64,000 nucleotides of DNA from Carboxylicivirga linearis (lineage in GTDB: Bacteria > Bacteroidota > Bacteroidia > Bacteroidales > Marinilabiliaceae). The stretch is taken from positions 124,001 through 188,000 of the forward strand of contig NZ_JAGUCO010000002.1 in NCBI RefSeq assembly GCF_018271995.1, read 5' to 3'. Shown piece by piece: positions 1 through 64,000 of the stretch (within the stretch, counting starts at the first letter, position 1; each line of letters starts with the position of its first letter). A program made the translations under genes and the position numbers. The notes below the pieces were generated by a model, which was given only the letters and a program-made list of their open reading frames with translations, was not told where the DNA came from and searched no databases.

Positions 1-287
1 ATATTCCGGAGGAAGTAAAACAAGAGCGTGCTGATCGTATTATGGAAATTCAAAACGGTATTGCAGCTGAGTTAAACCGTGATAAGATTGGCAAGGATCT
101 GAAAGTAATTGTTGATCGTGAAGAAGGTGATTACTTTATCGGACGCACCGAATATGATTCTCCGGAAGTAGATCAGGAAGTATTACTTCATAAGGAAGAG
201 AACGAAGAGCTGACTATTGGCGATTTCTATCAGGTTGAAATTACAGATGCAGAAGATTACGATCTCTTTGGAATAGCTAAAATATAG
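1..287 (+). CDS. rimO: RimO, ribosomal protein S12 methylthiotransferase, C-terminal end (partial)
   Basis: This is the 3' end of a gene that begins before the window; the frame is open from base 3. The roughly 95 visible residues form the C-terminal TRAM domain, with the RimO-like stretch GRTEYDSPEVDQEVLL followed by an acidic tail and a FGIAKI ending. In the family, RimO is a radical SAM enzyme with two iron-sulfur clusters that methylthiolates an aspartate of ribosomal protein S12; the catalytic part is outside the window. A terminator-like hairpin follows 25 bases after the stop codon. MiaB is the closest alternative, but the TRAM sequence fits RimO better. Confidence 0.85.
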   Translation, partial: IPEEVKQERADRIMEIQNGIAAELNRDKIGKDLKVIVDREEGDYFIGRTEYDSPEVDQEVLLHKEENEELTIGDFYQVEITDAEDYDLFGIAKI

Positions 288-312
288 TAGAAGTTAGTTT
301 AAGCTTTATATG

Positions 313-347
313 GGGATATTTGCTTTCTAGCTTATATCCCTTTTTTA
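313..347 (+). terminator. Rho-independent terminator after rimO
   Basis: GGGATAT (313-319) pairs with ATATCCC (334-340), followed by a run of six T. It lies just downstream of the rimO stop codon and upstream of the riboswitch promoter, so it separates the two transcripts. Confidence 0.65.
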
Positions 348-416
348 TTTGTTTTGAAAAGTAGAGTTCATTAGTGCAGGATATAGTTGAATTCAATCAT
401 CAGAAAGATATTTTAC

Positions 417-424
417 TATTTTTG
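417..424 (+). promoter_or_regulatory. Bacteroidota -7 element for the riboswitch-cbiA transcript
   Basis: TATTTTTG matches the TAnnTTTG -7 consensus of the Bacteroidota primary sigma factor. It sits just before the riboswitch aptamer, where a leader promoter is expected. No -33 TTG with ideal spacing is visible, so confidence is moderate. Confidence 0.4.
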
Positions 425-439
425 CAATGTTATGGTGAA

Positions 440-650
440 GTTTTCCTTATCAGGAAAAATCTTAAAATGGGAATCCGGTGATTCTGTATAGAAAATTCCG
501 GAGCTGTACCCGCAGCTGTAAGTCCATAAAATTATTATTGTAATACTCATGCCACTGTCTGGATATAACAGATGGGAAGGTAACAATAATTGGACGAGCC
601 AGAAGACCTGCCAATAACATTTATGCTTTCGGGATACGAGCAAAATGATA
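440..650 (+). promoter_or_regulatory. Cobalamin (B12) riboswitch upstream of cbiA
   Basis: Conserved blocks of the cobalamin aptamer occur in the right order: GGGAATCCGGTG (469-480), CCCGCAGCTGTAAG (about 509-522), GCCACTG (551-557), GGGAAGG (574-580) and the B12 box GCCAGAAGACCTGCC (598-612). It lies in the leader of cbiA, about 110 bases before the start codon. In the known regulon, adenosylcobalamin binding lowers expression of synthesis and uptake genes. An A/T-rich hairpin (AAAATGAT 642-649 with ATCATTTT 661-668, then T residues) just downstream could serve as the expression platform; that part is inference. Confidence 0.93.
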
Positions 651-758
651 ATAATAGCACATCATTTTTTCTTAAAATATACAATGGTTGCTAGCTTTTG
701 TATTGATCTCATTAGTATTGTATTAAAATTCAAATGATTTTTATAACAGGCTTAAGGT

Positions 759-2102
759 ATGTATGGATTTGTAATAGCTGGTACAAATAGTGGTTGTGGA
801 AAAACAACAATTTCAATTGGTTTAATGGCCCTGATGAAAAGCTTGGGTAAAGGTATTGCACCTTTTAAAACAGGACCTGATTATATCGACCCAATTTTTC
901 ATAGTAATGTATTGGGTACATCATCGTATAATCTCGATAGCTATTTACTTTCTGAGTCTGCCATTAACTATTTATTTCAAAAACATTGCTTTGAGAAGGA
1001 TGTAGCTATTGTTGAAGGAGTGATGGGGATGTACGATGGTATGGGCGTTAATGCAATTGGTAGTACCCACCAACTAAGTGTAATTCTTAACTTACCGGTT
1101 GTGTTGGTTATAAACTGTAAAGGATTATACCAGTCGGTGGCAGCCATTGTCAAGGGGTTTACAACTCTGCAACCCAATGCACGAGTTAAAGGAGTAATAT
1201 TTAATCATTGTTCCGGCAAGGATTACTATCAGTTTCTTAAAGAGATTGTGGAGCGGGAGTGCAATGTTAAATGTGTTGGATATCTTCCGGCAAATAAAGA
1301 TTTTGAATTGGAAAGTCGTCATTTAGGATTGGTGCAGGCCGAAGAAGTAGATCACCTTTCTGATAAAATTGAAAAACTAACCAACACCTTAAAAGAAACC
1401 ATTGATGTGGATGGTTTAATGGAAATATCAAAGATTGAAGATGGTGCGCCTTCAACATATAAATTCCCTGTTATTAATCTTGACGGATTGGTTATTGGTG
1501 TGGCCAGTGATAAAGCATTTCGTTTTTATTATCAGGATAATATAGAGCTTTTGAAAGAGTTGGGAGCAAAGCTTCATTATTTTAGCCCATTAAAAGATGA
1601 AAGTATACCTGATGAATGTAATTGCCTTTATATTGGAGGCGGATATCCTGAGGTATTTGCAAAGGAGCTTTCTGAAAATAAAGTGTTACTGGAAGATATT
1701 AAAGTGAAGATTGATAAGGGAATGCCAGCCTATGCCGAATGTGGAGGGTTGATGTATCTGACCGATAAAATAATGGGTGTTGATGATGTTATATTTCCCA
1801 TGGTTGGGGTATTTAATTCTTCTGTTCAGATGACAAAAAAACTGCAGCGTTTTGGATATGCAGAGTTATCTTATTCAGGAGAGATCACTCCATGTCATGA
1901 GTTTCATCATTCAAAAATAATCGAAGACGAAAGTTCGAATAATTATGAGTTAAACTATCAATTAAAAAAGCCTGATCGAGACTTAGAATGGAAGTGTGGT
2001 TTGAAATATAAGAACTGCCTGGCTGGATATGCTCATATTCATTTTTATTCAAATCCAAAATTCTTCGAGAAAATTATTGATTTATGGAAGAGCAATAATT
2101 GA
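759..2102 (+). CDS. cbiA: Cobyrinate a,c-diamide synthase (CbiA/CobB)
   Basis: This 447-residue protein is a glutamine-dependent amidase that converts carboxylates a and c of cobyrinic acid (or the hydrogenobyrinic equivalent) to amides, an ATP-requiring step of corrin ring synthesis in the cytoplasm. The N-terminus has the dethiobiotin-synthetase-like P-loop GTNSGCGKTT (residues 8-17). The C-terminal half is a class I glutamine amidotransferase domain with the nucleophile in AYAECGGLMYL (Cys about 328) and a late histidine in HIHFYSNP. Length is normal for the family. A cobalamin riboswitch lies directly upstream and no other corrin gene is adjacent, so it is probably a single-gene B12-controlled transcript. 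The start is preceded by a weak TAAGG. Confidence 0.95.
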   Translation: MYGFVIAGTNSGCGKTTISIGLMALMKSLGKGIAPFKTGPDYIDPIFHSNVLGTSSYNLDSYLLSESAINYLFQKHCFEKDVAIVEGVMGMYDGMGVNAIGSTHQLSVILNLPVVLVINCKGLYQSVAAIVKGFTTLQPNARVKGVIFNHCSGKDYYQFLKEIVERECNVKCVGYLPANKDFELESRHLGLVQAEEVDHLSDKIEKLTNTLKETIDVDGLMEISKIEDGAPSTYKFPVINLDGLVIGVASDKAFRFYYQDNIELLKELGAKLHYFSPLKDESIPDECNCLYIGGGYPEVFAKELSENKVLLEDIKVKIDKGMPAYAECGGLMYLTDKIMGVDDVIFPMVGVFNSSVQMTKKLQRFGYAELSYSGEITPCHEFHHSKIIEDESSNNYELNYQLKKPDRDLEWKCGLKYKNCLAGYAHIHFYSNPKFFEKIIDLWKSNN

Positions 2103-2129
2103 TTGAAAATGTTAATCGGATGGAAGGTT

Positions 2130-2179
2130 AAAGCCCCAAATGCTTACACATACATGTTGAAGTATTTGAGGCTTTGGTT
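2130..2179. terminator. Bidirectional terminator between cbiA and the DUF4861 gene
   Basis: An interrupted stem pairs AAAGCC (2130-2135) with GGCTTT (2170-2175), with further pairing inside (CAAAT with ATTTG). T residues follow on the plus strand. It lies between two convergent genes, so it probably serves both. Confidence 0.6.
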
Positions 2180-2188
2180 TTATATTGA

Positions 2189-3052
2189 TTAAAGCTCAGA
2201 AACGTAAGCTTTAAACTTTTCTAAAGTACCTAGTTTTTTATCTTTTTCAATGGTTGACGTTACCCAGCTGCTGATGTATTTACACGGCTTTGAAACAAAT
2301 AAATGCTGTTTGCCGTCGTCCACTGTTTTTTCAAAATCATCATGATTAATAACAATAGCCGCTCCAACTTGAACCGATTCTGCAGCCACATCTTCAGGAT
2401 GTAATCCCCAGGTAATAATACGATCCTCTTCTTTTAGTACTTTCTGACTATCAAAATAATTGATGCCGGTTACAAATTGAACATCCTCTTCGGAAAAAGC
2501 AAAAGCTTCCACTCTCATTTCTCTTAATCCGCTGTATGCAGTCACTCTTACCATTACATCAATTTTTTTGCCTTTATATGGAACATCTTTCGAAATCATT
2601 TCCATTTGCGAAAAATTCCCTTCTTTTTTCACCTGAACAATGCGATTAGAAACCGGAGCCAGCATCACTTCTTTTTCGCCGTCCCAAAGACGAACGCCTC
2701 CTAAGCCTACTGTTGATCCAACCTTATAATAATCGGCTCCTAATCCTTTTTTCTGTTCTTTTTCGGTTGGATACCAAAGTGCTTTTTTAAGCTCCAAACC
2801 TTTCTTTTGCTTGTTGTAAGCGTCTATTGAGGTAGCTCTGTTATTAAAATAAAGGCGAAGTGCCAACCATTCATTTTCAACAGCCGGTCCATGATGACCG
2901 ATGGCACGGTAGATATCACCTGATTCATCCTGAATCATATTCGTTTGAAGAGAATCACTTCGCATAAATAAGCTGGCATCGGTTTGATTTTGACCCATTG
3001 CCGAAAAGCATATGAATGATAAAAATACAGTGGAAAAAAGTATAGATTTCAT
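2189..3052 (-). CDS. DUF4861-like secreted protein of a polysaccharide-use locus
   Basis: The frame extends upstream to 3112, but the methionine at 3052 starts a clear signal peptide (MKSILFSTVFLSFICFSAMG), so I place the start there, giving 287 residues. The mature protein has beta-rich stretches such as EWLALRLYFNNRATSIDAY and EGNFSQMEMISKD, which resemble the DUF4861 family. That family is repeatedly found in Bacteroidota loci for pectin and other uronic-acid polysaccharides, but its biochemical role is not firmly established. It is divergent from the pectin operon and shares the 3.05-3.38 kb intergenic region with it. A periplasmic or surface role in pectin breakdown is inference from context. 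Confidence 0.7.
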   Translation of the reverse strand: MKSILFSTVFLSFICFSAMGQNQTDASLFMRSDSLQTNMIQDESGDIYRAIGHHGPAVENEWLALRLYFNNRATSIDAYNKQKKGLELKKALWYPTEKEQKKGLGADYYKVGSTVGLGGVRLWDGEKEVMLAPVSNRIVQVKKEGNFSQMEMISKDVPYKGKKIDVMVRVTAYSGLREMRVEAFAFSEEDVQFVTGINYFDSQKVLKEEDRIITWGLHPEDVAAESVQVGAAIVINHDDFEKTVDDGKQHLFVSKPCKYISSWVTSTIEKDKKLGTLEKFKAYVSEL

Positions 3053-3339
3053 AAAATTAGAATTAAAATTCTGATAAGATTCTTTATTTATTTGATACGC
3101 TCTAAGGTACATAATTAATTAACTTCAACAGTAAAACAAAAGTGATATAAAAAATGGTGATCTCACTGTAATTCTGGTTTCATTGATGGAAATATTGTCT
3201 TCAAATTATATGGTGTAAACTACAATTTAGGAACTTACCAATGTACCATATTAATAATGGTTTCCTTCATTAATATAAAGGGATGTACAATTTTAAAGTG
3301 TTTTGGACAATCGTATAGGTAAAAAAGTGGTATGTCGCA

Positions 3340-3347
3340 TAATTTTG
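3340..3347 (+). promoter_or_regulatory. -7 element of the pectin operon
   Basis: TAATTTTG matches TAnnTTTG and lies 29 bases before the first start codon of the operon. No well-placed -33 TTG is visible, which would be expected if an activator were needed. Confidence 0.4.
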
Positions 3348-3376
3348 TTTGAAGCATCAGAATCAAATCCAATTTT

Positions 3377-5494
3377 ATGAAATATCACATTTTTCTATTT
3401 TTACTTTGTATCAGTTTTTGTTTTGCCTGCAATAAAAGTAATGAATCAATAGATCGCTATAGCTTGGTCGCGCGCCATAATCCATCCATTCGTCAATTCG
3501 ACTCGCTGGCATCATTATCGGTGGGTAACGGCAATTTTGCTTTCACCGTTGATGCTACTGGATTGCAAACATTTCCCGAATATTATAAAAATGGAGTGCC
3601 TCTGGGAACACAATCACAATGGGGGTGGCACAGTTTTCCAAATCCTGAAGAATACAAAATTGAAGAGACTTTTAAAGTCTATAATTTCAGAGGTAAAGAT
3701 GAATTATACGCGGCTCAGTTTAACGAGGACGGAAGACCTAAAAGGGCTGCCAATTGGTATAGAGCAAATCCACACAGATTGCATCTAGGGTATATTGGTT
3801 TTGATATTGATTCTACAATGCTTCAAAAAGATATTACTGATGTTAACCAGCAACTTGATTTGTGGAAGGGCATCATTAATAGTGTTTTTAATTTAAAGGG
3901 GCAGAAGGTAAGTGTTTCAACAGCGTGTGATCCCCAAGAAGATAAAATTGAAGCACGTGTGGTATCTGATCTTTTGGCGCAGAATCAACTTAAAATCAGT
4001 TTTAAATTCCCTTACCCTACAGGCAAACACGCTGATTATGCAACTGATTGGAAGCAAACGGATAAACACGAAACATCTATAGTTGCAAAAGGAGATGGGT
4101 TTTGTGTTTTGCAGCGCAAACTGGATAATACAGTGTATTATTTAAATATCAATTGGAAAGGTGAGGCTCAGGTGCTTGAAAAAGGTGCTCATTACTATGT
4201 TTTAGAATCTAAGCAAGAGGAATTGACCTTTTCATGTGAATTTCTAAATGATCTCCCCGAAAACAATACAAGCAATGGTGAGAATATATTTGAATTGTCA
4301 TCAGACTATTGGCAATCGTTTTGGATGAATGGTGGAGCCGTAGATTTTTCTAGATGCACCGATGAGCGTGCTTTTGAATTAGAAAGAAGGGTAGTGTTGT
4401 CGCAGTATTTAATGGCTATTCAGTGTGCGGGTAATTTACCACCGCAGGAAACCGGGCTGACATATAATAGCTGGTTTGGTAAGTTTCACCTTGAAATGCA
4501 CTGGTGGCATGCTGTTCATTTTGCCCTTTGGAATCGTACTGATTTGCTTGAACGTAGTCTGGATTGGTACAATCAGGCGTATGATAATGCTAAATCAATA
4601 GCTGAACGACAAGGTTTTGATGGAGTAAGGTGGATGAAAATGACCGATCCGTCATCTATTGAGGCACCATCAAAGGTCGGGTCGTTTTTAATTTGGCAGC
4701 AACCTCATTTTATTTATTTTGCTGAGTTAGTGTATCGAAACAACCCTTCTGACGAAGTACTTGCTAAATATAAAGATTTGGTAAAAGCTACGGCTGAGTT
4801 TATGTATTCTTTTGCCGATTATGATAGCATTAACAGCAGGTATATTCTAAAAGGAATAATTCCTGCTCAGGAAACTCTTCGCGCTCGCGAAACGGTTAAT
4901 CCTCCCTTCGAATTGGCTTATTGGCATTTGGGTATGTCAATAGCCCAGCAATGGCTGGAAAGAACTGGTGAAGGTCGTAACCCTCAATGGGATAAAATGA
5001 TTGAAGAATTATCGCCTTTAACAGCATTAGGTGGCTTGTATCTTGCCTCTGAAGATGCTGTGGATACCTATAAAGATATCAGGTTTACTTCTGATCACCC
5101 GGCAGTGTTAGGTGCTTTGGGAATGTTGCCTGATAATGACCTAATTGAACAGGAATTGATGAAAAATACCCTGAATTGGATTTTAGCCAATTGGAATTGG
5201 GATCATACCTGGGGATGGGATTATCCAATGACAGCCATGTCTGCAGCTCGTTTAGGAGAAGCCCAAAAAGCCGTTGATGCATTGTTAATGGACAAAAGAA
5301 CCAACACCTACCTGGTTAATGGTCATAATTATCAGGATGAGCGTTTACGTGTTTATTTACCCGGAAATGGAGGTTTGCTTACCGCGGTTGCCATGATGTG
5401 TGCAGGTTGGGATAATAATACGGTTGATACTCCCGGATTTCCGAAAGATGGCTCTTGGAACGTAGTTTGGGAAGATCTGGCAAAGATGCCTTAA
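3377..5494 (+). CDS. Six-hairpin (alpha/alpha)6 glycosidase-like lipoprotein
   Basis: This 705-residue protein has a lipoprotein-type signal peptide with a cysteine near residue 18 (CFACNKS). Its N-terminal beta-rich half contains LASLSVGNGNFAFTVDATG, and the C-terminal half is an alpha-rich toroid with KFHLEMHWWHAVHF and a tail rich in Trp and His. This layout (beta-sandwich followed by an alpha/alpha barrel) recalls the GH65 and GH95 superfamily of inverting glycosidases. I cannot name the exact family or substrate. It is the first gene of an operon with GH105 and GH28 enzymes, so a role in trimming pectin side chains is likely. The next gene starts 19 bases after its stop. Confidence 0.65.
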   Translation: MKYHIFLFLLCISFCFACNKSNESIDRYSLVARHNPSIRQFDSLASLSVGNGNFAFTVDATGLQTFPEYYKNGVPLGTQSQWGWHSFPNPEEYKIEETFKVYNFRGKDELYAAQFNEDGRPKRAANWYRANPHRLHLGYIGFDIDSTMLQKDITDVNQQLDLWKGIINSVFNLKGQKVSVSTACDPQEDKIEARVVSDLLAQNQLKISFKFPYPTGKHADYATDWKQTDKHETSIVAKGDGFCVLQRKLDNTVYYLNINWKGEAQVLEKGAHYYVLESKQEELTFSCEFLNDLPENNTSNGENIFELSSDYWQSFWMNGGAVDFSRCTDERAFELERRVVLSQYLMAIQCAGNLPPQETGLTYNSWFGKFHLEMHWWHAVHFALWNRTDLLERSLDWYNQAYDNAKSIAERQGFDGVRWMKMTDPSSIEAPSKVGSFLIWQQPHFIYFAELVYRNNPSDEVLAKYKDLVKATAEFMYSFADYDSINSRYILKGIIPAQETLRARETVNPPFELAYWHLGMSIAQQWLERTGEGRNPQWDKMIEELSPLTALGGLYLASEDAVDTYKDIRFTSDHPAVLGALGMLPDNDLIEQELMKNTLNWILANWNWDHTWGWDYPMTAMSAARLGEAQKAVDALLMDKRTNTYLVNGHNYQDERLRVYLPGNGGLLTAVAMMCAGWDNNTVDTPGFPKDGSWNVVWEDLAKMP

Positions 5495-5513
5495 ATGTTA
5501 AAGACTAAATGAA

Positions 5514-8500
5514 ATGCGAATCACTTTTGCGATCATACTTTCACTAATCTATTTAAGCGCCTATGCCCAGTTTAAAACGGGTGCTAAAGTCAATTACGAC
5601 CGTGAGCTGCGTTATTCGCCTAATGCCAATGGCGGTTTTGAAATAGTAAATGGCGATAAGCGTTTTAACAAAGCCCTTTACGGAGGTCATTCCGCTTTTA
5701 GGATAGAAACAAGTGATATGCCTGAGTTTGGCTTTTTTATGCCCAACGAAGGCGGTAATCTTCAAATAGGATTAATTCAACGAGATAAAAGCTTATGGTT
5801 GAATGATGCTTCAAAGATTAAAAGTACTTATTATCCGGGTTGCAGAGTTTACGAGATACAGGATGATTTTTTGGTCAATGGATTAATTATAATATCCGTT
5901 TTAGCAATGGCTGAGATGGATGGTATGATCATGAAGATTGAAACCGAAAACGTTCCGAAAGAAACAGAGCTGCTGATCATGTTTGGAGGTGCTACCAATC
6001 GTCGTTTTTCACGCAATGGCGATCTGGGCGTGGATAAAACCGATTGCTTTGAATTGCAGCCGGATAAATGTTTGAACAACGAATATGAGATTAGTAACAA
6101 TCAATTTATTCTGAATTATGGACAAAAAACAAAGCATCCGCGAATTATAGAAGGATGTTTTTCGTCTGATTCTCATCTTAAATTAAGCTCTCCTAATCAT
6201 ACAGAAACCCCTATTAAAGTATGGAACTCAAAGCCAATAGATAATAAACCGATATTAACAGCCAGGTTTTCAATTGCTAAAAATAAAGAGGAGTTTGTTC
6301 TTATTAAACGAAAAGATGAAACAGATCTTAATGATATAGATTTGAAAGATACTTATGCTCAAGCTGATGCTTATCGAAAAAGTATCGCAAATACCATAAA
6401 GATATCCATACCTGATGAGTACATGAATCCTTTAGGGGCATTGGTAAGTACTGCCGCAGATGCCATTTGGGACGATTGTTGGATGCATGGAGCCATTGGC
6501 TGGCGGATGCCCTTAAATGGATGGAGAGCTGGTTATGTAGGTGATTGTGTGGGGTGGCACGATAAGGCACGTGAGCATTTTAATAATTATGCTAATTCAC
6601 AAGTAACCAATGTGCAACCTACAATTCCTCATCCGGCACAGGATACAGCAAGGAATTTTGCCCGTGCTGCAAAAATATGGGGAACTCAGATGTATAGCAA
6701 TGGATATATTTGTCGTAATCCGAATCAAACAGGCAAAATGCATCACTACGATATGAATCAATGTTATGTTGATGAGTTGTTGTGGCATTTAAAGTGGACA
6801 GGCGATTGGGATTATGCCAAAGAGATATGGCCGCTTGTTAAAAGGCACCTAGAGTGGGAAAAGAGAAATTACGATCCTAACAATGATGGTTTGTATGATG
6901 CCTATGCAAGCATTTGGGCCAGCGATGCTTTGTATTATAACAGTGGTGCGGTAACGCATGCTTCTGCTTATAATTACAGAGCCAATAAAATGGTAGCCAT
7001 AATTGCTGAAAAGATAGGAGAAGATCCACTTCCTTACCAGCAGGAGGTAAATAAAATACTAAATGCCATAAACGATAGGCTATGGCTTTCTGATAAAGGC
7101 AGATGGTCTGAATTCATCGATTTGATGGGCCATCAGAATATACATCCTGATCCAGCCATTTGGACGGTTTATCATGCTATTGATTCGGAGGTTCATGATA
7201 TTTTTCAGGCTTACCAGGCAACCCGTTATATTGATACAGAAATTCCGCATATTCCGTTGAAAGCCGATGGTTTAAACGATGGAATTAAGTACGAGACAAT
7301 TTCTACCACGCATTGGTTCCCATATTCCTGGTCGATAAATAATGTGGCATTTGCCGAAGTGGCACATACAGCATTGGCTTACTGGCAAACAGGTCGATAC
7401 GATAAAGCCTTTACGTTATTTAAAAGTGCGGTATTGGATGGAATGTACATGGGTGCAAGTCCTGGAAATATTGGTCAGATAAGTTATTACGATAAGGCAA
7501 GAGGCGAATGTTATCGCGATTTTGGTGATCCGGTAGGGATGTATTCAAGAGCATTGGTTCAAGGTCTGTTTGGGATAAATCCCGATTTACTCAATAATCG
7601 TCTGGAGCTTCGTCCGGGTTTTCCATCGGATTGGGAGAGTGCCAATATTGAAACTTCAGATATTGCTTTTAGCTATCAAAGAGTAAATAATGTATCTACT
7701 TACATCATAAAAAATAAATGGGATAAAACTATTAAGCTGGATTTGAAAATACCTGCCTTTCGGGATCAAATTAGTGAAGTTAGGGCTAATGATGAGATAG
7801 CTTCGTGGACTATTGAGGAAAATATTGGTAATCCTTTGATTAAAATAAATACTGGTCTATTGGATAGTGTTGTGATTCAGGTGAAATGGAGTGGAGATGA
7901 ATTTAAAAAGTCACGATATTCAGGGATAGGTGTAAAAGGGGATGCCTGGACTCTTACATCAGAAAATAAGGTTGAGGAAGTGTATGACCCTCAAAATGTG
8001 TTATCTGATTTGAATATTACTGATGATGCAATTCAGGCTGTACTAAATGGTGAATTGGGGAATAGAACAGCCTTTGTCAAAATGCAGCAAGGACAAATGT
8101 ATTGGTGGGAACCCATTGAAATAGAAATGCAGGAACCCTTTACAATTTCTTCTGATTCTGAATCTGATACTATTGTTTTTACAATAAAAAATAACCGAAA
8201 TACTGATTTTAGAGGAGAGGTGACTATAAATAATGGAAAGCATCAATTTTCACTAACTCTTAGAGCAGGAGAAGAATCAAATAAAATTGAATTTCCGCAT
8301 TATGCTGCCGTGTTTGGGTCTAATCTAGTTCAGATATATAAAGATGATAATTGTATTTATAAGGATAAGATTGTCAATTGGAATATCAGAAATACAGATG
8401 CCAAGTATAAAACCATAAACCTGAAAGAGTTTTATAATGCATCGATAACCGATATTTTCGACAATCAATATTTATCTCCTAGGTCGCCTTATACCACCTT

Positions 8501-9128
8501 ACAAATACCTACACAGGGAATTGGTGAATGGTGTCATCCAACATTAACAGCTAATATTGATGATAGTGGATTAAGAGCATTGGCTAAGAAAGACCAGCTC
8601 CAAACTCCGTTTAATGTTCCTTTTTCAACGGTTGGTACTAAGGATGATAAGAATATCATCTACACCACACTTTGGGATAATTACCCGGATAGTGTTGTTG
8701 TTCCTTTGCAAGGTTCAGCTTCGCATGCTTATTTAATGATGGGCGGAAGTACCAATCACATGCAATGTCATATTCCAAATGGCTTAATTAGAATAAATTA
8801 TTTTGATGGCACTTATGAAGAATTAAAGTTGGTGAATCCTGATAATTGGTTGCCTATTGAGCAGGATTTATTTGTGGATGATTATGCTTTCAAGTTAGAT
8901 CGTCCTGCACCTTACCGAATTGCATTAAAAAGCGGGATCATCAGTCGCGACTTAGATACAGCTCTCAATATAAACCCCACAGAAGTATACGGAAGAACAA
9001 TTGATGGAGGTGCAGGGATATTTGTAGATCTTCCACTGGATTCAAACAAAAAATTAAAGAATATAACGCTGGAAACTCTTGCCAACGATGTGGTAATAGG
9101 TTTGATGAGTTTAACTCTTATGAAATAA
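5514..9128 (+). CDS. Large DUF4450-like glycosidase, secreted
   Basis: A 1204-residue protein with a signal peptide ending near SAYAQF. The N-terminal region (about 20-300) resembles DUF4450 (ELRYSPNANGGFEIVNGDKRF). The middle (about 310-700) is a six-hairpin toroid with many acidic and aromatic residues (WDDCWMHGAIGWRMPLNGW, DPNNDGLYDAY, STTHWFPYSWS), as in GH78- and GH63-type inverting enzymes. The last 400 residues are beta-rich and may be accessory domains. DUF4450 proteins occur in rhamnogalacturonan loci, so a side-chain glycosidase such as a rhamnosidase is possible, but this is inference. Its stop codon directly abuts the ATG of the GH105 gene, which indicates translational coupling. 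Confidence 0.7.
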   Translation: MRITFAIILSLIYLSAYAQFKTGAKVNYDRELRYSPNANGGFEIVNGDKRFNKALYGGHSAFRIETSDMPEFGFFMPNEGGNLQIGLIQRDKSLWLNDASKIKSTYYPGCRVYEIQDDFLVNGLIIISVLAMAEMDGMIMKIETENVPKETELLIMFGGATNRRFSRNGDLGVDKTDCFELQPDKCLNNEYEISNNQFILNYGQKTKHPRIIEGCFSSDSHLKLSSPNHTETPIKVWNSKPIDNKPILTARFSIAKNKEEFVLIKRKDETDLNDIDLKDTYAQADAYRKSIANTIKISIPDEYMNPLGALVSTAADAIWDDCWMHGAIGWRMPLNGWRAGYVGDCVGWHDKAREHFNNYANSQVTNVQPTIPHPAQDTARNFARAAKIWGTQMYSNGYICRNPNQTGKMHHYDMNQCYVDELLWHLKWTGDWDYAKEIWPLVKRHLEWEKRNYDPNNDGLYDAYASIWASDALYYNSGAVTHASAYNYRANKMVAIIAEKIGEDPLPYQQEVNKILNAINDRLWLSDKGRWSEFIDLMGHQNIHPDPAIWTVYHAIDSEVHDIFQAYQATRYIDTEIPHIPLKADGLNDGIKYETISTTHWFPYSWSINNVAFAEVAHTALAYWQTGRYDKAFTLFKSAVLDGMYMGASPGNIGQISYYDKARGECYRDFGDPVGMYSRALVQGLFGINPDLLNNRLELRPGFPSDWESANIETSDIAFSYQRVNNVSTYIIKNKWDKTIKLDLKIPAFRDQISEVRANDEIASWTIEENIGNPLIKINTGLLDSVVIQVKWSGDEFKKSRYSGIGVKGDAWTLTSENKVEEVYDPQNVLSDLNITDDAIQAVLNGELGNRTAFVKMQQGQMYWWEPIEIEMQEPFTISSDSESDTIVFTIKNNRNTDFRGEVTINNGKHQFSLTLRAGEESNKIEFPHYAAVFGSNLVQIYKDDNCIYKDKIVNWNIRNTDAKYKTINLKEFYNASITDIFDNQYLSPRSPYTTLQIPTQGIGEWCHPTLTANIDDSGLRALAKKDQLQTPFNVPFSTVGTKDDKNIIYTTLWDNYPDSVVVPLQGSASHAYLMMGGSTNHMQCHIPNGLIRINYFDGTYEELKLVNPDNWLPIEQDLFVDDYAFKLDRPAPYRIALKSGIISRDLDTALNINPTEVYGRTIDGGAGIFVDLPLDSNKKLKNITLETLANDVVIGLMSLTLMK

Positions 9129-10286
9129 ATGAACATGAAATACATAAGTCTTTTCTTTTTATTGATAATTACGATATCCACCTTAGCACAGAAAACAGCA
9201 ATTCGTTTTGCTGAATCGGAGATGCAGCGATTTCCTGAAGCCTGGCAACTCGATCATGGTAAACGGTTGTACTTTGGTTATTCACAAGGTTTGGGTTGTT
9301 TGGCTATGCTAAAAATGTGGAAGCAGACGAATGATACTATGTATCTTGACTATGTGGTTGACTGGGCCGATACATTAATTAACGACCAGGGAGAAATACA
9401 TAAGTACAAAGTTGAAACATACAATATTGATTATATCAATTCAGGCAAGGTGCTTTTTGATGTTTATAAGCAGACGGGTAATAAGAAATATAAACTGGCC
9501 ATGGATCGATTGATTAAACAACTCAGTATGCATCCACGAACCACAGAAGGAGCGTTTTGGCACAAGCTTATTTATCAGCATCAGCTTTGGTTAGATGGTT
9601 TGTATATGGGAGCTCCTTTTATGGCCCAGTATGCGGTAACTTTTGATAAACCAGAATTAATGGATGACGCCATTAATCAGTTTATAGTTTGTGCCAGGCA
9701 TACATATGATGAAAAAACAGGCTTGTATTATCATGGCTGGGATGAAAGCAAAAATCAGCAATGGGCAGATAAAGTAACAGGTCAATCGCCTAATTTTTGG
9801 GGCCGTAGCATAGGCTGGTGGTTTATGGCTTTGGTTGATGTATTGGATTTCGTTCCGGAAGATCATCCGCAAAGAACTGAACTAATTAATATGGTTAAAG
9901 GCCTGGTTGAAACCTTGCCAGAATATCAGGATGATACCGGTTTGTGGTATCAAGTGATAGATCAGGGAGGTAGAGAAAGTAACTATCTGGAAGCGTCAGT
10001 ATCATCAATGTTTATGTACAGTATAGCTAAAGCGGTAAACAAAAAATACGTTAATAAAAAGTATCGAAAAATTGCTCTTAGAGCTTATGAAGGATTAATG
10101 AAAAATCTGATTGTTGAAAATGAAGATGGTACTTTAACTTTAACTCAATGTTGTGCAGTAGCAGGCTTGGGTGGAAAACCATACCGTGATGGCAGTTATG
10201 AATATTACATCAACGAAAGAATAAGAGAAAACGACAGTAAAGCAACCGGACCATTTATTATGGGCTGTTTAGAATTGGGGAAATAA
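9129..10286 (+). CDS. GH105 unsaturated rhamnogalacturonyl hydrolase (YteR/RhiN type)
   Basis: The 385-residue protein has a signal peptide (SLFFLLIITISTLAQ). The rest is a complete GH105 alpha/alpha barrel: WLDGLYMGAPFMAQYA with the probable catalytic Asp near residue 156, YYHGWDESKNQQWAD, and FWGRSIGWWFMALVDVLD. GH105 enzymes hydrate the 4,5-unsaturated uronic acid left by pectin or rhamnogalacturonan lyases and so release it from the oligosaccharide end. The start codon follows the previous stop without a gap. The presence of this enzyme implies a lyase elsewhere in the genome, since none is seen here. The signal peptide suggests a periplasmic location. Confidence 0.9.
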   Translation: MNMKYISLFFLLIITISTLAQKTAIRFAESEMQRFPEAWQLDHGKRLYFGYSQGLGCLAMLKMWKQTNDTMYLDYVVDWADTLINDQGEIHKYKVETYNIDYINSGKVLFDVYKQTGNKKYKLAMDRLIKQLSMHPRTTEGAFWHKLIYQHQLWLDGLYMGAPFMAQYAVTFDKPELMDDAINQFIVCARHTYDEKTGLYYHGWDESKNQQWADKVTGQSPNFWGRSIGWWFMALVDVLDFVPEDHPQRTELINMVKGLVETLPEYQDDTGLWYQVIDQGGRESNYLEASVSSMFMYSIAKAVNKKYVNKKYRKIALRAYEGLMKNLIVENEDGTLTLTQCCAVAGLGGKPYRDGSYEYYINERIRENDSKATGPFIMGCLELGK

Positions 10287-10302
10287 CAGAAAAAAATCAG
10301 TC

Positions 10303-11940
10303 ATGAAATTTTTAGGAACGCTAGTTTTTTGCCTGCTACTCGTAGGTTGTTCAATTAATAAGCAAGAGGAAGAGAATGGTTATAAATATCTGTATGAGAA
10401 CTTGCCTTTTGAAATGCAGGAGGTGAAAAAGCCTCAGATTCCTGAACGGGAATTTAACCTTTCAGATTATGGTGCAAAAGGAGATGGCGAATTCAAAAAT
10501 ACAGTGGCATTTAAAAAAGCAATTGAAGCGCTTAACGAAAACGGTGGTGGAACTTTGGTTGTTCCTCAAGGCATATGGCTGACAGGACCGATTGAAATGG
10601 TAAGCAATATGAACCTTCATCTCCAAAAAGGTGCACTAATTGTTTTTAGTCGCGATTTTGATGATTATCCTATTGTTGAAACCAGTTTTGAAGGTCTGGA
10701 TACTCGTCGATGTCAGTCGCCTCTATCGGGACGAAATTTGAAAAATATTGCCATAACAGGTCCCGGAAGTATTGATGGTTCTGGCGATGCCTGGCGCCCC
10801 GTGAAAAAGCAAAAGGTTACAGCAAAGCATTGGAAACAGATTACTTCCAAAGGCGGTGCTTTTAAGCGCGATGATTATTGGTTTCCAAGCGTAGGTGCGC
10901 TAAAAGGTGATGCGTTAAGTAATATGAATGTACCACAGAATTTACACACAGAAGCAGAATGGATGGAGATAAGAGATTTTCTGCGCCCTGTGATGGTGAG
11001 CTTAATAGAATGTGAGAATGTGCTTTTGCAAGATGCCTGTTTTTCAAATTCGCCAAGTTGGAATATTCATCCTCTGATGTGTACAAATGTAATCATTGAT
11101 AATATTACAGTGCGTAACCCTTCTTATGCCCAAAATGGTGATGGATTGGATTTAGAATCATGTAAAAATGTAATAATTGTAAATAGTCAGTTTGATGTGG
11201 GTGATGACGGAATCTGCATTAAATCAGGTAAGGATGAAGATGGTCGCCGTCGTGGTCGTCCAACGGAAAATGTAATTGTTGAGAATTGCGTTGTTTATAA
11301 AGGTCACGGTGGATTTGTTGTCGGAAGCGAGATGTCGGGCGGTGTTAAAAATATAAAAGTAAGTAATTGTTCTTTTCTGGGAACCGATGTGGGTTTACGC
11401 TTTAAAAGCCGGCGAGGCCGTGGTGGAGTAGTTGAGAATATTTATGTCTCAGATATTACCATGCAGGACATTGTAACAGATGCATTGTCCTTTAATTTAT
11501 ACTATGGCGGGCGTTCGGCTTCCGAAGAGTTGAGTAAAGGAGGAAAAATGATTGCAAAAACGAATATTCCGAAGGTGACTGAAGAGACGCCTTGCTTTAG
11601 AAATTTGTACTTTAATAATATTGTATCTAAAGATTCTCGCAGAGCCATGTATTTTAATGGCTTGCCCGAATTGAAGATCAGTGGAATTCATATCGAAAAT
11701 GCCGTAATGTCGGCTAAAATTGGAGCACAGTTTTGTGAAGCTGAGAATATTACTTTAAATAATGTAGCTATTTATCCTCAATCAGGAGCAGCTGTTCAAA
11801 TTGAGAATGTGTCAGATATTGAATTTACGGATGTAAGATTTGCAAACTATCTGGAATATGGCTTGGAAGTGCTTGGAGCCTTTAATAACTATAAGGATCT
11901 GACTAATAGTTTTAAGGATAAGGTATTAATTAGTGAATAA
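10303..11940 (+). CDS. GH28 polygalacturonase-family lipoprotein
   Basis: The 545-residue protein begins with a lipobox (LLLVGCS) and then the GH28 opening FNLSDYGAKGDG. It continues as a right-handed beta-helix with the family catalytic motifs: NGDGLDLESC (equivalent of NTD), VGDDGICIKSG (paired aspartates near residue 300), GHGGFVVGSE (GHG) and RFKSRRGRGG (RIK equivalent). GH28 enzymes are inverting hydrolases of galacturonic acid linkages in homogalacturonan or rhamnogalacturonan. Insertions around residues 165-225 make it longer than simple exo-enzymes, and exact specificity cannot be read. It closes the operon and is followed by a strong terminator. Confidence 0.92.
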   Translation: MKFLGTLVFCLLLVGCSINKQEEENGYKYLYENLPFEMQEVKKPQIPEREFNLSDYGAKGDGEFKNTVAFKKAIEALNENGGGTLVVPQGIWLTGPIEMVSNMNLHLQKGALIVFSRDFDDYPIVETSFEGLDTRRCQSPLSGRNLKNIAITGPGSIDGSGDAWRPVKKQKVTAKHWKQITSKGGAFKRDDYWFPSVGALKGDALSNMNVPQNLHTEAEWMEIRDFLRPVMVSLIECENVLLQDACFSNSPSWNIHPLMCTNVIIDNITVRNPSYAQNGDGLDLESCKNVIIVNSQFDVGDDGICIKSGKDEDGRRRGRPTENVIVENCVVYKGHGGFVVGSEMSGGVKNIKVSNCSFLGTDVGLRFKSRRGRGGVVENIYVSDITMQDIVTDALSFNLYYGGRSASEELSKGGKMIAKTNIPKVTEETPCFRNLYFNNIVSKDSRRAMYFNGLPELKISGIHIENAVMSAKIGAQFCEAENITLNNVAIYPQSGAAVQIENVSDIEFTDVRFANYLEYGLEVLGAFNNYKDLTNSFKDKVLISE

Positions 11941-11963
11941 CCGAAGCTAAAGGGTAAAACATT

Positions 11964-11995
11964 AAAAAAGCCATCTCAAAAGGATGGCTTTTTTA
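11964..11995. terminator. Terminator of the pectin operon, probably bidirectional
   Basis: AAAAAGCCATC pairs with GATGGCTTTTT around a 7-base loop (11964-11995). The flanking A and T runs let it act on both strands, for the GH28 gene and for the convergent META-domain gene. Confidence 0.88.
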
Positions 11996-12001
11996 TATGG
12001 T

Positions 12002-12430
12002 TTAATTTTCTTTTAGCTGAAATTCCATTACTGTTTTACCTTCTTTCGTAAAGAGTAGTGTTTTTCCTTTGATTGAATAAACAACTTCACCTGTTAGAAT
12101 CTGAAAAAATTCCACCTCAGGCACTCCATCGCAATACATTTTGGTAGACATAAGTGGTCCGAATTCAATGGCGTCTTCTTTTATTGTGATATTACCTCCA
12201 AAAGAGTTACAACCACTGTTACCACCTATCTTACTTTCGGCTTTATTGATGGTTATATGTGGTGTTTTTTGATTAAAACCAGCCTCTTCAATGGTTTGTC
12301 CTTGAAATAAGGTCATTTCCCATTGATTATCTTCTGTAAAAAGTTCCGATGCACTTTGTGTATTCTTTTGCATTGTTTTACAGCTTGTCATAATAAATAC
12401 TGAAAGAACTGCTAAAAATAAATTCTTCAT
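12002..12430 (-). CDS. META-domain (HslJ-like) lipoprotein
   Basis: The 142-residue protein has a lipoprotein signal peptide (LSVFIMTSCKTM, Cys 17) and a single META domain (formerly DUF306), recognised by NSGCNSFGGNITI and MSTKMYCDGVPEVEFFQIL. The E. coli relative HslJ is an outer-membrane-associated protein linked to heat and novobiocin response; the molecular function is not known. It is monocistronic, convergent with the pectin operon. Confidence 0.85.
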   Translation of the reverse strand: MKNLFLAVLSVFIMTSCKTMQKNTQSASELFTEDNQWEMTLFQGQTIEEAGFNQKTPHITINKAESKIGGNSGCNSFGGNITIKEDAIEFGPLMSTKMYCDGVPEVEFFQILTGEVVYSIKGKTLLFTKEGKTVMEFQLKEN

Positions 12431-12511
12431 AATCCTGTCAATTTAGATTGTTTGGCTAAATTAGGCATAAAAATCATGCCAAAATTAACGTATAGATAAA
12501 TAAATCAGTTT

Positions 12512-13051
12512 ATGGATTCAATAGATATTAAAGTAGGAACAAGAGTGGAGCATCCCAGATATGGTGAAGGAATCATTGCTAAAATTACACTGGGTGCTTA
12601 TGTTGTTTATTTCGAGCAGGGTGGTAAAATGGAAATTCCTAAAACAAGCGATAACTTAACTATTATTGAAAGTCCGGAAGAAGGAAAAGGTGAGACCGTT
12701 ACTGCCAGAGACCTGCGTAAAGCCATTGCTTCGGTTTTAGATGAGTATGGAACTCTTCCTTCGGAGGTTGAATTGGGTAATAAGTGGATTGGTGGAAAAA
12801 TGATTCTTCAACCAGCGGATGAATCGCTTCAGGCTAAAGAAATTCCAATGGAAACCTTCTTTAAAAAGATAGTGATGTTGCGTGATCGATTGCGCGTACT
12901 GGAACAGAATATTAATTCATCATCCAGTTTAAATGATGAAGAAAAAGTACATATCCAACAATATATAACAAGAGCCTATGGTAGCTTAACTACTTTTAAT
13001 GTGCTTTTTGCTGAGAAGGAAGATTATTTTGTGGGGAGTAGCAAAAAATAA
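12512..13051 (+). CDS. Conserved protein with Tudor-like N-terminus, function unknown
   Basis: The 179-residue protein starts with VGTRVEHPRYGEGIIAKI, a small beta-barrel motif (VxHxxYGxGxV) like the Tudor-like C-terminal segment of UvrD/PcrA helicases and other nucleic-acid-associated proteins. The rest (about 60-179) is mostly helical with ELGNKWIGGKMILQP and a probable coiled region from 115 to 145. It has no signal peptide, so it is cytoplasmic. I do not recognise a named family; similar small proteins occur in Bacteroidota. A role in binding a nucleic acid or RNA polymerase is only a guess from the N-terminal motif. Confidence 0.7.
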   Translation: MDSIDIKVGTRVEHPRYGEGIIAKITLGAYVVYFEQGGKMEIPKTSDNLTIIESPEEGKGETVTARDLRKAIASVLDEYGTLPSEVELGNKWIGGKMILQPADESLQAKEIPMETFFKKIVMLRDRLRVLEQNINSSSSLNDEEKVHIQQYITRAYGSLTTFNVLFAEKEDYFVGSSKK

Positions 13052-13166
13052 ATAGTACTAAATGGCGTGAAGAAGCGAATTAAAAGGCGGTGTTAACATC
13101 ATTTAATACAAGTTGGATGACAACGAGAGCAATTAAGCTCTACTTTTGTAATCTAACTTAAACAAA

Positions 13167-14810
13167 ATGATCAAAATCTTTAAACCCAAATTCTTCACGC
13201 TATTGCAGTCGGGTTTGGTCAAGCAGAATCTTTCTAAAGATATTCTGTCTGGAGTTGTTGTAGGTATTGTTGCCTTGCCATTGGCTATTGCGTTTGCAGT
13301 AGCATCGGGTGTATCTCCCGAAAAAGGATTAATTACGGCTGTTGTAGCTGGTTTTATTATCTCACTTTTGGGAGGAAGCAGAGTGCAGATAGGGGGACCA
13401 ACAGGTGCCTTTATTGTAATTGTATACGGAATACTTGAGCAGTACGGTATTGATGGATTGATTATCTCAACTATTTTAGCCGGTTTTATATTGGTAGCTT
13501 TTGGACTGCTGAAGTTGGGTTCACTGTTAAAATTCTTTCCGCATCCATTAATTGTTGGTTTTACCAGTGGTATTGCATTGGTAATTTTTTCTACTCAAAT
13601 AAAAGATGCCCTGGGTTTACCTATCGAAAAAGTACCATCCGTTTTTCATGAAAAATGGTTATTGTATTTCAGCGAGCTGTCAAATGTAAATTGGATAGCT
13701 TTCACTATAACCATCGTAACCATCCTTATTACTGTCTTTTCTAAAAAGATAACCAATCGTATTCCGGGATCGTTTTTGGCAATCGTAATAATTACACCCC
13801 TTGTTTATTTCTTTGATATAGATGTGTCAACCATCGAAACATTCTTTGGAAATATTCCTAACAGAATAAGCTTTAGTTTACCGTCTATTCAGTTATCGGA
13901 AATACAGAACTATTTGGCACCTGCTTTGACAATTGCTTTGTTGGGAGGAATAGAGTCTTTGTTATCTGCGGTGGTTTCAGACGGCATGATCGGAGGTAAG
14001 CACCGGTCAAATACCGAGTTGATTGCTCAGGGAATAGCCAATATTGTTACACCTTTCTTTGGTGGAATTCCTGCCACTGGAGCCATTGCTCGTACAGCAA
14101 CTAATGTTAAGAATGGTGGAAGAACGCCGTTGGCCGGTATGATACATGCAGTTACTTTACTTTTGATAATGTTATTTCTTGGGCCAATGGCCAAATTAAT
14201 ACCTATGTCTTGCTTGGCCGGTATTCTAATTGTTGTTTCTTATAATATGAGCGAATGGAGATCGTTTGTGGCTATTTTAAAAGGAAGTTATTTTGATATT
14301 CTCATTTTGCTTTCAACCTTCTTTATCACTGTATTTTTTGATCTAACGCTGGCAATCGAAGTAGGGGTGGTGCTTTCTGCAATATTATTTATGAAACGCA
14401 TGTCTGATATTAGCGAAAAGCGTATTGATAATTTAGTGGACAACGATATAATTGATGATTACTCAAGTCTTCCTAAGGAGTTGAATATTTATGAAATCAG
14501 TGGGCCGTTATTTTTTGCCTCAGCCAGAAGATATTCTGAATTGTTAGAGTCAATTGGTTTGAAAAGTAAAGTCCTGATTATCCGTATGCGTCATGTTTCG
14601 TTTATTGATGATACGGGATTGCACAACCTTAAAGACACCATTCAGATTTTAAAGAAAGAAGGTGTTAAAGTGATTCTTTCAGGTATTAATGCTGAAGTAA
14701 AAGAAGATTTAAGAAAGTTAGATCTTGTTGATCTGGTTTCGGAAGAATATATATTAGATAATTTTAACGACGCCATGCAAAAAGCCTGCACATTGGTTCC
14801 TTGTAATTAA
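13167..14810 (+). CDS. SulP-family anion transporter with STAS domain
   Basis: The 547-residue inner-membrane protein has about 12-14 hydrophobic segments, with the SulP signatures GVVVGIVALPLAIAFAVASG near the N-terminus and GGSRVQIGGPTGAF. The C-terminal 100 residues form a STAS domain (IYEISGPLFFASA, RMRHVSFIDDTGL) that regulates transport in this family. Substrates in the family include sulfate, bicarbonate and dicarboxylates; the sequence does not decide which. A TACTTTTG -7 element at 13141-13148 precedes it, so it is probably transcribed alone. Confidence 0.92.
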   Translation: MIKIFKPKFFTLLQSGLVKQNLSKDILSGVVVGIVALPLAIAFAVASGVSPEKGLITAVVAGFIISLLGGSRVQIGGPTGAFIVIVYGILEQYGIDGLIISTILAGFILVAFGLLKLGSLLKFFPHPLIVGFTSGIALVIFSTQIKDALGLPIEKVPSVFHEKWLLYFSELSNVNWIAFTITIVTILITVFSKKITNRIPGSFLAIVIITPLVYFFDIDVSTIETFFGNIPNRISFSLPSIQLSEIQNYLAPALTIALLGGIESLLSAVVSDGMIGGKHRSNTELIAQGIANIVTPFFGGIPATGAIARTATNVKNGGRTPLAGMIHAVTLLLIMLFLGPMAKLIPMSCLAGILIVVSYNMSEWRSFVAILKGSYFDILILLSTFFITVFFDLTLAIEVGVVLSAILFMKRMSDISEKRIDNLVDNDIIDDYSSLPKELNIYEISGPLFFASARRYSELLESIGLKSKVLIIRMRHVSFIDDTGLHNLKDTIQILKKEGVKVILSGINAEVKEDLRKLDLVDLVSEEYILDNFNDAMQKACTLVPCN

Positions 14811-14921
14811 TAAACTTGGTTTGACGTAAAATTGAGACTAACTCAAGAATGGTAAAGGGAATATCTACAGATTGATTTTAAGAACTTTCTGTTTATTGTT
14901 GATAACTTCCTTCAGGCTGAA

Positions 14922-14952
14922 TTGGCTGGCCTGATCGGAAATTATATATTTG
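14922..14952 (+). promoter_or_regulatory. Promoter of dnaX
   Basis: TTG (14922-14924), 20 bases, then TATATTTG (14945-14952) match the Bacteroidota -33 and -7 consensus with ideal spacing. The expected transcription start near 14958 leaves a short leader before the ATG at 14974 and rules out start codons further upstream. Confidence 0.65.
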
Positions 14953-14973
14953 TTGGCGCAGAATAAGAGCAGA

Positions 14974-16086
14974 ATGGAATATATTGTTTCGGCACGAAAA
15001 TACAGACCCGCGACATTTAAGTCGGTTGTAGGACAGGGAAATATAACTACAACGCTAAAGAATGCTATAAAAAGCAATCATTTGGCGCATGCGTACCTTT
15101 TTTGTGGTTCGCGTGGAGTAGGTAAAACAACTTGTGCCCGTATTTTTGCCAAAACAATCAATTGTGCCAATGTAAGCGAAGATTTTGAGGCTTGTAATGA
15201 GTGTGAATCGTGTAAATCGTTTAACGAAAATCGATCATACAATATTCATGAGCTGGATGCTGCCAGTAATAACTCGGTAGATGATATTCGTAGCCTTATT
15301 GATAAAGTGCGCGTTCCGCCTCAGTTAGGTTCTTATTCGGTATATATCATTGATGAGGTTCATATGTTGTCTCAGGCGGCATTTAATGCCTTCCTGAAAA
15401 CACTTGAAGAACCGCCTCGCCATGCTATTTTTGTGTTGGCAACAACTGAAAAACATAAGATTCTACCTACCATTCTTTCACGTTGTCAGATATTTGATTT
15501 TAACCGAATCACCATTGCTGATGCTGTTGGTCATTTGAAATATGTTGCCGAAAGTGAAGGAGTAAAAGTTGAAGAAGAAGGGTTAGCTGTTGTTGCACAA
15601 AAGGCTGATGGAGCCATGCGTGATGCGCTTTCGATATTTGATCAGATTGTTGCTTTTTCAGGAAAAGAAATCACATATCAGCAAGTAATAGAGAATCTTA
15701 ATGTTTTAGATTACGATTATTACTTTAAGTTGGTGGATGCTTTTCTGGCCGAAGATTATAAGCAGGCTTTATTGATTTTTAATGATATTCTTTTAAAAGG
15801 ATTCGATGCTCAGCATTTTATGGCAGGACTAAATAGTCATTTTCGTGATTTGCTGATGTGTAAAGATCAGTCAACAGCTGCGTTGATGGAAATAGGAGAT
15901 TCCGCTAAAGAGAAGTATGTAAAACAAGCTGCTTCATGCGATATTGATTTCTTATACTATGCTTTAAAAGTAATTAACGAAAGCGAACAGCAATATAAAG
16001 CTGCAAAAAATAAACGTCTTCATCTTGAATTTGCTCTGATACGTCTTTCACGTATCGAAACCGAAAAAAAAAAGAGGAATTCATAG
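14974..16086 (+). CDS. dnaX: DnaX short form (gamma-like), zero-frame product
   Basis: Without a shift, translation ends in EKKKRNS at 16086, giving about 370 residues: the AAA+ module and the clamp-loader collar domain (domain III) but no tau tail. This matches the layout of the gamma form made in E. coli by ribosomal frameshifting and in Thermus by transcriptional slippage. If the A10 run is instead a sequence error, this form does not exist and only the long product is real. Confidence 0.6.
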   Translation: MEYIVSARKYRPATFKSVVGQGNITTTLKNAIKSNHLAHAYLFCGSRGVGKTTCARIFAKTINCANVSEDFEACNECESCKSFNENRSYNIHELDAASNNSVDDIRSLIDKVRVPPQLGSYSVYIIDEVHMLSQAAFNAFLKTLEEPPRHAIFVLATTEKHKILPTILSRCQIFDFNRITIADAVGHLKYVAESEGVKVEEEGLAVVAQKADGAMRDALSIFDQIVAFSGKEITYQQVIENLNVLDYDYYFKLVDAFLAEDYKQALLIFNDILLKGFDAQHFMAGLNSHFRDLLMCKDQSTAALMEIGDSAKEKYVKQAASCDIDFLYYALKVINESEQQYKAAKNKRLHLEFALIRLSRIETEKKKRNS

Positions 16087-16709
16087 ATGATATTCCAATA
16101 ATTACAGTTGGTTCTGCAAAGCCAACTCCAAAGCCGCAAGCTAAAGCGACGCCTAAATCACCTCAAAGTAATATTAAGATACCGGCTTCTCCCACATCAG
16201 CCAGTTCTCAGGGTGCAGGAACAGGATTGCGTTCTATGTCGCTTAAAAACTTAGCTAAAAAGGTTCAACAAACCCCTGCTTCAAGTTCTTCTTTAAAGGT
16301 TGAGGAGCCTCAGGAGGAACCTATTGATATGTCGTGGAATGAATTAATTACCCAGGAAGGTATTGATGAAGCATGGCGAAAATATTGCATGGCGGTTAAA
16401 AGCAGTAACCCACGTCTTTATAGTATTGTTGATAATCACAAACCCAATTTAGTGGGTGAGCGAAAGTTGCTTATTAAATTAAAAAATAAGCTTCAAGAGA
16501 CCGAATTGCAGAAGGAAAAAAGTGCAATGTCGGGATATTTAAAGCGCGCATTGAAAAACGCACGTCTTGAATTGGAATTTGAAATTTCGTTTGATGAAAG
16601 TGATGCGCCAAAAAGAGCTTATACTGTGGCTGATAAGTTTAAACTGATGTTGGAAAAAAATCCTGATTTGATAAAATTCAAACAAGAATTTGGTTTGGAT
16701 TTAGAGTAA
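14974..16709 (+). CDS. dnaX: DNA polymerase III gamma/tau subunit, long (tau-like) form through a -1 shift
   Basis: DnaX is the ATPase of the sliding-clamp loader. The N-terminal AAA+ module has Walker A GSRGVGKTT (about 45-53), a zinc-binding cysteine set (CANV, then CNECESC), Walker B IIDEVHML and sensor 1 LSRCQ. The zero frame ends at 16086, four codons after an A10 run at 16064-16073. The -1 frame is open from the run to 16709: it encodes a Pro/Ser/Thr/Ala-rich linker, then a lysine-rich alpha-helical tail that looks like tau domain V. Joining the frames gives about 578 residues, a normal DnaX length. I start at 14974 because the promoter -7 box overlaps any earlier start. Confidence 0.88.
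16064..16073 (+). other. A10 slippery run in dnaX (candidate programmed slippage site)
   Basis: Ten A bases are followed by GAGG. A -1 shift (or one extra A in the mRNA) moves reading into the open tau frame. A weak hairpin GTTGG (16107-16111) with CCAAC (16122-16126) lies too far downstream for a classic ribosomal stimulator, so transcriptional slippage is the more likely mechanism. Confidence 0.65.
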
Positions 16710-16877
16710 CTCAATTGACAAAATATAATTCAAGACTGAAAAAAGATCTTTTTAATGTATTTATTCATTTAAAATCATGTGTTTTATTGAATAGATGCTT
16801 TAGTTTTGTTTGAATTTAAGATTGAATAATTAATAAATTAAAATACTCTAAAACAGTAGATACATCTTAAGTGTTAA

Positions 16878-19139
<2,262 letters not shown>

Positions 19140-19163
19140 GATAAAAGAATTTACCAAATACTT

Positions 19164-19198
19164 AAAAAGCCGGCTTAATATGAATTAAGTCGGCTTTT
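19164..19198. terminator. Terminator after icd
   Basis: AAAAAGCCGGCTTAAT pairs with ATTAAGTCGGCTTTT around a short loop, forming a long stem flanked by A and T runs. It should stop icd transcription and can also act on the opposite strand. Confidence 0.88.
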
Positions 19199-19314
19199 GC
19201 ATTTTTAATTGTCCTATTTATTTCGGTTAAGCTTTTTTAATGGCTAATCTTAAAAGCTTAATCTTTCATGCAGAGTTAAAAAAAGGTGACACATGGCCAC
19301 CTTTCAGATTTTTT

Positions 19315-19545
19315 CTAGTTATTTGGATAATATCCTATCAATGCATCTTCGGCATATAATTCAATTTGATTTGATGCTTCCTGAACCTGAAATTTAAATC
19401 CCGGATTGTGCTTGGCTATAAATTGATGCAATCTTTTAAGCAATTGCGATGTGTGATTTTGCTTTCTTGTTGAAAGATAGTTATCAAGCGCAAGTAAAAA
19501 GGAAATCTGGCTCTTCTTAGCAACTGGTGTTATATACAAATTCAT
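19315..19545 (-). CDS. Small hypothetical protein
   Basis: The 76-residue cytoplasmic protein has no signal peptide or recognisable domain. It has a basic, helical middle (NYLSTRKQNHTSQLLKRLHQFI) followed by a possible beta hairpin (FKFQVQEASNQIELYAEDALIGYYP). A plausible ribosome-binding site (AAGGGA) precedes the ATG on the minus strand. I do not recognise the family. Confidence 0.5.
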   Translation of the reverse strand: MNLYITPVAKKSQISFLLALDNYLSTRKQNHTSQLLKRLHQFIAKHNPGFKFQVQEASNQIELYAEDALIGYYPNN

Positions 19546-19772
19546 AAGCTTCCCTTTTTTAGTTTTTAATTAATTTGTTTTGTCTTTATACTGCCTAATT
19601 TTAAATAGGTTATAAAAAAACAAACAAATTTCGTTCCATTTTATATTTTTTTTGATTAATAACAAATTTTTAGATTAGGAATTATTGCTTTAATTATTAT
19701 GTATCAATTGTTTGAAAAAATATTTTAAATCCTTAATATTGATAAAAGAATTGTTCTAAATAACTTTTAAGT

Positions 19773-20600
19773 ATGTATCTCAAGCCCAAAATCTTCCATT
19801 TTGTCATCATTTTTACCTTTTTAGCCAGTGCAATTATCGCTCAGCAGAAAGAAATTGAAATAGCCAAACTCTTTAAAGGATCGAAAGGCTGTTTTGTTAT
19901 CTCAAAGTTTGATAATTCTGAACACTATTACTTCAATAAGGAGCAATGTTTACAGCGTTATTCGCCATGCTCAACTTTTAAAGTGCCAAACTCGTTAATT
20001 GCTTTGCAGACGGGTGTGGCAATAGATACCAATTTTGTTATAAAATGGGATAGTATTCGTAATCCTCATGAAGCCTGGATGGATAAGCAAGCTCCATTTA
20101 AATTTTGGTGTCAGGATCAAACGATGCAATCGGCTTTGAAGTATTCTGTCGTTTGGTACTATCAGGAGATAGCCAGAAGAGTTGGCGAAAGCCAAATGCA
20201 ATCAGCTATTAATGATTTAAACTATGGAAATAAAGATATTTCTAGTGCATTAGATCGATTTTGGTTGTGCGGATCAATGCGTATATCAGCAGTTGAGCAA
20301 ACTCAATTCCTTAGAAAGCTTTATAACGAAAAGCTGACAGGTTTTTCAAAAGAGAATATTAAAAAGGTAAAGGCCATAATGCTATATGAGAAAGGTGAAA
20401 ACTATACATTGTATGGCAAAACGGGTGGAGGTAAGTGTTGGCCTGATCAGGTTATTGGCTGGTATGTAGGTTTTGTTGAGACTCCGCGGGGACCCTATGT
20501 GTTTGCAATGAATATGTTAGCTGATGAATTTAAAGAGTTTAATAATAACCGGAGAATTGAAGTTGTAAAACAAATACTTAAGATATTAGGCTATATTTAA
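19773..20600 (+). CDS. Class D (OXA-type) beta-lactamase
   Basis: The 275-residue protein has a signal peptide (to about residue 24, ending SAIIAQ). All class D motifs are in place: STFK (Ser67, Lys70; the lysine is carboxylated in the family), SVV (Ser125), YGN (Tyr151), the Trp164 that shields the carboxylated lysine, and KTG (Lys216). Such enzymes hydrolyse penicillins and sometimes carbapenems in the periplasm through a serine acyl-enzyme. The base composition matches its neighbours and no mobile element is near, so it looks like a resident chromosomal gene. BlaR-type sensor domains share this fold, but this protein has no membrane sensor region. Confidence 0.92.
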   Translation: MYLKPKIFHFVIIFTFLASAIIAQQKEIEIAKLFKGSKGCFVISKFDNSEHYYFNKEQCLQRYSPCSTFKVPNSLIALQTGVAIDTNFVIKWDSIRNPHEAWMDKQAPFKFWCQDQTMQSALKYSVVWYYQEIARRVGESQMQSAINDLNYGNKDISSALDRFWLCGSMRISAVEQTQFLRKLYNEKLTGFSKENIKKVKAIMLYEKGENYTLYGKTGGGKCWPDQVIGWYVGFVETPRGPYVFAMNMLADEFKEFNNNRRIEVVKQILKILGYI

Positions 20601-20663
20601 TTGATTAATAAACTAATTGAATACAGATTTGTTATAAAATAATTACAATCAATTTATGCAGAA

Positions 20664-21140
20664 ATGAAGAAGTTTGCTATCGAAATTAAATGGGGGATTA
20701 TTTTCTTTGCCATGACATTGTTATGGACTGTTTTTGAAAAGTTAATTGGCTTGCACGATGTGAATATTGATATGCATTCAACCATTACAAATTTCTTTGC
20801 TATACCAGCCGTCCTAATCTTTATTTTAGCCTTAATTGATAAAAGGAAAAAAGATTTCAATAACAAGATGACCTGGTTACAAGGTTTTGTAAGTGGTTTG
20901 ATAGTTACTTTAGTTGTAGCATTGTTGACTCCTTTTGGACAGATTCTTACACATAAATTATTATCACCTCATTATTTCGAGAACATTATTGCTTATTCGG
21001 TAAAAATGGGAAATGCAACCCAGGTTGAAGCAGAAGGCTATTTTAATCTAACAAGCTATATTTATATAAGTGTGATGAGTGCTTTAATGATGGGTTTTTT
21101 AACATCCGCTGTGGTAGCCTTCTTTGTGAGAAAGAATTAG
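20664..21140 (+). CDS. DUF4199 membrane protein
   Basis: The 158-residue protein has four hydrophobic segments (about 8-28, 42-62, 74-98 and 130-155) and the DUF4199 pattern: a short N-terminal helix, KWGIIFFAMTLLW, a conserved GFVSGLIVTLV and an extended loop before the last segment. It is an inner-membrane protein of unknown function typical of Bacteroidota. It begins 63 bases after the beta-lactamase stop and could share its transcript. Confidence 0.8.
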   Translation: MKKFAIEIKWGIIFFAMTLLWTVFEKLIGLHDVNIDMHSTITNFFAIPAVLIFILALIDKRKKDFNNKMTWLQGFVSGLIVTLVVALLTPFGQILTHKLLSPHYFENIIAYSVKMGNATQVEAEGYFNLTSYIYISVMSALMMGFLTSAVVAFFVRKN

Positions 21141-21147
21141 TTAGAGC

Positions 21148-22149
21148 TTAATTACTTATTTTTACTTTTTTGTCAACAAACACCAGTCGGTTTGGATCCA
21201 TACTTTTTTCACCACTATATCGGTAAGCTGCTAATTTACCTCCATTGGCAACACAGGCATCAACGCAGCATATGTTTTTCTGCGGAATCATTCCTCCATT
21301 TCCAGCACAATAATGTCCAATAAAAACCAAAGGATCTTCTTCTGGATAGATATCATACTGGGTAATTAACTCGTTGGGAATAGTGTATTTGGGTAGCGAA
21401 AATTTGTTTCCATAGCTCAAGCTGTCAAATGTATGTCCATGAGGTTCTACCCACCATTTAACCCGGAAATTGGTTCGTGCAATATTGTTTGAATCTTTAA
21501 TAACCAAATCTTTAGGTAGGTTTATTTCAACTCCTTTAATGGTTTGAAGAAAAGGAGTGTAAAGTGAACTTTCTTTTCGTGTGGCATCCCTGAGAAATTT
21601 CTTTCTTAGTCGGCCATTTTCATACATTCGGCTTACCTTTTTTATGTGATTATCATTCCAATAGGCATGAACCACCCTTATTTTCCCTAAATTTAGAAAT
21701 AAAGGCAAAGTACGCATCCACTTGATATCAGCTTGTAATTCTTCGTAATTGTTTTTGTATTCCGCAAAGAAGCTATCTAGTAATTTGCGGTTATTGTTTC
21801 GTGGAGTTTTTATCGGACGTCCGTCACTTCTCTTGGTAAAGTAGGTGATAGCGTTAATTTCGTGATTTCCTAAAATAGCATAACCAGAGCCATTACTCAC
21901 CATAGCTCTAATGGCCTGAATCACCTTCAGGCTGTTTGGGCCACGATTAATGAAATCGCCAACAAAAACAGCTTTTCTTTCAGGGTGTTCCCAAAAACCA
22001 TTGTCTCTGGAATATCCCATTCTTTTTAAAAGCATTTTCAATTCACTATAATGCCCGTGAACATCTCCAATAATGTCATAACCACCTTTTTGAGAGTAGT
22101 TATTATTGTCGTTGATATCTTTTACCTCTATGTTATCCCTAAAATTCAC
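21148..22149 (-). CDS. Metallophosphoesterase (PrpE / Ap4A hydrolase-like)
   Basis: The 333-residue cytoplasmic protein has the calcineurin-like phosphoesterase motifs in order: GDVHGH (metal ligands D and H) near residue 28, GDFINRGPNS near 64 and GNHEIN near 98, with a distal HAYWND and FIGHYCAGNG. This pattern is closest to PrpE and symmetrical bis(5'-nucleosyl)-tetraphosphatases or bacterial PPP-type phosphatases. The extra length (about 90 residues more than PrpE) lies in the middle and C-terminal part. Substrate is not determined by the sequence. It is convergent with the DUF4199 gene. Confidence 0.85.
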   Translation of the reverse strand: MNFRDNIEVKDINDNNNYSQKGGYDIIGDVHGHYSELKMLLKRMGYSRDNGFWEHPERKAVFVGDFINRGPNSLKVIQAIRAMVSNGSGYAILGNHEINAITYFTKRSDGRPIKTPRNNNRKLLDSFFAEYKNNYEELQADIKWMRTLPLFLNLGKIRVVHAYWNDNHIKKVSRMYENGRLRKKFLRDATRKESSLYTPFLQTIKGVEINLPKDLVIKDSNNIARTNFRVKWWVEPHGHTFDSLSYGNKFSLPKYTIPNELITQYDIYPEEDPLVFIGHYCAGNGGMIPQKNICCVDACVANGGKLAAYRYSGEKSMDPNRLVFVDKKVKISN

Positions 22150-22309
22150 AATTCAAAAATAAATAATCTGAATAATGCGCAAAATAAAAATTGATGAAGT
22201 ATATTCAAAAATCATTCGTAAATTAAGATTCATTTGATATTAATTTTACTTTTTTAAAACACTACAGATAGTTATTCTTTATAGAAATAAACATAAAAAA
22301 GTTGAGAGT

Positions 22310-23287
22310 ATGAGAAATATACGCTGGGGTATTATTGGTTGCGGAGATGTAACTGAGCTTAAAAGCGGACCAGCATTTAGCAAGGTTGAAGGAAGTAAAT
22401 TGCAAATAGTCATGCGTCGCGATTTATTGAAAGTGCAGGATTATGCGAATAGACATAATGTACCTGAATGGACCATTAATGCTGATGCTCTTATAAATAA
22501 TAATGATGTGGATGCTATTTATGTAGCTACCCCGCCTGGAAGTCATGCTGAATATGCTATTAAAGCTATGAAAGCAGGAAAACCTGTGTATGTTGAGAAG
22601 CCAATGGGTGCTACTTATGAGCAATGTCTTGAGATGATAAAAGTATCGGAAGAAACGAGGGTGCCATTGTTTGTAGCCTATTACCGAAGATCATTGCCTG
22701 GATTTTTAAAGGTTAAAGAGTTGATAGATAATGGTGAGATAGGTAAACCATTGTATGTAAATATTCGATTGACGCGTCCGGCATTGGATTCCGAAGTTCA
22801 GGGAGGTGATTCTTTTTGGCGTTTAGATAAAGAGAAGGCTGGTGGCGGTATTTTTTATGATTTGGCCTCCCATCAGTTCGATTATTTAGATTATTTATTT
22901 GGACACATTGTGGAAGCAACAGGTTTAACTGCCAACAGGGGTGGGTATTATGCTGTTGAAGACACAGTAAGTGCATCGTTTCGTTTTGAAAATGGTGTTT
23001 TGGGCAATGGCTTATGGTCTTTTGTGACGAATGATCATGTTGATGAAGATAGGATGGAGATCGTAGGATCGGAAGGAAAAATTATATTCTCAGGTTTTAA
23101 GCATCATCCAATTATGATGTACAAAAATGGTGAAGAGTTTGAATTTCCTTATCTGAATCCTGAAAATATACAGTATAATTTAATCAAACAAGTAGTTGAA
23201 CAACTGCAGGGTAAAGGTAACTGTGTAAGTACAGGGGTATCGGCGGCTCGTACAAATAAGGTTATGGAAATGATTGTGGGGAGGTAA
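22310..23287 (+). CDS. Gfo/Idh/MocA family oxidoreductase
   Basis: The 325-residue protein opens with the Rossmann motif WGIIGCGDV (about 6-14), has the family EKP motif (VYVEKPMGAT near 97), and a C-terminal alpha/beta substrate domain with GGGIFYDLASHQFDYLDYLFG. Members oxidise or reduce sugars, inositols or related polyols with NAD(P). The substrate is unknown and no sugar-use genes flank it. It is monocistronic, with a hairpin at its end. Confidence 0.9.
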   Translation: MRNIRWGIIGCGDVTELKSGPAFSKVEGSKLQIVMRRDLLKVQDYANRHNVPEWTINADALINNNDVDAIYVATPPGSHAEYAIKAMKAGKPVYVEKPMGATYEQCLEMIKVSEETRVPLFVAYYRRSLPGFLKVKELIDNGEIGKPLYVNIRLTRPALDSEVQGGDSFWRLDKEKAGGGIFYDLASHQFDYLDYLFGHIVEATGLTANRGGYYAVEDTVSASFRFENGVLGNGLWSFVTNDHVDEDRMEIVGSEGKIIFSGFKHHPIMMYKNGEEFEFPYLNPENIQYNLIKQVVEQLQGKGNCVSTGVSAARTNKVMEMIVGR

Positions 23288-23300
23288 ATTCCCCACTTTT
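23276..23300. terminator. Hairpin at the end of the oxidoreductase gene
   Basis: GTGGGGA (23276-23282) pairs with TCCCCAC (23290-23296), then TTTT. The stem includes the stop codon. It lies between convergent genes and probably ends transcription from the plus strand. Confidence 0.6.
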
Positions 23301-23306
23301 GTCTGT

Positions 23307-24281
23307 TTATAAAACTTTATTTAAAAAATCAGTCATGTATAAAACTGTTTCGTCAACCCAAGGGTGGAAAAGCCAGAATGGATGAACTTTGATATTGAAT
23401 TTATATACTTCATGATAAACACCCCATTCTTTTAGCATGCCAATTAATTCATCCTGTCCGGCATGAAATCTCGAATATCCACTATTTAAAAAGAGTATGG
23501 GAACTGAGTTTTCGTTTGCCCAGTAAATTGAAGAGGCTTCTTTCCATATTTCGGGTTTTTCGTAAAAACTACTACCAAACCATGAGATATCGGCTGAATT
23601 GGGTTTTCTTTTCAGGTTAAGTGATGAAGGGGCAAGAAAATTCAAAACACCATCAATATCCAATATGGCTTGAACATCACTTGAATACTCTAAATTGCCC
23701 ATATTTCCTTCAAATTGATCAATACCATTGGTCATGCCAATTAATGCCGCTAATTGTCCGCCAGCTGAACATCCTGAGATAGCAATTTTATCCGGATTGA
23801 TATTGTATTTTTCAGCATTGGCCCGCACCCATCGAATGGCAGCCTTAATATTATGTACTGCTGCAGGGTACTGGGCTTCCAGCGATAATTGATATTCCAC
23901 TGCAATAGTAACAAATCCTTGTTGGGCTATCATTTGTGCCATGGGAACCTGCATGTTTTTATTTCCTGATCGCCAACCTCCACCATGAACCATTATTAAA
24001 GCAGGGTAAAGTCCTTTTTTCTCTGGTTTAAATATATCAAGATGCAGGTCTCGTTTACCAAACGGAGTGTCGTTTAATGTCAGGTAAACAACATCCCTGT
24101 ATTCGTCAACACCTTGTGGTAAGCTGTCTTTAGCTGCAAATGCATAAGGATATTTTTTTGCAAACTTGCGTTGTTCTCGCGGAATATTATAACTTGAATC
24201 TATAGGAATATTGGATTGGGCATTGATATATAAACCTATTGATATAAAGATGATTGTGTAGATTAATTTAGATCTTTTCAT
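23307..24281 (-). CDS. Secreted alpha/beta hydrolase (esterase of the BD-FAE / lipase type)
   Basis: The 324-residue protein has a signal peptide (ending INAQS) and an alpha/beta-hydrolase domain with the oxyanion motif HGGGW (near 100), the nucleophile elbow GCSAGG (near 172) and a late Asp/His pair (HPFWLFHPW near 300). Such enzymes remove acyl groups from sugars or other esters. It is convergent with the oxidoreductase gene and precedes nothing obviously related, so the substrate is unknown. Confidence 0.88.
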   Translation of the reverse strand: MKRSKLIYTIIFISIGLYINAQSNIPIDSSYNIPREQRKFAKKYPYAFAAKDSLPQGVDEYRDVVYLTLNDTPFGKRDLHLDIFKPEKKGLYPALIMVHGGGWRSGNKNMQVPMAQMIAQQGFVTIAVEYQLSLEAQYPAAVHNIKAAIRWVRANAEKYNINPDKIAISGCSAGGQLAALIGMTNGIDQFEGNMGNLEYSSDVQAILDIDGVLNFLAPSSLNLKRKPNSADISWFGSSFYEKPEIWKEASSIYWANENSVPILFLNSGYSRFHAGQDELIGMLKEWGVYHEVYKFNIKVHPFWLFHPWVDETVLYMTDFLNKVL

Positions 24282-24301
24282 TAAGTATAGATTTATTTTC
24301 T

Positions 24302-25027
24302 TTAATTTTCTGCTAACAACTTTAATAATAACCCTAAAATGATAGTTATTGTAAAGCTTAAAAGGGTTCCTACCAGAATATATTCTGAAAATTGCCTTGA
24401 TTTGGTTTCCTCTTTAGGATTAAGTCTGAGAATTGATTTTGCGGCAATTAAAAAGCCTATAGCAGAATAAATATTAGATAAAATAAAGGTTAAAACCAGA
24501 ATGCGCTCAAGGTATCCAATCCATTTTCCGGCATTTGATAATCCTTCGGTTTCTGGATTTTTAGTCTCGAGTTGAGCACGCCATTTTGAAGTGAATTCTC
24601 TTATAAATATACCACATGGCCAGATAATAAATGCGTAGCCAAACAAGTAAATCCAGAATTTGTCTGCATTTGCCCAAATATCTGTCAAGTGAATATAATT
24701 CAATTCAGAAAACAGTAACAGCCAGATTATTATTAATGATATAATATGAAAAATCTGGTCTATAACAAATGTAGTTATAGTGCTTTTTCGGAAGTTTTTC
24801 CAAACATCAATTATAAGGTGAACAACAAAAATTAATGGAATTATCCACCACAAAAGCCATTGACCAATTAACATGTACGATAATACAGCTGTTAAAAATA
24901 TGTGGAGATAAAAATAAAAGGATTTCAAACCTTTTTCTTGCCTGTTTTTAACCCACGAATCTCTTTGAATTACGAAATCTCCGATAAAATGAGCAAGTAG
25001 CAGTTTAAACAATATAATGATATGCAT
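24302..25027 (-). CDS. DUF3307 membrane protein
   Basis: The 241-residue protein starts with KLLLAHFIGDFVIQRDSWVKN, the N-terminal signature of DUF3307, and contains six or seven hydrophobic segments, with the conserved HLIIDVWKN and FVIDQIFHIISL. Function is not known. It starts 4 bases after the SatD stop codon on the same strand, so the two are co-transcribed. DUF3307 and SatD are often adjacent in bacteria. Confidence 0.88.
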   Translation of the reverse strand: MHIIILFKLLLAHFIGDFVIQRDSWVKNRQEKGLKSFYFYLHIFLTAVLSYMLIGQWLLWWIIPLIFVVHLIIDVWKNFRKSTITTFVIDQIFHIISLIIIWLLLFSELNYIHLTDIWANADKFWIYLFGYAFIIWPCGIFIREFTSKWRAQLETKNPETEGLSNAGKWIGYLERILVLTFILSNIYSAIGFLIAAKSILRLNPKEETKSRQFSEYILVGTLLSFTITIILGLLLKLLAEN

Positions 25028-25031
25028 AAGT

Positions 25032-25724
25032 TCAGGTTAAATGTATTTGAGCAAGATACTCAAAATGTTTTAATAATAGGAGGATGGCATCCCAGTTGGC
25101 TGTTTGTTTGCGTTGGTTTACAGCTGATTGTGAAATGGATAGGATAGAGGCAATTTCAGTCTCTTTTCTGTTTTGTAATAAATAAAATACAACTTCGGCA
25201 GACTGGGGTGTCCACTTATCCATGATGGCATCTAAAAGCTTTAATTCAACTTCTAGTTCTTTATTTAGCTTCTCAATCTCTGTTGTGATAATGGTTTTTT
25301 GCGCTTTTCGCTTCATAGTATCTAGAGTTCTCCCTGATATTTGCAAAGCAGTACCATCTGATAATGAGAGCTTATCTTTTAAATACTCAATTTCACCAAT
25401 TCCTACAGATAACCTTATATCCAGGTTCTTATATGATCGTATGCTTTTCCTTGTAATATCGCTTCCACTCTTATCTTTTGTTTGTGAATCAGATGCCTGC
25501 ATTTTAAAGATGCTTTTAAATAAAAGAGTTATTTGCAGGGTTTTAATGGTTTTATTATGAACACATTGAAAGCTGTCTCCACGAACAAATTCGGGTTGAA
25601 AAACAAAGTTTACATTCTGACTTATTGTCATGAAACCTTTCTGAACTTCAGAGATAACTATATCTCTTTGTTCTTCATCAAGCTGTTTTGAGTTGATGAT
25701 ATCTCCAGTAATTGCAACGTACAT
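25032..25724 (-). CDS. SatD-family protein with C-terminal helix-turn-helix
   Basis: The 230-residue protein begins with MYVAITGDIINSKQL, the family signature of SatD, named from the Streptococcus mutans acid-tolerance locus. Its last 55 residues (IASILSISQSAVNQRKQTANWDAILLLL) form a helix-turn-helix of the Sigma-70 region 4 or LuxR type. It is the first gene of a two-gene operon with the DUF3307 protein. Three regularly spaced inverted repeats lie just upstream. Together with the HTH, this makes SatD a plausible autoregulator (inference). Confidence 0.85.
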   Translation of the reverse strand: MYVAITGDIINSKQLDEEQRDIVISEVQKGFMTISQNVNFVFQPEFVRGDSFQCVHNKTIKTLQITLLFKSIFKMQASDSQTKDKSGSDITRKSIRSYKNLDIRLSVGIGEIEYLKDKLSLSDGTALQISGRTLDTMKRKAQKTIITTEIEKLNKELEVELKLLDAIMDKWTPQSAEVVFYLLQNRKETEIASILSISQSAVNQRKQTANWDAILLLLKHFEYLAQIHLT

Positions 25725-25743
25725 AATTTCAATAGGGTTTATC

Positions 25744-25774
25744 CAAATATAGAATAAATATATAAGTATAACAA
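25744..25774 (-). promoter_or_regulatory. Promoter of satD
   Basis: Read on the minus strand, TTG (25774-25772), 20 bases, then TATATTTG (25751-25744) match the Bacteroidota promoter with ideal spacing, 20 bases before the satD ATG. The first operator copy (25761-25780) covers the -33 element. Confidence 0.6.
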
Positions 25775-25838
25775 CTTATAAAGGCAAAATATAAGCATAT
25801 AAACTTATAAAGTGATTATATAAGGCTAAATGCTTATA
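25761..25838. promoter_or_regulatory. Triple operator array, TATAAG-N8-CTTATA at 29-bp intervals
   Basis: Three perfect inverted repeats, each TATAAG, 8 bases, CTTATA, start at 25761, 25790 and 25819, exactly 29 bp apart. The 8-base centres differ (TATAACAA, CATATAAA, GCTAAATG), so only the half-sites are conserved. They lie between divergent satD and the mutarotase gene and overlap the satD promoter. Confidence 0.8.
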
Positions 25839-25913
25839 TGTTTTCAAATTAATGATATCTGGAAGTAGAACGTAAAAATGAGTAATTTCGCATTTAAACC
25901 TTAAGAGATTATT

Positions 25914-26798
25914 ATGCGACTTAAAGAACTAAACGAACAATACGGAATTGATGGGGCTTTGGAATTTCAGTCAGAGCAACATACTGAAATGGCATATATT
26001 AAAACAGCTTACTCAACAGCTAAAGTATCTATCTATGGTGCTCAGGTACTTAGTTTTATTCCTAAAGGAAAAGATGATTTGTTATTTGTAAGTAGTCAAT
26101 CAGTTTATAAGGAAGGTAAAGCGATCCGGGGTGGAATTCCGGTTTGTTGGCCTTGGTTCAATGCGCATCCAACAGATAGTACCAAGCCTTCCCATGGATT
26201 TGCACGTATTTCAAGATGGGAAGTGTTATCCACAAAGAAGGAAGGTGATGAAGTTGTTATTTCATTAGGATTAAAATCGGATGACAGAACTAAAGACTTC
26301 TTACCTTATGATTTTGAAGCCGTGCTTGAAGTGACTGTTGGCAAAAGGCTTAATGTAGAGTTAACTACAAAAAATGTGGATTCTAAACCTTTTGATGTGA
26401 GTGCAGCATTGCATACCTATTTTAATATATCTGATATTGCAACCGTTAAACTACGAGGGTTGCATAAAATGGCCTATAAAGATGATGTATTAGGAATTGA
26501 TGCATTACAAGAAGATGAAATGGTAACATTCTCCGGGCGCACCGATAGAAGATATAAAGAAACAGAAGCTGAAGTTTCAATTATTGATGCTAATAAAACC
26601 ATTAAAGTAGGAAAAAAAGGTAGTAAGATTACAGTAGTTTGGAATCCTGGTGCTGAATTAGCTTCTCAAATGGCTGATTTAGGTAAGGAAAATTATAAAA
26701 AGATGGTTTGTGTAGAATCTGCCAATAGCTTAAATGACACGATTACTATTCAACCCGGAACATCTCATTGTTTAGGAACAACAATTTATAGCGTGTAA
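25914..26798 (+). CDS. D-hexose-6-phosphate mutarotase (aldose 1-epimerase family, YeaD type)
   Basis: The 294-residue cytoplasmic protein has the YeaD-like stretches VSIYGAQVLSFIPKGKDDLLFVS, IRGGIPVCWPWFNAH, PSHGFARISRWEV and SAALHTYFNI, with the catalytic histidine and glutamate expected in HGFAR and VCVESAN. It interconverts alpha and beta anomers of hexose 6-phosphates. It is divergent from satD; the operator array lies 76-153 bases upstream of its start and could also affect it. Confidence 0.92.
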   Translation: MRLKELNEQYGIDGALEFQSEQHTEMAYIKTAYSTAKVSIYGAQVLSFIPKGKDDLLFVSSQSVYKEGKAIRGGIPVCWPWFNAHPTDSTKPSHGFARISRWEVLSTKKEGDEVVISLGLKSDDRTKDFLPYDFEAVLEVTVGKRLNVELTTKNVDSKPFDVSAALHTYFNISDIATVKLRGLHKMAYKDDVLGIDALQEDEMVTFSGRTDRRYKETEAEVSIIDANKTIKVGKKGSKITVVWNPGAELASQMADLGKENYKKMVCVESANSLNDTITIQPGTSHCLGTTIYSV

Positions 26799-26836
26799 CA
26801 GCAGATCATTTTGCTCATTAGATTGTTCAAAAAAGA

Positions 26837-26865
26837 GACTGAAATTTACAATCAGTCATATTTTT
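26837..26865 (+). terminator. Hairpin after the mutarotase gene
   Basis: GACTGA (26837-26842) pairs with TCAGTC (26852-26857), followed by a T-rich stretch. The stem is short, so it is a modest terminator candidate. Confidence 0.45.
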
Positions 26866-26911
26866 ATATAATTTGAAGGCTGTAATAACAGCTAACTTCT
26901 TATAAAGACGA

Positions 26912-29284
26912 ATGAGCAAAACCTGTTACCACTGTGGAAGTCCCTCACAAACATGGGTTCAACACGACGGAAAAGATTTCTGTTGCGATGGCTGTGTGAT
27001 GGTTTATGATATCCTGAAGGAGAAAGAAATGGGAACCTATTATGACATAAATAAGGCTCCCGGTATTCGAAAAAAGGCAGTAAGTGCTGAATACTATGAT
27101 TATCTCGATCAGGAGGATATAAAAAAGTCTGTTTTGGACTTTTATGACGGATCGGTAGCACGTGTGAAGCTCTATATTCCTTCTATTCATTGCAGTTCGT
27201 GTATTTGGTTAATTGAAAACTTGCAACAGCTTCATAGTGGAGTAATTAACTCATCGGTTAATTTTAACAGAAGAGAAGCCAGTATTACATTTAATGAGGA
27301 AGAAATTAAGCTGAGTGAACTAATGGCTCTTTTATCATCCATTAACTACAAGCCTCATATCAAAACAGAAGAACAGAAAAAAGCGGTTAAGAAGAGTCGA
27401 AAGCTAATTGTAAAACTGGGGGTAGCCGGTTTTGTTTTTGGGAATGTAATGTTGTTGAGTTTTCCGGATTACTTATCGGAAGATGTTGCACTTCATCCTG
27501 AACTGATTGGCTTATTTAAATGGATTAGCTGGTTTTTATCCATTCCGGTAATGGTTTATTCGGGTAATGAGTATTTTATTACTGCCTGGAAGAATCTAAG
27601 AAAGAAGCTAATATCTATTGATTTACCTATTGCTATAGGAATATTGGCCATATTTCTTCGAAGTACTTATGAAATTGTTACTTCTACCGGCCCGGGTTAT
27701 CTGGATTCATTAACAGGATTAGTTTTTTTTCTTTTAATAGGTAAATGGTATCAGGCCAAAACATATGAAGCATTAAGCTTTGATAATGACTTTTCATCCT
27801 ATTTCCCTTTAGGTATTACTCGCATTAAAGATAATGAGGAAAGTATTGTGCCTATTAATCAACTGGAATCGGGTGACAAGATATCCGTTCGTAACGGTGA
27901 AATTATACCGGCCGATGCAACTTTGTTATCCTTAGGAGCATCGATTGACTATAGTTTTATAACGGGGGAGTCTGTTCCGGTGAGAAAAAACAAAGGCGAT
28001 TTAATTTACGCAGGTGGACGAGTGATTGGAAATGCCTTGTTTTTGAAAGTGGAGAAAAAAGTGGAAACGGGCTATTTGGCGGAGCTTTGGAAAGAAAAAA
28101 CGGATAAGGAAAGTAAAGAGTCTATGCTTTCTGTTACTTTGGATGCTGTAAGTAAATACTTTACCATAGCTATTTTATTAATTGCGACTCTAACCGGTTT
28201 ATATTGGTTGTGGACCGATCCATCAAAAGCTGTGTTGGCATTTACTTCGGTTTTGATTATTGCATGTCCGTGTGCATTGGCTTTGTCTGTTCCTTTTGCA
28301 TTTGGGCATACCAGCAGAATAATGGGGAAAAACAACTTCTATTTAAAACTTACTGCCGTTATAGAAGGATTAACTAAAACAAATACTATTGTTTTTGATA
28401 AAACAGGTACATTAACCGATCCTGATGCATTTGAAGTGGAATATTATGGTAAGGAACTCGATCATTTTAATTCATCTTTAATTAAATCATTGGCTCATCA
28501 ATCTCGTCATCCCTTAAGTAAAGCTTTATTTCAGCATTTGAAGGATGCCGGAGAATTTGAAGTGTTAGATTTTAAAGAGTCGGAAGGAGCAGGAGTTGAG
28601 GCTGTAATAATGACTCATAAAGTAAGGCTGGGCTCTGCATCATACACTGGCAATAAGAAAGAAGGTATGCATGAGGCTGCAAAAGTTTATATTTCTGTGG
28701 ATGGTAATCAGCTAGGCTACTTTGTAATTCATAATTTTTATCGACCTAACTGGAAAGAAATGTTGGCGAGCGTGCAGGAGTCGTCGGATGTTCATGTTTT
28801 ATCGGGTGATAATGATGCAGAAAGGGAAGTTTTAGAACAGGAACTAAAGAATAAAAGTAATTTACACTTTTTTCAATCGCCCAAAGACAAACAAAAATAT
28901 GTTGCTGACCTTAAAAAACAAGGCAAATACGTAATGATGTTAGGTGATGGAATGAATGATGTTGCTGCCCTAAAAGAAGCTAATGTTGGAATTGCTGTGG
29001 CCGATGATGTATATCAATTTTCACCCTCGAGCGATGCAATAATTAACGCTTCGGAGTTAGTTCGTTTGCTTAAATTTATTCGGTTTGCGCGGTCAGCTAA
29101 AAAAATTGTTTATTTGGCTATATCCATATCATTTTTATACAATGTAATAGGTATGTATTATGCGGTTGCAGGGCAGTTAAGCCCTTTGTTTGCAGCCGTT
29201 TTAATGCCGTTGAGTAGCGCTTCGGTAGTCGTTTTTACCAGTTTGAGTGTAATGTTGGTTGCAAAAAAAAGGCAATTAGTCTGA
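26912..29284 (+). CDS. ccoI: CcoI (FixI) copper-translocating P1B-type ATPase
   Basis: The 790-residue protein starts with a cysteine-rich metal-binding module (CYHCG, then CCDGC) and a heavy-metal-associated domain with CSSC (94-97). It then has eight membrane segments with CPCALAL (near 452) as the copper site in the channel, the phosphorylation motif DKTGTLTDP (Asp near 496) and GDGMNDVAALKEA. This domain order is typical of CcoI, which supplies copper for assembly of the cbb3 oxidase. It is the first gene of the cco cluster here. Confidence 0.95.
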   Translation: MSKTCYHCGSPSQTWVQHDGKDFCCDGCVMVYDILKEKEMGTYYDINKAPGIRKKAVSAEYYDYLDQEDIKKSVLDFYDGSVARVKLYIPSIHCSSCIWLIENLQQLHSGVINSSVNFNRREASITFNEEEIKLSELMALLSSINYKPHIKTEEQKKAVKKSRKLIVKLGVAGFVFGNVMLLSFPDYLSEDVALHPELIGLFKWISWFLSIPVMVYSGNEYFITAWKNLRKKLISIDLPIAIGILAIFLRSTYEIVTSTGPGYLDSLTGLVFFLLIGKWYQAKTYEALSFDNDFSSYFPLGITRIKDNEESIVPINQLESGDKISVRNGEIIPADATLLSLGASIDYSFITGESVPVRKNKGDLIYAGGRVIGNALFLKVEKKVETGYLAELWKEKTDKESKESMLSVTLDAVSKYFTIAILLIATLTGLYWLWTDPSKAVLAFTSVLIIACPCALALSVPFAFGHTSRIMGKNNFYLKLTAVIEGLTKTNTIVFDKTGTLTDPDAFEVEYYGKELDHFNSSLIKSLAHQSRHPLSKALFQHLKDAGEFEVLDFKESEGAGVEAVIMTHKVRLGSASYTGNKKEGMHEAAKVYISVDGNQLGYFVIHNFYRPNWKEMLASVQESSDVHVLSGDNDAEREVLEQELKNKSNLHFFQSPKDKQKYVADLKKQGKYVMMLGDGMNDVAALKEANVGIAVADDVYQFSPSSDAIINASELVRLLKFIRFARSAKKIVYLAISISFLYNVIGMYYAVAGQLSPLFAAVLMPLSSASVVVFTSLSVMLVAKKRQLV

Positions 29285-29429
29285 TTTCTATAGAACAATT
29301 CGCATTATCAGATTGTATTTAAAGGCGAAAAACTGAAAAGTAAATAGAGAAATAAAGACGTTAAAATCTGAAATATTTTTATATTTACGCAGTTTATTCT
29401 ATCATTTTCAATGATAACTAATTAGGCGT

Positions 29430-29636
29430 ATGGAGATTATTTTTGTTTTAGTAATTGCCAGTTTATTAATAGCACTGTTTTTTCTGTCATTGTTTATATG
29501 GGCAGTAAAATCGGGGCAATATGAAGACGATTATTCTCCGTCTGTACGCATCCTGTTTGATCAGCAAGAGAACAAAAAGAAAAAGTCTAATACAAAATCC
29601 AAAATCTCAAATGAAGCAAGAGACGTTTTATTATGA
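29430..29636 (+). CDS. ccoS: CcoS, cbb3 oxidase assembly protein
   Basis: The 68-residue protein has one N-terminal membrane helix, then the conserved FIWAVKSGQYEDDYSPSVRILFD of CcoS. The family is needed for cofactor insertion into the catalytic subunit of cbb3 oxidase. Its end overlaps the ccoNO start at 29611, which suggests translational coupling. Confidence 0.92.
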   Translation: MEIIFVLVIASLLIALFFLSLFIWAVKSGQYEDDYSPSVRILFDQQENKKKKSNTKSKISNEARDVLL

Positions 29637-31758
29637 CAATAAAATTGTCAAGTACTTTCTATTTGCCACTGTAACATGGGGACTTGTTGGAATGCTCGCC
29701 GGCGTTTTAGCAGCACTTCAGTTGGCAATGCCTGTATTTAATTTTGAATTGGAATTTACCACCTTTGGTCGGGTGCGCCCGATACATACTAATGCTGCCA
29801 TTTTTGCCTTTGTAGGTAATGGAATTTTTACTGGTGCTTATTACTCATTGCAGCGGTTGTTAAAAACCCGCATGTTTAGTGATGCACTTAGTTGGTTTCA
29901 TTTCTGGGGCTGGCAGGCTATTATTGTATTGGCTGCTTTAACGCTGGCTTTAGGTTTTACTACGGGCAAAGAATATGCCGAGCTGGAATGGCCTATTGAT
30001 ATTATGATTGCAGTGGTTTGGCTCGCCTTTGGCTGGAATATGTTTGGAACCATTGTTAAACGTAGGGTGAAGCACTTATATGTTGCCATATGGTTTTACA
30101 TCGCAACTTTTGTTACCGTTACATTATTACACGTGGTTAACTCTGTTGAGTTACCGGTATCTTTAATGAAGAGTTATTCATGGTATGCCGGTGTGCAGGA
30201 TGCATTAGTGCAATGGTGGTATGGACATAATGCGGTGGCTTTCTTTTTAACAACCCCTTATTTAGGGTTGATGTATTATTTTGTACCGAAAGCATCTAAT
30301 CGTCCGGTTTATTCGTATCGTTTATCCATCGTGCATTTCTGGTCTTTCTTATTTGTATACATATGGGCCGGACCGCATCATTTATTGTATACAGCATTAC
30401 CTGATTGGGCTCAATCGCTGGGGACCGTTTTTTCAATTATGCTGATAGCTCCATCATGGGGTGGTATGTTAAACGGATTATTGACTTTAAGAGGTGCATG
30501 GGATAAGGTTCGCGAGAGTGCTACTTTAAAATTCCTGGTAGTTGCAGTTACAGCCTACGGTATGGCAACCTTTGAAGGTCCTATGTTATCATTAAAGAAT
30601 GTAAATGCCATCAGTCACTATACCGATTGGACACCGGCACACGTTCATGTTGGAACGTTGGGTTGGAATGGTTTCTTAACCTTCGGTATTTTGTATTGGT
30701 TGGTACCACAAATATTCAGAACCAAATTATATTCTCAAAAATTAGCCAATGCTCACTTTTGGATTGGTACCTTAGGTATTTTATTCTGGGTGATACCTAT
30801 GTATTGGGCCGGTTTGACACAGAGTTTAATGTGGAAAGAATTTACGGCTGACGGATTATTGGCTTATCCAAACTTTTTGGAAACGGTTACTCAAATACGA
30901 CCTATGTATTATATGAGGGCCTTTGGTGGTTTGATTTATTTGTCAGGAGCTATACTGATGACATTTAACCTTATTAAAACAGCTCGGTTAGGTAAATCTG
31001 AAGCCAATGAGGAAGCCACTGCGGTGGACGAAACGCACACCGAGAAAAAGCCGGGAGAGAAGTTCCATGGATGGCTAGAACGAAAACCAGTTCAGTTTAT
31101 GGTGCTTTCACTAGTGGTTGTGTTGATAGGTACTTTTGTTGAGTTGATTCCAACCTTTTTAATAAAATCGAATGTTCCAACTATTGCAAGTGTAAAACCT
31201 TACACACCATTAGAATTGCAGGGAAGAGACATTTACTTGCGCGAAGGGTGTTATAATTGTCACTCTCAGATGGTTCGTCCGTTTAGGTCGGAAACAGAAC
31301 GCTATGGTGAATATTCCAAAGCCGGTGAGTTTGTGTATGATCATCCATTCCAGTGGGGATCAAAACGTACCGGTCCTGATTTGGCTCGAGAAGGTGTGAT
31401 GACAGGAAAGATATACAAACCGGATGCCTGGCATTTTAACCATATGTTAGATCCTCAGGTGTTAAACGAAAACTCAATCATGCCTAAATATCCATGGTTA
31501 ATTAGCGATGATGCTGATATTGAAAGCATACCAGCTAAGATCAGAGCTATGCAAACAATGGGAGTTCCTTACGAAGAGGGATATGATGAGAAAGCTATTG
31601 AGGATTATATGAGTCAGGCAGATAAGATTACGGCCGGATTAAAATCAGCGGGTATCGAAACAAGTAGCGAGAAAGAAATAATTGCCTTAATTGCTTATCT
31701 GCAACGCTTAGGTACAGATATTTATAAGGTGGCACCGGTAGAAGAAGAAACAGAATAA
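29611..31758 (+). CDS. ccoNO: CcoN-CcoO fusion, catalytic subunits I and II of cbb3 cytochrome oxidase
   Basis: The frame is open upstream, but the ATG at 29611 (MKQETFYYDNKIVKYF) fits the family start, giving 715 residues. Residues 1-480 are CcoN: 12 membrane segments with haem and copper histidines in RPIHTNAA, WWYGHNAVAFF, GPHHLLYT and HVHVGTLGWN. Residues about 510-715 are CcoO, with a membrane anchor, haem c site CYNCHSQMVRPF and ERYGEYSKAGEF. In Proteobacteria these are two proteins; the fusion is common in Bacteroidota. The complex is a high-affinity proton-pumping terminal oxidase that supports respiration at low oxygen. Confidence 0.96.
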   Translation: MKQETFYYDNKIVKYFLFATVTWGLVGMLAGVLAALQLAMPVFNFELEFTTFGRVRPIHTNAAIFAFVGNGIFTGAYYSLQRLLKTRMFSDALSWFHFWGWQAIIVLAALTLALGFTTGKEYAELEWPIDIMIAVVWLAFGWNMFGTIVKRRVKHLYVAIWFYIATFVTVTLLHVVNSVELPVSLMKSYSWYAGVQDALVQWWYGHNAVAFFLTTPYLGLMYYFVPKASNRPVYSYRLSIVHFWSFLFVYIWAGPHHLLYTALPDWAQSLGTVFSIMLIAPSWGGMLNGLLTLRGAWDKVRESATLKFLVVAVTAYGMATFEGPMLSLKNVNAISHYTDWTPAHVHVGTLGWNGFLTFGILYWLVPQIFRTKLYSQKLANAHFWIGTLGILFWVIPMYWAGLTQSLMWKEFTADGLLAYPNFLETVTQIRPMYYMRAFGGLIYLSGAILMTFNLIKTARLGKSEANEEATAVDETHTEKKPGEKFHGWLERKPVQFMVLSLVVVLIGTFVELIPTFLIKSNVPTIASVKPYTPLELQGRDIYLREGCYNCHSQMVRPFRSETERYGEYSKAGEFVYDHPFQWGSKRTGPDLAREGVMTGKIYKPDAWHFNHMLDPQVLNENSIMPKYPWLISDDADIESIPAKIRAMQTMGVPYEEGYDEKAIEDYMSQADKITAGLKSAGIETSSEKEIIALIAYLQRLGTDIYKVAPVEEETE

Positions 31759-31768
31759 AAGGTTGCAT

Positions 31769-31963
31769 ATGAAATTAGTTAGGCATTATCTTGAAAACAT
31801 AGCAGGAATAGAGGTGTATCCGATTATTTCGTTTGTACTGTTTTTTACACTGTTCTTATTTATCACGTGGTATGTAATTAAAATGGATAAGGATGTGATA
31901 GAAGAAGTGTCGAATTATGCCCTTGATGAAAATGATGAAATGCCACATAAGAATCAGAGTTAA
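31769..31963 (+). CDS. ccoQ: CcoQ-like small membrane subunit
   Basis: The 64-residue protein has one hydrophobic segment (IISFVLFFTLFLFITWYVI) followed by an acidic tail with VIEEVSNYALDE, as in CcoQ, which stabilises the cbb3 complex. I use the ATG at 31769 rather than the TTG at 31763. It lies between ccoNO and ccoP, where ccoQ is expected. Confidence 0.8.
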   Translation: MKLVRHYLENIAGIEVYPIISFVLFFTLFLFITWYVIKMDKDVIEEVSNYALDENDEMPHKNQS

Positions 31964-32018
31964 CTAAATCTATACAAAGACAAAAGAAAAAACAGTCTTT
32001 AAAATATTTTTCACATCT

Positions 32019-32669
32019 ATGGAAGAGAATAAAAAAGACAAAAAAATGCCGGAGGTTGATCCCTTAACCAACGACAAATTTGTTCCGGAACACGAATTTG
32101 ATGGTATCCGCGAATTGGCTAATAATCCGCCGTGGTGGCTGACCTTTATATTTATTTTCAGCATTTTATTTGCCTACGTTTATTTGGCTAAATATCATTT
32201 TTTTAGTGATGGAAAAGTAGGAGTAAATGAATATGAAGCTGAATTATATGCAGTAGAAATGGCCAAGCTGGAAGCTGAGGGGGCTCAAGTTGCAGCAACA
32301 GGTGAAGGAGGTGGTATTTCCATTGAAACGGTGGAAGTGGATTATAGTGTACCATTAACTGCTCAGACCGATATTGACAAAGGAGCTAAGGTTTTTTCTA
32401 CCAATTGTGCGGTTTGTCATTTGGCTGAAGGACAGGGACTAGTTGGGCCTAATTTAACGGATGAATACTGGATTCATGGGGGTAGTTTCGAAGATATCAT
32501 GACGATTATTAATAATGGTGTTATTGAAAAGGGAATGATTGCCTGGAAAGGACAGCTGTCTGATAAGCAAATACACCAGGTAGCCAGTTATGTTACTACT
32601 CTTCAAGGTACGAATCCTCCTAATCCAAAGGCTCCTGAAGGCGAAAAATACGTGCCGGAAGCAGAATAA
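32019..32669 (+). CDS. ccoP: CcoP, cytochrome c subunit of cbb3 oxidase (one haem site)
   Basis: The 216-residue protein has the CcoP N-terminal region (HEFDGIRELANNPPWWLTFIF, then a membrane helix). A single c-type cytochrome domain follows, with CAVCH (near 130) and a distal methionine in KGMIAWKGQLSD. The classic CcoP has two haem-binding domains. Here only one CxxCH is present, so this is a short version. It passes electrons from soluble cytochrome c or the bc1-like complex to CcoO. Confidence 0.92.
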   Translation: MEENKKDKKMPEVDPLTNDKFVPEHEFDGIRELANNPPWWLTFIFIFSILFAYVYLAKYHFFSDGKVGVNEYEAELYAVEMAKLEAEGAQVAATGEGGGISIETVEVDYSVPLTAQTDIDKGAKVFSTNCAVCHLAEGQGLVGPNLTDEYWIHGGSFEDIMTIINNGVIEKGMIAWKGQLSDKQIHQVASYVTTLQGTNPPNPKAPEGEKYVPEAE

Positions 32670-32785
32670 TGTAAAATGTATTGCTAGATTATAAATTATT
32701 CGGGCGATGTTAAGGCATTGCCCGTTTTGTTTTCATATAAAATTGCTATTTTTATTACAACACAATCCGAATTAAATCCATATCC

Positions 32786-34186
32786 ATGACTAATGAAAAG
32801 AACCAAACGTTTCGCGATCGGATTTCAACTATGAATGACGAAGGAAAGCGGAACTGGATTTATGCTAATCAACCCAAAGGAAAGTATTATAATGCCCGCA
32901 CTTTAGTTGGAATAATTCTACTGGCTTTTTTATTTGCAGCACCTCATATTACAATTGATGGCGAGCCTTTGCTATTGTTTGATATCATTCATCGAAAATT
33001 TGTTTTGTTTGGAGTAGTATTCTGGCCACAGGATTTTCATTTGTTTGTGATAGGATTAATAACAATCATTATTTCAATTGTCACTTTTACAGTTGTATAT
33101 GGAAGAGTTTGGTGTGGTTGGGCCTGTCCACAAACTATTTTTATGGAACTTATCTTCCGCAGAATTGAATATTGGATTGAAGGAAGTGGCGATCAGCAAC
33201 GAATAAGAAATAATGGTGAAGATAGCTTTGACAAACTTTGGCGTAAAGTACTTAAACATGGTATTTTTATTCTTATATCATTGCTAATTACGCATACCAT
33301 GCTTTCCTATTTTGTGGGAGTGGAAACAGTTCATAAATACATTACAGGATCGCCATCCGAGAATTTTAGCGTGTTTATCGCCTTAATGATTTTTACCGGA
33401 GCTTTCTATTTTGTATTTGCCTTTTTCCGCGAACAGGTTTGTTCGTTGGTTTGTCCGTATGGAAGGCTGCAAGGTGCTCTGGTCGATAATAATACCTTAA
33501 TGGTAACTTACGATTATAAAAGAGGTGAGGCACGTGGACCAATGCGCAAAAATGAAGATCGTAAAGCTCTTGGTAAAGGTGATTGTGTAAACTGCCATAA
33601 GTGTTCAACCGTTTGTCCTACGGGTATTGATATCAGGGACGGTATTCAATTAGAATGTATTAATTGTACAGCTTGTATAGATGCTTGCGACAGTGTGATG
33701 GAAAGATATAAATTGCCTAAAGGTCTCATCCGTATTACCTCAATGAATAATATTGAGAATGGACAAAGTTTCCGATGGACTCCCCGAATAATTTCATACA
33801 CAGCGTTATTGGTTGCTTTGGTTGGGGTGTTAGTAGTGTTATTTAATTTGCGTTCCGACTTTGAAACTACCATCCTAAGAGTGCAGGGATCACTCTATCA
33901 AACATTAGAGGATGGGCGCTTGAGCAACATTTATAATTACAAAATTGTTAATAAAACCAGCAAAGAAGCGGATTTATCAATTAAGCTCATTTCTCCGGAA
34001 GGAGGCGAAGTGCAATTGGCTGGTAGTATGAATAAAATAAAAGAACAGGAAAAACTTCAGGGAGCCTTTTTATTAAAGCTATCAAAAGACCAATTGGATG
34101 GATCTAGCACCAAAGTGCTGATTGGTATATATGATGAAGATGAATTAATAGATACCATAGAATCTACCTTTGTTGGACCAAATTAA
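32786..34186 (+). CDS. ccoG: CcoG (FixG), cbb3 oxidase accessory ferredoxin-like protein
   Basis: The 466-residue inner-membrane protein has the CcoG hallmarks: GRVWCGWACPQTIFMELIFRRIEYWIEG, a second motif with VCSLVCPYGRLQG, and two 4Fe-4S motifs (CVNCHKCSTVCPTGIDIRDG and CINCTACIDACD). The C-terminal periplasmic part is an immunoglobulin-like domain. The family is implicated in reducing Cu(II) for delivery to the oxidase. It is preceded by a 116-base gap after ccoP and followed after 25 bases by ccoH. Confidence 0.95.
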   Translation: MTNEKNQTFRDRISTMNDEGKRNWIYANQPKGKYYNARTLVGIILLAFLFAAPHITIDGEPLLLFDIIHRKFVLFGVVFWPQDFHLFVIGLITIIISIVTFTVVYGRVWCGWACPQTIFMELIFRRIEYWIEGSGDQQRIRNNGEDSFDKLWRKVLKHGIFILISLLITHTMLSYFVGVETVHKYITGSPSENFSVFIALMIFTGAFYFVFAFFREQVCSLVCPYGRLQGALVDNNTLMVTYDYKRGEARGPMRKNEDRKALGKGDCVNCHKCSTVCPTGIDIRDGIQLECINCTACIDACDSVMERYKLPKGLIRITSMNNIENGQSFRWTPRIISYTALLVALVGVLVVLFNLRSDFETTILRVQGSLYQTLEDGRLSNIYNYKIVNKTSKEADLSIKLISPEGGEVQLAGSMNKIKEQEKLQGAFLLKLSKDQLDGSSTKVLIGIYDEDELIDTIESTFVGPN

Positions 34187-34211
34187 GTAGTTAAAAGAAA
34201 AGCAAAATAAT

Positions 34212-34655
34212 ATGAAATTTAACTGGGGACACGGTTTGTTTGTAGTGATAATACTGGGAATAACTGGTTTTTTGACATTAGTATTTATTACCACGCAGGA
34301 GCGTATTGATATGGTTACTGATGAATATTATCCAAAGGAATTAAAATACCAGAAGCAGATTGAAAAGACTAAAAACTATAATGCGCTGACACAGAAAATT
34401 GAATTAAAAGTGAATGGTGATTTGGCAGTGGTTTTTCCAAAATTGACAGATAAACCTGAAGGTATAACTGGTAATATTCATATCTATCGTCCTTCAGATA
34501 AACGCTTAGATCTTCAAAAAGAAATACAATTAGATACTACTTTTACCACAATGTTTAATAAATCAGCTTTACAGTCAGGTAAATACGAGGTAATAATTGA
34601 ATGGCAAGCCAATAATCAACCATATTTTGCCAAAATGCCACTATACATCGATTAA
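34212..34655 (+). CDS. ccoH: FixH (CcoH), cbb3 oxidase assembly protein
   Basis: The 147-residue protein has one N-terminal membrane helix (HGLFVVIILGITGFLTLVFI) and the FixH pattern MVTDEYYPKELKYQKQIEKT, with a periplasmic beta-rich domain. FixH helps cbb3 maturation. Its position between ccoG and a TauE/SafE-like protein is the usual order in Bacteroidota. Confidence 0.9.
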   Translation: MKFNWGHGLFVVIILGITGFLTLVFITTQERIDMVTDEYYPKELKYQKQIEKTKNYNALTQKIELKVNGDLAVVFPKLTDKPEGITGNIHIYRPSDKRLDLQKEIQLDTTFTTMFNKSALQSGKYEVIIEWQANNQPYFAKMPLYID

Positions 34656-34667
34656 TTATAAACTAAC

Positions 34668-35357
34668 ATGGGAATCTTAGAAGGATTTGTAATTGGTTTT
34701 TTCGGCAGCCTGCATTGTGTAGGTATGTGTGGACCATTAGCTTTAGCTTTACCATTACCAACCAATTCAGTATGGCAAAAGGTTGTGGGTGCTTTATTGT
34801 ATAATTTAGGTAGAGCCATAACCTATAGTGTATTAGGATTAATTTTTGGTTTTGTGGGAGTAGGTTTAAAGCATTCTGGTATTCAGCAGGTTGTTTCTAT
34901 TCTATGTGGCGTTGTAATGATACTTTCAGTGGTTCTTCCAGGTATTATAAAATTACCTAAAGGAAGCAATAAAGTAACTAATTCAATTTACAACACGCTG
35001 AAAAAGAAGATTGGTGATTCATTGAATCGTAGAAAAATAGGAAACCTGTTTATTATTGGAATTTTGAATGGTTTTTTACCATGCGGATTAGTTTATGTAG
35101 CCATTTCAAAAGCAGTTTTATCTTTAAGTCTGGCCGAAAGTGTTTTATCAATGTTTTTCTTTGGTTTGGGAACCTTACCCATGATGTTTTCCGTTGCATT
35201 CTTTTCTGATATTATAAAAAGCCGGTATTTATATCATTTAAAGAAGTTTATACCTGTGTTTATCATTCTATTAGGAATCATCTTTATTCTGAGAGGAATG
35301 AATTTGGGTATTCCGTTTATCAGTCCCGATATGAGCAAACCTGCCTGCTGTCATTAA
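34668..35357 (+). CDS. TauE/SafE-like (UreH/DsbD-type) membrane protein of the cbb3 cluster
   Basis: The 229-residue protein has six or seven membrane segments with paired cysteine motifs SLHCVGMCGPLALALP (near 16-31) and NGFLPCGLVYVAIS (near 137), and a C-terminal KPACCH that could bind metal. Proteins of this type are annotated as sulfite exporter TauE/SafE family but in cco clusters are thought to help copper or thiol handling for oxidase assembly. It begins 12 bases after ccoH, so it is part of the operon. Function is inferred from context. Confidence 0.88.
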   Translation: MGILEGFVIGFFGSLHCVGMCGPLALALPLPTNSVWQKVVGALLYNLGRAITYSVLGLIFGFVGVGLKHSGIQQVVSILCGVVMILSVVLPGIIKLPKGSNKVTNSIYNTLKKKIGDSLNRRKIGNLFIIGILNGFLPCGLVYVAISKAVLSLSLAESVLSMFFFGLGTLPMMFSVAFFSDIIKSRYLYHLKKFIPVFIILLGIIFILRGMNLGIPFISPDMSKPACCH

Positions 35358-35699
35358 TGTAATAAGTAGTCTGTAGTGAGTATTCAGTAGTGAGGCAGTA
35401 GGATAATCGCCCTTTTCTCAATTTATTTATCTATTGATTTGACAATTTTCAATTATTTGACGTGCCAATTAAGAGCAAATTTTATAAGGCTTAGAATAGT
35501 TGAATATTGTTGGTGTGGAAGTTTTGTGGTTGATATATCGTAGATTAATAGGTGTTTAGTGAGATTTTGTGTTAGATGTATTTTTAGTACTTTGAACTCT
35601 ATAAACTACTGACCACTGGCTAATATCTAACAAACCAATCATTAAAGTAAAATTTCAGAAAATAAATAAGCATCCATTCTTCAGGTTAAAAAAAACCAT
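35358..35699. other. Non-coding stretch between the cco cluster and the B12 uptake locus
   Basis: About 340 AT-rich bases without a convincing open frame. A short sequence, CAGTAGTGAGG, near the start resembles its own neighbour (GTAGTGAG). I see no RNA gene or strong terminator here. Confidence 0.4.
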
Positions 35700-35707
35700 T
35701 ACTTTTG
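35700..35707 (+). promoter_or_regulatory. -7 element of the btuB riboswitch transcript
   Basis: TACTTTTG matches TAnnTTTG and lies about 8 bases before the first conserved riboswitch bases, where the start of the leader RNA is expected. No good -33 TTG is visible. Confidence 0.45.
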
Positions 35708-35714
35708 CCACGAA

Positions 35715-35990
35715 TTTGGTTCAAGGGGTGTGTATCAGCACTCTGAGATAATAGGGAATGCCGTGAGATTCGGCAACAGTACCCGCTGCTGTAAGTTCCG
35801 ATCCTGTAAAAGAACAGGATAGTATGCTACAACCAACAATGCCACTGTTACCTCTAAGGTCCGAATGGGGATAGGGTTTCTGAACACACAAGAAATTAAA
35901 AACGGGAAGGCGGTTAGTAGTCGGAATAAGTCAGAAGACCTGCCAATAAACTTAACTAATGCTTCGGGAGCTAGGCGATCACACAAGATA
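35715..35990 (+). promoter_or_regulatory. Cobalamin (B12) riboswitch upstream of btuB
   Basis: The conserved blocks are in order: GGGAATGCCGTGAGATTC (about 35755-35773), CCCGCTGCTGTAAG (about 35782-35795), GCCACTG (about 35841-35847), GGGAAGG (about 35903-35909) and the B12 box GTCAGAAGACCTGCC (about 35930-35944). A GC-rich hairpin (GCTTCGGGAGC) follows. It lies about 50 bases before the receptor gene. Compared with the cbiA copy it has longer variable stems. It marks the downstream genes as B12-controlled. Confidence 0.93.
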
Positions 35991-36041
35991 GGTTTTCCTT
36001 TTCTTTTTTGATATCCGGCTTTTTGTAAAAAGTGATGTTGG

Positions 36042-37958
36042 ATGTATAGAACTATTGTAGTCGGATTATTAATATTTGGTATGAGTTTTTTTGCTTATGC
36101 TGAAGGCGAATTTCGTGATTCAGTATTGGTAGAAGAAGTACAGATTGATGCGCCACGTAAGAAGCATTTTATCGAAGGCTATAATTATAAAGAAATAACA
36201 GATAAACTGTTAAAGAATTTCGCTAATCGAACTTTAGGTGAATTACTCCAATACTCTAGTGGTTTAAATATTCGTTCTAACGGATCGCCAGGTGCATTGT
36301 CTTCTATATCATTCCGGGGATTAGGATCCTCCCAAACGCAAGTTAACTGGAATGGTTTTCCTGTTAACTCGGTCACCTTAGGTTCAGCCGATTTATCTAA
36401 TATTCCATTAGCATCGGGGCAATCTGTGGGAATTGCTACTGGTGTCGCAGGTGCCAGTTATGGAAGTGGAGCAATTGGAGGAGCTATTAATATTGATTGG
36501 AAAAGTAATCAAACAGATGCTCCCAATGCTTTAATTAATCTGGCTACTGGTTCAATGGGCACTTTCAAAGGAGCTGCAGGTTATCAGGTTCAGGCTTCAA
36601 AGTTGCAATTGTCTGGTACGGTTTGGGGCGATATATCCGATGGCGATTTTACCTACTATGATGCTATAAAGCAAGATGAATTCAAACGACAAAATGCAGA
36701 CTACCATCAAATGGGCGTGCAACAATATTTCAGTTTTAAAAATAGTAATTATTCTGAATTAAAAGGTGGTATTTGGGCGCAGGCAAAAGATTTAAATCTA
36801 CCATCCATTGAGGGGGCTTCGTTAGATAATTACGAAAATCAAAAAGATTCGACATTACGCATTTTCTTACATTATAAAAAGCTTTTTACTATTGGTGTAT
36901 TGAATGCCAAGGCTGCTTGGTTTTATGCCGATCAGCATTATATAAAAAAGACAAAACCAGATGATGATTTTTATGCCACAGAATCAAGGATAAAAAGTAA
37001 AACGTGGTTTGCCGATGGCAGTTACCGTGTTTATTTACCTTATCATTTAAGTTTTGATTTTGGATTTGCCTATCAATATACAACAGCTATTGTTGATGCT
37101 TATGGTGGTGATCAACATGAACAGGTTTTAGGATTAATACCCGGTTTGAAGTATGATAACAAAGCATTAAAAGTTAATTTGCTGGTAAGGAAAGACTGGG
37201 CTAATACGGTTAATTCAAATGTATTAATAAATTTGGGTGTTGATTATGAATTAATTCAAAATCAATTAAATGTAAGAGGGGCTTATTCTCAAAAATTTCG
37301 TCGTCCTACTTTCAATGATTTGTATTGGATTCCCGGAGGTAATCCTGATTTGCAGCCCGAAAGCGGTTATTCTATTGAAACAGGTTTAGTGTATAAGAAG
37401 CAGAGTGATTTATTTGGGCTTTTCTCATTTGATTTAGGCTTTTATTATTCACCTATTGATAATATGATAGTGTGGCGTCCTGAAGGTGCCACGTGGTATG
37501 CAAATAATTACCGTAACGTTTTATCAAGGGGGATTGATTTTCGATTGGATCACTCCATAACTGGCTCAGCTTTAAATTGGCACAATGTAATTTCTGTTTC
37601 ATATAATAAGGCAACTATTGAATCATCGGCAGACGGGCGAAATGAAGGCCGACCATTATATTATGCTCCTGAATGGATTAGTAATGTTAACTCATCCATA
37701 TCTCATAATAGTGGATACTCATTGGACTTTGGATTCCGAACCGCCTCAAAAAGTTATTTTGATGATTCGAAAAAATACCTCGATCCATATTGGATAATAA
37801 ACCTGAATCTGGCTAAAGAAATCAATTTTGGAAAAAATAAGTTCGCAACAATGATTAATGTAGATAACCTTTTTAATCATCGTTACCAGACTGTTCGATC
37901 ATATCCAATGCCAGGAAGAATCTGGCAAGTAAATCTGAAATATTCATTTAATAATTAA
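36042..37958 (+). CDS. btuB: BtuB-like TonB-dependent receptor for cobalamin
   Basis: The 638-residue protein has a signal peptide (to about residue 22), a TonB-box-like segment, a plug domain (LGELLQYSSGLNIRSNG, SISFRGLGSSQTQVNWNGFPVNS) and a 22-strand beta-barrel ending in IWQVNLKYSFNN, with aromatic C-terminal residues typical of outer-membrane insertion. It lacks the carboxypeptidase-like extension of SusC proteins. The riboswitch upstream and BtuG-like lipoproteins downstream point to vitamin B12 or cobinamide uptake. Confidence 0.9.
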   Translation: MYRTIVVGLLIFGMSFFAYAEGEFRDSVLVEEVQIDAPRKKHFIEGYNYKEITDKLLKNFANRTLGELLQYSSGLNIRSNGSPGALSSISFRGLGSSQTQVNWNGFPVNSVTLGSADLSNIPLASGQSVGIATGVAGASYGSGAIGGAINIDWKSNQTDAPNALINLATGSMGTFKGAAGYQVQASKLQLSGTVWGDISDGDFTYYDAIKQDEFKRQNADYHQMGVQQYFSFKNSNYSELKGGIWAQAKDLNLPSIEGASLDNYENQKDSTLRIFLHYKKLFTIGVLNAKAAWFYADQHYIKKTKPDDDFYATESRIKSKTWFADGSYRVYLPYHLSFDFGFAYQYTTAIVDAYGGDQHEQVLGLIPGLKYDNKALKVNLLVRKDWANTVNSNVLINLGVDYELIQNQLNVRGAYSQKFRRPTFNDLYWIPGGNPDLQPESGYSIETGLVYKKQSDLFGLFSFDLGFYYSPIDNMIVWRPEGATWYANNYRNVLSRGIDFRLDHSITGSALNWHNVISVSYNKATIESSADGRNEGRPLYYAPEWISNVNSSISHNSGYSLDFGFRTASKSYFDDSKKYLDPYWIINLNLAKEINFGKNKFATMINVDNLFNHRYQTVRSYPMPGRIWQVNLKYSFNN

Positions 37959-37966
37959 TACAAATC

Positions 37967-39013
37967 ATGAAAAGTTTATTTAAACTAAAGTGGGCCGTAA
38001 TAGCAATAGCGGCTGTTTTAGCATCTTGTTCCGAGGATGATCCAACACCATCTTATCCAGCATTAAAAGGAACCTTTGTAATTAGTGAAGGTAGTTATGG
38101 TAATAACAATGGCGCTATTGGATTTTATAACGATGAAGTTGAAGAAAATGACCTATTTAATTCTGTTAACGGTCGTATATTGGGTGATGTAGTACAAGAT
38201 TTTACCGTTGTTGATACTTTAGGATTTATTGTGGCTAATAATTCACAAAAGGTAGAAGTAGTAAGAATGCGTGACTTTGTAAGTGTTGCAACCCTTGATG
38301 ATGCAGAATTATCGTACCCACGTTTTGTAAAACAGGCAACTGAAAATACTATCTATATCAGTAATGGTAGTTTTGCAGGACAAGTTCTGGTATATAATAT
38401 TGAAACATTGGAATTAACCGGAAATATTGCGGTTGGCAATGGTCCTGAAATGATGGTAAAGGTAGGTGATAAAATGTATGTTGCAAATTCTGGTGGCTGG
38501 GATGTAGACAATACTATTTCAGTTATTGATATTACAGAAGGTAAAGTTATTAAGACAATTACAGTAGGCCAGGCTAGTGTTACAATGAAAGCTGATAAGG
38601 ACAACAACTTATGGGTATATAGTAAAGGAAGCGAAATGGATGTAAATTGGAACTATACAAATCCACAAATATTTAAGGTGAATACCATCACTGATGAAGT
38701 GACTAAGTCTTATAATATTGGTAAAACACTCTATTCTTGGGGAAGTAACTTATTGACAACATCGGATGACGGTTATGTATATTACTTTGCTGATGCTACC
38801 TATAAGATGGGAATTAATGATGAAGAATTACCTGTTGAAGCCTGGACATCAACTGTATATTATGGAATAGAGATTAACCCAGAGAATGGGAATGTATACT
38901 GTATGGATGCTATCAATAATGAAGTTGTAATTATGGATGCAGATGATGCATCTGTTATTTCATCACTAACCGAAACCGCAACATATCCCAGATCAGTAGT
39001 TTTTAGTTATTAA
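37967..39013 (+). CDS. BtuG-like surface beta-propeller lipoprotein, copy 1
   Basis: The 348-residue protein has a lipoprotein signal peptide ending LASC, followed by SEDD, an acidic patch after the cysteine that acts as the lipoprotein surface-export signal in Bacteroidota. The rest is a repeat-rich beta-propeller of the YncE / DUF5074 type (GPEMMVKVGDKMYVANSGGW, ISVIDITEGKVIKTITVG). BtuG proteins of Bacteroides are of this type, bind cobalamin very tightly on the cell surface and pass it to BtuB. It starts 8 bases after the btuB stop, so the two are one operon under the riboswitch. Assigning B12 binding is by homology and context. Confidence 0.85.
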   Translation: MKSLFKLKWAVIAIAAVLASCSEDDPTPSYPALKGTFVISEGSYGNNNGAIGFYNDEVEENDLFNSVNGRILGDVVQDFTVVDTLGFIVANNSQKVEVVRMRDFVSVATLDDAELSYPRFVKQATENTIYISNGSFAGQVLVYNIETLELTGNIAVGNGPEMMVKVGDKMYVANSGGWDVDNTISVIDITEGKVIKTITVGQASVTMKADKDNNLWVYSKGSEMDVNWNYTNPQIFKVNTITDEVTKSYNIGKTLYSWGSNLLTTSDDGYVYYFADATYKMGINDEELPVEAWTSTVYYGIEINPENGNVYCMDAINNEVVIMDADDASVISSLTETATYPRSVVFSY

Positions 39014-39064
39014 TAATAGATTATTTATGAAATTCCTTCTTGGAATTCTACCTTAACCTTGTAT

Positions 39065-39088
39065 AAAGGCTTGCTTCGGCAGGCCTTT
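39065..39088 (+). terminator. Hairpin with TTCG loop between the two BtuG-like genes
   Basis: AAAGGCTTGC pairs with GCAGGCCTTT around a TTCG tetraloop. The outer TATAAA and TTTATA extend it. Few T residues follow, so it may stabilise or partly terminate the upstream transcript rather than end it fully. Confidence 0.5.
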
Positions 39089-39206
39089 GTTGCTTTATAC
39101 ATGAAAGTATAATCAGAAATTCAATCGATACAACCAATAATTTAAAAAGGAAGATTATCTTTGAAGTCGTTTTTTGCATAGAGTTTGCATAAGAATTTAA
39201 AAACTG

Positions 39207-40337
39207 ATGAAAATTATGAAGAAAGGCTTCCTTATACTAACCCTGGGTGCACTTGTATTGTCTTCCTGCAATGAAATAAATACTTTAACCTTAGAAGATC
39301 ACCAAGGTGCATTTATACTTAATAAAGGTAATAGTGAAACAAGTACTATCAGTCGTTTTAATTACGAAACGGAAGAAGTTACCAATAATATTTTTCAAGA
39401 AAATAACAATGGTCAGCAGTTGGGTGCTGGCGCTACTACGTTTACCATTAAACCCAATGAAGATTATACCAAAGGCAAAGGCTATATTGTTTTTCCGGAA
39501 GCCGGTAGTATTGATATGATCAATATGGAAACTTATAAAATTGAGGGTTCTATTGATGGTTTATCTTATCCAACCGATATTGTTTTGGCCAATGAAAATA
39601 CAGCGTATGTTAGTTGTGGAAATGGAGTTACTGACTCAGACAAAGATAATATTGTTGCCAAGGTTGATTTAGAAACATATACTGTTACAAATAGTTTGCC
39701 TGTTGGTGAAGGTCCAACTAAAATGATTACATCAGGTAAGTTCCTGTACGTTGCAAATAGTGGCGGAGAGCTCCAAAATGGAAATACAATCACTGTTTAC
39801 GACATGAGTAAAGATTCATTAATTGATCAAATTGAAGTGGGAATTGAACCTATTGATATGGAAGTGGATGTTGATCGTAATATATGGGTGTATTGTAATG
39901 GTGGTGAAGTGGGCAATGCTAGAAGCCTGTTTAAGATAGAAAGAAAATTTGTAACAGATACAATAGTAACTGATAGTTTGGTTCATATTCCGCATTTAAT
40001 GATTGATTTAGGTGCAGAAAAAGCAACGGGGCCAAATGCTTTGGCTATGTCAAGAACAGGGCGTTATCTTTATTATATAGATGGTAAAACCTTTGTTAGA
40101 AGTGTTCATAAAGAAGATGACTCGGCTGATAAAGAGGCTTTTGTTGGTGAGAATAGTGATGTTATTTTAAATGGTATTGATTTCGATTATAGCACAGGAA
40201 ATTTATATGGTTTGATCGAAAATGGAGGTAGTAACGGTAGTTTGCTGCTATTTACTTATGATGATGAGCAACAATATATTTTTAATAGTGAATACGAAGT
40301 TGGAATACAGCCTATTTTTACAACTTTCTCCTACTAA
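39207..40337 (+). CDS. BtuG-like beta-propeller lipoprotein, copy 2
   Basis: The 376-residue protein is a diverged paralogue of the preceding gene, with the same propeller repeats (GPTKMITSGKFLYVANSGGE, GNTITVYDMSKDSLIDQIEVG) and a lipobox LVLSSC followed by NEINT. It lacks the clear acidic export signal of copy 1, so its surface exposure is less certain. A TATCTTTG -7 element at 39156-39163 may give it its own promoter in addition to read-through from btuB. The start may be the ATG at 39207 or at 39216. Confidence 0.82.
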   Translation: MKIMKKGFLILTLGALVLSSCNEINTLTLEDHQGAFILNKGNSETSTISRFNYETEEVTNNIFQENNNGQQLGAGATTFTIKPNEDYTKGKGYIVFPEAGSIDMINMETYKIEGSIDGLSYPTDIVLANENTAYVSCGNGVTDSDKDNIVAKVDLETYTVTNSLPVGEGPTKMITSGKFLYVANSGGELQNGNTITVYDMSKDSLIDQIEVGIEPIDMEVDVDRNIWVYCNGGEVGNARSLFKIERKFVTDTIVTDSLVHIPHLMIDLGAEKATGPNALAMSRTGRYLYYIDGKTFVRSVHKEDDSADKEAFVGENSDVILNGIDFDYSTGNLYGLIENGGSNGSLLLFTYDDEQQYIFNSEYEVGIQPIFTTFSY

Positions 40338-40358
40338 AAAGAAGATTTTATTATATGA

Positions 40359-40386
40359 AGCCCCGCTTTTTAGCGGGGTTTTTTAT
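40359..40386 (+). terminator. Terminator of the B12 uptake operon
   Basis: AGCCCCGCT pairs with AGCGGGGTT around a TTTT loop, followed by a T-rich run. This is a strong GC stem at the end of the operon. Confidence 0.88.
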
Positions 40387-40548
40387 TATATAAGAAGTAA
40401 AAGTAAAATTCAATCTATGCTTTGAGATTAAGATTTAAATAATTATCATTGTTTCAATAATAGAAATAAATGATTGAATTAGATAGCAAATATTATTGGC
40501 GCAACTTAAATTGCATTTAGGTGGGCCAACTTACATTTAAAATATACT

Positions 40549-40581
40549 AAGCCGTAGGTGTCCGCCTACGGCTTTTATTTT
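40549..40581 (+). terminator. Terminator-like hairpin 20 bases before trpB
   Basis: AAGCCGTAGG (40549-40558) pairs perfectly with CCTACGGCTT (40565-40574), then TTATTTT. It lies in the trpB leader, about 160 bases after the terminator of the B12 operon. It could be an attenuator of trpB or the end of a small RNA; I see no tryptophan-rich leader peptide. Confidence 0.65.
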
Positions 40582-40599
40582 ATATAAACAAAGTAAAAT

Positions 40600-41826
40600 A
40601 TGGATAATAAAAACAATGCTCAGTTAAGCGAAACGGTGATGCCTAATAAAGATGGCTTCTTCGGTGAGTATGGTGGATGTTTTGTTCCACCCATGCTGGA
40701 GCCTATTATGAAGGAAATTACTGAAGCTTATGAAAAGATTAAGGATGATCCTGTATTCAAAGAAGAACTATACTATCTTCAAAAACACTACACCGGACGT
40801 CCGTCACCTGTGTTCCATGCACAAAACCTTTCAAAACAATTAGGCGGCGCCCAAATATACCTCAAGCGCGAAGATCTGAACCATACCGGAGCTCATAAAA
40901 TTAATCACTGTTTAGGAGAAGCTCTTTTGGCCAAAAGAATGGGCAAAAAGAAAATTATTGCTGAAACTGGAGCTGGTCAGCACGGTGTGGCATTAGCTAC
41001 TGCAGCTGCTTTAGTTGGACTGGAATGCGATATACATATGGGAGAGGTAGATATTTACAAAGAGCATCCTAATGTGGTTCGCATGAAAATATTAGGAGCC
41101 AATGTGATTCCTGCAACTCACGGTTTAAAAACATTAAAAGAGGCGGTAGACTCTGCTTTTGAAGCTTATGTACAGGATCCGGTAAATCAGTTGTATGCTA
41201 TCGGTTCAGTTGTGGGGCCGCATCCGTTTCCTATGATGGTTCGAGATTTTCAATCTGTAATTGGTCGCGAAGCTAAGGAGCAATTTCAGGAAATGACAGG
41301 GAAATTACCTGATAATCTGGTTGCTTGTGTAGGTGGAGGATCCAATGCCATGGGCTTATTTTCGGCTTTTCTACAGGATGATGTAAATATTTTTGGTGTT
41401 GAACCTGCTGGTACCAGTTTTAAAACCGGCGATCATGCAGCAACACTTACATTGGGTAAACCGGGAATGATTCATGGATTTAAATGTTATTTATTGCAGG
41501 ATGAAAAAGGCGAACCAGCGGCTGTAAATACAGTTGCCAGCGGATTAGATTATCCTGGGGTGGGGCCTCAGCACTCATATCTGAAAGATGTTGAACGCGT
41601 TAAATACGAAACTATCACCGACAAAGAAGCTATTGATGCGTTTATTGAATTAGCCAGAAAAGAAGGAATTATTCCGGCTTTGGAAAGTTCGCATGCCGTG
41701 GCTTATGCAATGAAACTGGCACCAACCTTATCGCCAGATCAAACTATCTTAGTCAATTTATCTGGTAGAGGAGATAAAGACATTGACTATGTGGTTGAGA
41801 AGTATGGTAAGGATTATGGATTGTAA
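40600..41826 (+). CDS. trpB: Tryptophan synthase beta chain
   Basis: The 408-residue protein has the TrpB signatures: [40 protein letters not shown] with the PLP lysine (Lys100), [18 protein letters not shown] and GGGSNAMG for phosphate binding. It condenses indole with serine to give tryptophan. It has a TrpB1-type sequence, yet no trpA or other trp gene is beside it, so it may be a second, stand-alone copy. It is flanked by terminator-like hairpins on both sides. Confidence 0.94.
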
Positions 41827-41847
41827 AAAATAGAATAGATTCAAAAT

Positions 41848-41887
41848 AAAAACACCGGGGTATATAAATTGTTACCTCGGTGTTTTT
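41848..41887. terminator. Terminator after trpB
   Basis: AACACCGGGGTA pairs with TACCTCGGTGTT (one G-T pair), flanked by A and T runs. It can end trpB and the convergent lipoprotein gene. Confidence 0.85.
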
Positions 41888-41918
41888 GTAGATGGTATTC
41901 TAATGTCCGTAACTTGTA

Positions 41919-42698
41919 TTAAAATTCAGTGTCCAATGGTTCGGGATCAGCACTAATAGCTATCACAGTTAATCCAATTAGAGCGGCAGCACCTACAGCT
42001 GTTCCGGCTCCGGTAGTTTTTGAAAGGTAAAAAGTGTTACCAGTAGTAGGCAATTTACAGTCAATACACTTGTAGTAACTCTCAATCCAAAACTGATGAT
42101 CCAATGATTTCCATGTTTCTTCCGGGCAGTCGCTGTAGGTCAAATAACACCTAAAATCCAAAGGACTAGATTGTAGATCATAAGTATATTCAGTGATTTT
42201 GCTACCATTGGCTTTTATTACTTTGTTTTCACTTATCGCATCATTCGGAGAAAGAAATGAATTCCAAATATTCATTCCCTGAATGGTAATATTTGATTGA
42301 GGTGGAATAAAGCCAGATCTGTCACTATGATATATTGTGCCATCACCCGATCCTTGTGTATATGAGTTGTATATATACTCGGTACTAACTTCGGAATATT
42401 CAATATTTACTTTTGATTGAGTTGGATTTAATGGAAAAGATTGTCCGTTTATAATTACAGAAGATTGATTCCAGTTGATGTATAAAGGAGTGTTTAACTT
42501 GTTGTATATGTTTACATCTAAAGGGGCATTGGCACCATTAAATGTGTATAGTACCGATACTGTATCATCTTCATATATAAAACCGTCGGAAGAAGGTTTA
42601 TTAAGAGTGCTCTCTAAAGTAATAATCTGGTAACTGGTGCACGACGAGAATGAAATAACAAACAGGCATGCAATAATTATAGGTGCTAGGTTTTTCAT
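41919..42698 (-). CDS. Hypothetical lipoprotein
   Basis: The frame extends to 42746, but the methionine at 42698 starts a lipoprotein signal peptide (MKNLAPIIIACLFVISFSSC), so I place the start there, giving about 259 residues. The mature part is rich in Ser, Thr, Asn and Tyr and beta strands, and ends with a hydrophobic segment (GTAVGAAALIGLTVIAISA). I do not recognise the family. It stands alone, with the 21-bp repeat array upstream of its promoter region. Confidence 0.6.
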   Translation of the reverse strand: MKNLAPIIIACLFVISFSSCTSYQIITLESTLNKPSSDGFIYEDDTVSVLYTFNGANAPLDVNIYNKLNTPLYINWNQSSVIINGQSFPLNPTQSKVNIEYSEVSTEYIYNSYTQGSGDGTIYHSDRSGFIPPQSNITIQGMNIWNSFLSPNDAISENKVIKANGSKITEYTYDLQSSPLDFRCYLTYSDCPEETWKSLDHQFWIESYYKCIDCKLPTTGNTFYLSKTTGAGTAVGAAALIGLTVIAISADPEPLDTEF

Positions 42699-42774
42699 AT
42701 CTATTATTTGAGTAGGTTTATTTAATAGCCTAAATCTAACAAACACTATACCAAATAATGTAATTTTAGTTATT

Positions 42775-43010
42775 TATCTCAATTTGTCGGGATAATATCT
42801 ATGGATATGATTACCATATCCCCAATTATTAAGACAATATTTTAAGATAGTATGGTTCTATCCCGGGATATGATCTCCATCTTATGGGATAGAGGCTTCC
42901 TATCTCGAGATATTATGAACATATCCTGAGATATTGTGCTCCTATCCCGAATTATCATCATAATATCCTGGGATATAAATGTCGTATCCCGGGATATTAT
43001 GATGATATCC
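42775..43010. repeat. 21-bp tandem repeat array A (11 units), palindromic core ATCCCGGGAT
   Basis: Eleven consecutive degenerate units of exactly 21 bp run from 42775 to 43005, with a truncated unit after. The best units start at 42859, 42901, 42922, 42964 and 42985. Each begins with the palindromic core TATCCCGGGATAT or a variant (TATCTCGAGATAT, TATCCTGAGATAT), followed by an 8-base variable tail. The first unit at 42775 is the weakest. The array touches the nrfH remnant at one end and lies 77 bases from the lipoprotein start at the other. Confidence 0.85.
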
Positions 43011-43161
43011 TGCTTTTTTTGAAGTAATAATTTTGGAACGAAAGATAGGAGTGAGCTCTGGATACATAGAGCAAGTAAAAGCTTAAGCCCATAAAGATAC
43101 CGAGAGCAAGAATAACCGGAATCTTCCAATGTTCGGGTGGCTTAAGAAAGTCGAAGAACAT
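42997..43161 (-). pseudogene. nrfH 5' fragment (cytochrome c nitrite reductase small subunit), truncated
   Basis: The minus strand from 43161 reads MFFDFLKPPEHWKIPVILAL, then GIFMGLSFYLLYVSRAHSYLS, an excellent match to the N-terminus of NrfH: a membrane anchor ending in the SYLS motif just before the first haem site. After SYLS the sequence diverges (FQNYYFKKSRISS) and stops at 42997 within the first repeat unit. No CxxCH site follows. NrfH is the membrane quinol dehydrogenase for the NrfA nitrite reductase; here only about 41 of its roughly 200 residues remain. It lies downstream of hcp and its terminator. Confidence 0.75.
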
Positions 43162-43219
43162 TTTTTACATAGACAATAAGTTAAGTTAATAAGGATTTAA
43201 GGGATCCTTTTTTAAAATA

Positions 43220-43258
43220 AAAAAACCATCTGTAAATTCCAGTGGAAAATACAGATAG
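43220..43258 (-). terminator. Terminator of hcp
   Basis: On the minus strand, ATCTGTA pairs with TACAGAT (43250-43256 and 43228-43234), with an inner TTCC/GGAA pair, and is followed by GGTTTTTTT. It lies 40 bases after the hcp stop codon. Confidence 0.75.
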
Positions 43259-43297
43259 TGTGTTATTTATATCAGATATGGATAAGTCATCTTATCG

Positions 43298-44929
43298 TTA
43301 TACTATCCAATTTTTAATGTCTTCTTCAACCGTAGAAATGGCTCCAATACCAAATGTATCAATCAATATTTTTGCCACATTAGGAGATAAGAATGCCGGC
43401 AATGTTGGCCCCAGGTTGATTTTTTTAACTCCTAGGTGTAACAAGGCTAATAATACAATTACCGCCTTTTGTTCGTACCATGCAATATTATAAACAATTG
43501 GCAGGTCGTTAATGTCTTCCAATTCAAATACTTCTTTTAATTTAAGAGCCGTAACCGCTAAGCTATAAGAATCGTTACATTGACCTGCATCTAATACGCG
43601 TGGAATTCCACCTATATCGCCTAACGGCAACTTATTGTAACGGTATTTAGCGCATCCTGCTGTAAGAATCACGGTATCTTTAGGTAATTCATTGGCAAAA
43701 TCGGTGTAGTATTCGCGGTCTTTCATACGTCCGTCGCAACCAGCCATAACCACAAACTTATTAACTGCGCCCGATTTAACAGCGTCCACAACTTTGTCTG
43801 CCAATTGCAATACTTGATTATGAGCAAAGCCACCCACAATTGAACCGGATTCAATTTCGGTTGGAGCAGCGCACTTCTTAGCATGTTCAATAACGGCTGA
43901 GAAATCTTTTGGCTGTCCGTTCTGGCGATCAGCAATATGAGTGCAGCCACCAAAACCTGAAGCTCCGGTAGTATATACTCTGTCCTTATAAGATGCTTTG
44001 GGTGGAACAATGCAGTTAGTAGTGAACAGGATAGGGCCGTTGAAGGTTTCAAACTCCTCAGTTTGTTTCCACCAGGCACTTCCGTAATTACCAACGAAGT
44101 TTTCGTATTTTTTGAACTTTGGATAGTAATGAGCCGGTAACATTTCGCTGTGCGTGTATACATCAACACCCGTTCCCTGAGTTTGCTCCAATAACTCTTC
44201 CAAATCCTTTAAATCATGTCCGCTGATTAGAATAGCCGGATTTTTACCAACCCCAATATTTACTGATGTTACTTCAGGATGTCCAAACGATTCTGTATTA
44301 GCTTTATCAAGCAATGCCATTACATCAACGCCAAATTTTCCACATTCCAACACTAAAGGCAATAATTCATCGGCCGTAATGTCGCCTTTTGTTGTTGCAA
44401 TCAGAGCTTTGCGGATGAAAGCATAAATTTCTGGATTTTCAAATCCAAGGTTCCAGGCATGCTCGCCATAAGCAGCCATTCCTTTTAAACCATATGTCAG
44501 AAGCTCTTTTAATGATCGGATATCTTCATTTTCAATGGAAAGAATACCAATAAGCAAACTTTTCGATTCCATTTCATTCTCATCTTTGGCGCGGTATACA
44601 GCTGAATCATGTAATTCTACCGGTGCATCAAGTTGTGCTTTTAATTCATCTTGAATGGCATATCCTTCTTTAATCTTTTCTAGAATTTTATTACTATCGA
44701 AATTGGCATTGGTGATAGTGATAAATAAAGCATCAATAATGTATTTGTCGGCTTTATCTGTGTTTATGCCATTATCAGCGCCCAGTTGGCTCCAAATGGC
44801 TACCCCCTTTGTAGTGTACAATAATAAATCCTGCAAATTGGCTACTTCCGGTGTTTTCCCGCATACACCTTTTATTGAACAACCTACGCCTTTTGAAGCC
44901 TCCTGGCACTGATAACAGAACATACTCAT
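43298..44929 (-). CDS. hcp: Hydroxylamine reductase / hybrid-cluster protein
   Basis: The 543-residue protein starts with the iron-sulfur motif C-x2-C-x8-C-x5-C (Cys5, 8, 17, 23) and has the hybrid-cluster ligands of the family in the C-terminal half ([29 protein letters not shown]). Hcp reduces hydroxylamine in vitro and nitric oxide to nitrous oxide in vivo, protecting cells from nitrosative stress. It is downstream of a ferredoxin-type protein on the same strand, 145 bases apart, and the pair is divergent from a Crp/Fnr regulator, the usual arrangement of an HcpR regulon. Confidence 0.96.
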
Positions 44930-45074
44930 GATTTCTTTTTTTACTTGGTTATTATTCTTTTAGTTGATTCGTTTTAAGGTAGATGGCAGTTGTTAAGAAG
45001 CTTTAGAATAGAGCATACGAATCCCATTAAGGGCTTTAACCTTTTACCTTTTTAATTATATTTTGATTAATGTT

Positions 45075-45956
45075 TTATACCCATTCTTCAGAAAGAATTT
45101 CTCCTTCGATGGATACCACCACTTTCTTTAATGGAATTTTGCGCGAAGCCAAATCAACGGCTTGTTTGGCCATTTGAAGTAAGCCTCCACAACATGGAAC
45201 CTGCATAATGGTAACGGTCAGCGTATTGATTTTTGCATCATCAATCAGTTTTACCAGCTTGTCGATGTAAACACTATGGCCTTCATCCAATTTAGGGCAG
45301 GCAATACCAACACTTCGCCCTTTCAAATATTTGCTGTGGAAATTACCCATTGCAAAAGCAACACAGTCGGCAGCTAATACCATATCCGATTCAATAAAGT
45401 AGTTGGCCATTGGATTGATCAAGTGCATCTGAACCGGCCACTGACGCAATTCTGAAGGTGCATCAGTATTTGCAGAAGGAGTGGTAACAGCAGTTGGTCT
45501 TTCAATGCTTCTGGCTTGCGATCCGGGGCATCCACCACCAACATGACCAGAATTCATCACAGATATTTTTGGCTTATGAACCTGACGAGTTACATCTTCT
45601 ACTTTAAAATCAAGCTTTTCTTCATTCTCTCTCAACCAGCCAACTGCCTGTTTTAGATAAACTGTTTCGTTATGATCTTTAAGGTGTTTCAGGTGGGCTA
45701 CAACTGTGTTGATACCTTTTTCAACCATTAATGCAATCACTTTAATTTCATCGTAGGGTTCTGCTTCTCGTTTTTCGATGGTCATTGCGTCTTGTGGGCA
45801 ATGGTTCAGGCAGGCGCCTAATCCATCGCACATCAAATCGCTTACTAATCGAGCTTTACCGTCGATTATCTGAAGAGCCCCCTCATGACACTCCGGAATG
45901 CAAACCCCACAACCATTGCATTTCTCCTCGTCGATTTTTACTACTTCCCGAATCAT
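45075..45956 (-). CDS. 4Fe-4S ferredoxin-type protein, Hcp partner
   Basis: The 293-residue protein has an N-terminal double ferredoxin motif: CNGCGVCIPECHEG (four cysteines), then CDGLGACLNHCP, where the second cysteine position is occupied by Leu, as is usual in this family. A GGGCPGS motif near 143 may bind another cofactor, and a C-terminal domain has MQVPCCGGL. Such proteins sit next to hcp in many anaerobes and probably feed it electrons (inference). The second gene, hcp, follows on the same strand. Confidence 0.85.
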   Translation of the reverse strand: MIREVVKIDEEKCNGCGVCIPECHEGALQIIDGKARLVSDLMCDGLGACLNHCPQDAMTIEKREAEPYDEIKVIALMVEKGINTVVAHLKHLKDHNETVYLKQAVGWLRENEEKLDFKVEDVTRQVHKPKISVMNSGHVGGGCPGSQARSIERPTAVTTPSANTDAPSELRQWPVQMHLINPMANYFIESDMVLAADCVAFAMGNFHSKYLKGRSVGIACPKLDEGHSVYIDKLVKLIDDAKINTLTVTIMQVPCCGGLLQMAKQAVDLASRKIPLKKVVVSIEGEILSEEWV

Positions 45957-45997
45957 TGTATATATTTTTTAATGTTTTTATATCAGTTTTACATTAG

Positions 45998-46005
45998 CAA
46001 AAGTA
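45998..46005 (-). promoter_or_regulatory. -7 element of the ferredoxin-hcp operon
   Basis: Minus-strand TACTTTTG matches TAnnTTTG, and the transcription start would be near 45992, about 36 bases before the ATG. No -33 TTG is visible at the right spacing, consistent with an activator-dependent promoter. Confidence 0.55.
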
Positions 46006-46026
46006 AGACGTGCTTCACCAGAAAGC

Positions 46027-46042
46027 TGTAACAATTGTTACA
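46027..46042. promoter_or_regulatory. 16-bp palindrome, likely Crp/Fnr-family operator of the hcp operon
   Basis: TGTAACAATTGTTACA is a perfect palindrome. Its centre (46034.5) is about 42 bases upstream of the predicted hcp-operon start, the position expected for a class II activator, and 45 bases before the divergent regulator gene. Confidence 0.65.
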
Positions 46043-46086
46043 AAATCGAATTTAATTCATATTTTGGAACTTTATTACTTTAATAT

Positions 46087-46755
46087 ATGGATAAATTATA
46101 CAAATGCCCGCTATTTAAAGGTGTTAATGCCGATGATTTGGATCAATACTTATCTAATATTCATTACCAGGTAAAGAAATACAATAAGGATCAAATTATA
46201 GCTCAGGCAGGAGATCAGTGCAATTCATTGATGATCATGTTAAAAGGAAGTGTAAAAGGGGAGATGATTGATCCTTCGGGGAAAGCTATTAAAATTGAAG
46301 ATATAGAACCTCCGAAACCTTTGGCAATAGCCTTTATATTTGGACAGAATAACTATTATCCTGTGAATATTATAGCCAATACAGAGGTTGAGATTTTTAA
46401 GTTATCTAAAGAGTCTATTATTCAGTTGATGCAGGTAAGTGCACCCTTTCTGCAGAATTTTATGAATAACATTTCCAACAGGGCTCAATTCTTATCTGAT
46501 AAAATTCGGTTTCTGACATTTCAAACCATTAGAGGAAAGCTGGCTCATTATTTATTACAGTTGGCTGGTCCATTAGAAGGTGAAATTATACTTCCAAAAA
46601 GTCAGGAAGAGTTGGCTTCGTTGTTTGGAGTTACCAGGCCATCTTTAGGAAGAGCATTAAGGGATTTGCATAACGATGGAATAATTGAGGCGCATGGAAA
46701 AAGTATAAAAATATTGAATCGCGATTTGTTAATCCAACAGCTTAAAAAGGATTAA
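46087..46755 (+). CDS. Crp/Fnr-family regulator, probably HcpR-like
   Basis: The 222-residue protein has an N-terminal cyclic-nucleotide-binding-like domain (IIAQAGDQCNSLMIMLKGSVKGEM), a central dimer helix, and a C-terminal winged helix with the recognition segment KSQEELASLFGVTRPSLGRALRDLHNDG. It lacks an N-terminal Fnr cysteine set for an iron-sulfur cluster, so it is not a classical oxygen sensor. Being divergent from hcp fits a nitric-oxide-responsive HcpR/Dnr-type regulator that may sense NO through haem (inference). Confidence 0.88.
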   Translation: MDKLYKCPLFKGVNADDLDQYLSNIHYQVKKYNKDQIIAQAGDQCNSLMIMLKGSVKGEMIDPSGKAIKIEDIEPPKPLAIAFIFGQNNYYPVNIIANTEVEIFKLSKESIIQLMQVSAPFLQNFMNNISNRAQFLSDKIRFLTFQTIRGKLAHYLLQLAGPLEGEIILPKSQEELASLFGVTRPSLGRALRDLHNDGIIEAHGKSIKILNRDLLIQQLKKD

Positions 46756-46790
46756 TTTTTGAGCATATTTAAATAAATAGTCTGATGTAA

Positions 46791-47480
46791 ATGAAAGTAG
46801 TTTTAAGTTGCGAGCATGCTGTAAATACCGTTCCAGAAAAGTATAAATTTCTGTTTCAAGGGGCTGAAAAAATACTTCAAACACACCGAGGATACGATCT
46901 GGGAGCACTGGAATTGTTTAAAATGCTTCAAAATAGTGATATTGCATTTAGTCAGTTCGCTACGGTGTCACGTTTATTAATAGATATAAACCGTTCGCCA
47001 TATCGGAGGACGCTTTTTTCTGAATTTACCAAACCTCTGAATCAGTCAGCAAAAGATGAAATTTTAGAAGAGTATTATTACGGTTTTCGTCGCCTGTTTG
47101 AAGAGAAAATCTATCAATTCTGGAAGCAAAATCATACGGTTTTACATTTATCGATTCATTCGTTTGCTCCTGAATTAAACGGTGAAATTCGGCAAACTGA
47201 TTTTGGTATTTTATATCATCCCGGTCGTCAACAAGAGAAACAATTTGCTAAAATCTGGAAGCAGGAATTAGTGAAACTGTTGCCGGAATTTTGTGTACGA
47301 TTTAATTATCCCTATCGAGGCAAACCCGATGGCCATGTTCGATATTTTAGGGATCGAGAAGAAGAAAAATATCTTGGTTTGGAATTTGAGATGAATCAGA
47401 AATATGCTGAAAATAGTCAGGTTCATAAAAAAATAGCTAAAGCTTTTGGTAGTAGTGTTGAGATTATCAATAAAACATGA
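46791..47480 (+). CDS. N-formylglutamate amidohydrolase
   Basis: The 229-residue protein has the family zinc-binding and active-site segments VVLSCEHAVNTVP, HRGYDLGALEL, RLLIDINRS, HLSIHSFAPELNG and NYPYRGKPDGHVRYF. It hydrolyses N-formylglutamate to glutamate and formate, the last step of one histidine degradation route. No hut gene is nearby. It starts 36 bases after the regulator stop and might be co-transcribed, but a link to NO response is not evident. Confidence 0.88.
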   Translation: MKVVLSCEHAVNTVPEKYKFLFQGAEKILQTHRGYDLGALELFKMLQNSDIAFSQFATVSRLLIDINRSPYRRTLFSEFTKPLNQSAKDEILEEYYYGFRRLFEEKIYQFWKQNHTVLHLSIHSFAPELNGEIRQTDFGILYHPGRQQEKQFAKIWKQELVKLLPEFCVRFNYPYRGKPDGHVRYFRDREEEKYLGLEFEMNQKYAENSQVHKKIAKAFGSSVEIINKT

Positions 47481-47494
47481 CATTTGTTAGTTTT

Positions 47495-47527
47495 TTGAGG
47501 ATTAGGAAAGGAACTTTATTATATTTG
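47495..47527 (+). promoter_or_regulatory. Promoter of the small HTH gene
   Basis: TTG (47495-47497), 22 bases, then TATATTTG (47520-47527). The transcript would start near 47534, leaving an 84-base leader before the ATG. Confidence 0.5.
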
Positions 47528-47617
47528 TGTTTAATAATTGTAATTATTATTGATATATAACGTTGCGCGTAGCTGTGCATAATTAACCATATTAATCCTA
47601 CGACCAAAACTAATAGC

Positions 47618-47869
47618 ATGAAAATAATTGCGAAAATTAAGATTATCAAACAAATAAGTGAACTTATTGAAAAAGAGCAAACAGGTACATCTACTGAGTT
47701 TGCAAAGAGAGTTAATATATCAAGAACATCAATGTATCAATTGTTTGAAGAAATTGAATCGATGGGGGTATCAATAAAGTATGATAAAAGAAAAAGAAGC
47801 TATTATTATGATGGATCAAAGAAAATTAGAGTTGTAGATCCTATTCAAATTGTAGAAACAGGTAATTAA
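47618..47869 (+). CDS. Small helix-turn-helix protein
   Basis: The 83-residue protein has a single HTH (TGTSTEFAKRVNISRTSMYQLFEEIESMGVSIKYD), close to the DeoR / HTH_11 type, followed by a basic segment and a short C-terminal tail. It has no sensor domain, so it may need a partner or act as a constitutive binder. Downstream is a 768-base gene-free region with another promoter-terminator pair, which could be its target (inference). Confidence 0.7.
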   Translation: MKIIAKIKIIKQISELIEKEQTGTSTEFAKRVNISRTSMYQLFEEIESMGVSIKYDKRKRSYYYDGSKKIRVVDPIQIVETGN

Positions 47870-47941
47870 TAAGGTAGTTCTTCCTATAATATTACAAATT
47901 GATAAATATTTTGTAAAATAATTATAAAAGTTCATTTTTCT

Positions 47942-47964
47942 GAACAGTTGTTCTATTATATTTG
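47942..47964 (+). promoter_or_regulatory. Promoter with palindrome GAACAGTTGTTC, drives a small-RNA candidate
   Basis: GAACAGTTGTTC (47942-47953, arms GAACA and TGTTC) lies 3 bases before a TATATTTG -7 element (47957-47964). Together with the terminator at 48005-48049 it would give an RNA of about 80 bases. Confidence 0.5.
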
Positions 47965-47970
47965 AGTCGT

Positions 47971-48049
47971 TTTTATTAATGAATAGGACAATTAATAAAA
48001 CTTAATCCCCAACTTTTATAAACGTATAAAGGTTGGGGATCTTTTTTTT
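47971..48049 (+). ncRNA. Candidate small RNA (about 80 bases)
   Basis: The boundaries are set by the -7 element at 47957-47964 and a strong terminator. Only an 8-codon reading frame (ATG at 47979) is present. The terminator stem ATCCCCAAC with GTTGGGGAT encloses a further TTTATA/TATAAA pairing and an AACG loop. The call rests only on these signals. Confidence 0.4.
48005..48049 (+). terminator. Strong terminator of the small-RNA candidate
   Basis: ATCCCCAACTTTTATA pairs with TATAAAGGTTGGGGAT (one T-G pair) around AACG, followed by eight T (starting at 48042 after a C). Confidence 0.85.
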
Positions 48050-48111
48050 AAAGTTGAACAAGTAGTGAACGCTCATCTACAGTGTAAGGAGGAAATAACT
48101 TTTCAATCTAG

Positions 48112-48255
48112 TTGGATGTTGACTTTGTTCAAGACGCTGATCAATTGTTTGTTGTTTTTACAGAAGATAACCATGTTACTATTCCAATGGATAAAATATT
48201 TTTCGGATCGTATTTTGGTATGTTTGCCTATCAACCTGGAATTTCTGAAGTGTAA
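48112..48255 (+). pseudogene. DUF2442-like gene fragment
   Basis: This frame reads LDVDFVQDADQLFVVFTEDN, then HVTIPMDKIFFGSYFGMFAY, resembling the first part of a DUF2442 protein (a hydrophobic strand pair with IPxxx). A stop codon lies directly before it, only TTG is available as a start, and a strong AAGGAGG is 18 bases upstream. It is about 47 residues, shorter than the 70-90 residues of the family. It is probably a decayed remnant. Confidence 0.3.
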
Positions 48256-48391
48256 TTCAAGCTTAATACGTTCTTTAGGATTAAAGGATGTTAAGCCTTA
48301 ATAATCTCACCGATTGCGATGGTGTTGTATTGATAATCATCTTTAAACATGATATGGATTTGTATGCTGAATGCTTTGCTAGCTGTAGTTT

Positions 48392-48438
48392 GCATACGAC
48401 ACATTTGTTCATTTGAGAGGATATATCTACTTTTGTGC
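48392..48438 (+). promoter_or_regulatory. Betaine-uptake promoter module, copy 1 (BCCT gene)
   Basis: GCATACGACACATTTGTTCA, 14 bases, then TCTACTTTTGTGC. TTTG (48404-48407) and TACTTTTG (48428-48435), 20 bases apart, form a consensus Bacteroidota promoter. The same module occurs at 50469-50515. Confidence 0.75.
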
Positions 48439-48483
48439 CGCTAAATTAACTTCTGGTAGAATCATTCATTGAAATACTTAAAA

Positions 48484-48516
48484 GCAGGTAAAACCTTTAC
48501 TTACGATACCTGTTTT
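48484..48516 (+). terminator. Terminator-like hairpin in the BCCT leader
   Basis: CAGGTA pairs with TACCTG around a 16-base loop, followed by TTTTGTTT. It lies about 45 bases after the predicted transcript start and about 120 bases before the BCCT start codon, so it could attenuate transcription. Confidence 0.45.
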
Positions 48517-48637
48517 GTTTGTATGAGAATAATTTTTATTGCTCAAATGCGATAACGTTGAGTTTTGAGTGGATTTTATTGATAGCAATTAGGAATAATA
48601 ACCTTGGTGTTTTCTATTTAGGTGAAAATAAGATAAT

Positions 48638-50191
48638 ATGGATCAAAAATATAAAAGAAGCGATAAGCGTACATTTTTTGGAATTAAAGCAAACGGACCT
48701 GTTTTTGTCACGTCCTTGTTGGTTATCTTTATATTAGTGCTTACTACACTGATAGTTGGTAAACCAATGGAAAAGTACTTTTCGCTGATTCAGACTAAAG
48801 TAGCTAATAATACTGGTTGGTTTTTTATACTACTGGTAAATATACTACTGATGTTTGCTTTGTATCTGGGATTCAGTAAATATGGTAATATCAGACTTGG
48901 AGGAAAAGGAGCAAAGCCGGAATTTTCGAAAAAAGGATGGTTTGCCATGTTATTTAGTGCTGGTATGGGGATAGGGTTATTATTCTGGAGTGTTGCAGAA
49001 CCTATTTTTCATTACAACAGCAATCCATTAATAGATAACTCAGATAAAATAGAAGCTGCCAAATCAGCTATGGGATTAACATTTCTGCACTGGGGAGTTC
49101 ATGCCTGGGCAATTTATGCAATTGTAGGGTTAGCTTTGGCGTTTTTTACTTTCAATAAGAAGCTACCTTTAACTATACGATCCATTTTTCATCCGCTATT
49201 GGGAAATAGGATTTATGGACCCATAGGAGATGCCATTGATATTATTTCTGTTATTGCAACTATTTTTGGTTTGGCAACTTCATTAGGTTTTGGTGTACAG
49301 CAGGTTAATGCCGGTTTAAACTATCTTTTTGATATTAATTTAAATACTACCGTTCAAATAGTATTGATAGTTATTATTACTGCTATGGCAACTATGTCAT
49401 TAATTCTAGGTTTAGACAAAGGAATTCGAAGACTAAGCGAATGGAATATGCGATTTGCCATTATATTACTTGTATTTGTAATAATTGTAGGACCAACCGT
49501 ATTTTTAGCAAAATCGTTCGTACAGAATTTAGGTCATTATTTAAGCGACTTTTTTGAAATTAGCTTCTGGACCGAATCCTATGCTGGAGTTAGAGAAGCT
49601 AAACATTGGCAAAATTCATGGACTGTTTTCTACTGGGCATGGTGGATTGCATGGTCGCCGTTTGTGGGTATATTTATTGCCAGAGTATCAAAAGGAAGAA
49701 CCATCAAAGAGTTCATCTTAGGAGTATTATTGGTTCCCACCTTGCTTACCTTTATATGGATGTCGGTTTTTGGAGGAAGTGCATTATACCAGGAGTTTAT
49801 TGGAAATACCGTTATTACGGATGCAGTTAACGATAACGTAGCAACAGCCATTTATAAGTTATTAGAACAATATCCGTTTGCTTTTATATCGTCTTTTATA
49901 GCAGCTATTTTGGTCACCAGCTTCTTTATTACTTCATCTGATTCCGGATCGTTGGTAGTCGACACATTAACTTCCGGTGGAAGACATGATGCACCGGTGG
50001 GACAGAAGATTTTTTGGGCTTCGATGGAAGGTGCTGTCGCAGGTATTTTACTTGTAGGTGGTGGTTTAACAGCCTTGCAAACTGCTTCTATATTAACGGG
50101 GTTACCGTTTGCCTTTATATTAATAATGATGTGTTTCAGCTTTTACAAATCGTTAAAGAGTTACCATAAAGAAAACTTCACAGACGAATAA
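48638..50191 (+). CDS. BCCT-family transporter (betaine/choline/carnitine)
   Basis: The 517-residue protein has 12 membrane segments and the BCCT signature WTVFYWAWWIAWSPFVGIF with its aromatic box, plus FSKKGWFAMLFSAGMGIGLLFWSVAEP near the N-terminus. It imports glycine betaine or related osmolytes with a sodium or proton gradient at the inner membrane. The C-terminal tail is short, so it may lack the long osmosensing tail of BetP. It shares its promoter module with the opu operon that follows. Confidence 0.93.
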   Translation: MDQKYKRSDKRTFFGIKANGPVFVTSLLVIFILVLTTLIVGKPMEKYFSLIQTKVANNTGWFFILLVNILLMFALYLGFSKYGNIRLGGKGAKPEFSKKGWFAMLFSAGMGIGLLFWSVAEPIFHYNSNPLIDNSDKIEAAKSAMGLTFLHWGVHAWAIYAIVGLALAFFTFNKKLPLTIRSIFHPLLGNRIYGPIGDAIDIISVIATIFGLATSLGFGVQQVNAGLNYLFDINLNTTVQIVLIVIITAMATMSLILGLDKGIRRLSEWNMRFAIILLVFVIIVGPTVFLAKSFVQNLGHYLSDFFEISFWTESYAGVREAKHWQNSWTVFYWAWWIAWSPFVGIFIARVSKGRTIKEFILGVLLVPTLLTFIWMSVFGGSALYQEFIGNTVITDAVNDNVATAIYKLLEQYPFAFISSFIAAILVTSFFITSSDSGSLVVDTLTSGGRHDAPVGQKIFWASMEGAVAGILLVGGGLTALQTASILTGLPFAFILIMMCFSFYKSLKSYHKENFTDE

Positions 50192-50218
50192 AAAGGAAGC
50201 ACTAAACTTCCTTTTTGT
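50190..50218 (+). terminator. Terminator after the BCCT gene
   Basis: AAAAAGGAAG (50190-50199) pairs with CTTCCTTTTT (50207-50216). The first base pairs overlap the stop codon. It isolates the BCCT transcript from the opu operon. Confidence 0.8.
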
Positions 50219-50468
50219 TTAAGAAATAGATTAACACTTCTATTTTTATTTATTCTTCTTTATAAAGAACTGCCTAATTATTTTCTGAGTGATCTCTAAA
50301 ATATAGGGTATCCTATTATCTGAAAGTTAAATTTCATCTGATTTTTAGCTTGAATAAAGGGGTGAGTTTTATAAATAGTATTTTATCTTGTTAGCTGATT
50401 GCCTTGTTGTAAGAATATTGCATTGTACATAATTAAGAAGTGTAATTTACCTAATGAAAAAATAGTTC

Positions 50469-50515
50469 GCATAGAACGCATTTGTTCAAACAGAAAAATC
50501 TTTCTACTTTTGTGC
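50469..50515 (+). promoter_or_regulatory. Betaine-uptake promoter module, copy 2 (porin-opu operon)
   Basis: GCATAGAACGCATTTGTTCA, 14 bases, then TCTACTTTTGTGC, matching copy 1 in 17 of the 20 upstream bases and all 13 downstream bases with identical spacing. The 14-base centre differs. GAAC-N6-GTTC forms an inverted repeat in this copy. Confidence 0.8.
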
Positions 50516-50554
50516 TTTGAATTGTTATAGTAATTGCTACGTAATATCATATTG

Positions 50555-50599
50555 TCAGTAAGTTATGAGTAAACCCTTCATTCTTACTGATTTTTTTTT
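50555..50599 (+). terminator. Terminator in the leader of the porin-opu operon
   Basis: TCAGTAAG (50555-50562) pairs with CTTACTGA (50583-50590), followed by nine T. It lies between the promoter module and the first gene, so transcription must pass it. It can yield an 80-base RNA or act as a regulated attenuator. Confidence 0.75.
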
Positions 50600-50658
50600 A
50601 TACAAAAAATACTAATTGTATAAACTCGATTGAAATAAATACTACAAAGAAAATTTGA

Positions 50659-51843
50659 ATGAAATTAATTAGAAAACAACTTAGAAAGATTTTAGGAACG
50701 GCATTGGTAACATTGTTTTTAGGATCAGCTGTTTATGCTCAAGAAAACGAAACGCCGCAACTGGAATTGGGAGGTGCTTTAAGATTTAATTACAATCATT
50801 CTTCATGGAAAGAAGGACATGCAAATACTGGTGGTGACTTTGGATTTGACGTATTTAGATTGAATGCTAAGGCAAAGTACAAAGGACTAAATCTGAATGC
50901 AGAATATCGTTTCTATTCAACTGGTTTTGGAGGCGGAATGTTAAAACAAGGTTGGGTTGGTTATGATTTTAGTGAAAATAGCGAATTGCAGTTTGGTTTA
51001 ACCCAGGTTCCGTTTGGATTAACTACTTATAACTCCAATAGCTGGTTTTTTAGTCTTAACTACTATGTTGGTTTAGAAGACGATCATGATATGGGAGTTA
51101 AGTATTCAACCAAACAAGGTAACTGGGACATCGATTTGGCTTTCTTTAAAAATGCCGAAGAACTTCGTTTTGGAGGAAATACCGATGTTGATCCGGGGCG
51201 TTATTCATACGACCTTGGTTCTATTGCCGATGCAGATGGTAACATGACATACCGCAACAGAGAAGTAAATCAGTTTAACGCCAAGTTTGCTTATAATATC
51301 GGTGAAGGATCGGTTACTCAGCAAATTGGTGCTTCGGGTGAATTTGGAGGTATTTATAACCTGGATACTCAAAAAACAGGTTCGCGTTATGCATTGGCCG
51401 GACATTATCGCTTAAAAGCAGGTAAATTCGGATTAAATGCTGCTGCAACTTATTATAAAATGAATCCAAATAATGCGGAAGGACAGGATGATAGATTAGT
51501 TGCAATGGTAGCTTATGGTGCAGCTTATATGGTAGCAGCAGAAGCAACTACTTATACTATAGGTGCTTCTTATAGTGTGCCGGTAGATTGGGATCCTATT
51601 TCGAACTTAACATTTTATAATGATTTTGGATATATGAATAAAGCCGTTAGCGACTTTACCGATTCATATATGAATGTTACAGGTGTAATGGTAACATCAG
51701 GTTCGGTTTATACTTATATCGATTATGCGATGGGTAAAAATCAACCTTGGTTAGGCAATGAGTGGACACATGGCTTGGGAGTAGGTAATCCTGACGCAGA
51801 GTGGGAAGCTCGATTTAACATTAATATTGGATATTATTTTTAG
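50659..51843 (+). CDS. Outer-membrane porin-like protein of the betaine operon
   Basis: The 394-residue protein has a signal peptide (to about residue 27, SAVYAQ). It is a beta-barrel with alternating aromatic strands: LRFNYNHSSW, AEYRFYSTGFGGGMLKQGWVGY, FGLTQVPFGLTTYNSNSW and a C-terminal WEARFNINIGYYF ending in Phe, the outer-membrane insertion signal. It resembles phosphate-selective porin O/P-like proteins, but substrate is not shown. It is the first gene of the opu operon, ending 5 bases before the ABC ATPase gene, so it may admit glycine betaine through the outer membrane (inference). Confidence 0.85.
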   Translation: MKLIRKQLRKILGTALVTLFLGSAVYAQENETPQLELGGALRFNYNHSSWKEGHANTGGDFGFDVFRLNAKAKYKGLNLNAEYRFYSTGFGGGMLKQGWVGYDFSENSELQFGLTQVPFGLTTYNSNSWFFSLNYYVGLEDDHDMGVKYSTKQGNWDIDLAFFKNAEELRFGGNTDVDPGRYSYDLGSIADADGNMTYRNREVNQFNAKFAYNIGEGSVTQQIGASGEFGGIYNLDTQKTGSRYALAGHYRLKAGKFGLNAAATYYKMNPNNAEGQDDRLVAMVAYGAAYMVAAEATTYTIGASYSVPVDWDPISNLTFYNDFGYMNKAVSDFTDSYMNVTGVMVTSGSVYTYIDYAMGKNQPWLGNEWTHGLGVGNPDAEWEARFNINIGYYF

Positions 51844-51848
51844 TGTGT

Positions 51849-53090
51849 ATGGAACAGCAAGATCATAAAATTGCAGTCAAAGACTTAACACTAATCTTTG
51901 GAAAAAATAAATCTGCTGCTTTAAAGCTTTTAGAGCAGGGGAAAACAAAGGCCGAAGTATTAGAAAAAACAGGCTGTACTATTGGAGTAAATAAAGCCAG
52001 CTTTGAAATTAAAACAGGCGAAGTGTTTGTTATTATGGGTTTATCCGGTAGTGGTAAGTCTACACTTTTACGTTGTTTAAACAGGCTGATTGAACCTACT
52101 TCCGGTGATGTACTGGTTAATGGTGAAAACATTACGAAAGAAAGTAATGAAGAGCTTTTGGAAACGCGTCGTACAGAAATGAGTATGGTATTTCAGAAGT
52201 TTGCTTTATTGCCGCATCGTAGCATTTTAGAAAATGCAGCCTTTGGTCTTGAAATTAGAGGAGAAAACAAAGAGGAACGCTTGCAGAAAGCGCAGGAAGC
52301 TCTTGAGACAGTTGGTTTAAAAGGTTTTGAAAATCAAAAGCCAGATCAGCTTTCAGGGGGTATGCAGCAACGTGTTGGATTAGCCAGAGCATTGGCTAAT
52401 AATCCCGAAGTGCTTTTGATGGATGAAGCTTTCTCGGCATTGGATCCTTTGATTAAGTCGGACATGCAGGATGAATTGCTTGAATTACAGGATAAATTAC
52501 AAAAAACAATTGTTTTTATCACTCACGATTTGGATGAGGCTATCAAAATAGGAGATAGAATTGCCATTATGAAAGATGGGGTGATTGAGCAAATAGGTAC
52601 TGCAGAGGATATTATCCGTAAGCCGGCCAGTGATTATGTGAAAGCTTTTGTTGAAAAGGTGGATCGAAAAGCCATTGTAACGGCAGAGTCATTGATGTTT
52701 AAAAAGCCAACAGTAGTGCAGCTTGAAAAAGATGGACCTGAAGGTGTGCTTCGAAAAATGAGAAACATCGACACCAATGTTTTGCCGGTTATCGATAAAA
52801 ATAAATCATTTCAGGGATTTATATGGTTACCTGAAGTGTTGAAGGCTGATAAAAAGGATGCTGCTACAATTGCAGAGTTTATCACAACCGAAGTGCCCAG
52901 TGTATATGGTCATTACACTGTTGAGGATATGTTACCACTGATTACCGAAACCAAAACGCCTATTGCGGTGGTGGATGAAGAAACCAACCGGTTAAAAGGT
53001 ATTGTAGCTCAAACATCATTAATTATTGAGGCTACACGTTTTGACAGAGATGAAATAGCAGATTTAAAAGAACAAGCAATAGATCAATAA
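51849..53090 (+). CDS. opuAA: OpuAA/ProV, glycine betaine ABC transporter ATPase
   Basis: The ATG at 51849 gives 413 residues; GTG at 51843 is less likely. The N-terminal ABC domain has Walker A GLSGSGKSTLLR, signature LSGGMQQRVGLARA, Walker B VLLMDEAFSALDP and the D-loop SALD. The C-terminal region from about 270 has two CBS domains (PTVVQLEKDGPEGVLRKMRN, DTNVLPVIDKNKSFQGFIW), which in OpuA sense ionic strength. It powers import of glycine betaine or proline betaine. Only one base separates it from the permease gene. Confidence 0.95.
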   Translation: MEQQDHKIAVKDLTLIFGKNKSAALKLLEQGKTKAEVLEKTGCTIGVNKASFEIKTGEVFVIMGLSGSGKSTLLRCLNRLIEPTSGDVLVNGENITKESNEELLETRRTEMSMVFQKFALLPHRSILENAAFGLEIRGENKEERLQKAQEALETVGLKGFENQKPDQLSGGMQQRVGLARALANNPEVLLMDEAFSALDPLIKSDMQDELLELQDKLQKTIVFITHDLDEAIKIGDRIAIMKDGVIEQIGTAEDIIRKPASDYVKAFVEKVDRKAIVTAESLMFKKPTVVQLEKDGPEGVLRKMRNIDTNVLPVIDKNKSFQGFIWLPEVLKADKKDAATIAEFITTEVPSVYGHYTVEDMLPLITETKTPIAVVDEETNRLKGIVAQTSLIIEATRFDRDEIADLKEQAIDQ

Positions 53091-53091
53091 T

Positions 53092-53916
53092 ATGGAAAAG
53101 ATAGTTGATATAGGGAAATATGTTGAGCAGCTTGTCAATTGGTTAACTGACAATCTTGCTTTTTTATTCGATATTATTAAAAACGTTGGTAACGGTGCAA
53201 TCGAAGGGTTTGAGAGTGTTTTACTCTTTTTACCTTTTTATATAGTAATTGCATTACTTGTGGTTTTGGCATTCTTTAAAGTAGGAAAAGGAGGTGCCTT
53301 ATTTACGGCAATCGGACTGATATTAATTTATTTGATGGGTTTTTGGGTTGAAACAATGCAAACACTGGCTTTGATTATTGTTTCAACCATAATAGCATTG
53401 GTTCAGGCTATTCCATTAGGAATATGGGCTGCCAAAAAGCCTTTGGTCAATAAAATAGTGAAGCCTATTCTTGACTTGATGCAAACCATGCCGGCCTTTG
53501 TTTACCTTATTCCTGCGGTGTTATTCTTTAGTATTGGTAAACTTCCGGGTGCATTTGCAACTGTAATTTTTGCCATGCCTCCTGCAGTACGTTTAACAGC
53601 TTTAGGTATACAGCAAGTTCCTCAAGATGTAGTAGAAGCAGCTCGTGCTTTTGGAGCTACTAATCGTCAGATCTTACAAAAGGTAGAATTGCCATTGGCA
53701 ACCAATACCATCTTAGCTGGAGTTAATCAAACCATTATGATGGCTTTATCAATGGTGGTTATTGCAGGTATGATTGCCGCCGGAGGATTAGGAGAGAAGG
53801 TGCTGGAAGGTATTAATAACCTTGATATAGGTCTTGGATTCGAGAGTGGATTAGCAGTGGTTATTCTCGCTATTATACTTGATAGAATTACACAAGCCCT
53901 TGGACAAAAGAAATAA
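53092..53916 (+). CDS. opuAB: OpuAB/ProW, glycine betaine ABC transporter permease
   Basis: The 274-residue protein has five or six membrane segments and the ABC permease EAA motif (VEAARAFGATNRQILQKVELP). It resembles ProW with the short N-terminal amphipathic region (VNWLTDNLAFLFDIIKN) typical of OpuAB. With the ATPase it forms the membrane channel. The binding protein follows, separated by 54 bases. Confidence 0.95.
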   Translation: MEKIVDIGKYVEQLVNWLTDNLAFLFDIIKNVGNGAIEGFESVLLFLPFYIVIALLVVLAFFKVGKGGALFTAIGLILIYLMGFWVETMQTLALIIVSTIIALVQAIPLGIWAAKKPLVNKIVKPILDLMQTMPAFVYLIPAVLFFSIGKLPGAFATVIFAMPPAVRLTALGIQQVPQDVVEAARAFGATNRQILQKVELPLATNTILAGVNQTIMMALSMVVIAGMIAAGGLGEKVLEGINNLDIGLGFESGLAVVILAIILDRITQALGQKK

Positions 53917-53970
53917 GTGGTTTTAACAGTTTTGTTGAAGCTTAAAATGTTTAATAATAACAGAGAAGAT

Positions 53971-54822
53971 ATGAAAAGTAAATTAGTTTTATTTATTGCA
54001 TTAGCTGTGGCATTTACATCTTGTAATACAGGTGCTAAAAAAGACAGCGATACCAAGCAAATTACCATGGCCTACGTTGATGGATGGGCCGAAGGAGTTG
54101 CAATGACATATGTAACGCAGGAGTTTTTCAAAAGCAAAGGATATACTGTTGATGTTAAAAAAGCAGCTGTAGACTTGGTTTTTGCTTCATTATCAAACGG
54201 TGATACCGATGTATTTATGGATACCTGGTTGCCTGTTACTCATAAAGAGAAAGTAGCCAAATTTGCTGGTAAAATAGAATCGTTAGGTACTAATTATACC
54301 AATGCTCGTATTGGATTGGTTGTTCCAACATATGTTGATATCATTTCTATTGAAGAATTAAACGATAATGCTGATAAATTTGAAGGCAAAATTATTGGTA
54401 TTGAAAAAGGTGCCGGTTTAACTGCCAAAACAGACGTGGCTGTTGAAGAGTATAGTTTAACTTTAGATCATGTTAATTCTTCAAGTGTGGCCATGTTAAC
54501 AGAGCTTTCAAAAGCATACAAAGCAAACAAATGGATTGTGGTGGCCGGATGGGCTCCTCACTGGAAATTCGGTCGTATGGATCTTAAATTTTTAGATGAT
54601 CCTAAAGGTGTTTACGGAAGCACTGAGCGTATCGAAACATATGCACGCAAAGGTTTTAAGGAAGAGGACGCTTTTGCAGCCAAGTATTTCGCTAATTTTA
54701 AATTAGACGATGCTCAAATGTCAGGTCTTTTAGCTAAAATGGAAGATGGTACTGACAAAGCGGCTGTTGCTAAACAGTGGATAGCAGACAATGCTGAATT
54801 CTTAAACGGATTGGTTAAGTAA
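53971..54822 (+). CDS. opuAC: OpuAC/ProX, glycine betaine-binding lipoprotein
   Basis: The frame extends upstream to 53917, but the methionine at 53971 begins a lipoprotein signal peptide (ALAVAFTSCNTG), giving 283 residues. The mature part has the OpuAC pattern: ITMAYVDGWAEGVAMTYVTQ, VFMDTWLP, ARIGLVVPTYV, IVVAGWAPHWKF. In the family, conserved Trp residues (W in DGWAEG, TWLP, WAPHW) form the aromatic box that binds the quaternary amine. It is a separate lipoprotein, not fused to the permease. Confidence 0.94.
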   Translation: MKSKLVLFIALAVAFTSCNTGAKKDSDTKQITMAYVDGWAEGVAMTYVTQEFFKSKGYTVDVKKAAVDLVFASLSNGDTDVFMDTWLPVTHKEKVAKFAGKIESLGTNYTNARIGLVVPTYVDIISIEELNDNADKFEGKIIGIEKGAGLTAKTDVAVEEYSLTLDHVNSSSVAMLTELSKAYKANKWIVVAGWAPHWKFGRMDLKFLDDPKGVYGSTERIETYARKGFKEEDAFAAKYFANFKLDDAQMSGLLAKMEDGTDKAAVAKQWIADNAEFLNGLVK

Positions 54823-54846
54823 TTCAATCCAATTAAATATTGTTAG

Positions 54847-54872
54847 AAAAGGGGCTTTGCGGCCCCTTTTTT
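54847..54872. terminator. Terminator after the opu operon, bidirectional
   Basis: AAAAGGGGC pairs with GCCCCTTTT, followed by T on the plus strand and T (A on plus) on the minus strand. It lies between convergent opuAC and the amidohydrolase gene. Confidence 0.85.
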
Positions 54873-54876
54873 AGTT

Positions 54877-55941
54877 TTATTGGTTGAAGAACGCTTTAGG
54901 ATTGATTTCTGCCATTTGTTTATAATGCTTTTCGCCTAAATACCCTCGCAAATCAATGCTGAAGTTTCTTTCGGTAGTTTCGGTCTGAACCATGTAATAA
55001 TCCGATCCAAACAATATCTTTTCTTTAAGCTCGTCATCTCCTAATAATATTTTAAGAATAGGATAAAAGCGTTTCTCGTTCAAGGTAAATGAAATATCGG
55101 AATACAGATTTTTATATTTGGGCAGCATGTCTTTGATGATGGTGAACCAATTATCAGGGTTGCCCGGATGATCTAAAAATTCTTCCCAATAATAAGCCGA
55201 TCCGAAATGAGCCAGGCTGATTTTTAAATCAGGAAAGTCATTCATCACATATTCCCAGTTTTTAGGATGGGTAAAATAAGCACACAATTCTTTTCTCTTT
55301 TTTCTTTTAGTGTTGATAGGCGTTTTTGATTTTGACAATAACTTAATCAGCTCTTTTTTCTTGCCTTTGAATCGCACCGGGTTAAACGGACTGCAATGTG
55401 TAATAACTGGTAAATTATTTTGCTGACAATACTCATAAACCGGGTACATGCGCTCATCGTATGGAAAGTAGCCCAATGGCGGATATATTTTAACTCCTTC
55501 AAAGTTCCACTCTTCAATACTCTGTTTTAGTAAGTCCATAATACCTTCGCGGCGCGGATCAACATGTATAAAGGGCATTACTTGCGGATGGGTCTTTTTT
55601 AGGTCACCCAACTCTTTTAGTTGTTCTTTATAATTACGGGGCACTTTACCTGCACCCATATAGGCCATGTCCATAGCCAGTATGGCAAATTGGGTTTCAT
55701 CAGGATAAAACTTTGAACAACGTTCAAAAATGGCTTGCTGTGATGGCATACGACCAATTTCTACAAATCGGATATAACGATCGAAAGTATCTTCATCCGA
55801 AAACGGGTTAATGTTGTTCATTAGCTTTGAAACCACTCTAAAGCCGGCTTTGGTAGCTAAAATTCGTACTAAACCTAATGGCAGGAAACGACGGGGTATA
55901 TCGCTCTCTTTAAATGTGTGTATGTGTGAGTTGTAAATCAT
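54877..55941 (-). CDS. Amidohydrolase family protein (TIM-barrel metal-dependent hydrolase)
   Basis: The 354-residue protein has HIHTF near the N-terminus (metal ligands), then KIYPPLGYFPYDE, a histidine in THCSPF near 183, LAHFGSAYYWEE near 248 and GSDYYM near 322, the order of metal ligands in the amidohydrolase 2 / decarboxylase-like branch. It lacks a signal peptide. The substrate is unknown. It is monocistronic and convergent with the opu operon. Confidence 0.85.
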   Translation of the reverse strand: MIYNSHIHTFKESDIPRRFLPLGLVRILATKAGFRVVSKLMNNINPFSDEDTFDRYIRFVEIGRMPSQQAIFERCSKFYPDETQFAILAMDMAYMGAGKVPRNYKEQLKELGDLKKTHPQVMPFIHVDPRREGIMDLLKQSIEEWNFEGVKIYPPLGYFPYDERMYPVYEYCQQNNLPVITHCSPFNPVRFKGKKKELIKLLSKSKTPINTKRKKRKELCAYFTHPKNWEYVMNDFPDLKISLAHFGSAYYWEEFLDHPGNPDNWFTIIKDMLPKYKNLYSDISFTLNEKRFYPILKILLGDDELKEKILFGSDYYMVQTETTERNFSIDLRGYLGEKHYKQMAEINPKAFFNQ

Positions 55942-55997
55942 TAGTTATTTTTTATTCAGGTATGAGTTTTTAATAATACTGATAAAAGAGAGTGGTA

Positions 55998-56273
55998 CTA
56001 TTTTTTTAAGTGTAAAGTGTATGGTCCCCTTATTATGGTGCTATCAGGCATCAACACCGAATCTTTGATAAAAATGGTTTTATTATTCAACGACTCCTCA
56101 AAGGATGCTTCCCCATAAATGGTATAGCTGGTTTGAATAGAGTCTTTTGATATGCTAATTTTAATTTCCTTGCCGTATGCTTTTATTGTCTTCGGTTTAT
56201 TTCTTGAGCTGAACGAACAGCTGGTCGAATGAAGTAGCAAAAAGAGAATAACGGAAATAAAAGTTGTCTTCAT
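55998..56273 (-). CDS. Small hypothetical lipoprotein
   Basis: The 91-residue protein has a lipoprotein-like signal peptide (MKTTFISVILFLLLHSTSCS). The mature part is a short beta-rich segment (IKAYGKEIKISISKDSIQTS, YTIYGEASFEESLNNKTIF). I do not recognise it. It stands alone between the amidohydrolase and a CPBP protease gene. Confidence 0.5.
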   Translation of the reverse strand: MKTTFISVILFLLLHSTSCSFSSRNKPKTIKAYGKEIKISISKDSIQTSYTIYGEASFEESLNNKTIFIKDSVLMPDSTIIRGPYTLHLKK

Positions 56274-56436
56274 AAAGTTTAGGTTTGGATATTTGATTAG
56301 TATTTAAATACACTTTTGTTTGGTTCAATACTCATATTTTTTTTGATTTGGTGAATATAAAACCATTAACAGTATATGTGAATTTGGTTTTTTTGTTTTG
56401 TTTCACAGGCTTTTGAAACAGGTATATTAAGATAGA

Positions 56437-57024
56437 TTATGAAGGTGTAAGAATCAAAACGAGGAGTGATAAATTCCAGAGCATATGATGAAGAATTGAC
56501 CATCTTAATCCAATTTTTATTCGTATGTAGCTTAGAAAAATCCCGCCAATTATCATACTTCCTGTAATAATGGGTAGAAAAACATAAAACAAAAAGTCGT
56601 TGTTACTATAATTGAATGAATGCATTAGGCCAAATGCAATAATGGAAGTATAAACAAAATACTTAAATAAAGAATTTCGTCTTTTGTTCAACCTTCCCGA
56701 TGTTAACCTGTTAATTAGTCTGGCCAGATAATTTCTTTTATATTTTAATGGAAATCTAAAAATAAATTCTTCAGATATTGGAAATATTAATACTAATAAA
56801 AAAAATAGGGTTAAGGTGCTGTAATCCTCTAATTGCACTTTATGTTCAAGTGTAATTACATTGTGTTCAATTATTTTTAATAATCCAAGTACGGGAATTG
56901 CAAATAGCACCTCCCAAAGAAATATTTTACCTACTAAAGTAAGCCTTTCATTAAAAGATAACCTTTTTGCTTCTTCATCAGGATTTTTAATCCATTCAAA
57001 TACATCTGTTAATGCTGTTTTCAT
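56437..57024 (-). CDS. CPBP-family intramembrane metalloprotease
   Basis: The 195-residue protein has six to eight hydrophobic segments and the CPBP (Abi/CAAX) motifs: EEFIFRFPLK (EExxxR), FGLMHSFNYSN (FxxxH) and LHHMLWN (HxxxN). The family includes CAAX-type and bacteriocin-immunity-like proteases. The role here is unknown. It is followed on the same strand by nothing closely coupled; the next gene upstream is a secreted protein. Confidence 0.85.
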   Translation of the reverse strand: MKTALTDVFEWIKNPDEEAKRLSFNERLTLVGKIFLWEVLFAIPVLGLLKIIEHNVITLEHKVQLEDYSTLTLFFLLVLIFPISEEFIFRFPLKYKRNYLARLINRLTSGRLNKRRNSLFKYFVYTSIIAFGLMHSFNYSNNDFLFYVFLPIITGSMIIGGIFLSYIRIKIGLRWSILHHMLWNLSLLVLILTPS

Positions 57025-57052
57025 GTCAGGTAAAGCTAGTTGTTTTTAGGGT

Positions 57053-57550
57053 TTATATATCAAGTAAATCAGAGTATGTCATAAAAAACTCTCTGGCAGT
57101 ATTGTTCAGAGGTATTTCGTCTTTGATTGTTACGATGTTTTTGTTGCCTTTATCGGGACTGCATAAGCAGAGCTGTTTAACTTTATGGTTTTTTAAAAGA
57201 TCAACGCTGGTGCCTGGTAAATAAAACGAAATAATAGCATCTCCATATTTATCCATTGGTTGAATTTGGGTTTTGCTCAGTAATACTTCGTTGTCCGACT
57301 CTTCTGATGTTTTAATTAGCAAGCTGTATTCGTTATTGTTACGGCCTATGCTGTGGTGAAAAAGCAACAGAACATAGCCACTTTCTTGCTCTGATTGTAT
57401 GGTTCCCAGACCAATTTTAAATTTACATTTTCGGTTTTCCGAAAGTTTAATAAACTCGCTTTTTTGCTCAAATACGCCTTCAATCAGCGATTGAGCATAT
57501 ATCTGAAATCCCAAAAGGAATATGGAAAGAGTGAGTAGATTTTTTTTCAT
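57053..57550 (-). CDS. Hypothetical secreted protein
   Basis: I place the start at 57550 (MKKNLLTLSIFLLGFQIYAQ, a signal peptide) rather than 57583, giving 165 residues. The mature protein is beta-rich, with KFKIGLGTIQSEQESGYVLLLFH and LPGTSVDLLKNHKVKQLCLC. I do not recognise the family. The 21-bp array B lies upstream of its start, and the CPBP gene follows 29 bases after its stop, so the two may be co-transcribed. Confidence 0.55.
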   Translation of the reverse strand: MKKNLLTLSIFLLGFQIYAQSLIEGVFEQKSEFIKLSENRKCKFKIGLGTIQSEQESGYVLLLFHHSIGRNNNEYSLLIKTSEESDNEVLLSKTQIQPMDKYGDAIISFYLPGTSVDLLKNHKVKQLCLCSPDKGNKNIVTIKDEIPLNNTAREFFMTYSDLLDI

Positions 57551-57574
57551 GGTTAAGATTTTTTTTACAGGTCT

Positions 57575-57763
57575 GTTGGGCATTTACATTTTAGCGTTAG
57601 GCAAATACATTATTACATTTGGCAGTTGCATTATTGCATTTGGCAAATGCATTATTCTATTTGGCAAATACATTTAAGCGTTTGGCAAATGCATTATTGC
57701 TTTGGGCAAATGTGTAAGCCCGTTTGGCAAATACATTTATGGTTTGGGCAAATACATTTCAGC
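57575..57763. repeat. 21-bp tandem repeat array B (9 units), core ATTTGGCAAAT
   Basis: Nine units of exactly 21 bp run from 57575 to 57763, close to the consensus RTTTGGCAAATRCATTWTWGC. The best units start at 57638, 57659, 57680 and 57722. The near-palindromic core ATTTGGCAAAT is followed by ATGCATTATTGC or ATACATTTAAGC. It lies upstream of the secreted-protein gene (57550) and downstream of the hypothetical gene at 57853. The sequence differs from array A, but the period and layout are the same. Confidence 0.85.
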
Positions 57764-57808
57764 ATCATTATTTTTGTTAGGTGTTAATGGCAATTAATTA
57801 TTGGCAAT

Positions 57809-57848
57809 AGAAAAGGCATCCTGGTGAAATATTTTCCGGGATGCCTGA
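57809..57848 (-). terminator. Terminator after the hypothetical gene at 57853-58518
   Basis: AGGCATCCTGG pairs with CCGGGATGCCT (57814-57824 with 57836-57846), followed on the minus strand by T residues. It separates this transcript from array B. Confidence 0.75.
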
Positions 57849-57852
57849 ATTT

Positions 57853-58518
57853 TTATTTAGTAATTACCCGGGTTATTCTAACAACTTCCTTGTACTGTGC
57901 ACTTCTGGCACCGAATAAACTTTTCAGATACAATTTAATGCGACGTGTAATACCATATAAACCATTGTCGCCATTAAAAGCTTCTTTCTGAATTGTTTGG
58001 GCATGCTTTAATTTGTTTTCGCATGTGTACACATTATTTATTCCATCTTTCATCTGTTGTAAAAAGCTTTCGAGCTGAGAAATCTGAAGCTCTTCGCGGG
58101 CAGGGGCATAATTATCAAGGCCTTTTAATACATCAATCATCTGTGAAAAATGATCTACACGAGCTTCTGTTCCTTGCTGCGAAAGGCGTCGGCTACCAGT
58201 AATTTTATCACATAAAGCCTTGATGCTTTGATAAACTTCTTCAACAATATCTATCGAAGCCATAAGATCTTTTACAGCTAAAGCTGTTTTACTTAATGGT
58301 TTCATTACTATATTTCGCTGTCCCCTGGCCATTGCGCATTCGGCTTGTATTACACTAACCTTCTCATGGCTTTCAGAGGCTGTTTTTAAAACTTCTTCAA
58401 GATGGCTGACAGTCAGATCTGGTGAAGGAGGAGTGTAGCTGGATTGGGACTTTAAGTAGGTAATAAAATTATTGGCAGCTTGTAATTTACTGGCCATTCC
58501 GGTTTCGGTTAAACTCAT
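57853..58518 (-). CDS. Hypothetical alpha-helical protein
   Basis: The 221-residue protein has no signal peptide and looks mostly helical, with probable coiled segments around 40-110 and 120-190 (LEEVLKTASESHEKVSVIQA, LESFLQQMKDGINNVYTCEN). I do not recognise a domain. The C-terminal part is basic (RRIKLYLKSLFGARSAQYKE). It has its own terminator and faces the sigma factor gene across a 282-base AT-rich gap. Confidence 0.55.
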   Translation of the reverse strand: MSLTETGMASKLQAANNFITYLKSQSSYTPPSPDLTVSHLEEVLKTASESHEKVSVIQAECAMARGQRNIVMKPLSKTALAVKDLMASIDIVEEVYQSIKALCDKITGSRRLSQQGTEARVDHFSQMIDVLKGLDNYAPAREELQISQLESFLQQMKDGINNVYTCENKLKHAQTIQKEAFNGDNGLYGITRRIKLYLKSLFGARSAQYKEVVRITRVITK

Positions 58519-58800
58519 AGACTTATGATTTAAAGGTTACTAAAATAGATTCTAATATAATATTAATTGTTAATATAATAATAAATAATACTTAAAATAT
58601 TATTTATGTAGGAATGTATTATGGTTGATTTGATAATTAGATAATTAAGCTACAATAGTATTTATAGGGGCTTGAATGGTTTTGTTTATTGTTATGATTG
58701 ATGAAGAAAGTTTTATACTTACATTTAACTGATTTAAAAAAAATATCTTCATAATGTCACAAATCCATCATTTTATCGACTTATAATAAAACGCACTAAT

Positions 58801-59292
58801 TTGACACAGTTCGAAACAGTATATCAAATGTATTATCAGGGTTTGCACCGCGCTGCTCAACAAATGTTGAGCAATAAGGAGGAAGCCGGTGATGTGGTAC
58901 AGGAGGTATTTGTTAGTCTGTATAATCGAATGCAGTCACATTCAGCAGAAATCAACAATGTAAAAAGTTGGTTATACCGGGCGGTAATGAATAAATGCAT
59001 TGATGCAGGTCGTAGTCAAAAGAACATTCAATCTCTTGAAGGAGTATCGGTTGTTGCAGAAGATATCAATATTGATGATAACAATTACCAGACTAAAATA
59101 CTGCAAGCGGCCTTGCAGAGCTTGAATGAGAAGGAACGAATGATGGTGGTTTTATATAGCCAGGGCTTATCATATAAAGAGATTGCTGAAACAGCAGAAG
59201 TTAATTTTACTTCGGTGGGTAAAACCCTTTCGCGAAGTTTAAAAAAGTTGGAAACCCTTTTAAAACATCAGAAACATGAATTGCTTGGATGA
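58801..59292 (+). CDS. ECF-type RNA polymerase sigma factor
   Basis: The 163-residue protein has sigma region 2 (FETVYQMYYQGLHRAAQQML, NKEEAGDVVQEVFVSLYNRM) and region 4 with the HTH YSQGLSYKEIAETAEVNFTS. It begins with TTG: a stop codon at 58786-58788 leaves TTG at 58801 as the only start that keeps region 2 intact. It overlaps the next gene by 17 bases, so sigma and anti-sigma are translationally coupled. The target promoters are unknown. Confidence 0.92.
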   Translation: MTQFETVYQMYYQGLHRAAQQMLSNKEEAGDVVQEVFVSLYNRMQSHSAEINNVKSWLYRAVMNKCIDAGRSQKNIQSLEGVSVVAEDINIDDNNYQTKILQAALQSLNEKERMMVVLYSQGLSYKEIAETAEVNFTSVGKTLSRSLKKLETLLKHQKHELLG

Positions 59293-59698
59293 GGGAATAA
59301 TTCAAAGTTATATCGACGGGGAATTGTCGGATAAAGAGATGAGTGATGTTGCCATGCATATTTCATCCTGTAAACATTGTTTAGCTCAGTTAAAACAACA
59401 GGAAGAACGCAAAAATACCTTGTTGGATATAATGCAAAATGCAAATGATAAGGTTGAAGTTCCTGCATTTAACGTTCCAGTGCAGGTTGTTGAAATTCCG
59501 CTGCGAAGAAGTAGAGTTTGGATGAAAGTGAGTGCTGCCTGCGTGTTTTTAATTTTGTTGCTTACTACCTATCAGTCGCAGGATAAAGAGCAGAAAGAGA
59601 TATTTTTTTATCCCGAGTGGCAGGATCAGGTGGATGCCAACCTACCCATTACGCAGCAGAGTTTTACCATTACATATACTGAATCATCTGTGAATTAG
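59276..59698 (+). CDS. Anti-sigma factor with zinc-binding domain
   Basis: The 140-residue protein has a zinc-finger anti-sigma domain (YIDGELSDKEMSDVAMHISS, with HxxxCxxC at His28-Cys35), then a membrane helix (VSAACVFLILLLTTY) and a short periplasmic tail. It would hold the ECF sigma factor at the membrane until a signal arrives. Start overlaps the sigma gene. The next gene, a secreted propeller, follows after 70 bases and could be the signal partner or a target (inference). Confidence 0.9.
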   Translation: MNCLDEGIIQSYIDGELSDKEMSDVAMHISSCKHCLAQLKQQEERKNTLLDIMQNANDKVEVPAFNVPVQVVEIPLRRSRVWMKVSAACVFLILLLTTYQSQDKEQKEIFFYPEWQDQVDANLPITQQSFTITYTESSVN

Positions 59699-59767
59699 AC
59701 AATATTAGAGATAAATACTAAGGAACACAGTTTGCTTTATTACATTTTAATGCCAAAAAATAATAAA

Positions 59768-61048
59768 ATGACTAGATTAATAATAACATTATGTATGTCG
59801 GTTTTGATGATGTCAATACAGGCGCAAAGCTTGCTTGATTTATATAAAAAGGGCAATGTGAAATTGGTTCCCGATACGGAATATGCCGTTGGCAACGATT
59901 GGAATACAGTTTTTGAAACCTATAACGATACTCTTTATGGCAAGTGGATGGGGAATCGAAAATCCATTAAGGTTTTACCCGATGGATCGGTGGTGGTTAA
60001 TCATGCCTATCACAATTATTATTCTAAGTTTTCACCTAAAGGAACTTTTCAGAAAGAATTTAAAGTGATTGGCCAAAGTGGTAAATCGTTTAAAAAGACG
60101 CAGGCAATATCGGGCATTATTAATGAAAATACCTTCTTTACCGGGTTGGATAATTTAGGCAATATGTTGTGTTTCGATTTTGATGGAAACTACAAAAAAA
60201 CATTGAAGCTTGATTATATGTCGCGTCAGGAAATTGCATTGCCCAACGGTAAGATTGCTGTTGTGGGTTGGGTGATATGGGCTGAAAAGTTTCGCGATTT
60301 TGTTGCCATTGTTGATTATGAAACCAATGAAGAGAAGGTAATATGGGAACATTACACCGATCGATGCAATGAGGAGGAACATTGCAAGTTATTTCACTAT
60401 TCCTATCAATTTGAGAAAGGAGGGAGCTTCTCCTTTCGAACGATGCCGTTTTCAAATGCTTTAGGCTTAAGTTCTCCCCCAGAGATTGCTTGTGTAAATA
60501 ATCAGTTAGTGTTGGCAATGCCAGGCTCCGGAGATATCAAAGTATTTAGCTTGGAAGGAGAATTGCAGGATACGTATAAAATTAACTGGACAAAAAATTA
60601 TTTGACGATTGAGGAACAAAAGGAGATTCAACAAAAGGCTATTGATGGATATCAATCAATGGATCATTCAATGTCGAAAGCGTGGTCATCTGAAAAAGAG
60701 CAAGAGGATGCGATTCAAGGATTAATATCCCAAATGAAAGCCGATTTGGATAAAATTACTGATCCACTGCCCAAACCAACTTTTTCAACCATCTTAAAAG
60801 ATTCGGATGATAACCTATTGTTTTTCGAATTCCCCGAAGAAGAGAACAAGAATATCTTTAATGTATGGATTTATCAGCGCGACGGAAGCTTTGTATGTAA
60901 GAGTAGCTTGGTGTGCGATGATTATAATTTGCAGATCAATCCATCTAAATTAGTCTTTCATAATGGATATTTATATGGACTTCAAACCAAGAAGGATGTT
61001 GATGGAATTCCTTTACGTTTGGTGCGCTTCAAGTTAGCGAGCGAATAA
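59768..61048 (+). CDS. Secreted six-bladed beta-propeller-like protein
   Basis: The frame extends to 59732, but the methionine at 59768 starts a signal peptide (LCMSVLMMSIQAQS), so I place the start there, giving 426 residues. The mature part is rich in short beta segments with a repeating hydrophobic-polar pattern (GSVVVNHAYHNYYSKFSPKG, NMLCFDFDGNYKKTLKL, GYLYGLQTKKDVDGIPL), consistent with a six-bladed propeller. The function is unknown. It follows the ECF sigma / anti-sigma pair on the same strand and ends at a terminator. Confidence 0.65.
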   Translation: MTRLIITLCMSVLMMSIQAQSLLDLYKKGNVKLVPDTEYAVGNDWNTVFETYNDTLYGKWMGNRKSIKVLPDGSVVVNHAYHNYYSKFSPKGTFQKEFKVIGQSGKSFKKTQAISGIINENTFFTGLDNLGNMLCFDFDGNYKKTLKLDYMSRQEIALPNGKIAVVGWVIWAEKFRDFVAIVDYETNEEKVIWEHYTDRCNEEEHCKLFHYSYQFEKGGSFSFRTMPFSNALGLSSPPEIACVNNQLVLAMPGSGDIKVFSLEGELQDTYKINWTKNYLTIEEQKEIQQKAIDGYQSMDHSMSKAWSSEKEQEDAIQGLISQMKADLDKITDPLPKPTFSTILKDSDDNLLFFEFPEEENKNIFNVWIYQRDGSFVCKSSLVCDDYNLQINPSKLVFHNGYLYGLQTKKDVDGIPLRLVRFKLASE

Positions 61049-61068
61049 GCTCTTAAAAAGTAAGTTTC

Positions 61069-61101
61069 AAAGGTCGTTTGCATTGCAGGTGACCTTTTTT
61101 T
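61069..61101 (+). terminator. Terminator after the propeller gene
   Basis: AAAGGTC (61069-61075) pairs with GACCTTT (61091-61097), followed by further T. Confidence 0.75.
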
Positions 61102-61243
61102 ATGCTGTACATTTTTGTAAGAATCAGCGTGTTTTATACTACATTATTGTGGAGGCGATTTAGCTAAGTTATTTTGTTTCAGTGTCTATTTTTTGATTGC
61201 ATCATTATTGTATGATTATTTATCAAACAAATACCTACTAATT

Positions 61244-61450
61244 ATGAGTGCAGAAGAAATTAAAGAGTTAGAAGCTGTAGTAAATAAACTAAAGTTTAAG
61301 GCCAGCATGAAAGCCAGTGAATTACATGATTTGGTAGAGGATAGGTTGTTATCAGATTTTGAGGACCTGATACCTTTTGCTGAAACTACCTACGCTGCAT
61401 GTAAAGCATGGAGCGATAAAAATAAAGAGTTAGCTAAGCTAAAAGCTTAA
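61244..61450 (+). CDS. CCE_0567-family small metalloprotein
   Basis: The frame extends upstream to 61193, but MSAEEIKELEAVVNKL at 61244 fits the family start, giving 68 residues. The sequence KASELHDLVEDRLLSDFEDL, then FAETTYAACKAWSDKNKELA, matches the short two-helix CCE_0567 family, which has a conserved HDLxED motif (His and acidic metal ligands). These proteins are usually found in nitrogen-fixation clusters. Here it stands alone with its own terminator and no nif gene in the window. Confidence 0.75.
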   Translation: MSAEEIKELEAVVNKLKFKASMKASELHDLVEDRLLSDFEDLIPFAETTYAACKAWSDKNKELAKLKA

Positions 61451-61473
61451 GTAAACTTGATTTTGGGATAAGA

Positions 61474-61504
61474 GGGAATAGTTAACGAATTGTTCCCTTT
61501 TTTA
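61474..61504 (+). terminator. Terminator after the CCE_0567-like gene
   Basis: GGGAATAGTT pairs with AATTGTTCCC (two wobble pairs) around AACG, followed by seven T. Confidence 0.75.
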
Positions 61505-61651
61505 GTGGGTGATTTTTCAGTTGGAAAGCTAAAAGTAGTGCTGTTTGACAATTATTAATTAAGCAATTAAAAGTTGTAAGCAATCAGCCATTAGCTACCA
61601 GCTTTTTTTGCCTTTAACTTTTATCATGCTTACTTTTGCCGACCTAAATTA

Positions 61652-62605
61652 ATGAGCATGGAATTCCCCTGGGGGCATAATAAGCGATATAACGATTATA
61701 GTTCATATATAAAGCAAACTTTTGGAGAGCGGGTACAGAAACTTTCTGTGAATGCGGGTTTTACCTGTCCTAACCGAGACGGAACTAAAGGTGTGGGTGG
61801 TTGTGCTTTTTGCAATAACAGTACTTTTAATCCGGCATATTGTGGCCCTGAAAAGACTATAACAGAGCAGTTGGAGCAAGGTATTTCCTTTTTTCAGCCC
61901 AAGTATAAGACCATGCAATATCTGGCATATTTCCAGGCGTACAGTAATACTTACGGCGAAACGCAAGAACTTTTGAAATTGTATAAAGAGGCCTTGGATC
62001 ATCCATTGGTTAAAGGTTTAGTTTTAGGCACTCGGCCCGACTGTATTTCGGATGATTTATTGGAACATTTGGCTGAATGGCAAAAAGAGTATTATATAGC
62101 CATTGAACTAGGGGCAGAGTCTACTTTGGAGAGTACTTTGGTTGATATTAATCGCGGTCATACCTACGCCGAAACAGTTGAAACTACCAAACGAATAGTG
62201 GCTCATAATATTCCGGTTGGAATACATTTAATTCTTGGGTTACCCGGTGAATTGAAAGAGGATATGTTACTTCATGCAACAGAAATCTCTAAATTACCCA
62301 TTAACTTTTTAAAGTTACATCAACTGCAAATTGTTAAGGGAAGTGCATTTGCAAAACAGTTCAAGAATAATCCTGAAAGCTTCAATTTATACTCAGCTGA
62401 AAATTATATTGAGCTGGTAGTTGATTTTATCGAGCGTTTGAATCCCGAAATTGTATTGGAACGTTTTATCAGTCAGGCACCGCATGAATTATTAATTGCA
62501 CCCCGTTGGGGCTTGAAAAACTTTGAATTTGTAGCCAAAGTTGAAAAACGACTAAAGGAACGTGATACCTGGCAGGGGAAATTGTTTGGGAAACCTTCAG
62601 AATAA
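61652..62605 (+). CDS. TIGR01212-family radical SAM protein (YhcC-like)
   Basis: The 317-residue protein has the family opening GHNKRYNDYSSYIKQTFGERVQKL (here in two halves), an iron-sulfur motif CPNRDGTKGVGGCAFCNN in the CxxxxxxxxxCxxC arrangement of this subgroup, and GLVLGTRPDCISDDLLEHLA. The reaction of the family is not well established; it is linked to tRNA or cofactor modification in some annotation. It is monocistronic, with a hairpin 65 bases after its stop. Confidence 0.9.
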   Translation: MSMEFPWGHNKRYNDYSSYIKQTFGERVQKLSVNAGFTCPNRDGTKGVGGCAFCNNSTFNPAYCGPEKTITEQLEQGISFFQPKYKTMQYLAYFQAYSNTYGETQELLKLYKEALDHPLVKGLVLGTRPDCISDDLLEHLAEWQKEYYIAIELGAESTLESTLVDINRGHTYAETVETTKRIVAHNIPVGIHLILGLPGELKEDMLLHATEISKLPINFLKLHQLQIVKGSAFAKQFKNNPESFNLYSAENYIELVVDFIERLNPEIVLERFISQAPHELLIAPRWGLKNFEFVAKVEKRLKERDTWQGKLFGKPSE

Positions 62606-62670
62606 TTTCTTCCTATATAAGTTAGGAGAGGATTAAGCAAGTTTTTTTGAAGTCCCGAAGCGACGTCTGT

Positions 62671-62700
62671 AATAGCATAGTACGAAAGTGCTATGCTATT
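62671..62700. other. 13-bp hairpin with GAAA loop between convergent genes
   Basis: AATAGCATAGTAC pairs with GTGCTATGCTATT (one T-G pair) around GAAA. No T run follows on either strand, so it is not a classic terminator; it may be a REP-like element or a transcript-end stabiliser for the two converging genes. Confidence 0.6.
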
Positions 62701-62727
62701 AGAAAGAGAATAGTACATGAAATATTC

Positions 62728-63072
62728 TTACAGATTAATCACCTTATCAGCATTTGTTTGCAGGGTAATAATATCCATCATGGTACCTTTGATTCCAACC
62801 TGTATATTATCAGCAATACTATAGTAGTTAAGGCAGGTACCACAGGCAATGATTTTAACGCCTCGCTCTTCCAGCTTTTTCATTTGCTCAATAACAGGAC
62901 TATTTTGTGCTAATAATTTTACTCCGCCGTTATATAGCGCAATAAATGAGGGCAAGCGGCTATCTTCATCTAAAAGTCGCAAATAATTAGCTATTAATTT
63001 AATTCCCAGTTCTTCATCTCCATCACCCATTCCATACCGGGTAATTTGAAGTAATTCGCATAGTGGTTTCAT
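62728..63072 (-). CDS. DsrE-family sulfurtransferase-like protein
   Basis: The 114-residue protein has the DsrE/YedF C-terminal pattern: FIALYNGGVKLLAQNSP, LEERGVKIIACGTCLNYYSI, with the catalytic-type cysteine in CGTC. YedF-like proteins are linked to selenium or sulfur relay. Here the N-terminal TusA-like (SirA) domain of YedF is absent, so it is the DsrE domain alone. It stands 91 bases after the DUF4197 stop on the same strand, beyond a hairpin. Confidence 0.82.
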   Translation of the reverse strand: MKPLCELLQITRYGMGDGDEELGIKLIANYLRLLDEDSRLPSFIALYNGGVKLLAQNSPVIEQMKKLEERGVKIIACGTCLNYYSIADNIQVGIKGTMMDIITLQTNADKVINL

Positions 63073-63102
63073 ATTCCAAGTTAAAAGGTTAAAGTGAAAA
63101 GT

Positions 63103-63153
63103 AGAATATTAAAGGCAAAAAGTTATACTTTAACTTTTTGCCTTTAATATTCT
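63103..63153. terminator. Perfect 23-bp inverted repeat, likely terminator of the DUF4197 gene
   Basis: AGAATATTAAAGGCAAAAAG (63103-63122, continuing GTTA to 63125) pairs perfectly with the complementary arm to 63153 around the 5-base loop TACTT. It lies between the DUF4197 stop and the DsrE start on the minus strand. The arm contains the T-rich half that can act as a terminator in either direction. Confidence 0.7.
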
Positions 63154-63162
63154 GAATTGTTT

Positions 63163-63897
63163 TTATTTAAATACTCTTTCTAGTACATCATTTACGCGAG
63201 CAGCCGGATCTTGACGGATGTTTTTTTCTTCATCAGCAATTTTAACGAAAAGGCCGTTTAAGGCTTGTTCTGTAAGATATCGATCTAAATCAACATCTAC
63301 CGTTTTTAATCCAGCCATTTGTCCTAGAGGATTATCGGCAATTTTATTCCATCTGCCGGTTAATGATTCCCACGATTCATTGGTTGAAACGCCTGCCGCA
63401 ATTTCTTTATCCAGTGATTTTTGAATTTTAGGATTGTATAAATTAAATAGTTCTTTGTACGTGTTATTCTTCAAATATTGTGTGGCAGCATCTGTTTCGC
63501 CGTTTAAAATGGTGAATGCATCTTGTATCGTCATTTTTTTAACTGCTGTCCAAAAAACGGGCCCTGCTTCTTTGGCGGCATCTTCTGCTGCTCGATTAAT
63601 ACTCTTAATAACATCTTCAACCAGCTTGTCGCCACCCGGTATTTTAGATGCATTATCAACAATAATATCAGCTTCTTTAGGTAGGAGAATCTTTACCAAA
63701 TCATCGCCATAATAGCCATTTGTTACACCCAACCTTGCTGAAGCCGAATCTGTTCCAACACGAAGGGCTTCCTTTAATCCATTGGCTACTTCATCTTCTG
63801 TTAAGGGTATATCAATTGGCAGGGTTTCTGCTATTTTTGTTAATTCTGCACAAGCTGTCAGGCTAACTAAGAGCAGAAGAGTGTAAATTTTTTTCAT
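63163..63897 (-). CDS. DUF4197 lipoprotein
   Basis: The 244-residue protein has a lipoprotein signal peptide (LLLLVSLTACAEL) and the DUF4197 pattern: LTEDEVANGLKEALRVGTDSA, NGYYGDDLVKILLPKEAD, WTAVKKMTIQDAFTILNGETDA, TEQALNGLFVKIADEEKNIR. The family is periplasmic or outer-membrane-associated with unknown function. Only 103 bases remain after its start to the window end, so what lies upstream is not visible. Confidence 0.9.
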   Translation of the reverse strand: MKKIYTLLLLVSLTACAELTKIAETLPIDIPLTEDEVANGLKEALRVGTDSASARLGVTNGYYGDDLVKILLPKEADIIVDNASKIPGGDKLVEDVIKSINRAAEDAAKEAGPVFWTAVKKMTIQDAFTILNGETDAATQYLKNNTYKELFNLYNPKIQKSLDKEIAAGVSTNESWESLTGRWNKIADNPLGQMAGLKTVDVDLDRYLTEQALNGLFVKIADEEKNIRQDPAARVNDVLERVFK

Positions 63898-64000
63898 CAG
63901 GTTGTTTGTTTATTTGTTCAATTTGTCGGTTGTTAATCATGCTGATGTTATGTTTCTTGTATATCAATCAAACATCAGTTTAGTCTATGATCTCTTTTTT

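Follow-up and report, generated by a model that had tools for sequence, protein, structure and literature searches.

A class-wide array of palindromes at 28- or 29-bp period upstream of satD in Bacteroidia is a probable operator of SatD and recurs in phages

Three perfect palindromes, TATAAG-N8-CTTATA, lie in a row upstream of the satD gene in the window, the stretch of 64,000 nucleotides of Carboxylicivirga linearis DNA analysed here. They are probably the operator of SatD itself (we put the probability of this reading at about 0.83), on which SatD dimers would line up and repress the satD-DUF3307 operon by default. Autoregulation by SatD dimers aligned on the DNA is well supported by the comparisons described below, from which we infer both the binding and its sign. 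Beyond what had been proposed in the initial annotation of this DNA, the analysis revealed several classes of half-sites, a cyclase-like N-terminal domain of SatD and matching arrays in phages. The features of the locus are as follows.

24302 to 25027, minus strand: gene for a DUF3307 membrane protein, 4 bp after satD (Pfam DUF3307, PF11750, E=1e-22)
25032 to 25724, minus strand: satD, with a class III cyclase-like N-terminal domain and a C-terminal sigma-region-4-like helix-turn-helix (HTH), from Pfam SatD and PDB profile hits
25744 to 25751, minus strand: TATATTTG, the putative -7 element of satD, which fits the Bacteroidota promoter consensus TAnnTTTG
25761 to 25780, no strand: putative operator copy 1, TATAAG-N8-CTTATA, proximal to satD and overlapping the -33 region
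25772 to 25774, minus strand: TTG of the -33 region, within copy 1, 20 bp upstream of the -7 element
25790 to 25809, no strand: putative operator copy 2, TATAAG-N8-CTTATA, perfect match
25819 to 25838, no strand: putative operator copy 3, TATAAG-N8-CTTATA, perfect match
25914 to 26798, plus strand: divergent aldose-1-epimerase-like gene, sharing the intergenic region with the array

All three copies described in the initial annotation were found again at 25761, 25790 and 25819, and their 8-bp centres, held there to be unrelated, are indeed unlike each other. The distance from arm to arm is 14 bp and the step from copy to copy 29 bp. A scan of the window for exact three-copy inverted-repeat arrays, in which any 6-mer, arm spacings of 8-20 and periods of no more than 40 were allowed, returned the TATAAG array as the sole one. 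The 6.05-Mb genome (180 contigs) has the exact single palindrome at 5 places, of which this array accounts for 3, and the reversed control at 1 place. Degenerate single copies with up to 2 mismatches were not enriched in the window (8 versus 7.6 in shuffled sequences), so what stands out is the array, with its perfect and periodic copies. The two other perfect single palindromes of the genome (G000:C77:124764 and G000:C124:6191; loci L001, L005 and L162) are the same 20-mer; 26 bp are identical between them and the surrounding stretches are otherwise unlike. The C124 copy lies inside a small excisionase-like ORF, with two tyrosine-integrase-like ORFs nearby (genes assigned by eye).

Bacteroidota promoters carry the -7 element consensus TAnnTTTG. 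Provided that this consensus applies here, the proximal operator overlaps the satD promoter, since the TTG 20 bp upstream of TAnnTTTG sits in copy 1; the earlier claim that the first copy covers the -33 element thus agrees with the positions of both motifs. TAnnTTTG was found at or after the end of the array in 54 of 97 SatD loci versus 2 of 87 windows of equal size immediately upstream of it. The distance from the array to the start codon of satD is variable, with a median of 25 bp and quartiles of 11 and 42 bp, and in the case of ATCGT-type sites the block mostly ends approximately 6-11 bp before the start codon. These positions bear on the sign of the regulation. SatD might bind the array and activate the operon, or switch between activator and repressor depending on a ligand, and both the two upstream copies, which occupy positions where activators often bind, and the variable placement of the array relative to the start codon would suit such a role. 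We consider it unlikely, as the -33 element of the window promoter lies under the proximal copy and binding to the ATCGT-type arrays, so close to the start codon, should block transcription.

Both proteins of the operon belong to known families: the window SatD passes the Pfam cut-off of PF16264 (30.2 bits, cut-off 29) and the DUF3307 protein that of PF11750 (80.9 bits, cut-off 23). The Pfam SatD model matched 50 of the 67 members of our SatD alignment (A4) at E<=0.1, and a six-frame search of the C. linearis genome with the SatD family missed the window SatD. With a profile built from SatD neighbours, a DUF3307-like ORF was detected downstream of satD on the same strand at 109 of 117 loci. 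The window DUF3307 protein has many hydrophobic segments, and the His and Asp residues in or near them, conserved in 55 sequences, would suit a membrane hydrolase.

The N-terminal half of SatD shows a weak but consistent resemblance to class III nucleotidyl cyclases. In a PDB search with a profile of 67 SatDs, positions ~4-102 matched 3mr7 best (E=6e-5), with Ma1120 and other cyclase entries at 2e-4 to 4e-4, and the C-terminus matched HTH proteins such as the sigma factor FliA (1.6e-3); the designed repeat protein 8vd6 also matched the helix region (1.5e-4), ranking between the cyclase entries. Residues D8 and D50, presumably the two metal-binding aspartates of class III cyclases, are kept in 112 and 117 of 118 SatDs, respectively. 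Position 132, the presumed place of the arginine of the transition-state Asn/Arg motif, is R in 51 of the 118 proteins but E in 33, so many SatDs may be non-catalytic sensors. A nucleotide-sensing and partly non-catalytic N-terminal domain appears as likely as an enzyme. An AlphaFold2 model of two SatD-containing sequences had a mean pLDDT of 38.8 and was not usable for dimer geometry.

Judged by its distribution, the array is a class-wide feature belonging to SatD. SatD profile matches at E<=0.001, some of them weak and helix-only, were obtained in 69 of the 393 genomes searched from the order and in 56 of the 395 from the class. The searches of order, class and genus genomes gave 128 profile hits, of which one partial hit (L116) was dropped, and the 127 full-length proteins represent the 118 distinct ones used here; two truncated places (G152, G182) and the weak helix-only places were left out. 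When the 260 bp upstream of each gene were scanned for any arm spacing of 10-19 and any of the 14 periods from 22 to 35, an inverted-repeat array exceeding the 99th percentile of 590 shuffles made in 2-base blocks was present in 97 of the 118 regions, with a period of 28 in 49, of 29 in 48 and no other. Among non-redundant SatDs (<50% identity), 53 of 66 had an array (period 28 in 20, 29 in 33). The threshold was also passed by 7 of 149 upstream regions of other genes, taken from stretches of 19 SatD-bearing genomes; four of these seven likewise had period 28, but with an arm spacing of 11 and within two shared gaps. A cruder array finder placed 78 of the 118 regions above the best of 118 shuffles, with periods of 28 (45), 29 (32) and 36 (1). 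Identical 6-mer pairs in the pooled 300-bp upstream regions numbered 893 at lag 28 and 710 at lag 29, approximately 20 being expected, and 34 and 23 at lags 27 and 30; they were raised again at lags 56 and 58 (416 and 289), and inverted 6-mers in the same regions peaked at 14 (241 versus 22 expected). Most of the 97 arrays have three copies (65), the others four (15), two (9) or five (8). The comparison thus shows the array, its period, the pairing of operator and helix treated below, the linkage to the gene and the overlap with the putative promoter.

No array above the threshold was found within 260 bp at 21 of the 118 SatD loci, which counts against the SatD-operator model. Five of the 21 form an orphan subfamily (L046, L051, L092, L098, L115) that has neither DUF3307 nor an array above the threshold and carries a recognition helix of its own, QPAVNRRLKA. 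Outside the set, two Salinivibrio plasmids (L136, L137) carry repeats at a 28-bp lag upstream of a gammaproteobacterial satD-DUF3307 pair; this hints that the array geometry may reach beyond Bacteroidota, although two closely alike loci are insufficient for such a claim. No clear 28- or 29-bp repeat was detected upstream of satD on a Sphingomonas plasmid (0 and 1 six-mer pairs). On a Segatella copri plasmid (L135, 2128-2218), the SatD-DUF3307 pair is preceded by GCCATATTTTTCGATTAAG, repeated directly at steps of 41 and 31 bp, in place of the palindromic array.

The half-site is built on a common beginning, TAT, in 78 of 93 arrays (4 of the 97, with odd total length, were omitted), and the next three bases vary (AAG, CGG, CGT, AGG and others). 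The remaining 15 half-sites, which do not begin with TAT in the register used and were omitted from the triplet tests, count against the SatD-operator model. As judged from these alignments, the triplet is a feature that tracks the C-terminal recognition helix of SatD and not its N-terminal domain. The columns with the most mutual information on the triplet were residues 204, 201 and 206 (numbered as in the window SatD), the top three of 197 and all in the recognition helix. Residue 200 ranked seventh; N-terminal columns (20, 133, 72) came in between, a signal that shared ancestry would give. In partial Mantel tests, the operator was correlated with the helix (residues 198-210) given the N-terminus (0.23, 0 of 500 permutations) and not with the N-terminus given the helix (-0.04, 410 of 500 permutations). 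Helices of the NS..G type went with CGT in 10 of 10 cases, SA..Q with AAG in 9 of 10, ST..Q with CGG in 4 of 4 and S[SN]..E with CGG in 9 of 10, and many other combinations were seen once or twice.

The period follows the length of the HTH segment. SatDs with the longer segment had period 28 in 43 cases and 29 in 4, those with the shorter one 28 in 6 and 29 in 44 (Fisher 2.6e-16; 16/3/4/30 and 2.3e-7 in the non-redundant set, both values being uncorrected for descent). The 10 of 97 arrays that break this rule count against the SatD-operator model. At SatD loci, the AAG class always had period 29 (14/14) and the CGT class period 28 (12/12). That half-sites pair with recognition helices and periods with HTH segments indicates that SatD is the protein involved, as had been suggested from its C-terminal HTH; the coupling to the recognition helix in particular makes SatD, with high probability, the protein that binds the array.

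It is quite improbable that another DNA-binding protein reads the array and that satD is merely one of its targets. Such a reader would account for arrays in genomes in which SatD was not detected (G154, G305, G372), for those located away from satD (G178 and a prophage of the C. linearis genome) and for viral arrays in records with no detected SatD. It would hardly be expected, though, that the half-site of a foreign regulator changes with the recognition helix of SatD and not with the rest of the protein.

SatD as the binder of its own operator suggests the following mechanism. One SatD dimer would most likely bind each palindrome via the C-terminal HTH, with TAT as the common base-line of the half-site and the following three bases conferring specificity. 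Adjacent dimers would be kept in a fixed register, probably through contacts of their cyclase-like N-terminal domains, which would explain the strict 28- or 29-bp period and allow cooperative loading of the dimers as a short row. The 29-bp step had already been taken as a possible sign of a large or multimeric regulator, and the rigid period is in agreement with that. Autorepression would be the default outcome because the row overlaps the -33 region of the satD-DUF3307 promoter, and it might be relieved once the N-terminal domain binds a nucleotide.

Within the genus, satD was present in 3 of 14 genomes sampled, that of C. linearis included. Conservation of the motif in close relatives had been named as a check of the original proposal: both satD-bearing relatives retain the 29-bp TATAAG array with some mismatches, the remaining sequence of the gap being different, and arrays are kept at distant SatDs, too. 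The array also occupies the intergenic region common to satD and the divergent epimerase gene, so that it might serve that gene, or else work as RNA (hairpins, attenuation). We regard either as very improbable. Of the 11 satD-less genomes of the genus, 9 gave an epimerase relative, and the array was absent from the 400 bp before it in all 9. This control is weaker than it appears because these relatives are only 52-58% identical, versus 73% in the two satD-bearing genomes, and have other gene neighbours, for which reason they may represent a different locus. Distant SatD loci that have an array keep it with satD while the sequence farther upstream is unrelated. The epimerase gene is probably not the owner of the array. 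As for a role as RNA, the array lies upstream of the -7 element of satD and should be outside the satD transcript.

Arrays also occur away from satD. Among the 393 genomes of the order, 25 TATAAG pairs (up to 2 mismatches) were found in 16 genomes, and 1 pair in 1 genome with the reversed control. Nineteen of the pairs (12 genomes) lie within approximately 450 bp upstream of satD and 6 (5 genomes) elsewhere; SatD was not found in three of the array-bearing genomes (G154, G305, G372). The C. linearis genome has a second 29-bp TATAAG pair (G000:C101:44218-44266; L160:6219-6267), with one mismatch per copy, inside an apparent Mu-like prophage and immediately before a C5-cytosine DNA methyltransferase-like gene (both by eye). 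Its class and period equal those of the host's own SatD. In G372, in which no SatD was found, at least 5 palindromes with mixed TATAGG, TATCGG and TATAAG half-sites (L169, G372:C3:1079025) adjoin a gene for type I restriction specificity and an ORF resembling REP-type transposases (by eye).

In viral contigs, exact two-copy ATAAG arrays were found in 111 stretches at 29 bp, in 8 at 28 bp (4 of these in contigs that also have a 29-bp pair) and in 1 at 31 bp, and a scrambled half-site at 29 bp in none. ATCGT occurred in 60 stretches at 28 bp and in 2 at 29 bp, and ATCGG, a class with no spacing control of its own, in 26 at 28 bp. The viral arrays thus have the same period as the SatD class that they match, AAG being always at 29 and CGT at 28 at SatD loci. 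For the counts below, class A comprises the 111 ATAAG loci, class B 25 of the 26 ATCGG loci (L205 is also in A) and class C the 60 ATCGT loci; the control-pattern loci L315, L376, L377 and L418-L421 were left out. The profile detected no SatD in the 136 stretches of classes A and B or the 60 of class C, nor in 50 whole viral records (8-413 kb; 50 of the 111), an empty answer that alone proves little, and a search of viral contigs for close relatives of SatD found none. Exactly one TATAAG array place (up to 3 mismatches) was present in each of 49 whole records, some of which are fragments, as a single pair in 46 and a longer row in 3; the reversed control gave 0 of 49.

Many array-bearing viral contigs are genuine phages and not host contamination, since 15 of 20 long proteins from these loci matched PHROGs and include two portal proteins along with a tail sheath, a DNA polymerase and a ribonucleotide reductase. 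When three array-bearing loci were compared with named phages by megablast, two had no counterpart and the third aligned only in short segments, most of them tRNA genes; protein searches of named phages with SatD and DUF3307 found nothing. The phages are many, unlike each other in sequence and some of them large, and they carry mostly two palindromes in short non-coding gaps. By nucleotide similarity, the 111, 25 and 60 loci form 35, 13 and 5 clusters, of whose representatives 34/35, 11/13 and 5/5 have the array outside ORFs of at least 70 codons (9.6, 2.2 and 2.4 expected). TAnnTTTG stood beside the array in 9 of the 53 representatives (5.0 expected) versus 51 of 97 at satD; by class, the numbers were 5/35 in A (3.2 expected), 2/13 in B (0.7) and 2/5 in C (1.1). 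Phage arrays were accordingly rejected as promoter elements, the excess of TAnnTTTG being weak at most. The 136 arrays of classes A and B lie between codirectional (84), convergent (24) or divergent (11) genes, the rest having one flank only, and the 255 flanking ORFs fall into 158 clusters with no common neighbour gene seen. A methyltransferase gene adjoins the array in the C. linearis prophage (by eye) and in one viral locus (L296). A tRNA gene lay within 300 bp of 30 of 90 distinct class-A arrays (14.1 expected) and of 1 of 21 in class B, often at a distance of only 4-12 bp (e.g. L224, L228, L235, L253, L257).

The single array place per viral record is also what a centromere-like or membrane-tethering site would look like, with SatD binding the array, DUF3307 anchoring it and autoregulation as a by-product. 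In some partition systems the site overlaps their own promoter and autoregulation occurs; here, too, a periodic array stands at the operon's own promoter, the partner is a membrane protein and the pair is found on plasmids. The satD-DUF3307 pair, however, comes with no motor NTPase gene, its distribution is patchy (69 of the 393 genomes from the order had at least one hit, some helix-only), and SatD was not found in the 50 array-bearing viral records searched. There is only a small chance that this is the primary function.

The phage arrays are an unexpected finding, independent of the evidence at satD. They look like sites kept to catch a host protein because they are single, regulator-less, outside genes, mostly devoid of the promoter motif seen at satD and of the host period. 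We tentatively read them as decoy operators for host SatD, a reading to which we give slightly less than even odds. During infection, multiplying phage arrays would capture SatD. More speculatively, SatD parked on its array might be silent and DNA-free SatD the active, phage-harming form, which could pass a nucleotide-linked signal on to DUF3307 in the membrane; phages that destroy the host chromosome or replace it would then supply a substitute parking site. The remaining possibilities are that SatD controls an adjacent phage gene, that the phage array is a tethering site, or that it is read by a phage-encoded protein missed by the SatD profile. The phage arrays suggest a role for satD-DUF3307 in phage infection, which they turn into a directly testable infection question, and if the decoy reading is true, the pair would be a phage-host conflict module countered by DNA mimicry.

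An ordinary defence role is disfavoured, since SatD loci were no richer in PADLOC matches than controls: 130 ORFs near 19 SatD loci matched 71 families and 128 ORFs of 19 control stretches matched 84 (E<=1e-10; the first 25 of the 71 and the first 25 of the 84 families are listed). One of 20 SatD loci had been dropped because satD was not recognised, and a 20th control stretch did not exist. PADLOC models gave no convincing hit to the two window proteins or to the Sphingomonas plasmid pair (best E=0.011). The patchy distribution and one plasmid context count for a defence role. On the Sphingomonas insulae plasmid (L417, NZ_CP048421.1:62000-84000), the satD-DUF3307 pair has a Pycsar effector and cyclase on one side and TIR, helicase and AAA genes on the other, an ImmA/IrrE gene being near, too.

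SatD and DUF3307 are hardly mentioned in the searchable literature. The Streptococcus mutans sat operon, presumably the source of the SatD name, is touched on there. No operator for SatD/DUF3307 was described in the literature covered, which excluded preprints and most subscription journals, and the same sources, with few subscription papers, contained nothing describing such an array among decoy operators, cyclase-HTH regulators or motifs of this kind. The array offers a handle for assaying SatD by footprinting or reporter fusions, the sequence code relates residues of the helix to the operator triplet, and through the strict 28/29-bp rule a change in HTH length is connected with operator geometry.

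Several known systems are related to the one described here. Class III nucleotidyl cyclases (Ma1120, PDB 3mr7) share with SatD the N-terminal similarity and the two presumed metal aspartates, from which SatD differs by its variable position 132 and the attached HTH. Pycsar consists of a cyclase and a membrane effector, and satD-DUF3307 similarly combines a cyclase-like protein with a membrane partner, both systems lying side by side on the Sphingomonas plasmid; in contrast to Pycsar, it had no convincing PADLOC hit and no excess of defence genes near SatD in Bacteroidia. Autoregulated arrays of operators or iterons are known from plasmid par and rep loci and multi-operator repressors. The SatD array resembles them in that sites recur in fixed register over the promoter of the regulator itself and differs in the inverted half-sites, the exact 28- or 29-bp period throughout the class and the swappable specificity triplet. 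Finally, pseudo-ToxI is a phage RNA mimic of a host system and, like the phage arrays, a nucleic-acid copy of the host's controlling repeats carried by a phage. The phage arrays, of which the ATAAG and ATCGT classes are controlled for spacing and the ATCGG class is a third with no such control, would differ in being DNA operators and, if the decoy reading holds, would represent the DNA counterpart of known RNA mimics of host systems.
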